NCBI GenBank assembly: GCA_028284905.1
Contig: JANQQU010000054.1
Span: 1-45,216, forward strand
DNA: 45,216 nt
Source: Calditrichia bacterium
GTDB lineage: Bacteria; Calditrichota; Calditrichia; RBG-13-44-9; J075
Reading direction: 5' to 3'
Positions within the stretch are counted from its first letter, which is position 1. Each line of letters opens with the position of its first letter. The translations under genes were made by a program, and so were the position numbers. The notes under the pieces were generated by a model. The model was not told where the DNA came from. It saw nothing but the letters and a program-made list of their open reading frames with translations, and searched no databases. Positions 1 to 45,216 of the stretch are shown piece by piece.

Positions 1-1
1 T

Positions 2-3000
2 CTTACTACCAACACTATCAGAAGTGGAAGCATCCTTCTTTCCCCGGGTGGCGGCACATATGACAGCGCATCTGTCGTTACCCTTACTGCTCAGCCGGAT
101 TCCGGATACATCTTTACCGGCTGGAGTGGTGATCTTTCCGGCACGGATAATCCTGACAGTCTCGTTATGGATGCAGACAAATCCGTTACTGCGACCTTTC
201 TGGCTCAGTTTACGCTGGATCTTACCGTTACTGGTCCCGGTAGTGTGGATCTCTCCCCCGCCGGCGGATTATATGACAGCGCCACCGTTGTCACCCTAAC
301 CGCGACGCCGAATCCCGGGTACACTTTCACCGGATGGAGCGGCGATCTCAATGGACTCACGGCGGAAGAAATGGTCAAGATGGATTCGAACATTACCGTC
401 GCTGCCAGTTTCGCCAAACGCTTTGATTTAACCGCCACTTCCGATGCGGGTGGCAGCCTTGTGCTCTCCCCGGCAGGTGGCACTTATGACAGCGCGACTG
501 TTGTTACCTTAACTGCCACACCGGATTCTGGCTACGCTTTTACCGGCTGGACAGGCGACTTGAGCGGCACAGTCAATCCTGACAGTGTGCAAATGGATTC
601 GAACATCACTGTGCACGCCGGATTCGTCTTATTATCCTCACAAACTTACACCGTTACATTGGATACTGTCGGCGGCGGTGGTATCGCCCTTTCTCCCCCG
701 GGTGGCTCCTATACCGGCGGCGATACTGTTCTCGTCTCGGCAACCCCCGATTCCGGTTACCGTTTCGACGGCTGGGCCGGCGACCTCTCCGGCAGTGATT
801 CTCCGGATACCCTCTTTATGAACAGCGACAAGTCCGTTACTGGTACTTTTATAGCCCGCTATCAACTTACTGTTGCGACGACCAACGGCGGTAGCACCAA
901 TGTTACTCCGGATGTTGGCGGCATCTACGATTCTGCCAGTGTTGCAACAATTACGGCGACACCAGACTCCGGTTATATCTTCACTGGTTGGAGCGGGGAT
1001 AATGTTAGTACCGATAATCCATTGAATCTAACAATGGACAGTGATAAAACGATAACACCCGGATTCCTGAAGATCAACCCGATTACCCTGGATGAGATCA
1101 TCAGCGACAGTTCCTTATCGATGACACAGCTGACCACAGCTTCCCTGACAGGCACGGCCAATAATCTTTATCTGGCAAGTATCACCAGCCGGCCATTTAC
1201 AACCGTAAACAGCATCAGTGGATTGGGCCTTACCTGGACGCTCATCAGCAGCCAGTGTAGCGGTCGTAACAACACCGGTGTAGAAGTTTGGATGGCTCAG
1301 GGTCCCTCACCGAGCAATGGTGGTATAACTGTCACTTTTAATGGCGCACCAACAACGGCCGTGGCTTCGGTTGCCAGCTACTCCGGCGTTCACAACAACA
1401 ATCCTATTGCGAATATAGTTTCAGCAAACAGCAATGGTATCGATGGCACTTGCACCGGCGGCACAGACGGCGCCTCCTACTCAATTCCATTTACTACCAG
1501 CGGCAGTCAGTCTACTATTTATTCCGCGGCAGCGTTAAGAAACCGCTCGCACACGCCTGGCATAGATTTCGTAGAACGTGACGAGACATCTGCTGGCTCA
1601 GGCGGGAATGTGATCGGCCTGGCGAGCCAGGAAAAATATGTGGCTTCTGCTAGTGCAGATAGCGTTACCGGTAATTTTAGCGGCACAGTAGACTGGGCGG
1701 TAATCGCGGTTGAATTGCGTCCTGGCGATGCAACTTACACATTGAGCACATCTATCATCGGTGATGGCAGCATTACCCTGAGCCCTGCAGGTGGCAGTTA
1801 CGATAGTGCGGCTGTTGTTACAGTGACTGCAATACCAGCTGCCGGATATGTCTTTAATGGCTGGAGCGGCGATTTAAGTGGTTCTACAAACCCTGAATCT
1901 GTGCAAATGGATTCCAGTATTAGCATAACTGCAGAATTCATTTCGGCTTTCTCACTTACGGTAAATAGCAGCAATGGCTCGGTAGCGCTAAGCCCGGATA
2001 TGGCTTCATATGACAGCGCAACGGTTGTTACTATGACTGCAACTGCTGATTCCGGATATCGCTTCAATGGCTGGACCGGCGATCTGGTTAGCAGCAGCAA
2101 TCCAGATTCCGTCCAGATGGATTCCAGCATTACCGTCAATGCCAACTTCCTGCGTCAATTTAGCCTTAGTGCGAATGTCAATGGTCCGGGTAGTATTGCA
2201 TTTGATCCGGATACAACCGGTGGTGCAATATATGATAGTGCAACAGTCGTAAACCTGACGGCTACGGCAGATTCCGGGTACATCTTTACTGGCTGGAGCG
2301 AGGATTTAAGCGGCAATAGCCCAACGGACTCAGTTGCGATGGACAGCAATATTACAGTAACTGCAAACTTTGCTGTTCAATACCAATTGACCACATCGAT
2401 AGTTGGCAACGGTAGCATTACGTTTAGTCCCGATACAACCGGCGGCGCAATGTATGACAGTGCGACCGTTGTAACTCTGACCGCAGTAGCGGATTCCGGT
2501 TTCGCATTTGCCGGTTGGAGCGGAGACTTTAGCAGCAATGCAAATCCGGATAGTGTTCAGATGGATTCCAGCATCAGCGTGCAGGCACTTTTTGTTTCCG
2601 CTTATGTGCTGATGATCAATAGCGAAAATGGCAATGTTGCTCTCTCCCCTGCTGGCGGCGCCTATGACAGTGCGACGGTTGTTACAATGACCGCAACCGC
2701 AGATTCAGCGTATCGTTTCCTGAACTGGAGCGGTGATTACAACAGCAGCGATAACCCGGATTCCGTGCAGATGGATTCCAGCATAACCATCACTGCCAAT
2801 TACTTGCGTCAGTTCACATTAAGTACGGATGTCAATGGCAATGGGTCTATCGGGTTTAACCCGGATTCGACCGGCGGCGCTATTTATGACAGCGCTTCAA
2901 CAGTTATCCTCACGGCAACAGCAGACTCCGGTTACGGTTTCCTCAATTGGAGCGGGGATTTAAACAGCACTGAAAATCCTGACACAGCCTTGATGAATGC

Positions 3001-4729
3001 CGATCTACAAGTAACAGCAAACTTTATCCGGCGCTTTACGCTGGACACCACAGTTGTAGGAAATGGCTCCGTCACCTTAAGCCCTCCGGGGGGTGTATAT
3101 GATTCCGCAACAACTGTTATTCTGACTGCAACCCCCGACCCGGATCACTTACTGTTCTGGAGTGGTGATCTTTCTGGTAGTGCTCTGCAGGATACTGTTA
3201 TCATGGATGGTGATAAATCTGTTACCGCCAGTTTCCTGGAAGCTTCTCCAATCACTTACGAAGAAGTGCAAACCGGTGCATCATCGGAGGTAGATACCGT
3301 CGAAACCTCGGTCGTATTAACGGCTGCGAATTATCATCTTTACCTGGCAGCGATCACTATGAAATCCACGGAAGTCGTCGATACCGTTGAAGGTCTGGGA
3401 CTTTCCTGGAGTCGCGTGGATGCCCAATGTTCCGGACGATTGCATGCCGGCACGGAATTATGGATGGCGATTGGTATGCCTTCCGGCGATGGTAAAGTGA
3501 AAGCAACTTTTCTGGACGCGCCGGATGAAGCCGTTATCGGTGTTGCTCGCTATTCCGGAGTCAATGCCCTGGATCCCATCGGAAATATCGTTTCCGGAAA
3601 TGATAATGGTGTTGACGGTGATTGCGACGATGGCGACAATAGCAACAGTTATTCTTTTAATCTGACAACCACGGTCGAGAATTCATTTATCGTTGGTATT
3701 ACCGGCTCTCGAAATCGCACCCATAATCCGGGAACAGGCTACACTGAAATCGTTGAATTATCTCAGGGAGATGGCAGTAAACAGGCAACGCTGGCGATTC
3801 AGCAAAAAGTTGCAAATGTGTCCGGCGTGCATACTGTCGATGGTACTTTCTCTGGCAATGTGGATTGGTCGATGATTGCAGTCGAGGTTAAACCGGATGA
3901 TGGCGCTGGCACGCCTGGCCTGATAGTTAACACGAAGGTGATGCTGGAAGGACCATTCAACGCCGGCAGCATGACGACAGCACTCAACAGTGGCGGATTC
4001 CTCCCCACGCAGCAGCAGTTTAACCAGTCGCCCTGGAATTATGCAGGCAATGACAGTGTTAGCAGCATGCCGGCGGGCATCGTCGATTGGGTGTTGGTAT
4101 CGTTAAGAAGCACTGCGAGTGGCAACGACCTTGCATTCCGCGCCGGGTTATTAAAATCCGACGGTAGTGTTGTCGATACAAATGGCACATCCGCGCTCTC
4201 ATTCCCGACATCCAGCAGCGGCGATTATTTCATCGTTATCTGGCATAGAAATCACCTGGCGATCATGAGTGCCGCCGCGGTTACATTGACTGACAGCAGC
4301 ACGCTGTATGATTTTACAACCGCCCAAAGCCAGGCCTACGGCACCAACCCGATGACGGAGCTTAGCAGTGGCGTTTTTGGAATGCTCGCTGGTGACGGCA
4401 ATGCAGACGGTGGCGTCGATGTTACTGACAAAAACAGTATATGGCGCGTGCAAAACGCTACAACCTGGCAATACAGCAAATTCTCGGATTTCAATCTGGA
4501 TAGCGGCATCGATGTTGAAGACCTCAATATGTTCTGGCGAACTAATAATGGCGAATCGACCCAGGTGCCGAATATTGTGGTTTCCAGCCCTGGCGGCAAC
4601 GGCAATAACAATGGACAAAATACACGTCCGACTTCCGCTGCAGCCGGAAAGAGTGCAACCGGGAAAAACAATTCACAACCGGCCAGCTTACCAAATACCC
4701 CTGCCGAACAAAGTGGTAGTAGCGAATAA
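2..4729 (+). CDS. Giant secreted InlB-like (Flg_new_2-type) repeat protein with dockerin-like tail, 5'-truncated by window edge
   Basis: The reading frame is open from base 2 to a stop at 4727-4729, so the true start lies upstream and 1,575 residues are visible. Twelve repeats of about 70-75 residues carry the pattern G-S-I-x-L-S-P-x-G-G-x-Y-D-S-A-x-V-V-x-L-T-A-x-P-D followed by GYxFxGWSGDL and NPDSVxMDS, which matches divergent InlB B-repeats. Five repeats precede, and seven follow, a roughly 215-residue module at about 1080-1730; a second copy of the module lies at about 3250-3895 and has the motifs GLGLxW, QCSGR, ELWMA, YSGV and FSGxVDW. The C-terminal part has a beta-rich region with a VDW motif and two calcium-loop-like segments (DGNADGGVDVTD and NLDSGIDVEDLN, near 4390-4540), as in dockerin-like domains, then a low-complexity Gly/Asn/Ser tail. 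No NYPNPFNP sorting domain is seen. It is probably a cell-surface or extracellular adhesin-like protein; the ligand is unknown. Confidence 0.85.
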   Translation, partial: LTTNTIRSGSILLSPGGGTYDSASVVTLTAQPDSGYIFTGWSGDLSGTDNPDSLVMDADKSVTATFLAQFTLDLTVTGPGSVDLSPAGGLYDSATVVTLTATPNPGYTFTGWSGDLNGLTAEEMVKMDSNITVAASFAKRFDLTATSDAGGSLVLSPAGGTYDSATVVTLTATPDSGYAFTGWTGDLSGTVNPDSVQMDSNITVHAGFVLLSSQTYTVTLDTVGGGGIALSPPGGSYTGGDTVLVSATPDSGYRFDGWAGDLSGSDSPDTLFMNSDKSVTGTFIARYQLTVATTNGGSTNVTPDVGGIYDSASVATITATPDSGYIFTGWSGDNVSTDNPLNLTMDSDKTITPGFLKINPITLDEIISDSSLSMTQLTTASLTGTANNLYLASITSRPFTTVNSISGLGLTWTLISSQCSGRNNTGVEVWMAQGPSPSNGGITVTFNGAPTTAVASVASYSGVHNNNPIANIVSANSNGIDGTCTGGTDGASYSIPFTTSGSQSTIYSAAALRNRSHTPGIDFVERDETSAGSGGNVIGLASQEKYVASASADSVTGNFSGTVDWAVIAVELRPGDATYTLSTSIIGDGSITLSPAGGSYDSAAVVTVTAIPAAGYVFNGWSGDLSGSTNPESVQMDSSISITAEFISAFSLTVNSSNGSVALSPDMASYDSATVVTMTATADSGYRFNGWTGDLVSSSNPDSVQMDSSITVNANFLRQFSLSANVNGPGSIAFDPDTTGGAIYDSATVVNLTATADSGYIFTGWSEDLSGNSPTDSVAMDSNITVTANFAVQYQLTTSIVGNGSITFSPDTTGGAMYDSATVVTLTAVADSGFAFAGWSGDFSSNANPDSVQMDSSISVQALFVSAYVLMINSENGNVALSPAGGAYDSATVVTMTATADSAYRFLNWSGDYNSSDNPDSVQMDSSITITANYLRQFTLSTDVNGNGSIGFNPDSTGGAIYDSASTVILTATADSGYGFLNWSGDLNSTENPDTALMNADLQVTANFIRRFTLDTTVVGNGSVTLSPPGGVYDSATTVILTATPDPDHLLFWSGDLSGSALQDTVIMDGDKSVTASFLEASPITYEEVQTGASSEVDTVETSVVLTAANYHLYLAAITMKSTEVVDTVEGLGLSWSRVDAQCSGRLHAGTELWMAIGMPSGDGKVKATFLDAPDEAVIGVARYSGVNALDPIGNIVSGNDNGVDGDCDDGDNSNSYSFNLTTTVENSFIVGITGSRNRTHNPGTGYTEIVELSQGDGSKQATLAIQQKVANVSGVHTVDGTFSGNVDWSMIAVEVKPDDGAGTPGLIVNTKVMLEGPFNAGSMTTALNSGGFLPTQQQFNQSPWNYAGNDSVSSMPAGIVDWVLVSLRSTASGNDLAFRAGLLKSDGSVVDTNGTSALSFPTSSSGDYFIVIWHRNHLAIMSAAAVTLTDSSTLYDFTTAQSQAYGTNPMTELSSGVFGMLAGDGNADGGVDVTDKNSIWRVQNATTWQYSKFSDFNLDSGIDVEDLNMFWRTNNGESTQVPNIVVSSPGGNGNNNGQNTRPTSAAAGKSATGKNNSQPASLPNTPAEQSGSSE

Positions 4730-4754
4730 AACTAATTTTACTTAATGTTTTAAC

Positions 4755-4789
4755 AAAATGCCCGATCCGTTTCCGGATCGGGCATTTTT
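4755..4789 (+). terminator. Rho-independent terminator of the InlB-repeat gene
   Basis: A perfect 15-bp stem (4755-4769 with 4774-4788) closes a 4-nt loop. The upper stem is GC-rich (cccgatccg / cggatcggg) and the lower stem is A/T, so it has T-runs on both strands and could work in both directions. It lies 26 bp after the stop codon. Confidence 0.92.
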
Positions 4790-4849
4790 AGTTTAATAAG
4801 ATGTTATCGGCAAAGAGCTCATCTTAATAACCCAAATTTCGACATATTA

Positions 4850-4886
4850 GTTGTTCCTTGAACGAACAACGTGCAACGAACAACTA
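4850..4886. repeat. Heptamer repeat patch with inverted copy
   Basis: Four consecutive 7-bp units, cttgaac, gaacaac, gtgcaac and gaacaac (4857-4884), follow a reverse-complement unit gttgttc (4850-4856). The patch can therefore fold, with tagttgttc (4848-4856) pairing to gaacaacta (4878-4886). It is the same kind of element as those at 26364, 44699 and 44782. Confidence 0.7.
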
Positions 4887-4917
4887 TTTTCCTTTAGTAG
4901 CCGTTTTTTTCCGGCAT

Positions 4918-4946
4918 TTGACATTTCTGCTTTCCCCGCCTATTTT
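4918..4946 (+). promoter_or_regulatory. Sigma70-type promoter candidate for the DUF2905 gene
   Basis: A perfect TTGACA (4918-4923) lies 17 bp before TATTTT (4941-4946), placing a start point about 20 bp ahead of the ATG at 4975. This is prediction by pattern only; FCB bacteria can also use a different primary promoter consensus. Confidence 0.5.
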
Positions 4947-4974
4947 AGCATCATTTAAATGAACCGGGGATCAA

Positions 4975-5175
4975 ATGCAAAAAGTACTCATCTATACTGG
5001 CATTGTCATCATACTCATTGGCATTTGTTGGCCCTGGATCGCCAAGCTCCCCTTTGGTCACCTGCCTGGGGACATCATTATTGAAAAACCCAATTTTCGT
5101 TTCTACTTCCCCCTGGCAACTATGATATTGCTCAGCATTCTGGCTTCGCTTATATTATGGCTTTTCCGCCGGTGA
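4975..5175 (+). CDS. DUF2905 family small membrane protein
   Basis: A 66-residue protein with two hydrophobic segments (about residues 4-24 and 44-63) separated by a conserved loop reading FGHLPGDIIIEKPNFRFYFP. The LPGDI...NFRFYFP pattern and the overall size match the DUF2905 family, which has no known function. A gggga element lies 6 bases upstream of the ATG. The gene sits alone between a terminated upstream gene and the next secreted protein, 59 bp further on. Confidence 0.85.
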   Translation: MQKVLIYTGIVIILIGICWPWIAKLPFGHLPGDIIIEKPNFRFYFPLATMILLSILASLILWLFRR

Positions 5176-5234
5176 GCCTTCCGGTAAGCCGTCAAAACCA
5201 CTGCAAACCGCAATCAACCGATAAAGGTAATTCT

Positions 5235-6527
5235 GTGAATTATATTCTTTTTCTCTTCATGCTCTTAAGCATACACCCACTTTTTTCTCAAACGAATCAC
5301 TGGTTGATTCAGGAAAGTCCCGCGAGTGAACGATTGAATCGAATTGTATTTCAGGAAGACACCCTCGGCTGGATCGTCGGTAAAGGAGGGACAATTCTCC
5401 ACAGTAGTGACCGGGGGAATTCCTGGCAATTTCAGCAAAGTGGTATTGACAATGAAATCTTTGACATTTTTATGCTCGATGCTCAATACGGCTGGGCAGT
5501 TGCTCTACAGCCGCCCAGCGGTGGAAAATTTGGGACGAACATCCTGAAAACCAGCAATGGCGGCGAAGACTGGCAGTCTCGCTTTATTCCCCAGAATTAC
5601 TACTTCTCAATATATTTCGCTGACACCCTTCATGGCTTTCTGGGAGGGGTTGGCGGCGATTTCATAGAAACTTTTGATGGTGGCGCACAATGGACACCTG
5701 CGAATGTCGATTCCAATGTGTTTGCAGTAAATGACATATTTCGCTTTTCATTTTATTCCGGGGATTACGGCTATGCCATGGGAGGAAGTTTCGATATTGC
5801 CGGCGCAGTATGGCGAACTACCAACGGTGGCGATCTGTGGACCCCGATCGGCGTCTCGCCGGAGCCGATCCGGGACATGCACTTCATCGATTCGCTAAAT
5901 ATCATTGCTGTCGGCGGTGATTTCGATTTTGGCTCCGGCCTGATAAAAACGACAGACGGCGGTATCAATTGGGAATATATCTATCTGGGAATTTTTGGAG
6001 AAGCGCGCGGTTTAGGGGTTCGTAGTGCTTCAGAATATTGGTCTCCGCTGGGATTTACCGGCACGATAATGACCAGCGATGATGCAGGAGAAAATTGGAT
6101 CAGCTTGCCCTTGCCAGACTACAATCCCATGTACGACATTATTTTTCTTGATCCGGAAACCGGATTGATGGTCGGTGAAAATGGGCGAATATTACGGTAT
6201 TCGGAAACGCCGGTCTCTATCTCAAGTGAGGAGGAATTACCGGGCACATTTGCCCTTCTTCCGAATTATCCCAACCCCTTTAACCCCACGACAACTATTT
6301 CTTTTCGTTTACCCCGGGAAAGTTTGGTAACTATTGCAGTTTATGATATTAGTGGAAAGCTAGTTCAGCGAATCACAGAGAATAGGTTTTCTGCCGGAAC
6401 ACATCAGCTCATATTTGATGGGAGCACACTTGCCTCCGGTATCTACTTTTATCACCTGGAAGCATCTGCTGCCGGTTCGGGAAAGCGTTTATTTCATGCA
6501 AGGCGCAAAATGATTTTGTTGAAGTAA
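5235..6527 (+). CDS. T9SS-secreted YCF48/BNR-type beta-propeller protein
   Basis: I place the start at the GTG at 5235, not at an in-frame ATG at 5157 that overlaps the previous gene. The GTG has aaaggtaa just upstream and gives a clean signal peptide (VNYILFLFMLLSIHPLFSQ). The mature part contains repeated GWIVGKGGTILHSSDRGNSW-like units typical of YCF48 / Asp-box propellers, e.g. TSNGGEDW, TTNGGDLW, TTDGGINW and TSDDAGENW. The C-terminus (about the last 80 residues) is a type IX secretion sorting domain: NYPNPFNPTTTISF, then VYDISGKLV and GIYFYHLEA, ending in the basic stretch RRKMILLK. It is probably exported and surface-attached or released. The propeller's ligand is unknown, and the start of these units does not by itself support an enzyme. 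Confidence 0.85.
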   Translation: MNYILFLFMLLSIHPLFSQTNHWLIQESPASERLNRIVFQEDTLGWIVGKGGTILHSSDRGNSWQFQQSGIDNEIFDIFMLDAQYGWAVALQPPSGGKFGTNILKTSNGGEDWQSRFIPQNYYFSIYFADTLHGFLGGVGGDFIETFDGGAQWTPANVDSNVFAVNDIFRFSFYSGDYGYAMGGSFDIAGAVWRTTNGGDLWTPIGVSPEPIRDMHFIDSLNIIAVGGDFDFGSGLIKTTDGGINWEYIYLGIFGEARGLGVRSASEYWSPLGFTGTIMTSDDAGENWISLPLPDYNPMYDIIFLDPETGLMVGENGRILRYSETPVSISSEEELPGTFALLPNYPNPFNPTTTISFRLPRESLVTIAVYDISGKLVQRITENRFSAGTHQLIFDGSTLASGIYFYHLEASAAGSGKRLFHARRKMILLK

Positions 6528-6556
6528 GCAGTAGGTGGAAGGAATAATATTCAATA

Positions 6557-6596
6557 ATAAATCGCCGCACCAGTGAAGTCCGATGCGGCGATTTAT
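6557..6596. terminator. Bidirectional terminator between convergent genes
   Basis: A perfect 13-bp stem (6557-6569 with 6584-6596, core atcgccgca / tgcggcgat) has a 14-nt loop and A/T-rich flanks on both sides. It lies in the 76-bp gap between the converging genes that end at 6527 and 6604. Confidence 0.85.
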
Positions 6597-6603
6597 ATTG
6601 TAT

Positions 6604-9600
6604 CTATTTCACTAACAACATCTTCCGGGTATCACGGAAAGCAACGCCATTATTGCCTTTCGCTTCAATGCGATACAGATAGATGCCACTGGCAGCATCA
6701 GCGCCATTGCTGTCTCTGCCATTCCATTCAATTTGATACTGCCCGGCACTCTGAGCAATATTGACCAGCGTTGCCACTTCCTGGCCGAGCAAATTATAAA
6801 CCTGCAATTTCACATCGGCAGCGACCGGTAGGTTATACTGAATTATGGTGCTGGGATTAAACGGATTAGGATAGTTTTGTGCCAGCGCAAACTGATTTGG
6901 CACCGCGTCATCATTATCACGAATATCAGAAACAGTGACCAGCTCGATGTATTTAGCAATTGTACCATTCTCCCCGACTGCATATCCGACAATCCAGTCA
7001 TTTCCTTCCAGGTTAACGATTTTCATGCTAATGTGATACAATTGATTCTGTTGTGCGAAATCGGTCTGGAAAGATTCGCCCTGATCATTGCTGCGATAAA
7101 TTTGCGAGCCTGCCGTAAAATACCAACGCGCCGGGGAAATATCGATCCCAACGCTGGCAGTGGCAAGGTCCGGCAGTTGCGCTGCGGTGCTTTCCCAACT
7201 TGCCCCACCATCCATACTTCGTGCGATGCCTTCTCCACCTGCCATACCATAATTCTCGTTGGCAAATGACACCGTCAGGCTATTTTGAAAAGGAATGCCA
7301 GCGCTCTCCCAGTTCTCGCCACCATCAATGGTCCGGTAAATGCGATTATTTGTAGTCCCGAACCAGCCATTTTGATCGCCAACCCAATCCATGGAATTAT
7401 TCCAGCCAGCTTCATTGCTATCCTGATCGACACCATCAAGCGGCGCCCAGTTAGTACCGAAATCCTCGGTTTTCAGGAAAACCCATTGTCCGTCTACGGG
7501 ATCTCCCATGGCAAATGCATTTGTTTGACTGGTTAATCCGATCGCATTATAAAAGGCACTGGCGGATGTATCCTCAGCAGTGGTTATCCAAACCAGACCA
7601 GCGTTTAGAGTTCGACGGAGCATTGTTTTTTCGCCGTCATACACTGCAGCAATTGCCCGCGCGATAGAAGTGCCCGCGATACTCACACCGTCACCACCGG
7701 TATTCCCGGGTACTTTGTCCCAGGAATTACCACCGTCATTTGTTCTTAGTGCAACGCCACCGGCGCCCGAAATCCAGGCAACCGAAGTGTCGACAACGGA
7801 AACGGCGTAAAATGCGGAATCCAGCGGGGCAGTTTGCACCCGCCATCCTGCCGGTGGCACGGCCAGAATCGTAAAGGATTCGTCACTAATATCGAATTGG
7901 GAAGAATCGGCCTGATTCGATATACGCACCAAACAGTTCTCGGATGCGGTTTCTGGTACAAACCAATCATAAGTAAAAACAAAACTCTCCAGGGCATTGC
8001 TTTCCGGTTTAAGACGAGACTTTGGCAACACGCTTTTTCTGGCGATATCCGTGGGCACACCTTCATCGATGAGCACCCAGCTATTGCCACCGTCAAAAGA
8101 ATATTCCAGGCGCACCGCTTCGGTTAAGCCTCTTTCCCAAACGATTGGATACATGGTTCGGCTGTAAATACCCTCTCCGCCATTCGGTTGATAAACATTT
8201 GTGAACGGGTCGGTTAGCAACAGTTTTACACTGCGTTGATGAACGGGAGTGCCATTTGGCCCGGTCCCGGTTACAAGTATTTCATATTCTCCAGTCGGCA
8301 CGTCTGTCCAATCCGCTTGCAAAAGTACCGAATCCGGATAAGCAGCCAATGAATCTCCGCCAGGAAAACTGATATTAACAAAGCCGTCCGGTACAACTTC
8401 CGCTGTAAATTTCACGGTGTTATCATATAATTTTACAGCCGGCACCTTCGCATAGAAATCCAAACTGCCACTACGGGAAAGTGTATCGTCTTTTGCAGTT
8501 AATTGCATGGCAAAATCCGGGAAATATGCTGCATAGCTGCCAAAATTACCACTTCTAAAATCTGCCCAAACGGCCATACTGGTGACGGCATTAGAGGTAA
8601 TCGCATCGTAATCCCCCTGATATCTTGGAGTACCTCCGCCACCACAGCTGCTACAATCGATTTTGAATTTCGCGGTGTTAATTCTTTGGTTTTGCACCCA
8701 GGTTCTGCCGCCATCATCGGAGAATGATGCATATACTTCTGTGCTGTCGCTGGTTGGTACGTTGCGGGTATCATACCATTTTGCGTAAAGGCGACCGGTT
8801 TCCTTATCACACCATATTGCCGGGGTCCACTGGTGATTGTTTTCAGAATTCGGGTCATCATTAATCTGAGTCGCCTGAGACCAGGTTTCTCCCTGGTCAT
8901 CGGAATAACGGCAAAAGATATCCGGTTTTCGGCCATTACCGGCTGGCTGATTAGTTGCATAAACCAGATATAGGCGCCCACGATAGGGGCCAAAGCTGTT
9001 ATCTGCGGTAATAAACGGATATGGCCGTGTACGACTATTTTCAACCGAGTTACGGCCACTTACATTTGTACCGACATAGCCAGCAAAGTTCTGCGCAGAT
9101 TTTTGCTGGAAAGTTGCCCCGCCATCATGGGAAACATGAAAAGTATAGGTGGCAGAAAAAGAGCTTCCGCCATTATTAACCACATAAACTGCACCGCCGG
9201 AAATGTTGTTACCATCCAGCATATCCGGTCCTACGGCGACCATCATGCCCGGCAGGTTCTGGCTACTGAAAACCCTGGTATTTTCCCAGGTCGCGCCAAA
9301 GTCGGTACTACGGGCAAAATTGCCAAAGCCATTTCCGGAAGTCATAGTTGCATAAACATAATTCGCATAAGGACCGGCGGTTTGATCGGCAGCGATCCAG
9401 TTTTTATCCACACCAGCAATTGAGATAACCGGCGCAGTCCATGTAGCCCCATTATCTGTAGAACGGATTACTAATGCCCCCTCGATATTACCTGTACCAT
9501 ACATATTGTGGTAATAAAGATTTCCCAGACTGTCAAATGCGGTTACCGGGTCACCTCGCATGGTAAATCCCGGAAATGGCGGGGAAGATGCAGTCCAATT

Positions 9601-9903
9601 TAATCCATCATAAGTACGATGAGCGCCATTAGTATTCCAGCCGGAAAAATATTCTGTTGGGTTCAAGGGATTGTTACTAATATGCGGTTCGGCAAAGTTC
9701 GTCCCCAGGCGAAAATCTTCGAATCCTTCCGCATCAATTGCAGACTCAAAAAGTCCAATACTCCTATTGGGTTCGATGCCATCCGGTGCGGGATCGACTT
9801 CCGGTGTATCGGTAATCAACTCTACTTGTGCATGCAACAAAGACAAATTCAACAGCAGAGAGACAATCAGGAAAAATTTCCAGGCAGTTTTAACAAGTTG
9901 CAT
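6604..9903 (-). CDS. Large T9SS-secreted Asp-box (BNR/sialidase-like fold) protein, paralogue 2
   Basis: A 1,099-residue protein with a signal peptide (FFLIVSLLLNLSLLHAQ). Residues about 50-490 form an Asp-box propeller with S/T-x-D-x-G-x-T-W motifs (STDNGATW, STDFGATW, SDDQGETW, DDGGRTW) and WNTNGAHRTYDG near the start. A beta-sandwich-like region follows (about 490-690), then a YCF48-type second propeller (about 700-1000; TNDGGNSW, TIDGGENW, SMDGGASW) and a sorting domain with NYPNPFNPSTIIQY ending in KMLLVK. It is a close paralogue of the gene upstream (9979-13293) throughout its length, so this is a tandem duplication. It is the last gene of an apparent four-gene operon headed by a TonB-dependent receptor. 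The propeller resembles exo-sialidases in fold only; I see no basis for assigning sialidase activity. Confidence 0.88.
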   Translation of the reverse strand: MQLVKTAWKFFLIVSLLLNLSLLHAQVELITDTPEVDPAPDGIEPNRSIGLFESAIDAEGFEDFRLGTNFAEPHISNNPLNPTEYFSGWNTNGAHRTYDGLNWTASSPPFPGFTMRGDPVTAFDSLGNLYYHNMYGTGNIEGALVIRSTDNGATWTAPVISIAGVDKNWIAADQTAGPYANYVYATMTSGNGFGNFARSTDFGATWENTRVFSSQNLPGMMVAVGPDMLDGNNISGGAVYVVNNGGSSFSATYTFHVSHDGGATFQQKSAQNFAGYVGTNVSGRNSVENSRTRPYPFITADNSFGPYRGRLYLVYATNQPAGNGRKPDIFCRYSDDQGETWSQATQINDDPNSENNHQWTPAIWCDKETGRLYAKWYDTRNVPTSDSTEVYASFSDDGGRTWVQNQRINTAKFKIDCSSCGGGGTPRYQGDYDAITSNAVTSMAVWADFRSGNFGSYAAYFPDFAMQLTAKDDTLSRSGSLDFYAKVPAVKLYDNTVKFTAEVVPDGFVNISFPGGDSLAAYPDSVLLQADWTDVPTGEYEILVTGTGPNGTPVHQRSVKLLLTDPFTNVYQPNGGEGIYSRTMYPIVWERGLTEAVRLEYSFDGGNSWVLIDEGVPTDIARKSVLPKSRLKPESNALESFVFTYDWFVPETASENCLVRISNQADSSQFDISDESFTILAVPPAGWRVQTAPLDSAFYAVSVVDTSVAWISGAGGVALRTNDGGNSWDKVPGNTGGDGVSIAGTSIARAIAAVYDGEKTMLRRTLNAGLVWITTAEDTSASAFYNAIGLTSQTNAFAMGDPVDGQWVFLKTEDFGTNWAPLDGVDQDSNEAGWNNSMDWVGDQNGWFGTTNNRIYRTIDGGENWESAGIPFQNSLTVSFANENYGMAGGEGIARSMDGGASWESTAAQLPDLATASVGIDISPARWYFTAGSQIYRSNDQGESFQTDFAQQNQLYHISMKIVNLEGNDWIVGYAVGENGTIAKYIELVTVSDIRDNDDAVPNQFALAQNYPNPFNPSTIIQYNLPVAADVKLQVYNLLGQEVATLVNIAQSAGQYQIEWNGRDSNGADAASGIYLYRIEAKGNNGVAFRDTRKMLLVK

Positions 9904-9978
9904 ATTGGCTAGCCTTTCAGTTATGTCCGTTTCAATTCAATTATATTTTCACTAATGCCTAAACAAGGTAATGATTCA

Positions 9979-12900
9979 TTATTTTAACAAAAGCATCTTT
10001 TTCATATCCTGAAAGGTGCTGCCATTTCGTCCCACAGCTTCCAGACGATAAAAGTATATGCCACTGGCAACCTTTTCCCCGATATTGTTGCGACCATCCC
10101 ATCTAAGCTGATGGCGTCCGGCAGCCAGATTTCCGGCATCACTGCTATAGACGACTTGCCCCAAAACATTCGCGATTGTAAGCTTCACCGTTGATGCTAC
10201 CGGTAATTGGTAGGCGATAAATGTTTCCGGGTTGAATGGATTCGGGTAATTTTGTTCAAGGATGAATTCCGCAGGGATGGATGTCAGTTCATCATCGATG
10301 CCGGTTGCGGTTGTAATCAATTCTACAAATCGCGAAACAGTGCCATTATTGCCCACGACAAACCCGCTTATCCAGCGATTATCCGCCAGGGTCGTTACCG
10401 ACAAAGCAATGGCGTTAAAAGTATCTGCCTGGTTATAGTCGACCTGGAAACTCTCTCCTCCATCACTGGTCCGGTATACGTTATTCCCGGCAGCAAGATA
10501 GTAACGGCTACCAAAGGCATCATTGAGGGCAGTGCCCCCAAATGCAACTTCTGTTAACTGTGCCGGCGTTGTCTGCCAGTTGAGGCCACCATCGGCACTA
10601 ATTGCCGTTCCATCTCCAGCGGCTAATCCATTGCTGGTATCGCTAAAAGCAACGACCAGGCTGTTAGTGAATCCAGTTGGCGCGGAATGCCAGGTATTTC
10701 CACTGTCGTTGGTGACATAAACGCGATTGTTATTGGTTCCAAACCATCCGCGCTGGGCATCAGTCCACCACATGCCATTATTCCAGCCGGCTTCATTGCC
10801 ATCCTGCGGAAGGTTTGAGGCCGGTTCCCAGGTGTCTCCACCGTCATTGGTCCGCAGTAATATCCATTCACCGTCGACCGGATCTCCCTGGGCATAGCCA
10901 TTCATTTCATCGAACATCCATACAGAGTTGATAAATGCGGACGGATCTTCGTTGTGATATTTTGTTTGCCAGGAAAATCCTCCGTTGGTGGTTCGATAGA
11001 TCCGAGCATTTGCGCTGTCGTGGGCAGCAACAAAGGCGACGGATTCATTAACCGCGTTGATATTATAAATATTCAGCGGCAGCGGGATGCGCAGATCCCA
11101 GCTTTTTCCGCCGTTAGTCGTTCGGAAAATTGCCCCGTCTTCTCCGGCTGCCCAGGCAGTAAACGTATCTACCACAGAAACCGCATAAAAGCTTTTGGTG
11201 GTATTTACACTACTTTCCTTCCAGGCTGCTGCCGGACCTGCCACAATTTCAAACGGTGCATCACTTACATCAATCAGGCTATCACCATCAGCGGTAATAA
11301 TACGCACCAGGCAATCACCGGAAACAGCATCCGGCACATTCCAAACCAATGACCCAACGGTTTCAACCAGTCCTTCGCCAATGCTGTTATTAATTGCTGC
11401 CTTCGGATGACGACCATCCCCGGCAGTTTCCGGAGAAATGCCTTCAACGATTGTGGACCAGCTAGCACCGCCATCCAGTGAATATTCCAGGTCGATACTG
11501 TCCACATCAAACTGATCCCAACGGATGCGATGAAATCCGCCGGCATAATATGATTCCCCGCCATTCGGCACGAGCATCTGGACAAATTTACCCAACACCA
11601 CCACATCAATGTTCCGCTTATGGACCGGTGTGCCATTGGGACCTTCGCCGGTAACCGTGAGGGTATAAGCGGCATTGGGCACATTATTAACGGCAACATC
11701 GATGACCAGACTGTCCGGAAAACTGCTCAGAGAATCTCCGTTCGGGAATGACACCTGAAATCCATCCAGAGGCGTTTCTACGGAAAAACGCACACTTTTG
11801 TCATATAATTTCACATCGGGAATATTGGCAATAATTTGAAAATTATCATTAGGGCTCAGTGTATCCTGAGAAGCCTTGACCTTCATTGCAAAATCCGGGA
11901 AATAAGCGGCAAAACTGCCATACTGCCCATTGCGGAAATCCCCCCAAACAGACATTGAAGTTATGGGGTTAGAAGTAATACCATCGTAGTCGCCCTGGTA
12001 ACGGGGAGTGCCGCCACCGCCGCAAGTATTACAGTCGATTTTGAATTTCTCTGTCGTCAGTCGCTGGTTTGGGGCCCAGGTAATGCCGCCGTCATCGGAA
12101 TAGGATGCATAGACATCGGTGCTATCACTGGTTGGCACGCGACGGGTATCATACCATTTTGCGTAAAGGCGGCCGGTCTCTTTATCGCACCAGATTGCCG
12201 GTGTCCACTGATGATTGTTCTCCGTATCCGGGTCATCATTAATCACAACTTCAGATGACCAGGTTTCTCCCTGATCGTCCGAATAGCGACAGAAGATATC
12301 CGGCTTGTTGCCATTACCGGAGGGTGTGTTGGAAGCATAGACCAGGTAGAGACGTCCCCGATAAGGACCGAAACTATTATCGGCAGTAATAAAGGGATAT
12401 GGGCGGGTTCGGCTATTTTCAACGGCATTTCGGCCATTGATGAAATCACCGACATAATTCGCATAATTCACAGCCGATTGCTGCTGAAAAGTGGCGCCAC
12501 CGTCTTGAGAAACATAAAAAGTGTAAGTAGAGGCAAATGCACTGCCGCTATTTGTAACGACATAAACTGCCCCACCGGAGATATTGTTGCCATCAAGCAT
12601 ATCCGGACCGACGGCAACCATCATCCCCGGCAGACTTTGAGTATTTGGGGTAAAAGTAGTCTGCCAGGTAGCACCAAAATCTGTGCTGCGGGTAAAGTTA
12701 CCCGATCCACCGCCCCCGGTCATCGTTGCATATACATAATTCGCATATGGCCCGGCGGTTTGGTCCGCTGCAATCCAGTTTTTATCAACACCCGGCACGG
12801 AAATAACCGGCGCCCCCCAGGTAAGCCCATTGTCCGTAGAACGAATAACTAATGCCCCCTGAATACCAGCAGAACCATACATATTATGATAATAGAGATT

Positions 12901-13293
12901 TCCCAAACTATCATACGCTGCCACCGGATCTCCACGCATGGTAAATCCCGGGAAAGGCGGTTGAAAAGACGTCCAGTTGTATCCATCATGAGTGTAGTAT
13001 GCACCATTCGTATTCCAGGCATTGAAATACTCCTGCGGATTCAATGGATTAGCGGCAATATGCGGCTCTGAAAAATTTACCCCCAAATTAAAATTTTCAT
13101 ATCCATCTTCATCGACAATGCTTTCTGCTCCTCGGCTCTCAACATAATTCGTAGGCGCAGTTTCTGAATAGATTGGATAATCGAAACGGGGATCATCATC
13201 CTGCGCTAGCAGCCACATACTGCTTGCCAGAAATAGAGATAGTATCAATTTAAGAATTAACCAGCTTTTCGTTTCCTTAACCGCATTTGTCAT
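9979..13293 (-). CDS. Large T9SS-secreted Asp-box protein, paralogue 1
   Basis: I choose the ATG at 13293, preceded by aaaggaactgct, over an in-frame ATG at 13320. The protein is then 1,104 residues with a signal peptide (LILKLILSLFLASSMWLLAQ). The domain order is the same as in its paralogue: an Asp-box propeller (STDNGLTW, STDFGATW, SDDQGETW, SDDGGITW), a middle beta-sandwich region with VPNGGESYYAG, a YCF48-like propeller (TTNGGKSW, TNDGGDTW) and a C-terminal sorting domain (NYPNPFNPETFIAY ... KKMLLLK). A CNTCGGGGTPRYQGDYD segment is shared with the paralogue and contains two cysteines. It ends 75 bp before the next gene on the same strand, consistent with co-transcription. It is probably exported by T9SS; the substrate is unknown. 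Confidence 0.88.
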   Translation of the reverse strand: MTNAVKETKSWLILKLILSLFLASSMWLLAQDDDPRFDYPIYSETAPTNYVESRGAESIVDEDGYENFNLGVNFSEPHIAANPLNPQEYFNAWNTNGAYYTHDGYNWTSFQPPFPGFTMRGDPVAAYDSLGNLYYHNMYGSAGIQGALVIRSTDNGLTWGAPVISVPGVDKNWIAADQTAGPYANYVYATMTGGGGSGNFTRSTDFGATWQTTFTPNTQSLPGMMVAVGPDMLDGNNISGGAVYVVTNSGSAFASTYTFYVSQDGGATFQQQSAVNYANYVGDFINGRNAVENSRTRPYPFITADNSFGPYRGRLYLVYASNTPSGNGNKPDIFCRYSDDQGETWSSEVVINDDPDTENNHQWTPAIWCDKETGRLYAKWYDTRRVPTSDSTDVYASYSDDGGITWAPNQRLTTEKFKIDCNTCGGGGTPRYQGDYDGITSNPITSMSVWGDFRNGQYGSFAAYFPDFAMKVKASQDTLSPNDNFQIIANIPDVKLYDKSVRFSVETPLDGFQVSFPNGDSLSSFPDSLVIDVAVNNVPNAAYTLTVTGEGPNGTPVHKRNIDVVVLGKFVQMLVPNGGESYYAGGFHRIRWDQFDVDSIDLEYSLDGGASWSTIVEGISPETAGDGRHPKAAINNSIGEGLVETVGSLVWNVPDAVSGDCLVRIITADGDSLIDVSDAPFEIVAGPAAAWKESSVNTTKSFYAVSVVDTFTAWAAGEDGAIFRTTNGGKSWDLRIPLPLNIYNINAVNESVAFVAAHDSANARIYRTTNGGFSWQTKYHNEDPSAFINSVWMFDEMNGYAQGDPVDGEWILLRTNDGGDTWEPASNLPQDGNEAGWNNGMWWTDAQRGWFGTNNNRVYVTNDSGNTWHSAPTGFTNSLVVAFSDTSNGLAAGDGTAISADGGLNWQTTPAQLTEVAFGGTALNDAFGSRYYLAAGNNVYRTSDGGESFQVDYNQADTFNAIALSVTTLADNRWISGFVVGNNGTVSRFVELITTATGIDDELTSIPAEFILEQNYPNPFNPETFIAYQLPVASTVKLTIANVLGQVVYSSDAGNLAAGRHQLRWDGRNNIGEKVASGIYFYRLEAVGRNGSTFQDMKKMLLLK

Positions 13294-13321
13294 AGCAGTT
13301 CCTTTGTAAGATGTGAGCAAT

Positions 13322-14956
13322 TTATTTCAACAGCAGCATTGATTTTGTTTGAGAAACGCCCTTTGCACTCAGGCGATAAAAATATTTTCCACTCGCCAAT
13401 TCTTTTCCCGGCAGAGCGGATGATGAAAAATTGACGGTATAATCACCTGCGTTTTGAACAGCATCCACCAGCAGGGCAATTCGTTTTCCGTATAGATCAA
13501 ACACTTCCAGCTTTACCGGCATCCGCGTCGACAGGGAGTAACGGATATTCGTTGCCGGGTTGAATGGATTCGGGTAATTATCCAACAACTGAAAACGCGC
13601 CGGAATTTCCTGAATTGGATCGGAAAGGGAAACCGCTGGCAATGTGATCGGACAACTCCATATTTGATAGACACCGGAGGCATTATCCATCCAAACCGGC
13701 CAGAGTGTATTACCACTGGATGTCAAACTGATATTATCTCCCTGGTATCCCTGGCCCAAACCACCGATTGGCACCGGTTTAAAATGATGATCGCTAATCT
13801 CAGTATCGCTCCAGCTATCTCCGCCATCAAGGGAACGGGAAAGAAAAACGCCGGTTGAATCGTTGCTGGTGGTGCGATCGTCGTAGTAAAGAATATTAAC
13901 CCCTCCCATATCATCGACATGAATCGCCGGAAAATATTGGGTTTTTCCATTGTTCAGGGCATCCTGATTAACTCTAATACCGCCGGACCAGCTCTCCCCC
14001 CCATTTGTAGAGCGATGCAGGATGATATCGGGATCATTTCCGGCCGGTGCCAGTCCCGACTCCGTGGTTACGATATACACCCATCCCCGGCGAGGGCCGT
14101 CGCTTTTATCCACATCGATGCGCGGCAGGCCGTTCACCCGAATACCGCCTTTTTCGCTGAAAATACCGGCAATGCCGTTGGTATCAAAAGCATTCTCCTG
14201 CACGCTCCAGTTAGTGCCTCCGTCGGTGGAACGGGCATATCCAGCATAATCCTCCGTAAATGGTGAGGTGCTGATAACGCCGGCCCAGGTGACATGCACA
14301 CTACCATCCGGCCCGACAGCTGTTTCCCCGCCTAAACTACGCTGTAGCGGATTATTAATCTGCTGCGGAGTACTCCAGGTAGTAGCACCATCATCGGTGT
14401 ATGCGAAGAAAACCGGAAACGGCTGGGCAAAGCGCACCCAAAAAGCATAAGCGCGGCCAAAATAGTCACTGTCCGGATTAGGATCTGCCACAAGCGTTGC
14501 CCGGTCCTGATCATTTTCTACCACTGTTTCCTGCAGAGACCAGGTAGCCCCATTATCTGTTGAGAAATGAGAATACAATCCGGGAGAGAATCCCAGGCGA
14601 ATCAGTATCAGGCGCCCCTCATCATCAATTGCAATGCCGGGATCTCCCCGATGAAACGCCACCGGTTCGCCACTGCAAATATCGCTGCCGAACCAATCTG
14701 TACCGCCATTCGTGGATAGATAAATGCCTTCGCTAATAAAGCCGTTGGAAAGGTTGAGAGTATTCGCGGAAACAAATAAAATCTGATGATTCAGTGGGTG
14801 GCGGGTAATGAAGGTTTCTGTCTGGGTAACGTCGCTGGGGAAAATCCGAAAATTAGGACCAGCCTGAACAGTGAGGGTTTCTTTTTGAACAATTTCAGCA
14901 TTGAGCATTCCACCAGTCAGAAAGAGCAGCAAAAAAAATCGAGAGAGATTAGTCAA
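13322..14956 (-). CDS. T9SS-secreted Asp-box (BNR) propeller protein, TTG start overlapping the receptor stop
   Basis: The open frame extends upstream into the receptor gene, but that stretch looks non-genuine. I choose TTG at 14954-14956 because it opens a convincing signal peptide (TNLSRFFLLLFLTGGMLNA) and overlaps the stop of the preceding gene by 8 bp, typical of translational coupling. This gives 544 residues. Asp-box motifs include STNGGTDW, STDNGATW, TDDGATTW, STDGGTNW, STNGGESW and SLDGGDSW, forming one six-bladed-type propeller. The C-terminus is a T9SS sorting domain (NYPNPFNPATNIRY ... KSMLLLK). It is shorter than the two following genes and lacks their YCF48 part. The TTG start is an inference; an internal ATG (MLNAEIV) would remove the signal peptide. 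Confidence 0.85.
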   Translation of the reverse strand: MTNLSRFFLLLFLTGGMLNAEIVQKETLTVQAGPNFRIFPSDVTQTETFITRHPLNHQILFVSANTLNLSNGFISEGIYLSTNGGTDWFGSDICSGEPVAFHRGDPGIAIDDEGRLILIRLGFSPGLYSHFSTDNGATWSLQETVVENDQDRATLVADPNPDSDYFGRAYAFWVRFAQPFPVFFAYTDDGATTWSTPQQINNPLQRSLGGETAVGPDGSVHVTWAGVISTSPFTEDYAGYARSTDGGTNWSVQENAFDTNGIAGIFSEKGGIRVNGLPRIDVDKSDGPRRGWVYIVTTESGLAPAGNDPDIILHRSTNGGESWSGGIRVNQDALNNGKTQYFPAIHVDDMGGVNILYYDDRTTSNDSTGVFLSRSLDGGDSWSDTEISDHHFKPVPIGGLGQGYQGDNISLTSSGNTLWPVWMDNASGVYQIWSCPITLPAVSLSDPIQEIPARFQLLDNYPNPFNPATNIRYSLSTRMPVKLEVFDLYGKRIALLVDAVQNAGDYTVNFSSSALPGKELASGKYFYRLSAKGVSQTKSMLLLK

Positions 14957-17123
14957 ATGTATACCCCAGACGAATACTTGCGTAATAATTTCGTGGCTCT
15001 CCCAGCTCAAAAAATTCGCCACGTAAGGAATTGATATTAACAAAAGCGGCATGAGTGCGGTCAAAAATGTTATTCACTCCGGCAGCGAGCAGCAGATTAA
15101 ATTCACCAAGCTTGATATCCATACCGCTGGTAACATCCAATAACCGGTAGCTTTCCGCCTGATCGGAGTTGGCATCATCCACATACATCGCGCTGACCGA
15201 CCGATAACTGACTTTTCCAAACCCGGTCAGTTGCCGATTAAAATGATGTTCATAAGACAAGCTGCTGAAGAGATGATGACTCGGCACGCTGGGCACTCGA
15301 TTGCCGGAGAAATCCGCTTCAACAGGATCTCCCTGCTCGTTAAACTCTCCGGTTAATGTGGTATAATTATCGTAGCTGAAATCCGAACCGGTATAGGCGG
15401 TTTCCCAGCGGACGCCCGGCAGCAATTCAATATTTGCCCCGACCTCGATACCATTTCGCCGGGTTTTCGCGGAATTGCGGAAAAAAACCTCACCGAACAG
15501 TTCAAACGGCACAATCTCATCGCGGATGCTGTTATGAAAAGCGGTAACTTCGAAGTAGATATTGTTGAAGAATGTTGTCCCGCGGTAGAGCAGATTTCCC
15601 TTAAGACCGAGCTCGTAGTGAGTGGATTTTTGCGGCTTGAGGTCCGGGTTTAATAACACGAACGGATCAGAACTGATTGGAAAGTTGTCCAATTCGTTCG
15701 CTGCCGGACTTTCGAAACTCCGCCCGGCAGACCCATAAAGAGCCACATGCGGATTTAACTTGTAGTTAAGGGCGATCTTTGGGGTAAATGCCTCGAAGCG
15801 GCGGCTGGCATTCCGCACGGCAAAAAGCTGATCATCTAGATCATGATTTACTTTCTCATACCGCCCGGTGAAGAGAAAGTCCATCCGGTTTGGCAAAACA
15901 TTGAATGTATGCTGAAAATAGACGCCGACATTCCCGATGCTTTTATTTTGCAATTGGTCGAGATCATCACCGCGCTGACCGGCAATATTCTGGTAGAATT
16001 CAATCGGGCCATCCTGAAACTGCCAATCGGTGCCAATTGACAGTTCGTTCCGGCGCTCCCCGAGGGAATATTTCCGGATATAGCGGGCAGTCGCCCCCAA
16101 ACCAAAGCGGTTAATTACCCGGAAGCTCCCGGAAGCTCTTTCGAAATATTTTATAGTGCCATACGTCGTTAGCTCAATTTCGTTTTCCCGGTTACTTCCC
16201 CAGGCAGAATTAAAGCGGAGACCGACGCGCCCTTTTTTGGAAAGTCGCTTACTATCGCGATCTGCATCGCGGGAATTGGCCTGAAACGGGTCGGTATCGA
16301 ACTGTTCCCGCGTCAAGGATCCGGGCAAGCGGATGCGTCCATCGACAAAATACCCTAACACTTGCAGTTGACTATTTGGATTTGGTTTCGCCTCTAGAAC
16401 AGTGTTGATAATATGCCAGTAATCTTCGCCATGGGCGCGATATCCACGATAATTGTGGTATCCGTAGCTCAGTAAAAACGTGTAATCATTATTGCGTATC
16501 CCGGCCTTAAATCCATTGCGGCGCAGATTGTAGGAACCGAATTCATTAAAGTTGACGACGAAGCTTTTCGGGAAGGTAATATCGTTAATAAAATTGATGA
16601 CGCCACCGGGGGCATTGGTATATAACGATGAGGCATTCCCCTTCACAATTTCAATAGTGCCTATTGAATTAAAATCGATTGCTTCGATTCGGGTCTGCCC
16701 GTCTGGTTCCGATTCAGGAATGCCATCCAGCAAAATACGCACCCCCCGGATGCCACTGTTGGAGCGGCTGCCAAATCCCCGGATGGAAATGCGAACATCG
16801 TGATTGCCATAGCGGGATTGCAGGAATAATCCGGGAATCGCTCCCATCACGTGATTCACACCAATAGTGCGATTAAAGCGGTAGCTGCGGTTGTCGATCC
16901 GTTGCACTGCATAGGGTATGTCGATTAATTTCTTATAGCTGCGAGTGCCGGTAATTACCACTTCATCAAGGGTATAGTGTAATGAGTCCGCAACATTTAC
17001 CTTACTGGAATCCGATTGATTATCTTGTAGTACGGGGTCTTTTTCCTGCCCGAACAATTGCAGACTAAGGCTTATCAGCAAGCTAAAGAATAATCGAAAA
17101 AGTATATTTAAGCAGTTCCGCAT
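14949..17123 (-). CDS. TonB-dependent outer-membrane receptor
   Basis: A 724-residue protein with a signal peptide (LFFSLLISLSLQLFGQ), a TonB-box-like segment (TLDEVVITGTR, residues 51-61), a plug domain (about 60-175; RISIRGFGSRSNSGIRGVRILLDGIPE, then IEIVKGNASSLYTNAPGGVINF) and a beta-barrel with YELGLKGNLLYRG, ending in ASIRLGYTFD. The length and motifs fit the FecA/siderophore-receptor branch of TonB-dependent transporters. It lacks the N-terminal carboxypeptidase-like domain of SusC proteins, and no SusD-like lipoprotein follows. It heads an operon with three secreted Asp-box proteins and is divergent from a phytase, so uptake of a product released at the surface is plausible. The substrate cannot be read from the sequence. 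Confidence 0.92.
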   Translation of the reverse strand: MRNCLNILFRLFFSLLISLSLQLFGQEKDPVLQDNQSDSSKVNVADSLHYTLDEVVITGTRSYKKLIDIPYAVQRIDNRSYRFNRTIGVNHVMGAIPGLFLQSRYGNHDVRISIRGFGSRSNSGIRGVRILLDGIPESEPDGQTRIEAIDFNSIGTIEIVKGNASSLYTNAPGGVINFINDITFPKSFVVNFNEFGSYNLRRNGFKAGIRNNDYTFLLSYGYHNYRGYRAHGEDYWHIINTVLEAKPNPNSQLQVLGYFVDGRIRLPGSLTREQFDTDPFQANSRDADRDSKRLSKKGRVGLRFNSAWGSNRENEIELTTYGTIKYFERASGSFRVINRFGLGATARYIRKYSLGERRNELSIGTDWQFQDGPIEFYQNIAGQRGDDLDQLQNKSIGNVGVYFQHTFNVLPNRMDFLFTGRYEKVNHDLDDQLFAVRNASRRFEAFTPKIALNYKLNPHVALYGSAGRSFESPAANELDNFPISSDPFVLLNPDLKPQKSTHYELGLKGNLLYRGTTFFNNIYFEVTAFHNSIRDEIVPFELFGEVFFRNSAKTRRNGIEVGANIELLPGVRWETAYTGSDFSYDNYTTLTGEFNEQGDPVEADFSGNRVPSVPSHHLFSSLSYEHHFNRQLTGFGKVSYRSVSAMYVDDANSDQAESYRLLDVTSGMDIKLGEFNLLLAAGVNNIFDRTHAAFVNINSLRGEFFELGEPRNYYASIRLGYTFD

Positions 17124-17536
17124 TGAGGTCGATTGAGTTGAGAATGAATACTTAAAGAAGATTGAGAATTAGTATAGAAGCAACTACGATTAAGTATGCA
17201 AAGATTCTATCTTTAAATATACCAAATTGCAGGCAATATCCCTCCGAAAAAGTGTGTATTCATTAAAAGAGGTTCAACCTCCCGCATAAGCACTTGCTAT
17301 GGCGAAATTCTTAGCATATATTCAGCGCTTTAACTGAACATTTATTCTTTCCGGAGTTCCTTGAAATATTCTTCATGAATGCCATTTCATGATTTGTCGC
17401 AATTGGTTTTTACCATTTTGCGGTAAGTTATATCTAGTGGTAGAATATTTCGTTCTGTTTAAATCCACAGGGAGTTCCTGCGTGGAAGTAATCCAATTCT
17501 CCAGGGTAATTCTGTTATGATGAAAGGAGGCTGTAA
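17124..17536. other. 413-bp divergent intergenic region between receptor operon and phytase
   Basis: No gene is seen. The region must hold the promoters of both the receptor operon and the phytase. I see no convincing paired -35/-10 boxes and no cobalamin-type riboswitch signature. A short palindrome (gaggttcaacctc, 17269-17281) could be an operator half-pair. A strong ribosome-binding site (aaaggagg) lies just upstream of the phytase ATG. Confidence 0.5.
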
Positions 17537-18628
17537 ATGCAGCGCTTAAACCCGACTAAAACTACCAAAGTTTTGAGTATCTTATTTGCATTATTTCTTT
17601 TCTTTTCCGGATGTTCTTCGGAAGAAGTCGTCACCTGCGACCCGGTGCCCGGTCAAATTTCCCCCACCATTATCACCGACGCAGTGCCGAACGATTCTGA
17701 CGATCCGGCAATCTGGATAGACTATAGTAATCCGGAAAACAGCTTAATTATCGGCACGGACAAAGATGAGGACAATGGTGGCCTTTATGTATTTGATCTT
17801 GCCGGGAAATTGGTTCCCGGGCGCTCTGTTACTGGTATTAAAAAGCCCAACAATGTTGATGTAGAGTATGGATTGATGGTGGGAGGCGCCTTGACGGACA
17901 TCGCCGTTTGCACGGAACGTAACACCAGTGAAATTCGCGTATTCCGCCTGCCGGAGATGCAGGCGATTGATGGTGGCGGTATTTCCGTATTTGCCGGACA
18001 AAGTAATCGGGAGCCAATGGGCGTTTCTTTGTATAAACGTCCCAGCGATGGTGCCATCTTTGCAATCGTGAGCCGGAAGAGTGGCCCATCCGGTGCATAT
18101 CTCTGGCAGTATCGTTTGCAGGATAATGGCAACGGCCAGGTAACCGGCACAAAGGTGCGGGAATTTGGCGTCTTTAGTGGTGGTGATAATGAAATTGAAG
18201 CGGTCGCTGTCGATGATCAACTCGGTTATATTTATTACAGTGACGAAAAATCCGGCATCCGGAAATACCATGCCGACCCCGATCATCCTAACGCAGCGAA
18301 CCAGCTGGCAGTATTCGGCACTAGCGATTTTGCCAATGAGCGGGAAGGCATTTCTATCTTTCCGACCAGCGACAGCACCGGTTATATTTTGATTTCGGAT
18401 CAGCAGGCAAACACCTTCAACATCTACAAAAGGGAAGGTGAAGCAACCGATGCGAATCAGCATACGCGCCTAAAAGCAGCAGTATTATCGACCTGCGGCA
18501 GTGATGGTTCTGAGGCCGTCAATATTTCTTTGAACAGCACATTTCCGAATGGATTATTTGTAGCAATGTCCGAGGGTGGGGTTTTCCATTATTACCCCTG
18601 GGAGGATGTTGCCGGGGATGATTTGTAA
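17537..18628 (+). CDS. Beta-propeller phytase (3-phytase-like), lipoprotein
   Basis: A 363-residue protein with a lipoprotein signal peptide (LFALFLFFSGC, lipid Cys at residue 26). The mature part has the beta-propeller phytase signature NDSDDPAIW, followed by GTDKDEDNGGLYVFDLAGK, NNVDVEYG, YYSDEKSGIRKY, EREGISIF and GYILISDQQANTFNIY. These acidic motifs are calcium- and phosphate-binding segments in this family, which hydrolyses phytate at the surface or in the periplasm. A consensus aaaggagg precedes the ATG. The gene is transcribed away from the TonB receptor operon. It is shorter than some two-domain phytases and has a single propeller. The product would be anchored in a membrane rather than secreted by T9SS, as there is no sorting domain. 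Confidence 0.9.
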   Translation: MQRLNPTKTTKVLSILFALFLFFSGCSSEEVVTCDPVPGQISPTIITDAVPNDSDDPAIWIDYSNPENSLIIGTDKDEDNGGLYVFDLAGKLVPGRSVTGIKKPNNVDVEYGLMVGGALTDIAVCTERNTSEIRVFRLPEMQAIDGGGISVFAGQSNREPMGVSLYKRPSDGAIFAIVSRKSGPSGAYLWQYRLQDNGNGQVTGTKVREFGVFSGGDNEIEAVAVDDQLGYIYYSDEKSGIRKYHADPDHPNAANQLAVFGTSDFANEREGISIFPTSDSTGYILISDQQANTFNIYKREGEATDANQHTRLKAAVLSTCGSDGSEAVNISLNSTFPNGLFVAMSEGGVFHYYPWEDVAGDDL

Positions 18629-18649
18629 TTCCCTGATTGCGTGATATCG

Positions 18650-18689
18650 AAACCCAATCGTTCCGTCGTTTGGCGTAGCGATTGGGTTT
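18650..18689. terminator. Stem-loop after phytase gene
   Basis: An 11-bp perfect stem (aaacccaatcg, 18650-18660, with cgattgggttt, 18679-18689) and an 18-nt loop lie between the convergent phytase and lipocalin genes. It acts together with the adjoining palindrome as the likely two-way terminator. Confidence 0.65.
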
Positions 18690-18717
18690 GTAGAGAAAAT
18701 TCATGAATTTTCTCTAC
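18690..18717. repeat. Perfect 28-bp palindrome (REP-like, gtagaga ... tctctac)
   Basis: Bases 18690-18717 are an exact palindrome with no spacer, beginning gtagaga and centred on ttcatgaa. It directly abuts the preceding stem-loop. The gtagaga edge recurs at 34464 next to another palindrome, which suggests a dispersed REP-like element; it may also assist termination. Confidence 0.7.
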
Positions 18718-18738
18718 GGATTTATCATAACAAAAATT

Positions 18739-19899
18739 TTATTGGTCGGCATAACCGGTTAATTCCACATACCCCCGGCCATCGAACGGTTTTCCATTGC
18801 GTTGTCCATCTATGGAAACAGCGCCTTCCCAATAGCGTACCGCAACATCCAATTCCTGGTTTTTAAAAAACGGCATTACTGTAATGGACAAATCTTCTCC
18901 AGGCACATTCAGGGTCCAGCCGGAAGGGTAGCGACCTCCCAGGGGACTCTCCCAATAATCTTTTACAAGCAATTCCATTTCATCCCGATAAAACACTTTC
19001 CCGATGCCGTCTTTATCGACCATAATTCCTTTGCTAAATTTATCCGCGCTGCCGTCTTTTTTGCGCAGTTGATAATACATTAATTCCTGCCCATCGGAAA
19101 ATTGCAAGGAGAACCAGTCCCAGCCCACTTGATCCTCACCAAGCGCGCTGGTGCTCCATTCCCGGTCCATCCAGCTATTACCGGAAAGTTGGTATGTTTT
19201 TCCCGCGATTTGAACAGTACCGGCTGCTTTTAAGCGGGTTAGTGAGTAGTAGTAAGAAGCGTTTCCACTACCTGGGCCTTTTTGACTGAGCCCCTGATCG
19301 CCTTGCAAGACCAGTGGCTTTTCGCTCTCCATAGTTAACTCCAGAAGTACATCATCCTGACCCGCTCGAATATTAAATCCCGGCATTTCGTTGAGAGAAT
19401 CTTCTCCGACAGCTTCACAATACCAATCTTCCAGCCATACCCGAAAAGGATGTGTTCGGGCGCCGGCCAATTGCTCGTCTCCCCGGCTAAACCGTTCAAA
19501 GAAGTAGAACTTTTCATTATCAATGTCGGACACTGCGAAATGCCCCATGTAAAGCTGATTTGCAGCCCAGGTCGAATTTCTGTCAATTTTCTGCGGAGAG
19601 AGCGCAGAACGGAACAGGGTAAACTGATAACCGAATCTTTCTCCGCTTTCTGCGGTTAAGTTGCCGGTGAAATACCACCACTCCGTTTTAAATCCCGGAT
19701 GCGGACCATGATCTCGCGGAAAACGAAATTCGATCGGTTTGATCGCCCGATCATAGCCGGTCGTGTCGGTATTCCCCATCGCCTCGGCGACAGCGATACT
19801 GCTGCGAATACCGTTTGCTGTTTGATGGCTGGAGAGCCAGTAGATACCGCCACTGAGCAAGGCAATTAAAACAATAAATCCACTAATATATCGATACAT
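18739..19899 (-). CDS. CrtC/AttH-type lipocalin-like protein, membrane-anchored
   Basis: A 386-residue protein with an N-terminal hydrophobic anchor or signal (YISGFIVLIALLSGGIYWLSS). Family motifs include PRDHGPHPGFKTEWWYFTGNL, FGYQFTLFRSAL, YYYSLTRLKAAG, then SGNSWMDREWST and DQVGWDWFSLQFSDGQELMYYQLR, typical of the AttH / carotenoid 1,2-hydratase-like (CrtC) lipocalin family. It is the last gene of a three-gene unit after the permease (29 bp gap), an arrangement seen for AttF-AttG-AttH-type clusters. I infer an extracytoplasmic partner of the ABC transporter that handles a hydrophobic molecule; a hydratase role in carotenoid synthesis is unlikely here, as no other carotenoid gene is present. 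Confidence 0.88.
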   Translation of the reverse strand: MYRYISGFIVLIALLSGGIYWLSSHQTANGIRSSIAVAEAMGNTDTTGYDRAIKPIEFRFPRDHGPHPGFKTEWWYFTGNLTAESGERFGYQFTLFRSALSPQKIDRNSTWAANQLYMGHFAVSDIDNEKFYFFERFSRGDEQLAGARTHPFRVWLEDWYCEAVGEDSLNEMPGFNIRAGQDDVLLELTMESEKPLVLQGDQGLSQKGPGSGNASYYYSLTRLKAAGTVQIAGKTYQLSGNSWMDREWSTSALGEDQVGWDWFSLQFSDGQELMYYQLRKKDGSADKFSKGIMVDKDGIGKVFYRDEMELLVKDYWESPLGGRYPSGWTLNVPGEDLSITVMPFFKNQELDVAVRYWEGAVSIDGQRNGKPFDGRGYVELTGYADQ

Positions 19900-19928
19900 A
19901 AAAGCACCTGTAAATTTCCAGTTTCAAA

Positions 19929-22484
19929 CTATTCTTCCCGCAGGGCGAGGGCCGGAGAGGCGTTTCCCATCCGGATCGCCGGGTAAATGCCGGCAATGAG
20001 CGCGGCTAACAAAGCGAGTATTATTGCCTGCCAGTAAATGGCCGGATCGAAGACAAATTGTAACGTCCAGCCGAAAGAGCGCTTGTTGATAATGTAGATA
20101 AGCACATAAGAAAGCATCGTGCCCATCGGCAAGGCCAGTATTCCGGCGAAGGCGCCCATTATTCCGGTTTCTAAAAATACCAGCCGGCGAATTTCTTTCG
20201 GTGTCACGCCGTTTGCCCGCAATACCGCCTGTTCCCGGCGCCTTTCCAACTGCAAGGCCATCAGGGAACTCAGTACGCCGATAAATGCAACAACAATTGC
20301 CAATAACCGCAGGACGTTAGTAATCATAAATGTCTGGTTAAAAACCTCCACCGTAGTATCCAGCAAGGTTTTATTGGAACGCAGGAGTATTTCCTCGCCG
20401 GGGTTCATCACGGATCGAATCGCTGTCATTCCCGCCGAAGCGTCAACCTCTTCCGTGAGCATCACGGAAGCGCCGGATATTCGATGATCATCCCAGTATT
20501 GCCGGTAATTTTTCAGACCCATCAGCACGGTGCCAATGTCTGAGACGTAATCATAATAAATACCAGCCACCTGAAAAGTTTGCTCCCCGTGATCAGTCGG
20601 GATTTTCAACCGCTCCCCCACCTTAACGTTATGATGATAGGCGTAAGGCTCGGAAATCACCACAATCATTTCATTCTGTAAAGGCGCCCATAGCGCTGCC
20701 GGGTCGCCTTCTTTAAACTGAAATTCTCCGAAGATATCCTTACTCAGCTGCGAGCCGATAACATGCATCGCCCCATCGGGAGTATCGAGGAGCAGACTGC
20801 GAAACATATTGACACTGGCAATTTCCGGCAAGTCCCCGATACGTTCAATAAAGGCCGGATCCATCGTGGTATCCGGGCGACGCTGCATCCGGCTCGGCGC
20901 ACTGATGTAGATATCCGCACTTAAGCGCGCTTCCAGCCAGTGGATGACGGTGGTGCGAAAACTGCCAACCATCGTTCCGACACCAACAGTCGCGGCGACC
21001 GCCATACTCAGAGCCGCAACGGCAACCGTTGTGCGGCTCATTTGGCTGGATATCCCTTGCACCGCCATGCGGCCAAGCATCCCGAACATTCCGGAAGCAA
21101 GTGGTTTTAACAGCTTACTCAAAAACACCATCACTGCCGGTGTAAACAACGTAAAACCGATAATTAAGAGCAATATACCACTGTAGCTTACCACTAAATT
21201 CTTTCCGGGGATCATCAAAAGTGCGCCTCCGGCGATGATGGCTAAAATAGACAGCGCACTTATCAACGGCAACTTATCCCGCAGCGCCGTCTCTTCGGTA
21301 GAGCGGCTTAGCGCCAGGCGTGGCGTCGTTCCTGTTGCTTCCCGGGCCGGTTTCAGCGCCGCTAATACCGTAGCGATAATCCCCAATCCGACGCCTTTCA
21401 ACAGACTTAGCCAGGAGAGACTAAAACTGCGCACTGTCAGCACAAAATAAAGGTCATTGATCGTGCGGGAGATCAGCTCTACCAGGCCTCGCCCTAATAA
21501 TACCCCGATCAAAATCCCCAGGGCGGTACCTGCAATGCCCATCAGCAGCGCTTCCCCGAGAATGATACGAAATATCTCTTTCCGGGTAACGCCGATTGCG
21601 CGCATTAAGCCGATTAACTGGCGGCGTTGCACCACGGAAAATGTCATCGTATTGTAGATGAGGAACATGCCAACAATCAAAGTAAGGAGGCTAAGGGCAG
21701 TGAGATTTAATTTAAAGGCGCTAGTCATTTGAGTCATCATAGCGGAACGGCTGCGGGAGGAAATAATCTCTGCAGAAGACGGAAGCAATTTCTTTAAGCC
21801 GGCCAGTTTCTGCTCACCGATCTCCCCTTCAGGAATAATAACATCAATACGGCTAAGCCGATTGGGCATTCCAAAGAGTTCCTGGGCAGTTGCGATGTCG
21901 GTTAACATCACTCCGGAAAGCGCCTCGTTACTGCGTTGATCTTCTCCTTCCAATAAACCGATGACCAGTACTTTTCGTTTTACCGGCCCAAACTGGATTT
22001 CCAGACTATCGCCAGCGGCGACCCCAATTTCCCGAGCGGTAACGCCCCCCATCACTGCTGTTGCCGGTCGGCTGACCAGCGGTCCCAAACCGCCTTCCCC
22101 GTTGACGCGTAGGTTACCGAGGTATGGGCGGAAAGGCCGTTCGGCAAACGGATCAACGCCCAGTAAAATTAAAGTGCGGCCAGGGCTTTGCGGAATGGTG
22201 ACATACTCTTCGACCATCGGAGCGGTTTCCCGATAGCCGTGTTTTACCCGCAGATGCCGATAAAGTGAATCCGGTAACCCGGCACTGCCACCGATGATTT
22301 GATGCGTGGCTTTTCCGGAAACGCTGTCCATCGATAATTCGAAAGCATTCTCAGCGCTTTGGTTCGCCAGATCTATTGCAACAACGACTGCGACGCCCAT
22401 GGCGATCCCCAGTACCGACAGCAGCAGTTGCCAGGGATGGCGAAAGAGATAACGGATACTGGAACGATTGACTATTTTTCCCAT
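19929..22484 (-). CDS. FtsX-type ABC transporter permease (MacB/AttG-like, two FtsX domains)
   Basis: An 851-residue membrane protein. The N-terminus has one membrane segment after SIRYLFRHPWQLLLSVLGIAM, then a periplasmic domain, a first FtsX block (about residues 260-385; LIGLMRAIGVTRKEIFRIILGEALLMGIAGT), a middle membrane pair (about 405-445), a second periplasmic domain and a second FtsX block (about 730-845; EQAVLRANGVTPKEIRRLVFLETGIMGAFAG). This double architecture is the one used by export or lipoprotein-handling permeases that pair with a LolD-like ATPase. Its start overlaps the ATPase stop by 13 bp, so translation is probably coupled. Confidence 0.93.
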   Translation of the reverse strand: MGKIVNRSSIRYLFRHPWQLLLSVLGIAMGVAVVVAIDLANQSAENAFELSMDSVSGKATHQIIGGSAGLPDSLYRHLRVKHGYRETAPMVEEYVTIPQSPGRTLILLGVDPFAERPFRPYLGNLRVNGEGGLGPLVSRPATAVMGGVTAREIGVAAGDSLEIQFGPVKRKVLVIGLLEGEDQRSNEALSGVMLTDIATAQELFGMPNRLSRIDVIIPEGEIGEQKLAGLKKLLPSSAEIISSRSRSAMMTQMTSAFKLNLTALSLLTLIVGMFLIYNTMTFSVVQRRQLIGLMRAIGVTRKEIFRIILGEALLMGIAGTALGILIGVLLGRGLVELISRTINDLYFVLTVRSFSLSWLSLLKGVGLGIIATVLAALKPAREATGTTPRLALSRSTEETALRDKLPLISALSILAIIAGGALLMIPGKNLVVSYSGILLLIIGFTLFTPAVMVFLSKLLKPLASGMFGMLGRMAVQGISSQMSRTTVAVAALSMAVAATVGVGTMVGSFRTTVIHWLEARLSADIYISAPSRMQRRPDTTMDPAFIERIGDLPEIASVNMFRSLLLDTPDGAMHVIGSQLSKDIFGEFQFKEGDPAALWAPLQNEMIVVISEPYAYHHNVKVGERLKIPTDHGEQTFQVAGIYYDYVSDIGTVLMGLKNYRQYWDDHRISGASVMLTEEVDASAGMTAIRSVMNPGEEILLRSNKTLLDTTVEVFNQTFMITNVLRLLAIVVAFIGVLSSLMALQLERRREQAVLRANGVTPKEIRRLVFLETGIMGAFAGILALPMGTMLSYVLIYIINKRSFGWTLQFVFDPAIYWQAIILALLAALIAGIYPAIRMGNASPALALREE

Positions 22485-23179
22485 GCCATCGCCTCACCGG
22501 TAATTTCTTTCAGCTGCCCGCCGGTCATTTTGAAGATGCGATCCGCCAGGCCGATCACCTCCCGGCTGTGGGTAGCCATTATCATGGTTTTCTTTTGCTG
22601 GCGCACCAGCTTGTCAAGCAGATCGACGATTTGCAGTCCGGTCTCATAATCGAGATTACCGGTAGGCTCGTCAGCCAGCACAATGAGTGGATCATGGATT
22701 AACGCCCGGGCGATCGCGATGCGTTGTTGCTCCCCTCCGGAAAGGCGATCCGGAAAGCTGTCGCCACGATCGCTTAGTCCGACTGCCGTCAACAAATCAT
22801 CGACACGTGCTTTGTTTTCAGTATCGAGTAAATCATTTAACTCCAGCGGTAAATAAAGATTCTCCCGCACAGTTAAAGTGGGAATCAAATTAAAAAACTG
22901 GAATACAAAACCGATTTGCCGGCGGCGGAACATCGTCCGTTCGTGTTCATCCAACGCTGTCAGATTTTTATTGTCAATGGTAATGGTGCCGGAACTGGGC
23001 AGGTCGATGCCGCTGAGTAAATTTAGCAGTGTGGATTTACCGGAACCGCTGCGCCCCAGTAAAACAATAATTTCTCCACGGCCGATCGATACATTCAGTT
23101 TACTGAGCACCGAGTGTGTTTTTTCCCCTTCCTGATATTCCTTGGCAATACCATCCAGATGTATTAATTCATTTGTCAT
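22472..23179 (-). CDS. ABC transporter ATP-binding protein (LolD/MacB/AttF-like)
   Basis: A 235-residue ATPase with Walker [11 protein letters not shown]-loop [15 protein letters not shown], signature [15 protein letters not shown], Walker B plus Glu [12 protein letters not shown], and switch histidine in MATHSRE. The length and the [17 protein letters not shown] motif match the LolD/MacB subfamily. An aggaga ribosome-binding site precedes the ATG. It heads the ATPase-permease-lipocalin unit and powers the adjacent FtsX-type permease. Confidence 0.95.
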
Positions 23180-23334
23180 AGCTATCTCCTGTCATCTATT
23201 CTACCGGCATCATATGATAAAGCCCGATCTGTAATGGCAGGAATATACAGGGATTTGATTCGGGGAGAAAGACCGAATAATTAAAGCGGAAGGTTGCAAA
23301 TGCGAACAAAGATGGCATAGCATCAATTCAACGA

Positions 23335-23358
23335 ATGTTCTGGTTCATACAAGAACAT
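23335..23358 (-). terminator. Small stem-loop just after the phosphatidyltransferase gene
   Basis: A 7-bp stem (atgttct 23335-23341 with agaacat 23352-23358) abuts the stop codon of the minus-strand gene. There is no T-run, so a terminator role is only tentative. Confidence 0.35.
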
Positions 23359-24074
23359 CAAGACTCACTATTTCGTTCGATTTGATAATGAAGGTAGAAT
23401 GAAGCCCCCATGTAAAAAGCCGGATAGAATAGTGAAAGATAGACCAACCATTTTGCTGGTGACTGAAAATCCATTAACATCAGGGCAAAGAGGAATGTCC
23501 AGAGAAAGAAAAGGACGACGTGCGTTTTCTTCAGTTGGCGGGTTTGGTTCATGGAAATATACCGGGTTGGCAGAAATGTTAGCAATGCCAGAATCACCAC
23601 TACCAGCGCACCCAGCCAATCCGGCCAATTTAGCCAGTATAAATAGAGCATAACCATATTCCAGTAAGAAGGAAAGCCGGTAAAAAATCCATCCTCGGTT
23701 TTCGCCGTTTCATTACTAAAGCCATACGCAGAGGCCAACAGTGCGACACCAAAAGCAATCGCCCAGTTCCCGGCAAGTAATTGCAGTTGCCAGCCAATAA
23801 ATAGCGGAATAAAGGTATAGTTAAGGAAATCGGTGATATCATCGAGCTTTCGTCCGTCAAATTGCGGCAGCCAGCGTTTTACCTCCCAGCCGCGCGCCAT
23901 CATGCCATCGGTGCCATCGATAAACATCGCTGCTGCCAGGAAATATACCACCATCGTCAATCGCCCCTGGAAAAGCATCATCAGCGCTAGAAAGCTGCAG
24001 ATAAGTCCCAACGCAGTATAGAAATGAACGAACCAGGCCCGCCAGATTTTGAATGCTCTCAGATTGCTTTCCAT
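23358..24074 (-). CDS. CDP-alcohol phosphatidyltransferase, phosphatidylcholine-synthase-like
   Basis: A 238-residue integral membrane protein with about eight hydrophobic segments. The catalytic signature reads DGMMAR, 12 residues, then G, three residues, D, three residues, D (DGRKLDDITD). The usual family spacing between AR and G is eight; to my knowledge the longer spacing is characteristic of bacterial phosphatidylcholine synthases (Pcs), which join CDP-diacylglycerol and choline. The length fits Pcs too. An aaaggg precedes the ATG. It is a lone gene divergent from the small membrane protein at 24190. A phosphatidylserine or phosphatidylglycerolphosphate synthase is the main alternative. 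Confidence 0.8.
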   Translation of the reverse strand: MESNLRAFKIWRAWFVHFYTALGLICSFLALMMLFQGRLTMVVYFLAAAMFIDGTDGMMARGWEVKRWLPQFDGRKLDDITDFLNYTFIPLFIGWQLQLLAGNWAIAFGVALLASAYGFSNETAKTEDGFFTGFPSYWNMVMLYLYWLNWPDWLGALVVVILALLTFLPTRYISMNQTRQLKKTHVVLFFLWTFLFALMLMDFQSPAKWLVYLSLFYPAFYMGASFYLHYQIERNSES

Positions 24075-24189
24075 GATATCCCTTTTCTGATCGTCATTGT
24101 ATTTTTAAGGAAGTTTCGCTAGATTTCTTCCGATCCAAAGTAAACATTTTTCGATGATAACTGCAAACATTCGCAGCTGGTAATTAATT

Positions 24190-24408
24190 ATGAGAAAATA
24201 CCTGATTTACATTATCCCCTGTCTTTTTCTTGGTTTGGCCCCTTTTACACCGGAGCCGCATATCTGGGGGAAATTACGCTGGATTGCCGGTGGTGCAAAC
24301 GGCATGACCTTGACAGACTGGGGCGATACGCTCTTTCATGGCGTTCCCTTGCTAATCATTATTTTTCTGCTTGTAAAAAGTGTTCGGGAAAAAACAGCGA
24401 GTTCATAG
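24190..24408 (+). CDS. Small conserved membrane protein of unknown function
   Basis: A 72-residue protein with a hydrophobic N-terminus (LIYIIPCLFLGLAPF), a conserved-looking middle (PEPHIWGKLRWIAGGANGM...DWGDTLFHGVP) and a second membrane helix (LLIIIFLLV). I recognise the GLAPF-PEPH-GKLRW-GGA-GM-D-HG pattern as recurring in small bacterial membrane proteins without an assigned function. It is divergent from the phosphatidyltransferase gene 115 bp away and may be an independent gene. Confidence 0.7.
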   Translation: MRKYLIYIIPCLFLGLAPFTPEPHIWGKLRWIAGGANGMTLTDWGDTLFHGVPLLIIIFLLVKSVREKTASS

Positions 24409-24495
24409 AGAATCAACGATTACGATGCTACTGAAGAACCAATGAGATTGAAGCACATCAAATGATGAATGATGAAGCGAAGGAAGTTCAAGGGA

Positions 24496-25077
24496 ATGAA
24501 TAAAGCTTTGGGAAAATATCCACATTTGGAAACTGAGCGGCTGGTCTTACGCTTGCCACCTCCGCATGAGGCCCCAGCGGTTGTCCGTTTTCTTAAAGAG
24601 AACCGGGAACATTTTGCCCCCTGGGATCCACTTCGTCCTCCGGAATTTTACCGGGAGACCTATTGGGAAAACCAGCTCTATCTCGCCCGGGAGAACTTTT
24701 TGGGTGGGCGTTCCATGCGCCTTTTTCTTTTTCAGAAAAGCGACGGAGCGATTATCGGGGCAGCGCATTTTAATAATATTATTCGCGGGGTTTTCCATTC
24801 CTGCCTGTTGGGTTATCAGTTGGCCGCAACATCTGAAGGTAAAGGATTAATGCTGGAAGCTTTAAATACGGCAATTCCCTATGTCTTCACCACTTTAAAT
24901 TTGCATCGCATCGAAGCCAGCTATATGCCCAGAAATGTTCGTAGCGGGAAGTTGCTAGAACGATTGGGATTCAAAATATATGGCGAAGAAAACAATTACC
25001 TGCGCATTAATGGCAAGTGGGAAGCACATGTCCATGCCAGTCTTTACAATCCGGATTGGCGGGAAGAAGAAATATAA
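24496..25077 (+). CDS. GNAT acetyltransferase, RimJ/RimL type
   Basis: I choose the ATG at 24496 (193 residues), with gaaggaag 9 bases upstream, over the in-frame ATG at 24469. The protein starts with LETERLVLRLP, has GAAHFNNI and LLGYQLAATSEGKGLMLEAL (acetyl-CoA pyrophosphate loop region), LNLHRIEASYMPRNVRSGKLLERLGF and YLRINGKWEAHVHASLY. This is the classic pattern of RimJ/RimL-type N-acetyltransferases, which acetylate ribosomal protein N-termini or, in paralogues, other amines. The exact acceptor is unknown. The DUF983 gene follows 28 bp downstream on the same strand. Confidence 0.9.
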   Translation: MNKALGKYPHLETERLVLRLPPPHEAPAVVRFLKENREHFAPWDPLRPPEFYRETYWENQLYLARENFLGGRSMRLFLFQKSDGAIIGAAHFNNIIRGVFHSCLLGYQLAATSEGKGLMLEALNTAIPYVFTTLNLHRIEASYMPRNVRSGKLLERLGFKIYGEENNYLRINGKWEAHVHASLYNPDWREEEI

Positions 25078-25105
25078 TCATTATAAGTAGAAACGAAACC
25101 AGATA

Positions 25106-25525
25106 ATGGCTAAAGCTAAGAAAATCCCCTTGAAATCCCTGATATTCCGGGGACTGCGGAAAAAATGCCCGAATTGCGGTAATAGCAGTTTATTCCTCCG
25201 CTGGATACACTTATATGACAATTGCCAGGAATGCGGCATCCGTTTTCTGAAAAGCCAGGGGGACATCTGGGCGTTTTTCCTGATCTTCGATCGCATTCTC
25301 TTACTGCCGATTATTGCCGGCATTTACTTCAGCTTTATGCCGGTCGATAAAATTTCCCTGGTCACCTTCTTTCTGGTGATCATTTCTTTGTTCCTTTACA
25401 CAACGCCACACCGCTATGGGCTTTGTGTTGCGTTGGATTATTATACCCGATTACGGTGGGATAAAGAAGAAACGGATGTTAATAAAGAATCCGGAAGGGA
25501 AGCAAATGAGCAAATGAGCAAATGA
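25106..25525 (+). CDS. DUF983 zinc-ribbon membrane protein
   Basis: A 139-residue protein with an N-terminal zinc ribbon (CPNCG at residues 21-25 and CQECG at 40-44), the DUF983 motif GDIWAFFLIFDR, and two membrane helices (about 55-80 and 84-104) separated by MPVDK, then a cytoplasmic tail. The domain ends by about residue 127. The last residues (EANEQMSK) are encoded by an octamer repeat array at 25501-25532, so the C-terminal tail appears to be repeat-derived. The function of DUF983 is unknown. It may be co-transcribed with the acetyltransferase. Confidence 0.85.
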   Translation: MAKAKKIPLKSLIFRGLRKKCPNCGNSSLFLRWIHLYDNCQECGIRFLKSQGDIWAFFLIFDRILLLPIIAGIYFSFMPVDKISLVTFFLVIISLFLYTTPHRYGLCVALDYYTRLRWDKEETDVNKESGREANEQMSK

Positions 25526-25557
25526 GCAAAGAAAATTTGTCTTCTCATTTGCCCATT
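25501..25557. repeat. Octamer tandem repeat with opposing copy
   Basis: Three exact copies of agcaaatg and one variant (25501-25532) are followed after 10 bp by the opposing units ctcatttgcccattt (25543-25557). The array overlaps the end of the DUF983 frame. The same 15-bp string recurs at 43848-43862. Confidence 0.8.
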
Positions 25558-25565
25558 TAAACTTA

Positions 25566-26348
25566 TTATTCAAAACGAGAGAAATCTGGCCGCCGTTTTT
25601 CAAAAAAAGCACTAAGCGCTTCCCGATGTTCTTCCGATTGCAGTGATCGGGCAAATACGCCTGATTCCCGGCGAACGGTCTCCACAAGCTGTTGCTTGAA
25701 TGCCGGTGGATTAATCAAACGTTTAACCTCGCGCATAGTTGCCGGTGGCATCGCAGCGATCTGGCGACTTACCTTAATTGCTTCCTTATCGACATCTTCA
25801 TCAGCGCAAGGGCGGCTCACCATCCCCATACGCACAGCTTCGTCACAACCAAAAGGCTCACCGAGCATTAAAATATGGGTCGCCCGTACTTTTCCGGCTG
25901 CGGCAGGGAGTAATTGCGAGCAGGCAAATTCCGGCACTAATCCCAGCTGGGCAAAGGGTAAATGAAAACTTGCAGATGCACCGCCAATAACTGCATCACA
26001 ATGGAAGAGCATCGTCGTACCAATACCGACAGCCAACCCTTTTACCGCAGCAACCACCGGTTTTTCGAAAGCCAGCATGCTTTCAATAAATTTCACCACC
26101 GGCAGGGCATCTAATGCCAGTTCACCCCGATTAACGGCGGCAAAATCTTTCAGGTCATTACCACTGGTAAAATCATCGCCATTGGCGTTAAAAAGCACAA
26201 CCCGCGCCTGCTTTTCCCCGGCAGCTTCCTGTAAGCCAGCAGTCATCATTTCATACATTTCATTACTGATGGCATTTTTCTTATCGGGACGATTGAAAGT
26301 GATCGTAAATACGCCGTTGTCAAGATTCGTTAGAATTGGGTTGGCCAT
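25566..26348 (-). CDS. Enoyl-CoA hydratase/isomerase family protein
   Basis: A 260-residue crotonase-fold protein. It shows ITFNRPDKKNAIS, the oxyanion-hole segment FTSGNDLKDF, KPVVAAVKGLAVGIGTTMLFHCDAV and SFHLPFAQLGLVPEFACSQLLP. The PEF after GLV resembles the single catalytic glutamate position of delta3-delta2 enoyl-CoA isomerases; the other hydratase glutamate is not obvious, so isomerase-type or a divergent hydratase are both possible. Length and motifs fit the family. An agagga precedes the ATG. It is convergent with the DUF983 gene, with no neighbouring beta-oxidation gene. Confidence 0.88.
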   Translation of the reverse strand: MANPILTNLDNGVFTITFNRPDKKNAISNEMYEMMTAGLQEAAGEKQARVVLFNANGDDFTSGNDLKDFAAVNRGELALDALPVVKFIESMLAFEKPVVAAVKGLAVGIGTTMLFHCDAVIGGASASFHLPFAQLGLVPEFACSQLLPAAAGKVRATHILMLGEPFGCDEAVRMGMVSRPCADEDVDKEAIKVSRQIAAMPPATMREVKRLINPPAFKQQLVETVRRESGVFARSLQSEEHREALSAFFEKRRPDFSRFE

Positions 26349-26363
26349 GAGAATTCCTCTTTA

Positions 26364-26484
26364 CAGTTGTCAGTTGTCAGTTATCAGTCGACAGTTATCA
26401 GTAATCAGTTGTCAGTTTTTTGTTTGTAGTGATAACTGATAACTGTTCACTGTAAACTGTTCACTGTAAACTGATCACTGTTCA
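26364..26484. repeat. Two opposing heptamer arrays upstream of the enoyl-CoA hydratase gene
   Basis: Eight consecutive 7-bp units of cagtnnn (cagttgt, cagttat, cagtcga, cagtaat; 26364-26419) are followed by seven units of ctgnnna (ctgataa, ctgttca, ctgtaaa, ctgatca; 26436-26484), which are the same word in the opposite strand. The whole can fold as a long imperfect hairpin. It sits between two divergent genes. Nothing else gene-like lies between 26349 and 26647. Confidence 0.85.
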
Positions 26485-26647
26485 GTTCTATTAATGGTAT
26501 CTAATCCGGGTTGTTTTTTCAAGTTAAAATTGAATCAAATTCGTCCTGGAAAAGAAAATCTGCTTTTAGCGAAAAAAAATCCTTAAAACTGTCACACCCC
26601 CTCCCCTGCCCGGTCTAACTATTAAAAGGCTTGAGAAGGAGAACGGA

Positions 26648-27052
26648 ATGTTCCAAACGTGTCAAACAAATGATCCACTGGTGATTGCCGCAGAATTGCG
26701 GGGTCAAATTATTCATATCTTAAACTCAGGAGAATCTGAAATGATGGAACAACAATCGCAAAATCATGTCGTAGAGCTTGTAATTTACCAAATTAAACCC
26801 GAAAATAAGGCAGACTTCCCGGCGCTATTGCCGCAAGTCCGTAAAGCGGTTCGCCAAATGAAAGGCTTTGTTTCCTATAAAAATTTTCGGGCAGCCAAGG
26901 CTGAGAATACAATTATGGACCTGGTCGTCTGGGAAAGTTTGGAAGATGCAAAAAATGCCGCAAAGCAAGTGCGGGAAATTGAAGAATTTCAACCGTTTAT
27001 GAATATTATCGAGAATGTCGTCTCATTTGATCATTATAGCGAGATTGTTTAA
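26648..27052 (+). CDS. ABM-domain (antibiotic biosynthesis monooxygenase-like) protein
   Basis: The domain spans about residues 37-125: VELVIYQIKPENKADF, LLPQVRKAVRQMKGFVSYKNFRA, VVWESLEDAKNAAKQV and FQPFMNIIENVVSFDHY, the usual dimeric ferredoxin-like pattern of the ABM family, which includes cofactor-free monooxygenases and IsdG-type haem-degrading enzymes. Two starts are plausible: ATG 26648 with aaggag six bases upstream, or ATG 26741 with aggaga seven bases upstream; the second fits the domain start better. The stop overlaps the next start by one base, so the product is coupled to the sigma factor and may be its regulatory partner. No substrate can be stated. Confidence 0.82.
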   Translation: MFQTCQTNDPLVIAAELRGQIIHILNSGESEMMEQQSQNHVVELVIYQIKPENKADFPALLPQVRKAVRQMKGFVSYKNFRAAKAENTIMDLVVWESLEDAKNAAKQVREIEEFQPFMNIIENVVSFDHYSEIV

Positions 27053-27927
27053 TGGAAAATCCTTTTCTAAATAATTATTCGGAAACGACAGATGCTGAAT
27101 TGGTCAGCGCCGCCCTGGATGGAAACAAGGCGGCGCTGGAGCAGTTGGTTGTTCGCCATCAACAATTCATATACAATGTTGCCTGGCGGATGGTATTGAA
27201 TCCACAGGATGCCGAGGATGTTACCCAGGAAGTGCTGATTAAGATTATCACCCGCCTGGGGCAGTTTAAAGGCAAGAGTGAATTCCGCACCTGGCTGTAT
27301 CGCATTGTGGTAAATCATATTCTCAACATGAAAAAACGGCCGCTGGAAACGCTGGTCACTGATTTTGAAGAATATGGTGACACTCTGGACAACATGCCCG
27401 ACGAAGCCCTCAGTGAAGAAGAAGCGCTGACTTTGCGGGAAACAATAGAGGAAGTAAAAATTAGCTGTATGGCCGGTATGCTGCTTTGCCTGGATCGACC
27501 GCAGCGGCTGGTTTACATTCTCGGAGAATTGTTTGAAATTGATCATAAAATTGGCAGTGAAATTCTGGAGATTAGTCCGGACAATTTTCGCCAGCGCCTT
27601 TCCCGCGCCCGCAAAGATTTATACAACTTTATGCAGAACAAATGCGGATTGGTCAACAAGGAAAACCCCTGTCGCTGCCGGAAGAAGACCAAAGGGTTTA
27701 TTGCCGCCGGTTTTGTCGATCCCAATAACCTGCGTTTCAATGCCAATTATATAAAAAGGATATACCAGGTAGTGCCGGAAAAGATGGATCAGTATTGCGA
27801 AACGGTCGATGATTATTACGCTCAGCTGTATGGCGAACATCCCTATCAAATTCCTCCTTCTGCCGGAAAGCTCGTTGAAGAAATTCTGAATGATGGGAAG
27901 ATTAAAGTGTTGTTTAACCTGAATTAA
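27052..27927 (+). CDS. ECF-type RNA polymerase sigma factor with cysteine-rich C-terminal extension
   Basis: A 291-residue protein. Region 2 (about residues 25-100) has the QDAEDVTQEVLIKI and FRTWLYRIVVNHILN motifs. Region 4 (about 130-190) has LDRPQRLVYILGELFEIDHKIGSEIL and FRQRLSRARKDLY. Beyond it lies a roughly 95-residue extension beginning CGLVNKENPCRCRKK (Cys 198, 207 and 209), a motif I recognise in related FCB sigma factors. The extension might bind a metal or sense redox state and so regulate the factor, since no anti-sigma gene follows. It overlaps the ABM gene by one base. It is much longer than a minimal ECF factor. Confidence 0.88.
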   Translation: MENPFLNNYSETTDAELVSAALDGNKAALEQLVVRHQQFIYNVAWRMVLNPQDAEDVTQEVLIKIITRLGQFKGKSEFRTWLYRIVVNHILNMKKRPLETLVTDFEEYGDTLDNMPDEALSEEEALTLRETIEEVKISCMAGMLLCLDRPQRLVYILGELFEIDHKIGSEILEISPDNFRQRLSRARKDLYNFMQNKCGLVNKENPCRCRKKTKGFIAAGFVDPNNLRFNANYIKRIYQVVPEKMDQYCETVDDYYAQLYGEHPYQIPPSAGKLVEEILNDGKIKVLFNLN

Positions 27928-27946
27928 ACAGCATCGTTGATATATG

Positions 27947-27982
27947 CTGGTGCGACTGCAAAATATATTGCAGTCACACCAG
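27947..27982. terminator. Stem-loop between convergent genes
   Basis: Fourteen pairs with one c/a mismatch (ctggtg and gactgcaa with ttgcagtc and caccag) close a 6-nt loop, aatata. It lies midway in the 81-bp gap between the converging sigma-factor and STAS genes. No long T-run follows on either strand. Confidence 0.6.
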
Positions 27983-28008
27983 GTCTCCTCGCTCCTCAGC
28001 GAAGTTAT

Positions 28009-28347
28009 TTAGCCTCCAAGTTCTCCAATTCCTGCTTCTCGCGTATCCAGGATTGGAAAAAGTGCGGAAAAGCCGGCAATATCAAACATGGTTTTAATTG
28101 ATTGCTGCATACCGGTTAAAACGATTTTTCCCTTTGCCATCTGCACTTTCTTAGCTGCCATTAAAAACACCCTTAAACCAGCACTGCTGATGTAATCCAA
28201 TTTGCTACAATCGATAAGTAGCTGATGGCCCCCTTCATCAATGATTGGCATAATTTGTTCTTCCAACGCTTTCGACGTTGCAGCATCTACCCGTCCAACA
28301 ATGTTTGCAATGGTAATACCATTTTGTTCTTCACGAATAACTTCCAT
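28009..28347 (-). CDS. STAS-domain anti-sigma factor antagonist (SpoIIAA/RsbV-like)
   Basis: I choose the ATG at 28347, preceded by gaggag, over a GTG at 28356; this gives 112 residues. The fold is shown by ITIANIVGRVDAATSKALEE, LLIDCSKLDYISSAGLRVFLMAAKK and TMFDIAGFSALFPIL. Serine 55 in DYISSAGLR is the candidate phosphorylation site for the upstream kinase; by alignment it replaces the DSSGL/DSTGL serine of SpoIIAA/RsbV. It is 24 bp downstream of the RsbW-like kinase and was probably co-transcribed, so the two form the core of a partner-switching module. A sigma factor targeted by it is not adjacent in the expected place. Confidence 0.93.
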   Translation of the reverse strand: MEVIREEQNGITIANIVGRVDAATSKALEEQIMPIIDEGGHQLLIDCSKLDYISSAGLRVFLMAAKKVQMAKGKIVLTGMQQSIKTMFDIAGFSALFPILDTREAGIGELGG

Positions 28348-28370
28348 TTTTATCACTCCTCATATTCTGG

Positions 28371-28790
28371 TTAAACTATATTTTTTCGCATAGTCAGGAT
28401 ATTGCGATCATTTTCCCGTTTATAAGAAAGGCCATCCATTAGCGTTTTTGCAAAGTGAACCCCCAGTCCTCCAATTCCTTTTTCCTCCAACGGGGTAGAA
28501 GTATCAACTTCCTTATTATCCAACGGGTTAAAAGCGATGCCATCATCTTCCACTTCCCCAATAAATGTATCTTGCTCGACAGCCAGGCGAACAATAATTT
28601 CATGTTCGCCTTCATCTTCATATCCATAGGAAATTACATTGGTAATTATTTCATCCAACACCAGGTTTAGTGGATAAAGCATTTCAGACGAAACGCCATT
28701 CTTCTGGCAAAAATCATCGACAATATGGCTGAGTCTCTCAATCTCAGTTAAGTCATTTTTTAAAGTGACGGACATTTGACTGTCAGACAT
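28371..28790 (-). CDS. RsbW-like anti-sigma factor serine kinase (HATPase_c_2)
   Basis: A 139-residue GHKL-type ATPase. The N-box reads LVLDEIITNVISYGY (Glu 47, Asn 51), the G1 box EDDGIAFNP (Asp 82 and 83) and the G2 box KGIGGLGVHF. Members phosphorylate a STAS antagonist and sequester a sigma factor. A strong aaggaga lies upstream of the ATG. The STAS partner follows immediately. The sensor ending in a SpoIIE phosphatase (36523-40890) is a candidate for the phosphatase that reverses this kinase, an inference from class and proximity. Confidence 0.93.
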   Translation of the reverse strand: MSDSQMSVTLKNDLTEIERLSHIVDDFCQKNGVSSEMLYPLNLVLDEIITNVISYGYEDEGEHEIIVRLAVEQDTFIGEVEDDGIAFNPLDNKEVDTSTPLEEKGIGGLGVHFAKTLMDGLSYKRENDRNILTMRKNIV

Positions 28791-28890
28791 TTCATTCTCC
28801 TTTTCATAAGGAATTGCTTATAATATTTGCCGGACAAAACGTTTAGATTGATTGTCCCAGCCGCAAACCAATCAGCGAATATTTACAAGG

Positions 28891-29901
28891 CTAATTTTCG
28901 GCAAGCATTTTTAGTTGCCATAAATCCTGACTTTTTGTGCTTAAGAATGGTGAAATTGTTAATTTACCGGTTCGCCCGATGCTTTTTTCCAGGTATTCCA
29001 GCTCATCAAGCATGGGGAGAATTGTTGGATCCGGCGGCATATCGAATCCGGCTTCTTTCATCATCATAATTCCCTTGGCACGGATCGATAATTCCAAATG
29101 CACCCGCATGTAACAAATGATATCGAAGACAACTTCCGGTGGATATGTATCTTTTAATGATGCCAGGTAAATGCCGATTTTAGAACTGCTGATTTTATCA
29201 GAACTGAGTATGTCGAGCAACTCCTGATCAGAATCAAAACCGACATCGAGCCAGTTACGGGTGGATTTCTCACTTTGTTGAAAAACGAAGAGGATAATTG
29301 TTGGCAGTACAATTAATAAAATCAAAGTCATCAGCAGCGGCGGCAGAAAAAAATGATTGAAAAATGCGTGAATGATCATTGCAGTTGCCAACCCTGGAAA
29401 AAAGGATAAGAAATGAGTAGAGTTGCGCTGATCTACATCACCCTTTGCAATAATGGCAAATATCGCCGTTGTGCCGCCATGCATAATCGCTGTGCCGAAT
29501 CCACGGATAATCCAGAGCAACAGGCTTGCCTCGGAAATTACCTGCAGATAGTAAATGTTTTCTACAACGGCAAAACCAGCCCCTACTGCAAAGCCATGAA
29601 TCGCGCCATCCACCCGAAAGCCGATTCTGTTGGAACGAATCAAGTAATAGATGAACAATCCTTTGAAGAACTCTTCGATCAGGGGCGCATCATATCGGGA
29701 GTACATGTCCAAATCGATGCCTATTGGCCCCAGGAAAAACAAATTGATGCCAAAGCAGATCAATGCCACCAACCCACCAACGGCGATCGATACCAGGATC
29801 ATTTGAAATTTGATCAACTTAAAGCTATCAAATATCTTCAGAACCAGCAGGAATAAGAGAACCGGCACCAGGCTTAAAAATATTTGAAGGATTTCCTGCA
29901 T
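28891..29901 (-). CDS. PrsW-family intramembrane metalloprotease
   Basis: I choose the ATG at 29901 (336 residues), with ggag six bases upstream; the frame extends to 29979, but the extra DNA contains a REP-like palindrome. Eight or so membrane helices surround the motifs EEFFKG (Glu 76 and 77), FAVVENIYY (Glu 114), MHGGTTAIFA (His 141) and HAFFNHFF (His 178 and 183), the conserved EExxK, ENxxY and His motifs of the PrsW/CAAX-protease clan. In Bacillus, PrsW performs site-1 cleavage of an anti-sigma factor. A soluble C-terminal region of about 130 residues follows the last helix and is not typical of minimal PrsW proteins. It is upstream of the RsbW/STAS pair on the same strand. Confidence 0.88.
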   Translation of the reverse strand: MQEILQIFLSLVPVLLFLLVLKIFDSFKLIKFQMILVSIAVGGLVALICFGINLFFLGPIGIDLDMYSRYDAPLIEEFFKGLFIYYLIRSNRIGFRVDGAIHGFAVGAGFAVVENIYYLQVISEASLLLWIIRGFGTAIMHGGTTAIFAIIAKGDVDQRNSTHFLSFFPGLATAMIIHAFFNHFFLPPLLMTLILLIVLPTIILFVFQQSEKSTRNWLDVGFDSDQELLDILSSDKISSSKIGIYLASLKDTYPPEVVFDIICYMRVHLELSIRAKGIMMMKEAGFDMPPDPTILPMLDELEYLEKSIGRTGKLTISPFLSTKSQDLWQLKMLAEN

Positions 29902-29941
29902 ATCTGCTCCGCCCGACATGAATTCCGGGTCAATGGTCATA

Positions 29942-29956
29942 CGTCCCTGCGGGACG
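29942..29956. repeat. REP-like palindrome cgtccc-tgc-gggacg
   Basis: A 6-bp perfect stem with the 3-nt loop tgc, between the metallopeptidase and PrsW genes. It resembles catccc-gca-gggatg at 34474 and gtccc-tggc-gggac at 35080. Confidence 0.5.
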
Positions 29957-29998
29957 ATTGGGGTGTCCCGTGGATTCATCCATGGACGTAAGTTGTTT

Positions 29999-32926
29999 TT
30001 ATAACAGTTTTAGGGATACCATAAATTCTTTGCTGGGCCGAAAACCATCGCGAAATGCGGCGGCGTAGCCGAAGGATAAATATGAGTTCAACGCTGAGAA
30101 TACCACCAGGTTAAAATCCAGTTGTGCGCCGAGGTTTGCGGCTTCGAGACGGTTTACTTCACTATCCAGATTGGTGACGATTCCTCCTCCGAACAACGCC
30201 AACCGGGCCCAACGGGTATAAAACCCCGGCAACCCTAAACGCCGGAAACGCAATGGTGGTAAAGTCCATTCCAGCATCGATTTTGCGAAGTTGGTACCAC
30301 CAATCTCATTAATCTCAAGTCCCGGGAAACTTTCATAATGACGATATTGCAAATAATCCCGATGATCTACCCAATTGTTGCCAAATCCCCCAAAGAAGAA
30401 GTTCGCGAAGGGATTGTCCCGGTCGCCGCTGGCAATACCAGCGGCACTGCGTAGCCAAAGTGAGGAGTTTGAGAATAATTGCACCCCGAGACTGAGATTA
30501 CTGGAGATATGTGGATAGATCTTTCTATTGATAAAGCTATTCTCCGTTTTCAGTTGCCACTCGACTCCATGGGTGTGTTCCAGAGTGCCCAGCGGTTTCA
30601 CCATTGATTCGGCGGAGAATTCTCCATTGAGATAAATAGCCTCGGAAAAAGTTGCGGCGACATCCTGGTAGTAGGGTAGTTCATCCAACCCGCCAAAACC
30701 GGCGGTTTCAATCGCATAACTCATTGAGCGGGAGTGATTACTGGAGCGTTGAAAATCCAGCGTTTTTGCATATTTCAATGAGAGGCCATAGCCTTTCCGG
30801 CTTTTTCTTGTCGGGCCAAAAAAGTCGTAAAAATCGGCTTTGTTATACCAGCCCTTTACTTGCCAGTTCCAATAGCGGAAGTCGGCAGCAAAATGCAAGC
30901 GTTCATCCGCGGGCAGGTCTGCATCTGGTGAGTAGGAAGCGGAAATTTTCAGATCACTCAGCATCACCCGGTCGCTAAAATGAAGGCGTAATCCTACCGC
31001 AGGGGAATCCTTGTATTTCTCGACAATAGGATAACCGGAAACGAAACTGAGATTGTTAATCACATCGTAGGTGCCGGATTCACCATTTACGGAGTCGAGA
31101 TTCACCACTGAAGGTGGCGGCGCTATCCATTCTTTTAATACCGGATGATTGGCAATCATTTCATTGCCGAGGAAATTAATCGCATTAACGTTATTTAACG
31201 CTTTATTCGGAATCATTACCGGCTGTAATCCCTGGCCGGTATAGCGCATGGCGATGAGGGAATCATCCGAAACCGGCGTCGGACGAAAAAGCCCGGTTTC
31301 GGTGTTGCTGATGATAAAGATATCGTTCAACAGCATATCATATTTGTAGATATTGGAAACCCCGGAATAATAGGATGAACCGTATAAATAGCGTCCGTCC
31401 GCAGAAAACTGGAAGTTCGCCGGGGAGCTGTTTTCAAAATCGAATATAACCGTCGAGGTGGTATCTTTCTGCAATAATTTCTCTGTATCCATGCGGATCA
31501 GCTTTTCCCGTCCCACTGGATTGGAATACGCACCGGTCAGCCATTTTCCGTCGGGTGAAATGTCGATGTCGTATAATTCATAGCCATAATCGTAAGTAAA
31601 AACCTGGTTCCATTCCTCGTAGGGATAGGGAATGCGCACCAGGGTTTTTAGCCCAAGCTCATGGCGGGTGCCCCACAATGAGCTGTCCGCACGATTATAG
31701 GCCAGATCGCCAACGCGGGCATCCCGGATCAGTTCGCGAGATTTCTTGTTCTCGATATCCACGGCCATCAGATCGCGGAAGCCGGAGTTATCGGTAGTAT
31801 AAAAAAGCGTGTTATCGCCATTGAAAGCCAGTGAAGTAACGTAATAAAGGCCGGCACCAGGCACTTCGCAGATTTTTTCGATGCTGCCATCAGCGATATC
31901 GACGGCACCAATATGTGGCGTTTCCCCAAGATAATTGATGCCGACATATAATTTCCGCGTCTCCGGATGATAGAAGCCACGAGATGCCGAGCCAAGCGGC
32001 CGCTCTGTCAATTCTTTATAAGGAGAAGCCGGAAAAACCCGTAGGGAATCAAGATTAGACCGCTGAAAACTTTGTTCCCATTCAATCCATTCTGACCAGG
32101 CATCATCAAGGGAGATATTGTAAACTTTTTTGAATTGTGCGGAGAAAGACGCCTTACTGCCTTCCCGTCTCGCCAGCCAATCCATAAATTTTTCCGGGCC
32201 GTAAGTGTTCCCGAGATAAGCCATGAAGCGGCTGCCGTAGAGATAGGAATTAGCACCAACCTGGAAGTCGCTGGTGGTGCCTTCCGATTCTAAACCAACA
32301 ACATCGTAGAAATAAATGCTGTCCCGCACCATAGTTCGGAAAACCATCTCGTAGTATGCGGAGAAGGTGCGGCCAAGCCCACCACTCATCCAGGTTTCCA
32401 AAAACACTGCGCTCCCTTCGTAATACCAGCGTGGAGCGTACCGCCGCGGAGTGGCAAGATAGGTGTAGATTGCGGAAAGCGGCTGCTCCGCATCAGGGTA
32501 AACCTTTCCACCGAATATCGAACGAAAAAGATTATCCCGGCCGGCCGCCTGGTCCATAGTAACAACGTGAGCCACTTCGTGATTCATCACCCAATTCACC
32601 CGGTCATTCCCATAGACTGTTTCATAGGTGCGACTGAAAGGTGCCATGTAAATTGAAATAAAATTACGGGGAATAGCCTCGGCACCGCCATTGCCATAAT
32701 CTTCAAAATCGACCATTAAAATGGTAACTTTCCCCTCAGGGGTATAACGAAAAAGTTGTTGGTGATAAGTCCAGGCGTTTTCGAAAGAGCGAGCCATATG
32801 CGGAACCAGATATTTGGCAGCCACGCTGGGATAGATCAAGCGCATATTATCTGTTTCATAGGACTGAAACTGGGCATTGAGAATAGTCGCGAAAAAAATA
32901 GTTAGAATTAGATATTTTTTTTTCAA
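29999..32926 (-). CDS. Secreted/outer-membrane metallopeptidase-like protein: gluzincin domain, propeller and beta-barrel
   Basis: A 975-residue protein starting at TTG 32926; this start gives a good signal peptide (KKKYLILTIFFATILNAQ) and has aaggg upstream. The first 300 residues carry HEVAHVV (116-122) and, 50 residues on, WYYEGSAVFLE (Glu 170/177), the arrangement of gluzincin (peptidase MA-type) zinc proteases. The middle (about 320-560) consists of TolB/WD40-like propeller units such as ISPDGKWLTGAYSNP, SADGRYLYGSSYYSG. The C-terminal third contains amphipathic beta-strands (LSLKYAKTL, WLRSAAGIASGDR, LNSYLSFGYAAAFRDGF), ending in a hydrophobic residue like an outer-membrane barrel. It is thus probably a surface-displayed protease. 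Substrate unknown; it precedes the PrsW and RsbW/STAS genes. Confidence 0.85.
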   Translation of the reverse strand: MKKKYLILTIFFATILNAQFQSYETDNMRLIYPSVAAKYLVPHMARSFENAWTYHQQLFRYTPEGKVTILMVDFEDYGNGGAEAIPRNFISIYMAPFSRTYETVYGNDRVNWVMNHEVAHVVTMDQAAGRDNLFRSIFGGKVYPDAEQPLSAIYTYLATPRRYAPRWYYEGSAVFLETWMSGGLGRTFSAYYEMVFRTMVRDSIYFYDVVGLESEGTTSDFQVGANSYLYGSRFMAYLGNTYGPEKFMDWLARREGSKASFSAQFKKVYNISLDDAWSEWIEWEQSFQRSNLDSLRVFPASPYKELTERPLGSASRGFYHPETRKLYVGINYLGETPHIGAVDIADGSIEKICEVPGAGLYYVTSLAFNGDNTLFYTTDNSGFRDLMAVDIENKKSRELIRDARVGDLAYNRADSSLWGTRHELGLKTLVRIPYPYEEWNQVFTYDYGYELYDIDISPDGKWLTGAYSNPVGREKLIRMDTEKLLQKDTTSTVIFDFENSSPANFQFSADGRYLYGSSYYSGVSNIYKYDMLLNDIFIISNTETGLFRPTPVSDDSLIAMRYTGQGLQPVMIPNKALNNVNAINFLGNEMIANHPVLKEWIAPPPSVVNLDSVNGESGTYDVINNLSFVSGYPIVEKYKDSPAVGLRLHFSDRVMLSDLKISASYSPDADLPADERLHFAADFRYWNWQVKGWYNKADFYDFFGPTRKSRKGYGLSLKYAKTLDFQRSSNHSRSMSYAIETAGFGGLDELPYYQDVAATFSEAIYLNGEFSAESMVKPLGTLEHTHGVEWQLKTENSFINRKIYPHISSNLSLGVQLFSNSSLWLRSAAGIASGDRDNPFANFFFGGFGNNWVDHRDYLQYRHYESFPGLEINEIGGTNFAKSMLEWTLPPLRFRRLGLPGFYTRWARLALFGGGIVTNLDSEVNRLEAANLGAQLDFNLVVFSALNSYLSFGYAAAFRDGFRPSKEFMVSLKLL

Positions 32927-33317
32927 TGGCCCTTATCCCTTTTTAATGGATTGTTTTTTAAAGCAGCAGACATCTTGTTATCCTATCCCCAAATTTTCTA
33001 GAAAATAATTCGAAGAGCGATTTCTTGTAGGTCAAAAAAATTAGTAAATAATATGGGGGTTAACCTTCTTGAAAAGCCCTTTTTCTATCTCACACTTTCC
33101 ATGTGAGATTGGATAAAAATTGAAATTCCCGAAAGTGTAAATATCAGTTCACCTTTAATAACGGATGGTATGGTAATAATTCAGAATTCAATTAATGATG
33201 ATCTCATTTTTATTAAACCAGGAAACATATCATCCTGCTGAAAATGATATGTTTCCTGAAATACTTAAACACTTTTTAATTAAGTGTTGGTATTATCATC
33301 TTTTACCGAAACGGATA
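32927..33317. other. 391-bp intergenic region with three stem-loops
   Basis: No gene is seen. It holds the upstream region of the metallopeptidase gene and the 3' region of the repeat-protein gene, both on the minus strand. Stem-loops lie at 33087-33109 (8-bp stem atctcaca/tgtgagat), 33219-33258 and 33268-33288. The A/T content is high. Confidence 0.6.
33219..33258 (-). terminator. Long stem-loop 3' of the nine-residue-repeat gene
   Basis: A 15-bp perfect stem (33219-33233 with 33244-33258, caggaaacatatcat / atgatatgtttcctg) and 10-nt loop lie 60 bp after the stop codon on the minus strand. A second smaller stem (33268-33274 with 33282-33288) precedes it. A likely transcription end, although the T-run is weak. 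Confidence 0.6.
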
Positions 33318-34169
33318 CTATTTGACTGCGCGAAACTCGGGACTTGCCAATGCTGCGCGAAATTCAGGGCTCGCAAGGGCAGCTCGAAATTCAGGACTTG
33401 CTAAAGCTGCGCGAAACTCAGGGCTAGCTAAAGCCGCACGAAACTCGGGGCTAGCTAAAGCCGCGCGAAATTCCGGACTCGCTAATGCTGCACGGAACTC
33501 GGGGCTTGCAAGGGCAGCTCGAAATTCAGGACTCGCTAATGCTGCGCGAAACTCGGGACTTGCCAATGCTGCGCGAAATTCAGGGCTCGCTAAAGCTGCT
33601 TTTAATTCCGCACTTGCTAAGGCAGCTTGCGCTTCCGGGCTTGCCAATGCTGCACGAAATTCCGGACTCGCCATAGCAGCACTTGCTTCCGGACTTGCCA
33701 GTGCTGCGCGAAATTCCGGATTCGCTAACACTGCACGAAATTCCGGACCTGCTAACACTGCACGAAACTCAGGATTGGATAAGGCAGCGCGAAATTCCGG
33801 ATTCGCCAGAGCTGCGCGAAATTCCGGATTCGATAGTGCCGCACGGAATTCCGGGCTAGCTAAAGCTGCGCGAAATTCCGGATTTGCCAGTACGGCACGA
33901 AATTCCGGACTCGCTAACACAGCGCCAACTTGTTCATCATTAATTAGTTTCTTAACCTGATCGCTCTGCATTAACTTGTGAACCACAGACTCGCCAAGCT
34001 GAATATCTTTTGTATTCATTTGTGCAGACTTATAACGGTCGGCTTTCTTAACGCCACCAATGGTGCCACCGGTATTATCGCCACCCGGCATAAATCCTGA
34101 GACCATAAATCCTAAAATCAAACCAGCAACCAAACCGCCAATTCCCCAAAACAATTTCTGATTATCCAT
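33318..34169 (-). CDS. Membrane-anchored protein of 22 nine-residue repeats (SPEFRAALA)
   Basis: A 283-residue protein. Residues 7-27 form one membrane helix (FWGIGGLVAGLILGFMVSGFM), followed by a Gly/Thr linker and a helical stretch (residues about 55-86). Residues 87-283 are 22 consecutive nine-residue units, consensus [S/N]PEFRAALA; the last is cut to SPEFRAVK. Units 1-12 vary (NPEFRAALS, GPEFRAVLA, SPEASAAMA, SPEAQAALA, SAELKAALA), while the last 10 are nearly identical. The preceding stretch MQSDQVKKL / INDEQVGAV reads like degenerate earlier units in the same register. A strong gaggag precedes the ATG. I do not recognise a family; the units recall the short NPE-containing helices of STI1-type domains, but that is only a resemblance. 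It probably projects a helical rod or solenoid from the membrane. Confidence 0.85.
   Translation of the reverse strand: MDNQKLFWGIGGLVAGLILGFMVSGFMPGGDNTGGTIGGVKKADRYKSAQMNTKDIQLGESVVHKLMQSDQVKKLINDEQVGAVLASPEFRAVLANPEFRAALASPEFRAALSNPEFRAALANPEFRAALSNPEFRAVLAGPEFRAVLANPEFRAALASPEASAAMASPEFRAALASPEAQAALASAELKAALASPEFRAALASPEFRAALASPEFRAALASPEFRAALASPEFRAALASPEFRAALASPEFRAALASPEFRAALASPEFRAALASPEFRAVK
33321..33911 (-). repeat. 27-bp tandem repeat array within the repeat-protein gene
   Basis: Twenty-two units of 27 bp on the minus strand encode the nine-residue repeats. The core gcgcgaaattc... is conserved, while third-codon positions differ between units (gaaactcggg, gaaattcagg, gaaattccgg), so the array is not a fresh simple expansion except possibly at its 3' end (33327-33600). 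The opposite strand stays open over the whole array as a by-product. Confidence 0.9.
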
Positions 34170-34297
34170 CTTCCACTCCTCTAATGTTTTTAATGGATGT
34201 TTTCAGTGTATTTTTAAGCTTTACAAAGATGATTGAGAAATGTTGGTGAGGTTTGTGATTTTTTTGAGGAAGTTTACTTCCTCTTCAGCACTAGCCT

Positions 34298-34387
34298 GGT
34301 ATCTACTGCAGCTCTGGCGTCCGTCGCTGCTATGGTATCTACTACTTCTCTGGCGCATATCATTGCTATGGTATCTACTGCTCAATC
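34298..34387. repeat. Three degenerate 36-bp direct repeats
   Basis: The string ggtatctact recurs exactly at 34298, 34334 and 34370, 36 bp apart; the flanks (gctatggtatctact, ctctggcg) are also shared. In one frame this reads as a 12-residue repeat starting (L/M)VST, but no convincing start signal exists. Confidence 0.6.
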
Positions 34388-34409
34388 ACCCATCACTGAA
34401 GTGATGGGT
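34388..34409. repeat. REP-like palindrome, left partner of the transposase gene
   Basis: A 9-bp perfect stem acccatcac / gtgatgggt around the loop tgaa. The same loop and nearly the same stem occur on the other side of the transposase at 35048-35067. Confidence 0.8.
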
Positions 34410-34473
34410 TATGGTCAAAAACTTAAAGTTTTCTAAAATCTGTTGTTGGATGACAATATATAGGTAGAGACGA

Positions 34474-34488
34474 CATCCCGCAGGGATG
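34474..34488. repeat. Palindrome catccc-gca-gggatg
   Basis: A perfect 6-bp stem with loop gca, preceded by gtagagacga (34464-34473). Only the left arm of that longer sequence is present here; the right arm that would mirror gtagaga is missing, so this looks like a truncated version of a larger element. Confidence 0.55.
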
Positions 34489-34569
34489 ACTGCTCAAAAC
34501 TCAGAGATTCATTCCTGAGCAGTGATGGCAAACCCCAAGTATCATACACAAACCCAGGAGGAACGATCA

Positions 34570-35022
34570 ATGGCGCACTCATACATCAGCACCTACGTCC
34601 ACTACGTCTTCAGCACAAAGTATCGGCGAAAGATCATCACACCAGCACTGGAAAATCGTCTCTATCCATATATGGCTGGGATAGCACGGAAGAATAAAAT
34701 GAGGGCGCTGGCAATTAATGGCATCGAAGATCACGTCCACCTGCTTATCGCTTTGCCTTCAACGATCACTATAGGACGGGGCATTCAATTGATAAAAGGG
34801 ACTTCTTCCCGTTGGGTTTGTCAAACTTTTCCGGAGCATAGTTGGTTTCAGTGGCAGATCGGGTATGGTGCGTTCAGCGTCAGCTATTATCATATCGATA
34901 AAATCATCGCTTATATTCGCCGGCAGAAAATTCATCATCGGCGGGTGGGTTTTAAGCGAGAATATGTTTCGCTTTTGGAGCGGCATGGAATGGATTATGA
35001 TGAAAAGTATGTTTGGGGTTGA
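34570..35022 (+). CDS. tnpA: IS200/IS605-type Y1 (HUH) transposase, probably RAYT
   Basis: I choose the ATG at 34570, with aggagg eight bases upstream, which gives 150 residues, the usual size for the family. Motifs: STKYRR near the N-terminus, NGIEDHVHLLIAL with the metal-binding HVH (55-57), GTSSRWVCQTFP, FQWQIGYGAFSVSYYHIDKIIAYIRRQKIHH with the catalytic tyrosine 115. Single-strand transposases of this class cut next to hairpins. It stands alone (no TnpB) and is flanked by two near-identical palindromes with a tgaa loop, the hallmark of a REP-associated tyrosine transposase. The domain looks intact. Confidence 0.93.
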   Translation: MAHSYISTYVHYVFSTKYRRKIITPALENRLYPYMAGIARKNKMRALAINGIEDHVHLLIALPSTITIGRGIQLIKGTSSRWVCQTFPEHSWFQWQIGYGAFSVSYYHIDKIIAYIRRQKIHHRRVGFKREYVSLLERHGMDYDEKYVWG

Positions 35023-35047
35023 ATTATTGTTTGGGAGTATTAGCCCT

Positions 35048-35067
35048 CCCATCGCTGAAGCGATGGG
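35048..35067. repeat. REP-like palindrome, right partner of the transposase gene
   Basis: An 8-bp perfect stem cccatcgc / gcgatggg around the loop tgaa. It matches the left partner at 34388-34409 apart from one compensated base pair. Confidence 0.8.
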
Positions 35068-35079
35068 GAATTTTCGGGT

Positions 35080-35100
35080 GTCCCTGGCGGGACTGTTTTT
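35080..35100 (+). terminator. Terminator downstream of the transposase
   Basis: A 5-bp stem gtccc / gggac with loop tggc is followed by ctgttttttg, giving a T-run on the plus strand. It lies 58 bp after the transposase stop, close to the converging anti-sigma gene. Confidence 0.6.
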
Positions 35101-35109
35101 TGATTTAAA

Positions 35110-35868
35110 CTATTTTTCGGGGAGGGTTTGTTCGAGTAGAATAGTGTTTTGTTGGTATATTTGGAGTATCAATTTGAATGAAGAATTTGTGCTGTTTCTG
35201 AAATAGATCGTGCATTGTTGCTCGCCGAAATGAGTTATCTCTATATTATCGTCTTTCAAAGCGATGTTTGAATTTTTCGTACTTTCGGAAAAAATGATGT
35301 TGCTGACTGGAAAATCGTTTTCCGGATAAATGATTTTCAGTTTATGTTTTTCACGGGATTGCAGTGAAAGCCCGAGAGAAAATACCTTATCCGACCTCAT
35401 CAATGTAACTTCACCGGCAAGATCTGTCAGTTGGATCGGGAGGACTTCGACTGCTTCGAATGCAGTCGATCTGCTCTCTGCACCGATCGTGCCACGCATT
35501 CGCTGGTCTGCCACCTTGAATCCCCCCTGAAACAGCGCAAAAAGAAGCAGACCTGCAGCTAAACCGGTGGCAAAAGTGCCGACCTGCTGCCAGCTAATTT
35601 GAATCGATTTGAAAGGTAAGGGATTATGTTTCTCTGCTTGTTTATATCGTGCAGGATCAATCGCTGCTATTACTTTATTTTCCAGATCAGCGGGGGCTTC
35701 TTCTTCGGGTAATTGTTCTAAGATTTGAGAAGTAGTGTTTAATTTATCAAACAAAGATTGGGCTTCGGGATTGCGGGAGAGATAATCGTGCAGCTCGGCA
35801 CTCTCTTCGAGAGTATTCCTGCCGTCGATCTCCTGATGCATCAGGTTAAGGTACTTCTCCGCGCTCAT
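35110..35868 (-). CDS. Anti-sigma factor, single-pass membrane protein without a zinc motif
   Basis: I choose the ATG at 35868 (252 residues) over a TTG at 35874. The N-terminal region (about residues 1-60; YLNLMHQEIDGRNTLEESAELHDYLSRNPEAQSLFDKL) follows the anti-sigma domain pattern, but the HxxxCxxC zinc ligands are absent (HDYLSRNPEAQ). One membrane helix (about 95-113; VGTFATGLAAGLLLFALF) leads to an extracytoplasmic beta-rich domain. It overlaps the ECF sigma gene by 23 bp and is co-transcribed with it, which supports the pairing. It would hold the sigma factor at the membrane; the signal sensed by the outer domain is unknown. Confidence 0.85.
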   Translation of the reverse strand: MSAEKYLNLMHQEIDGRNTLEESAELHDYLSRNPEAQSLFDKLNTTSQILEQLPEEEAPADLENKVIAAIDPARYKQAEKHNPLPFKSIQISWQQVGTFATGLAAGLLLFALFQGGFKVADQRMRGTIGAESRSTAFEAVEVLPIQLTDLAGEVTLMRSDKVFSLGLSLQSREKHKLKIIYPENDFPVSNIIFSESTKNSNIALKDDNIEITHFGEQQCTIYFRNSTNSSFKLILQIYQQNTILLEQTLPEK

Positions 35869-36415
35869 TTTCAATCATCCCTTGTGCAATTAATTGATCT
35901 TTTAGTAGCTGCCGGGCACTGAACAATCGGGATTTTACGGTTTTCACCGGAATTCCCAATGCCCCGCTCATTTCTTCATATGAAAAACCGGCAAAGTATT
36001 TCAGCACAATCGCCGTTCGGTAATCAGTATTTAATGTCATCAAAGCAGTTTTTACCTGCTCGCTGGTCTCTGATATTTGCAGACCGTTCTCCAACTTACC
36101 TTCCGGTGCCTGATAACCGGCTGCAGCATCCAGCGGACGGTGACGATTGCTCCGCTTCAACAAATTGATCGACTCATTCACCGCCATGGTGTAGACCCAG
36201 TTAAAGACATTGCGTTTGTAATCAACGGTATCGAGTTTCTCGTACATTTTTACAAACACTGACTGGGAAATATCCTCAGCAGTTTCATAACTTCCGGTCA
36301 TCCGTAAGGCAACATTAAATACCGGTTTTTTATAACGTCCGACCAGAATGGCAAATGCCGCCGTATCGCCCTGGAGGCACTGCCAGACTAACATCTGATC
36401 ATTCTGTTCTTCCAT
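35846..36415 (-). CDS. ECF RNA polymerase sigma factor
   Basis: I choose the ATG at 36415 (189 residues) over a TTG at 36427. Region 2 is shown by FAILVGRYKKPVFNVALRMTGSYETAEDISQSVFVKMYEKL and FNWVYTMAVNESINLLKR; region 4 by LNTDYRTAIVLKYFAGFSYEEMSGALGIPVKTVKSRLFSARQLLKDQL. The length and pattern are those of a minimal ECF sigma factor. The anti-sigma gene overlaps its end. The upstream sensor/phosphatase gene ends 108 bp earlier on the same strand with two palindromes between, so the two may be partly independent. Confidence 0.93.
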   Translation of the reverse strand: MEEQNDQMLVWQCLQGDTAAFAILVGRYKKPVFNVALRMTGSYETAEDISQSVFVKMYEKLDTVDYKRNVFNWVYTMAVNESINLLKRSNRHRPLDAAAGYQAPEGKLENGLQISETSEQVKTALMTLNTDYRTAIVLKYFAGFSYEEMSGALGIPVKTVKSRLFSARQLLKDQLIAQGMIENERGEVP

Positions 36416-36463
36416 TATACAACCCAATTTTGTAAATGTTGGTGAAAATTATTTTTCCGCCAC

Positions 36464-36507
36464 CGGGATGAATCCCGAGGCGATTAGCGGCGTCCGATGA
36501 ATCGGAC
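36464..36507. repeat. Pair of REP-like palindromes sharing the core gatgaatc
   Basis: Two perfect palindromes, cgggatgaatcccg (36464-36477) and gtccgatgaatcggac (36492-36507), lie 14 bp apart in the 107-bp gap between the sensor and sigma genes. The second is followed by a seven-T run on the plus strand, so it could terminate a transcript, although no plus-strand gene precedes it. Confidence 0.6.
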
Positions 36508-36522
36508 TTTTTTTGCAAAATT

Positions 36523-39500
36523 TTACTTTGCTTTTACTACTACGAAAGTGACGTCGTCGTCGTTGGGGCGGCCGTTGGCCCATTTGTCGCCGGCTTTTAC
36601 CAGTTCATCGATTATAGTTTGGGAAGGTTTTTCCGCAATTTTGGTAAACAACGCTTTCGTTTCATCGTAGCCGAACATTTCTTCTTTGTCGTTAAACAAT
36701 TCCGCAAAGCCGTCGGAGGCAAGAAGGATGGTGTCGCCGAGATGTAATTCATATTCTTCCTGTTGATAAGGAAAGCCGGGAAATGCGCCCAGGGGCATCG
36801 CTTTAATAAAAATTTCTTCGACTGTTTTTGTTCTTGCCCGGTAAAGGTAGGCGGGCGGAATACCGGCGGTAGTTATACTGAATTTCCGGTTTTTAATGCG
36901 CAACAACTGCAACCCCATCAATAAATTACCGGCAAAAATTTGGTCGAAAGTAGCATTACAATCGTCAAAGAAAGAGAGGGTTTCAGACTTAGCCACATTA
37001 GAGAAGAAGAGGCTTTTCATAGTAGTAACCACCATGCCGGAATTAATACCATGCCCGGTCGCATCACCAAGTGCTACGATTAACGATCCATCTTCCGCGT
37101 TGCTGAAATCATAATAGTCCCCACCGACCTCGGTAGCGGTTTTCATGTAGGCGGCGATATCGTAATCAGGATTGTCGGGCATCTCTTTCGGCAGCATGGA
37201 AAGCTGTAAATCACGTGCCCCTTCCAATTCAGCAGTTTGCCGTTCGTTTTCCGCTTCGAGCAGTTCCCGCTTGGCCTGTTCTTCAGCAAGGAGTTGTTTC
37301 TGGGTAGACCCCAGTTTTTGATAGGCATCGGCATTATCCAGAGCAATAGCGGTGTAGGTCGCCAGGTTACGGAGAATGTTCACATGATAATCCGTGTAGG
37401 CGTTCTTTTTGAAACTTTGACTGGTAATTACCCCGAGCTTCCGGTCTTTTAACACCAGCGGCAGATAAAGTAATGAGAACGCATCTTCGCCTTCAACAGC
37501 GGTTAGATTGGCTTTCAAATATTTTTTATAATCCTTACCCCAATCATTACTATAGATCTCTTTCTGGTTTTCAAAACACCACACTGCCGGGCGGTTTTCA
37601 TCACTTAATGTGTTAGTATATGGTGCAAGAGTTGCTCCTTTTTCCTTCGTCGCCGGAAATTCCAGAATTTGTTTTTCTTCATTATAAACCCCGATACCGA
37701 AGACGGTCGCATCTATCAGCGTATTCACATTTTCGTAAGCGGTATCGATAATTGCTTTAATGGACAAGTTGGCAGTAATATCCCGCCCAATCCGGCTAAG
37801 TAATTCTACATTTTCGAAAGAAGTTTGCAAATCCTTGTGGGCATCATCAACCTTGCGATAAGCCTCTCCGTTATCGAGGGTAATCGCTGCAAATGTGGCC
37901 AGGTTACGGAGAATATCAACGTGGTTCTCTGAGTAAGCGTGCCTGCGGAAACTCTGAACTGTGATGACACCAAAGATTTTATCCTGATGGATCAGGGGAA
38001 GATAAATCACCGAAAGTGAATCTTCCCCTTCGACAGCCGGGAGGTCAGCGGTGAGATATTGTTTGTACTCATTGTCCCAATCATTGATAATCATTTCTTT
38101 TCGATTATTGAAACTCCAGACTGCCGGGCGATCATTATCTTTTAAAGGCATTGATGTCGGAGGCAGAGATTTTCCTTTTTCTTTGACCGCCGGGAAATCC
38201 AGCTGATCTTTTTCTGCATTGTGGATCGCCACACCGAAAATTTCTGCATCCATCAGTGAATTAATATTTTCATAAATGGTATCGCCAATATGAATAGCCA
38301 GCGAATCTGCGGTCATATTTTTGATACTGATCCGGCTGATCTGCTCAATGTTCTCTTTCTGTGCCCGGGTTTCCTCGGCCTGCCGGCGCACTTCCGCGGT
38401 TCTTTCTGCGATTGTTTGTTCCAATGCCCGATTGCGACTTTCCAACTGGCGGGAACGCACTTTGCCACTCCCAAAGATCAACCCAACAAAAACAATAAAA
38501 TAGGCGGCATAGGCCCACCAGGAGCGGTACCATGGTGGACGGATCGTAAATGCATAAATCTCTGTCTGGCCGGGGTGCTGATAGGTGTTTCGTGCACGTA
38601 CGTGGAAGCGATAGCTACCCTCCGGAATGTTTGTGTAGTCTTTCCGGGTATCCAAACTCCAGGCTGACCAACGTTTATCGAACCCCTCTAACATGGTTTG
38701 ATATTCATTTTGTCCGGCAGCTTCATAACTGGTCGCAGCATATTCGAAGCGAAGGGCATTATTTTCATAGTTTAGGCGAGCGCCATTATTTTTAGTCATA
38801 TCCGAGCTGGCACCGCCATAAATCAATGAATCTCCACCTACTATTACCTGACGAATTACTGTCGGATAATCCGCGAAGTAGTTCTTATCAACGTTATTAT
38901 CATAGCGAATCAAACCTTCCGCACCACCAAACCAAATGACGTTTTCATCATCAGGGTCCGGATAAATTGTGGTATTCCCAAAATCCTTGAAGCGTAATAG
39001 CGGCGTTTTATCGAGGTGGTATGTGCCATCAGGCTGCAAACGAGCGACCGCTTTTTCTAAGCCAAAGTCAATCCAAACATTACCCGAGGCATCTTCAATA
39101 ACACTATGAACACCCAGTTTTGAACCGCTAAAAGGAATTTGGTTAAGTAATGTATCGGGATAAAAATAGTTTCTTGCTTCATTATACCGATAAGCGCCTT
39201 CGCTGGTACCAAAAATGGTTTGACCAAAAGCAGCGAAGACTGTAATACTTCCATCATGTGGGAAGCCATGGCGCGAGCCAAATTTTTCCACCTTTGACGA
39301 TTGTAAAGAATGTTCTTTAAAGGTAACACGAATGGTGCCTTTGCTTTCGGTACCAAGCCATAGAATGCCCGGCTCAGGCGCAACCATAGTCAATATGCTT
39401 TCATTTATTTCTTCAGCTATTCGCCCTTCATCAACCCAGGTTCCCGTTTGAGGTTTCCAGCGCATAGTAGTTAGTCCATCATGTAAGCCGATGTAGAAAA

Positions 39501-40890
39501 GATTCGGATCTTCCTGAGAACGCACCATCGCCTGTGGAATCCATGACAATGATCCAGGGTTTTTACGGATTGCCTTTGCGACCGTACCTTCAATTTGAAC
39601 TAATGCCACTTGTCTGCCAACAAGTAAAATATCTTCGCTGGAAAGCATGGAAAAAGACTGTGGATTCCCCGGGGGTAACCCCTCCACAGATTTGAAGGCG
39701 GATGAAAGCGGATCCAGATAAAACACCCCGTTACCGGTTGCGACATACAAAACGCCCTTGTGACGCACCATATCCAGTATCCCCCCGATCAATCCACTCT
39801 TTACGTCGAAGACAGACAAAGGTGAGGGGTATTCTACCTGAACAATAGCATTTTCCGGTGCCAGCCATAACAGTCCCCGGTTGTCGACAAATACCGCTAG
39901 AATGGCATTACTCGATAGTCCGGTATCTCGATTAATCACTTGTTGCGTTTTGCCTTGCCGATCCATAATCGCCAGCCCACCATCAAGGGTCGCAAAGGCA
40001 AAACTTCCATCGGTTAGGCGATCACCTTTATAGATAATATTTGTCTTTAGGAAGTCATCCAGTTCAGTTTGAAAGGGCTTTATCGATGCTCCATCGTAAA
40101 TGAAGAGTCCTGTTGAGAAGGCGCCAATCAATAGTGTCTCAATTTCTCCTGAACTATCATTATATTCAAATGGCAGCATTACTTGCACACGATCATTCGC
40201 AAATTGCTCTCCCCCCTCCAACAAGTGGAGAGAGTCATCTATCATTTTCATTAAACCGACACCATCCAGGCGAACAAATAGTGTATCCTTGAGATAGAAA
40301 GAGTATGCAAACAAATTCTGCGACTCCCATACTTTCGCCTCCCAGGTATCACCTGCTGGGCTCAGTCGAAACAGGTGTTCGAAAGTCGTAAAATAAACCC
40401 CATCAGGCGTAACATTCGTACTAAAAACATAAGTAAACTCTCGGCTTTCAGGCGGAATGAAATCCATTAACGAAACATAGCGCTTCTGCCCGGTAGAATC
40501 TGCGCCCAAGTAACCAAACTCACCGGTGCATCCCAGGTAAACCCGACCGTTTTCATCGGCATCCAGCGACCGTACCAGTGACTTGTTCGCATTTTCGATC
40601 ATCCGCCAGGAAACACCATCATATTCCAACAATCCGGAAGTGTTCGCGACATACATCATCCCGCGTTGATCCTGAACAAAATCCCAGCTTTCTGAGTGTC
40701 CGCCATATTGTTTGGAGTTGAAAGCCGTCAGAAATGGTTTGCCGATTTCCCGATGGTTAGTATTCGTCGATTGTGCCTGCAATGGTCGCAGCATGAAGAG
40801 GAGCAATAACAGGGTAAATAGAGAATACCAATACCCTTTATGCGAAGGCGCATACTGTTTATTCATGAGGAATTTTCCGATATTGTTCAT
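36523..40890 (-). CDS. Sensor protein: two-component-type propeller, Y_Y_Y, two GAF domains and SpoIIE/RsbU phosphatase
   Basis: A 1,455-residue protein. After an N-terminal membrane signal (LFTLLLLLFMLRPLQAQ) come propeller repeats (about 50-735), with units such as DQRGMMYVANTSGLLEYDGVSW and DNRGLLWLAPENA. Next come a Y_Y_Y domain (about 740-790; YTNIPEGSYRFHVRARN), a membrane helix (about 797-820), a coiled coil (to about 860), two GAF domains (about 870-1000 and 1040-1180), a second coiled coil and a PP2C/SpoIIE domain (about 1233-1455; EVGGDYYDFSNAEDGSLIVA, GDATGHGINSGMV, DDVTFVVV). The ligand side is that of Bacteroidota hybrid sensors, but the histidine kinase is replaced by a serine phosphatase. 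ATG 40890 is used; ATG 40866 is possible. Likely role: dephosphorylate a STAS antagonist in response to an extracellular signal. Confidence 0.92.
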   Translation of the reverse strand: MNNIGKFLMNKQYAPSHKGYWYSLFTLLLLLFMLRPLQAQSTNTNHREIGKPFLTAFNSKQYGGHSESWDFVQDQRGMMYVANTSGLLEYDGVSWRMIENANKSLVRSLDADENGRVYLGCTGEFGYLGADSTGQKRYVSLMDFIPPESREFTYVFSTNVTPDGVYFTTFEHLFRLSPAGDTWEAKVWESQNLFAYSFYLKDTLFVRLDGVGLMKMIDDSLHLLEGGEQFANDRVQVMLPFEYNDSSGEIETLLIGAFSTGLFIYDGASIKPFQTELDDFLKTNIIYKGDRLTDGSFAFATLDGGLAIMDRQGKTQQVINRDTGLSSNAILAVFVDNRGLLWLAPENAIVQVEYPSPLSVFDVKSGLIGGILDMVRHKGVLYVATGNGVFYLDPLSSAFKSVEGLPPGNPQSFSMLSSEDILLVGRQVALVQIEGTVAKAIRKNPGSLSWIPQAMVRSQEDPNLFYIGLHDGLTTMRWKPQTGTWVDEGRIAEEINESILTMVAPEPGILWLGTESKGTIRVTFKEHSLQSSKVEKFGSRHGFPHDGSITVFAAFGQTIFGTSEGAYRYNEARNYFYPDTLLNQIPFSGSKLGVHSVIEDASGNVWIDFGLEKAVARLQPDGTYHLDKTPLLRFKDFGNTTIYPDPDDENVIWFGGAEGLIRYDNNVDKNYFADYPTVIRQVIVGGDSLIYGGASSDMTKNNGARLNYENNALRFEYAATSYEAAGQNEYQTMLEGFDKRWSAWSLDTRKDYTNIPEGSYRFHVRARNTYQHPGQTEIYAFTIRPPWYRSWWAYAAYFIVFVGLIFGSGKVRSRQLESRNRALEQTIAERTAEVRRQAEETRAQKENIEQISRISIKNMTADSLAIHIGDTIYENINSLMDAEIFGVAIHNAEKDQLDFPAVKEKGKSLPPTSMPLKDNDRPAVWSFNNRKEMIINDWDNEYKQYLTADLPAVEGEDSLSVIYLPLIHQDKIFGVITVQSFRRHAYSENHVDILRNLATFAAITLDNGEAYRKVDDAHKDLQTSFENVELLSRIGRDITANLSIKAIIDTAYENVNTLIDATVFGIGVYNEEKQILEFPATKEKGATLAPYTNTLSDENRPAVWCFENQKEIYSNDWGKDYKKYLKANLTAVEGEDAFSLLYLPLVLKDRKLGVITSQSFKKNAYTDYHVNILRNLATYTAIALDNADAYQKLGSTQKQLLAEEQAKRELLEAENERQTAELEGARDLQLSMLPKEMPDNPDYDIAAYMKTATEVGGDYYDFSNAEDGSLIVALGDATGHGINSGMVVTTMKSLFFSNVAKSETLSFFDDCNATFDQIFAGNLLMGLQLLRIKNRKFSITTAGIPPAYLYRARTKTVEEIFIKAMPLGAFPGFPYQQEEYELHLGDTILLASDGFAELFNDKEEMFGYDETKALFTKIAEKPSQTIIDELVKAGDKWANGRPNDDDVTFVVVKAK

Positions 40891-41026
40891 TTAAAAAAGT
40901 GTTTATAGCATCATTGCAGAATAAATATTCCTTATTAAAGAAGGAAAAAATTCTTCATTCTAACAATGTGCCCGCCCCAATTAACATACACTTGATAATA
41001 CTGAAAAAGACGTTATCATACATAGC

Positions 41027-41131
41027 ACTCAGGTTGCATTCTTAGGTACTCAGGTTGCATTCTCAGATACTCAGGTTGTATTCTCAGATACTCAGGTTGT
41101 ATTCTTACCAACGGAGGTTGCATTTTGCTGC
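41027..41131. repeat. Five 21-bp direct repeats upstream of the sensor-phosphatase gene
   Basis: Units start at 41027, 41048, 41069, 41090 and 41111, exactly 21 bp apart, with the core actcaggttg(c/t)attct. The first four are close to identical; the fifth (acggaggttgcatttt) is degenerate and, with part of the fourth, lies inside the end of the AraC-type gene. The spacing equals two helical turns, as expected for tandem regulator-binding sites. Confidence 0.85.
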
Positions 41132-41463
41132 AGAACAAAAGTTTTTGGCAGGCAGCCGAATCGCCGCTTGAAGCACTTGGTAAAATAACTGGGATTTTTA
41201 AATCCTACCCGGTAGGCGATCTCACCAATGGAAAGCGGTTCTTCCCGCAGTAAATCAGCGGCGCGCTCGAGACGAATCGTCGAAATAAACTGTCCACAAT
41301 TTTGCTGTGTTAGGGCAGAAAGGCGACGGTGTAGCTGTGTGCGACTCATGCCGACCTCATCGGCCAGTGCCTTCACTGAAAATCCCGGGGCACTGATATT
41401 CGCCATAACGATAGCAGCAACCCGATCTAGAAAAATGCGATCTCTAGGAGTTAAAGCCGTCAT
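41092..41463 (-). CDS. Stand-alone AraC-type helix-turn-helix regulator (hybrid-sensor output-domain type)
   Basis: I choose the ATG at 41463 (123 residues) over a TTG at 41496. Both helix-turn-helix units are complete: FSVKALADEVGMSRTQLHRRLSALTQQNCGQFISTIRLERAADLLR and LSIGEIAYRVGFKNPSYFTKCFKRRFGCLPKTF. The sequence resembles the C-terminal DNA-binding domain of Bacteroidota hybrid two-component sensors, but there is no receiver or ligand-binding domain attached. It reads on the same strand as, and 201 bp upstream of, the sensor gene, whose propeller/Y_Y_Y part is of that same hybrid class. The stop lies inside a 21-bp repeat array. DNA binding is near certain; the signal input is not evident. 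Confidence 0.88.
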   Translation of the reverse strand: MTALTPRDRIFLDRVAAIVMANISAPGFSVKALADEVGMSRTQLHRRLSALTQQNCGQFISTIRLERAADLLREEPLSIGEIAYRVGFKNPSYFTKCFKRRFGCLPKTFVLQQNATSVGKNTT

Positions 41464-41496
41464 ATCTGCAATAAAAATATTAACCGGATGGCGCAA

Positions 41497-41854
41497 TGTT
41501 CACCCTTCCTTTTATTTGGGAAGTTCAGGTAGAACGGTCCTGTTTGATAATAATTGTTCAAAAATAAGATATGTAAAACGAATAGCAGGCGCCTAGCACT
41601 CAGGTTGCAAATGATGGTACAGAGGTTGTATTTTGGTAAAAACGAAACCGGTAAAGCCGGGCTTAGTATGGAAAAGTCGTTGATCGTTTTTTGTTGTTAG
41701 ATAATCGAGGAAGTAACAGGTAAGTAATTCACATTGATTCCATGTGAGAAATCTTTAATAATATTTAACTATCCAGAGTATCCCCTGATATTCACGAGCT
41801 AAACGGCCAAGGGGTATCTTTAACGCATCTTGCCTAGTTCACACGCCAGCACTT
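41497..41854. other. 358-bp intergenic region upstream of the AraC-type gene
   Basis: No gene is seen. It contains two 21-bp repeats at 41598-41639 and otherwise A/T-rich sequence that should hold the AraC-type gene promoter and the 3' end of the YdeI-like gene. I see no clear terminator. Confidence 0.5.
41598..41639. repeat. Two 21-bp direct repeats upstream of the AraC-type gene
   Basis: actcaggttgcaaat (from 41598) and acagaggttgtatttt (from 41619) are 21 bp apart and share the core caggttg(c/t)a with the array at 41027-41131, in the same orientation. Confidence 0.75.
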
Positions 41855-42439
41855 CTATTTACGCAATTGATTTGCCCGAATATTATCTTCTGCCAATCGT
41901 GCGGTTTCCTCAATTCGTTTTTCCCGGGTTTCCGCTCGTTTGGCCAAAGCAATCCACTCCAGAGTGCTTCGCTTTACTGAGCGGGGAAACGCTTCGAAGT
42001 TCTTACGAGCTTCCTGATACGTTGCAAATGCCTTTGCAAGATCATCGGGAATTTCCAGATTATCCACAGCATCCAATAATGTCCAGCTACCATCTGCTTT
42101 CGCCGCGTCGATTTTTGCCTGGCCGGCGGGTGTCATCCGCCCATCAGCGATCACTCTTGCAATTCGCTCTTTATTGACCCGGGACCAGCCGCTGCCACCT
42201 TTCCGGGATGCAAACCAGAGCATTGAGCGTTCCTCATCCAGTTTCGCCGGCTTGCTGTCTATCCAGCCAAAACAAAGCGCTTCTTCGATCGCATCATCTA
42301 AAGTAAACCGTTGCTTGCCACTGGCCTTTTTAAAATTGACCAGCCAGACGCCTTTTTCTGTTGCATGATGTTTTTCCAGCCAATTTCGCCAATCGGCAAT
42401 ATTATCCGGCTGGCAGGCGTTTTCCGGTAGCTGAGTCAT
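41855..42439 (-). CDS. YdeI/OmpD-associated family protein
   Basis: I choose the ATG at 42439, with gggga upstream, over a TTG at 42451; this gives 194 residues. Family features: WRNWLEKHHATEKGVWLVNFKKASGKQRFTLDDAIEEALCFGWIDSKPAKLDEERSMLWFASRKGGSGWSRVNKERIARVI, then KADGSWTLLDAVDNLEIPDDLAKAF and FEAFPRSVKRSTLEWIALAKRAETREKRI. This is the YdeI/OmpD-associated family, of which the biochemical role is not settled. It starts 15 bp after the HxlR stop on the same strand and is probably co-transcribed with it. Full length. Confidence 0.92.
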   Translation of the reverse strand: MTQLPENACQPDNIADWRNWLEKHHATEKGVWLVNFKKASGKQRFTLDDAIEEALCFGWIDSKPAKLDEERSMLWFASRKGGSGWSRVNKERIARVIADGRMTPAGQAKIDAAKADGSWTLLDAVDNLEIPDDLAKAFATYQEARKNFEAFPRSVKRSTLEWIALAKRAETREKRIEETARLAEDNIRANQLRK

Positions 42440-42454
42440 TTTAATCCCCAATTG

Positions 42455-42790
42455 CTAAAGTTTGTCATCACGGTATTTCCTTCCCCACTCTCTTAATTGT
42501 TCGATTACCGGAATAGTTGTTCGCCCTTTTTCTGTAAGCGAATATTCAACTTTCGGCGGCACTACCTGGTAAACCTCACGATGCACCAGTCCATCCCGTT
42601 CCAACTCCCGGAGTTGTTCAGTCAGCATTTTGTGGGTAATTTTTCCGATGTTCTTCTTTAATTCTCCATAGCGCCAGGGACGATCCTTGATTCTCCAGAT
42701 GATCGGCATTTTCCATTTACCCCCGATAACATCCAGCGATAATTCCACCGGATTATTATAAGCTTTGTCCCGAAAAATGAACGGCGGCAT
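42455..42790 (-). CDS. HxlR-family winged-helix regulator without cysteines
   Basis: A 111-residue protein with the HxlR pattern PVELSLDVIGGKWKMPIIWRI, RYGELKKNIGKITHKMLTEQLRELERDGLVHREVY and VPPKVEYSLTEKGRTTIPVIEQLREWG. The usual cysteine before PVE (the thiol sensor in YodB/HypR-type members) is replaced (NNPVE), and the protein has no cysteine at all, so it is unlikely to sense thiol-reactive compounds by that route. A ggggagag lies upstream of the ATG. It is divergent from the DJ-1/PfpI gene, with palindromes between. Confidence 0.93.
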   Translation of the reverse strand: MPPFIFRDKAYNNPVELSLDVIGGKWKMPIIWRIKDRPWRYGELKKNIGKITHKMLTEQLRELERDGLVHREVYQVVPPKVEYSLTEKGRTTIPVIEQLREWGRKYRDDKL

Positions 42791-42892
42791 TTTTTCTCTC
42801 CCCTATGCTAAACGCTTTAAAAAAAGCTGTTTTCACCTGATTTTTAGAAGTTCGGTTTTACCTACGCAACACCCTTTACTTACCAAAAAGTG

Positions 42893-42930
42893 AGTATCAT
42901 ACTTTAAAGTGCATACTTGACAAAATCAAG
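42893..42930. promoter_or_regulatory. Palindromic operator candidates in the HxlR / DJ-1 divergent region
   Basis: agtat-c-atact (42893-42903) is a perfect palindrome, catactt is repeated at 42898 and 42912, and cttga-caaaa-tcaag (42916-42930) is another inverted repeat. A TTGACA box (42917-42922) overlaps the last one. This layout is what an HxlR dimer operator over a promoter would look like. Confidence 0.55.
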
Positions 42931-42983
42931 CATATCATTAACTTAACGCTACATAATTTACCTAAGCAAAAAAGGAGAAAACA

Positions 42984-43730
42984 ATGAGTGCCAATATCAA
43001 TACACTAAATCCCAATCAGCCCAAACGCATACTCATGCTAGCTTCCAATCCGGCAGTTTCCGAAGTGACCGGCTGGCCAATCGGCTTTTGGTGGGCAGAA
43101 CTTTCTCATCCCTATTGGGAGTTTGTTGAAAAAGGATACCAGGTCGATATCGCCAGTCCACAAGGTGGCGCCCTGCAAGCAGATTCCTGGAGCGATCCGC
43201 GTGATGAAAGCGGATATTCTGCGCAGGATCTGATCAGCCTGGGATTTGTCAATTCGCCCCAGCATATGAACCTAATAGAGAACACGATTAAAATTGCTGA
43301 TGTCGATATTAATGATTACGACGCCTTGTTTTTAGTCGGTGGCCAGGCACCAATGGTCACTTTCTATAATGATGAAGCCGTTCATCAACTGGTTGCAAAT
43401 TTCTACGAAACTGGTAAAGTCACTGCCATTGTTTGTCACGCAACAGCTGTGCTTTTGAAAGCGAAGTTATCGAATGGAGAATTTTTAGTAAGCGGTAAAA
43501 CCTGGACCGGCTTTGCCGATGCGGAAGAACAGTTTGCGGATAATTTTGTAGGACAAAAGATTCAGCCATTCTGGATTGAAGCGTCTGCCCGCAAGCTTCC
43601 CAACACCAATTTTATTGTCGATAGTGCTTTTAAATCTCATGCCGTTCGCGATGGCAACTTAATTACCGGGCAACAACAATATTCCGGTAGTGCCGCGGCA
43701 GGATTAGTGATTCAGGCATTAGGCGTTTAA
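42984..43730 (+). CDS. DJ-1/PfpI superfamily protein (class I amidotransferase-like)
   Basis: A 248-residue protein with the nucleophile elbow IVCHATAVLL (Cys 151, His 152), a conserved Glu 39 in WWAEL, and VDIASPQGGALQAD plus YDALFLVGGQAPM, typical of the Hsp31/glyoxalase III-like branch of the DJ-1/PfpI superfamily. Members act as methylglyoxal-removing enzymes, chaperones or hydrolases. A strong aaaggaga ribosome-binding site precedes the ATG. The divergent HxlR regulator likely controls it. The exact activity is not shown by the sequence. Confidence 0.93.
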   Translation: MSANINTLNPNQPKRILMLASNPAVSEVTGWPIGFWWAELSHPYWEFVEKGYQVDIASPQGGALQADSWSDPRDESGYSAQDLISLGFVNSPQHMNLIENTIKIADVDINDYDALFLVGGQAPMVTFYNDEAVHQLVANFYETGKVTAIVCHATAVLLKAKLSNGEFLVSGKTWTGFADAEEQFADNFVGQKIQPFWIEASARKLPNTNFIVDSAFKSHAVRDGNLITGQQQYSGSAAAGLVIQALGV

Positions 43731-43817
43731 GCAAGCGAAGTTAAAGAGAAGCGTTTATTTTACAGATAAATGGTGGAATTTCACAGATCCGCTGTAGCAT
43801 CCACTGTATCTGATTTA

Positions 43818-43869
43818 AATGAGCAATTGAGCAGTTCTGCAATATTGCTCATTTGCCCATTTGCTCATT
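43818..43869. repeat. Octamer repeat patch with opposing copies
   Basis: aatgagcaattgagca (43818-43833) and the opposing ttgctcat/ttgcccat/ttgctcat units (43845-43868) share the word of the 25501 array. The patch lies just before the end of the SGNH gene at 43875 in a 144-bp gap. Confidence 0.75.
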
Positions 43870-43874
43870 AGAAA

Positions 43875-44591
43875 TTACACAATCGTAAGTCTCTCCAGAA
43901 TCCTGCCAGCCATCGCCTGCCCGAATTCCCGGTAGCTCTCTTCGGAAGGATGATATCCATCGGCCGCAAATTTTTCCGGCATCGGTTCGAATCTCAGTGG
44001 CACATAAACGGCCTGTGGATGCAGGGCGATAACTTCCTGTGCAGCATCATCGAATGTCTCGCCGCGTAACCCGAACAAGGCCCGCATCGGCTGCGGTAAC
44101 AAAGGAAACCCTTTCAGTGGTGGAATACCGGCAACAGCAATCACAGCATTGGGAGAATGCGCTCCGATTAAAGTCAGCAGGGTATTCAGATTATCCCGCC
44201 AGGTGGACAAATTTTTCAACGCTGTTATGTCATTAACGCCAACTGAGACGATCACAAAATCCATTTGGGTTGCAGGAATTTTCGGCACCAGTTTATCGAT
44301 GACCTTGCGGGAATTCGCGCCGCTTTGTCCTACTGCCGTCCAGCGAATACGGCAGTTCATTTCATCAGCAAGTACTTTAGCTGTTTGCCCCACCAGTGCG
44401 CGTGATAAAGTTTTAACCCCAACTCCGGCAATAATTGAGTCACCAATTGCCAACAATCTGTATTCATCTCCCCAACCAGCGACACCTTCCGGTTCGCCCA
44501 TCGCCGGAGAAAATCGCGGGGCATTTTTACGAACCCGTATGGCCTGTGGAATAACAAACGGAAACAAACTCCAAAATAAAAGACTGCGCAT
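43875..44591 (-). CDS. SGNH/GDSL-family hydrolase
   Basis: I choose the ATG at 44591 (238 residues), with ggagagg five bases upstream, over a GTG at 44597. The N-terminus is a signal peptide or membrane anchor (RSLLFWSLFPFVIPQAI). Catalytic blocks: block I LLAIGDSIIAGVGV (Ser 52), block II Gly in VGQSGANS, block III SVGVND (Asn 120) and block V ADGYHPSE (Asp 211, His 214). All four blocks are present, so an active esterase or lipase-type enzyme is likely. The substrate is unknown. It is convergent with the DJ-1/PfpI gene. Confidence 0.93.
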   Translation of the reverse strand: MRSLLFWSLFPFVIPQAIRVRKNAPRFSPAMGEPEGVAGWGDEYRLLAIGDSIIAGVGVKTLSRALVGQTAKVLADEMNCRIRWTAVGQSGANSRKVIDKLVPKIPATQMDFVIVSVGVNDITALKNLSTWRDNLNTLLTLIGAHSPNAVIAVAGIPPLKGFPLLPQPMRALFGLRGETFDDAAQEVIALHPQAVYVPLRFEPMPEKFAADGYHPSEESYREFGQAMAGRILERLTIV

Positions 44592-44698
44592 AGTCACCTC
44601 TCCGGAATATTTTATCCAGTTTACAACACAATATATAAAATCAATTGCGCATTAACAGCGCAGTTTATCCATTATAAAATTTTGGGCAAAGATTTTGA

Positions 44699-44730
<32 letters not shown>

Positions 44731-44781
44731 AGTCTCTTCAATTTTCCCTAACCCCAGAAAAAACAAAAGCCCTTCCCCAAC

Positions 44782-44809
44782 TCTGAACTTTGAACCCGGA
44801 ACGCTGAAC
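44782..44809. repeat. Four heptamers ending gaac
   Basis: Units tctgaac, tttgaac, ccggaac and gctgaac follow each other without gaps; the last four bases are nearly constant while the first three vary. Confidence 0.75.
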
Positions 44810-44826
44810 TTTTCCCAACTTTTTCC

Positions 44827-44855
44827 TTGACAAATTGATGCAGAGGATTTATACT
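44827..44855 (+). promoter_or_regulatory. Sigma70-type promoter for the right-edge gene
   Basis: TTGACA (44827-44832), a 17-bp spacer and TATACT (44850-44855). One of the clearest promoter-like pairs in the window. Confidence 0.65.
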
Positions 44856-45149
44856 ATAAGTGTATTTTTGTTCACCTGTTTTAGTTTTGTGTTTTAACTA
44901 CATAAAAACAGCTACTTAACTATCAATTTGTTTCACGCTGGCGGATCAAAACTTTATGAATTATATTGGGAACAGTTATCAATTTTTACGCGTATCAACA
45001 CCATCAGCCGATCCACTCTCCGACGGTTTCCACGCACAAGACCCGGCTGTTTTCAATCGCATTGATTCAACTCATTTTGTTTCGAAAACCACCATTTTCG
45101 CCAACGGTTTGCTTTGTCCAATGGCGCATCAAGAACAAGGAGGAAAATG

Positions 45150-45216
45150 ATGAATTATCTCGTAGGGCCTTTTCAGGATTATCTTCGTAACGCCTGTCGT
45201 TTTCATGCGGAAACCG
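45150..45216 (+). CDS. Start of an unidentified gene, cut by the window edge
   Basis: A strong ribosome-binding site (aaggagg, 45137-45143) precedes two tandem ATG codons at 45147 and 45150; the second has the better spacing. The frame is open to the edge and begins MNYLVGPFQDYLRNACRFHA. About 22 residues are too few to assign a family, and there is no obvious signal peptide. Confidence 0.55.
   Translation, partial: MNYLVGPFQDYLRNACRFHAET

Follow-up and report, generated by a model that had tools for sequence, protein, structure and literature searches.

In Bacillus subtilis, the SigW-RsiW-PrsW system operates by regulated proteolysis of the anti-sigma factor. The hybrid two-component systems (HTCS) of Bacteroidota carry propeller, Y_Y_Y, kinase, receiver and AraC HTH parts in one polypeptide. 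Every HTCS operator predicted by Ravcheev et al. (PMC3878776) was a direct repeat, with spacings averaging 21 bp, and the family was called unique to Bacteroidetes in 2013 (PMC3878776). For some species of Campylobacterota, pathways combining ECF, cAMP and STAS-kinase systems were proposed in 2022 (PMC9239204). The window analysed here is a stretch of 45,216 nucleotides from a Calditrichia bacterium (contig JANQQU010000054.1). Its genome, which is probably KSB1/Calditrichota-like and not that of a Bacteroidota member, contained about 35–40 hybrid-sensor HTHs, despite the reported restriction of the HTCS family to Bacteroidetes. On our best reading of the sequence, the window encodes an HTCS-type sensor rewired to act through a phosphatase, so that an ECF sigma factor, of the stress type, comes under partner-switching control.

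The sensor phosphatase and its relatives

The sensor phosphatase (36523..40890, minus strand) was a protein of 1455 aa whose reading frame was open throughout, and it was described by Pfam domains and motifs. It consisted of a signal peptide, an HTCS-type propeller, a Y_Y_Y domain (residues 722–781), a transmembrane helix (TM, about 790–806), a coiled coil, two GAF stretches and a SpoIIE/PPM domain (1267–1454). The original prediction had described a propeller and Y_Y_Y part joined to two GAF domains and a SpoIIE phosphatase, and this was borne out by matches that all exceeded the Pfam cut-offs: Reg_prop (31.1 bits; cut-off 20.4), Y_Y_Y (39.7 bits; 26.6), GAF_2 (94.1 bits; 28.6) and SpoIIE (106.7 bits; 25). 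The phosphatase motifs GGDYYD (1256), GDATGHG (1275), SDGF (1392) and DDDVTF (1444) were intact, as was the SpoIIE switch-helix motif LQLSMLP (1228). In alignments, the metal-binding residues D1258, D1276, D1393 and D1446 were invariant. A structure-search profile (A1) made from the sensor and seven relatives matched the solved HTCS sensor domains 3v9f, 3va6, 3ott and 4a2l, with E-values down to 3.6e-40, and its C-terminus matched the PPM phosphatases 3ke6, 6k4e, 5mqh, 3t91 and 5ucg. The protein terminated in SpoIIE. Pfam gave no match to HisKA or HATPase in the polypeptide, nor to a receiver or an AraC HTH.

To gather relatives, 40 genomes belonging to the class were searched and 84,980 species were scanned. 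Forty-one proteins, drawn from the window's class, KSB1, Calditrichota, Ignavibacteria and Bacteroidota, were scanned for domains; SpoIIE was matched in all 41, Reg_prop in 40, Y_Y_Y in 39, PAS in five and GAF in one, the window protein. The propeller-Y_Y_Y-SpoIIE architecture is widespread, and the GAF pair is unique to the window protein among the 41. The original prediction was not aware of a described system of this design; the design is not unique, as the architecture recurred, without the GAF pair, in the scanned proteins. Among the papers searched, none linked SpoIIE to Reg_prop, to Y_Y_Y or to a two-component regulator propeller.

Partner-switch genes recurred next to these proteins. 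In genome G021, a tandem run of seven to eight propeller-SpoIIE genes led into genes for an RsbW-like kinase, a STAS protein and another SpoIIE protein. An RsbW-STAS-SpoIIE trio or parts of it adjoined propeller-SpoIIE genes at loci L045, L046, L047, L126 and L171, and RsbW together with STAS did so at L031, L040, L045–L047, L126 and L171. This adjacency is evidence that proteins of the class signal by partner switching. With RsbW and STAS genes also present in the window cluster described below, the originally predicted partner-switching output appears likely.

Several further arrangements were observed. Tandem arrays of up to eight propeller-SpoIIE genes occurred at L040/L041 (G021:C3, about 233–261 kb), L126, L042 and L043, with one RsbW-STAS-SpoIIE trio accompanying the array in L040 and in L126. 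At L031:9764-11590 (C51:75766-77589 of the window's own genome), a sigma-54 AAA+ activator was fused to a C-terminal RsbW-type HATPase_c_2 kinase, and a fusion of the same layout was encoded at L215:3067-4941 (G003:C80). The two fusions shared 40% identity over their full length. Each had an adjoining STAS gene and was convergent with a propeller-Y_Y_Y-SpoIIE gene, a layout that suggests a sigma-54 activator under partner-switch control. In Acidobacteriota, loci L103, L105 and L154 encoded propeller-Y_Y_Y-GAF-GAF kinase proteins whose GAF domains matched those of the window sensor; the L105 protein had HisKA, HATPase and a receiver. A separate SpoIIE gene followed each of these kinase genes, and encoded a GAF-SpoIIE protein in L105 and L154.

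We tentatively propose, at somewhat less than even confidence, that HTCS-type sensors were re-plumbed from phosphorelay to partner switching in the window's lineage, giving a general propeller-SpoIIE class with at least three outputs. These would be RsbW-STAS-RsbU sets served by up to eight tandem receptors, the sigma-54 activator-RsbW-type kinase fusion, and, in the window, an ECF sigma factor gated by both partner switching and PrsW-dependent cleavage of the anti-sigma factor.

The ECF sigma factor cluster downstream of the sensor

The conserved partners of the sensor lay on its downstream side, opposite the HTH gene on which the original prediction had concentrated; that prediction had overlooked the sigma factor, anti-sigma, PrsW, RsbW and STAS genes there. 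An ECF sigma factor gene (35846..36427, minus strand) was located 95 nt downstream of the sensor gene on the same strand. Its best named NCBIfam match was SigW, with 112.5 bits, which is under the cut-off of that family. It was followed by the gene for a putative membrane anti-sigma factor (35110..35874, minus strand) with a helical N-terminus, a TM helix and a beta C-domain. A structure model of this protein built with five sequences had a mean pLDDT of 70, and a fold search with it returned unrelated beta-sandwiches only, so its identity is not settled by the model. What points to an anti-sigma factor is the layout of helices, TM and beta domain, together with weak matches to anti-sigma families of NCBIfam.

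An IS200-like transposase gene (Y1_Tnp; 34522..35022, plus strand) sat on the opposite strand within the cluster, between the anti-sigma gene and that of a membrane-anchored protein with 9-residue, ASPEFRAAL-type repeats (33318..34169, minus strand). The repeats of the latter were near-perfect; its homologues in other clusters kept the N-terminus, and their repeat sequences mostly differed. Next came a 975-aa outer-membrane protein (OMP; 29999..32926, minus strand) with a metallopeptidase-like N-terminus, a PD40 propeller and an outer-membrane barrel. Its HExxH...EGxAxFxE motif resembled that of metallopeptidases, and the protein was strongly conserved along with the ECF cluster. A profile match identified a PrsW-family intramembrane protease (28891..29979, minus strand). 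The last two genes encoded an RsbW/SpoIIAB-like serine kinase (HATPase_c_2; 28371..28790, minus strand) with intact ATP-binding motifs, and a STAS anti-anti-sigma protein (28009..28356, minus strand) with the conserved serine in YISSAGL. The repeat protein and the OMP were members of the conserved cluster.

All eight families (SpoIIE, RsbW, STAS, ECF, anti-sigma, repeat protein, OMP and PrsW) were present in the window, and the gene set was found again at five other loci, one of which was predicted beforehand from its ECF score. A paralogous locus on contig C25 of the same genome encoded GAF-SpoIIE, RsbW, STAS, ECF, anti-sigma, repeat protein and OMP. Elsewhere in the class, the nearest three ECF relatives (L190, L191 and L192; 152–164 bits) each belonged to the cluster. 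Six ECF relatives were set apart by score: all reached 124 bits or more, and in the class the next scored no higher than 93. Each of these six lay in a run with SpoIIE, RsbW and STAS, and neither these nor other cluster genes were present at the nine next-best ECF loci inspected. As a further test, an ECF profile was run over 29 genomes of other groups. One outlier was obtained, with 229 bits (next 152), at locus L209 of candidate division KSB1. When this locus was fetched on the strength of its ECF score, it held the full set in the order PrsW-RsbW-STAS-(REC-SpoIIE)-ECF-anti-sigma-repeat protein-OMP. The window's gene order is a circular permutation of the L209 order with the IS200-like insertion added; the uninterrupted order is not kept. 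The RsbW and STAS proteins of L209 (124 and 108 bits) were much nearer to those of the window than those of other clusters were. Full-length identity of the window proteins to L190 and L191 was 49% and 47% for the OMP, and identity was 46% and 41% for PrsW. The ECF sigma factor shared 38–47% identity with its relatives, and the anti-sigma factor 23–26% overall. Among the papers searched on ECF sigma factors, SpoIIE, STAS, HATPase, PrsW and anti-anti-sigma factors, none described the cluster.

The SpoIIE slot of the cluster was filled by GAF-SpoIIE in L180, L190 and L192 and by REC-SpoIIE in L209. When 47 SpoIIE domains were arranged in a tree, the four GAF-SpoIIE proteins from the clusters grouped together in a single clade (support 99/96), and the window SpoIIE was placed in a separate, propeller-rich clade (96/99). 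The window slot thus holds a SpoIIE of another lineage than the cluster's own, and, judged from these sequences, different input modules can occupy this place in the cluster.

We consider it probable that the sensor is the input phosphatase of this conserved cluster controlling the ECF sigma factor, with the lone HTH protein as a local regulator rather than the output. This proposal builds on the domains, the intact motifs, the conserved gene set and the repeats, and we infer all the biochemical steps, the RsbW target and the ligand. A ligand, perhaps an oligosaccharide by homology to HTCS sensors, would bind the periplasmic propeller, and the Y_Y_Y domain, the TM helix and coiled coil, and the GAF pair would relay the change to SpoIIE through the switch helix. 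SpoIIE would then remove the phosphate from the STAS protein; this dephosphorylation is predicted from the STAS and RsbW genes in its cluster. The STAS protein would capture RsbW, lifting the restraint of RsbW on its target. Most simply this target would be the neighbouring ECF sigma factor, which would be released. That RsbW binds a sigma factor with an anti-sigma factor of its own is a guess, and the weakest step of the chain. Cleavage of the anti-sigma factor via PrsW could provide a second gate, by analogy with Bacillus SigW-RsiW-PrsW.

The lone HTH gene and its repeats

Upstream of the sensor gene, on the same strand and 201 nt away, a reading frame of 134 aa (41092..41496, minus strand) encoded a lone HTCS-type AraC HTH (HTH_18/HTH_AraC), probably a local transcription regulator. 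It had a TTG start preceded by a good ribosome site, AAAGGAAGGG. The protein was hardly more than the HTH, and Pfam found no receiver, STAS or other signalling domain in it. Within its own genome it best matched the HTHs at the C-terminal ends of about 35 hybrid sensors (top identity 54%, on C25), and its top match among solved structures was 12aw, a hybrid two-component system protein (8.7e-15). Domain and structure matches therefore agreed with the original description of a standalone AraC HTH of the hybrid-sensor kind upstream of the sensor. No orthologue was found in 39 relatives. A class-wide search returned, besides the protein itself, longer proteins only, nearly all of hybrid-sensor size.

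Direct repeats of 21 bp, which the original prediction had also overlooked, were present on either side of the HTH gene. A repeat search detected five copies with the consensus ACTCAGGTTGYATTCTYAGRT (41027..41131, plus strand), a probable operator array that overlapped the 3' end of the HTH gene and lay upstream of the sensor gene. Two more, weaker copies spaced by 21 bp were found upstream of the HTH gene (41598..41639, plus strand); both were degenerate, and one scored no higher than several chance sites in the window. The self-match at an offset of 21 scored 38, against 10 for the 95% level of shuffled sequences. The array was also considered as a dispersed genomic repeat, and this was rejected: near-exact copies occurred at this locus only in the 8.55 Mb searched. 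Pairs with a 21-bp spacing and a TGTCGC core were found at two other lone-HTH loci of the genome. In a genome-wide search for such pairs, four of the five best matches fell within about 0.7 kb of HTH genes, and two of these four had not been used in defining the motif.

Since the HTH gene is flanked by repeats of the reported HTCS operator form, its product probably regulates both itself and the sensor gene, and the repeats are probably its operator array. We infer a detached HTCS DNA-binding domain that would bind the repeats before its own gene and the sensor gene and so set the level of both. By analogy, it may act like a MarA/SoxS-type regulator, having no sensing domain of its own.

Other lone HTHs were found in the same genome. 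At L077–L080 (contigs C45, C12, C60 and C89), a hybrid sensor was followed by a gap of 0.7–1 kb, a lone HTH and a protein of 1100–1460 aa. The gap contained 21–22-bp direct repeats at three of the four loci, and the large protein matched Peptidase_S74 at three of the four. Possibly, these loci form a family in which paired HTHs control surface proteins.

Alternative readings and comparison with known systems

The original prediction took the sensor and the lone HTH protein for two halves of one system, and the phosphatase might then control the HTH protein. The two genes are adjacent on one strand, 201 nt apart, and a regulatory link is suggested by the intervening repeats. A consistent pairing was to be sought beside the sensors of relatives. 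The set comprised 56 proteins that matched SpoIIE and were at least about 950 aa long, the window sensor included; for some the SpoIIE match is weak and a kinase is possible, and one locus appears twice (L038 and L118). For 38 of the 56 candidates (37 of 55 when the window is left aside), the fetched sequence extended by 1 kb or more on each side. A lone HTH, defined as a protein of less than 260 aa within the fetched neighbourhood, adjoined the window sensor alone; in the neighbourhoods checked for the other 55 candidates the pairing did not occur once. The absence of an HTH orthologue from the 39 relatives argues in the same direction, as does a 134-aa protein with so little beyond the HTH. 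Four other lone HTHs of the same genome (159–175 aa) each had a hybrid sensor on one side and a large protein on the other, the latter matching Peptidase_S74 in three of the four cases, and no SpoIIE gene was present there. Lone HTHs are thus a habit of this genome and not of the SpoIIE sensor. With the pairing seen here only, and similar lone HTHs occurring without a SpoIIE sensor, the idea of a system split in two was not upheld, and we regard it as very improbable. Most likely, the small HTH gene is a separate local regulator and not the missing half of a split protein.

The place of the sensor before the ECF gene might instead be accidental, and the sensor might signal to a different partner-switch pair, such as the SpoIIE-RsbW-STAS-SpoIIE set on C61. 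The genome had 20 SpoIIE and 21 STAS matches, and the window RsbW and STAS genes are 8 kb from the sensor, in a cluster interrupted by the IS200-like gene. Together with the unusual lineage of the window SpoIIE, which differs from that of the cluster, this means that the phosphatase might act on another of the 21 STAS-domain matches. However, other cluster loci also show SpoIIE directly before ECF or before RsbW-STAS-ECF, and the window has all the other cluster genes, so we consider an accidental placement unlikely. The IS200-like insertion between the anti-sigma and repeat-protein genes and the permuted order could also be signs of a decaying locus whose parts no longer work together. Every reading frame is open, however, the catalytic motifs are intact, and the permuted order occurs with the full set in L209 of a distant genome; we regard decay as very improbable. 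Input to the ECF cluster remains our preferred role for the sensor, and the locus is better framed as a novel form of partner switching, located at an ECF cluster, than as a pairing with the HTH gene.

If this is true, large glycan-type HTCS sensors are not tied to histidine kinases, and can also act through serine dephosphorylation to release a sigma factor. One conserved cluster would moreover join partner switching and intramembrane proteolysis on a single ECF sigma factor, as a double gate.

The window sensor shares its periplasmic propeller and Y_Y_Y domain with the HTCS of Bacteroidota (BT4663, BT4673; structures 3v9f, 3ott, 3va6 and 4a2l), and the lone HTH matches HTCS HTHs, for which 21-bp direct-repeat operators are reported (PMC3878776). 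Unlike HTCS, the window sensor has no HisKA, HATPase or receiver, its output is a PPM phosphatase, and the HTH is on a separate gene. The other propeller-Y_Y_Y-SpoIIE proteins share its architecture among the 41 scanned, but theirs is without GAF, in some cases with PAS, and in no case with a lone HTH neighbour. With the SpoIIE/RsbU-RsbW-RsbV systems of Bacillus SigB and SigF, the window has in common the PPM metal motifs and the switch helix (eLife 26111), as well as a kinase resembling RsbW and a STAS protein in which the conserved serine is kept. It differs from them in that the input is an HTCS propeller and the sigma factor is not of the SigB/SigF type but an ECF sigma factor with its own membrane anti-sigma factor and PrsW. 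An ECF sigma factor, a membrane anti-sigma factor and PrsW in one cluster recall SigW-RsiW-PrsW, to which the window cluster adds SpoIIE, RsbW and STAS.
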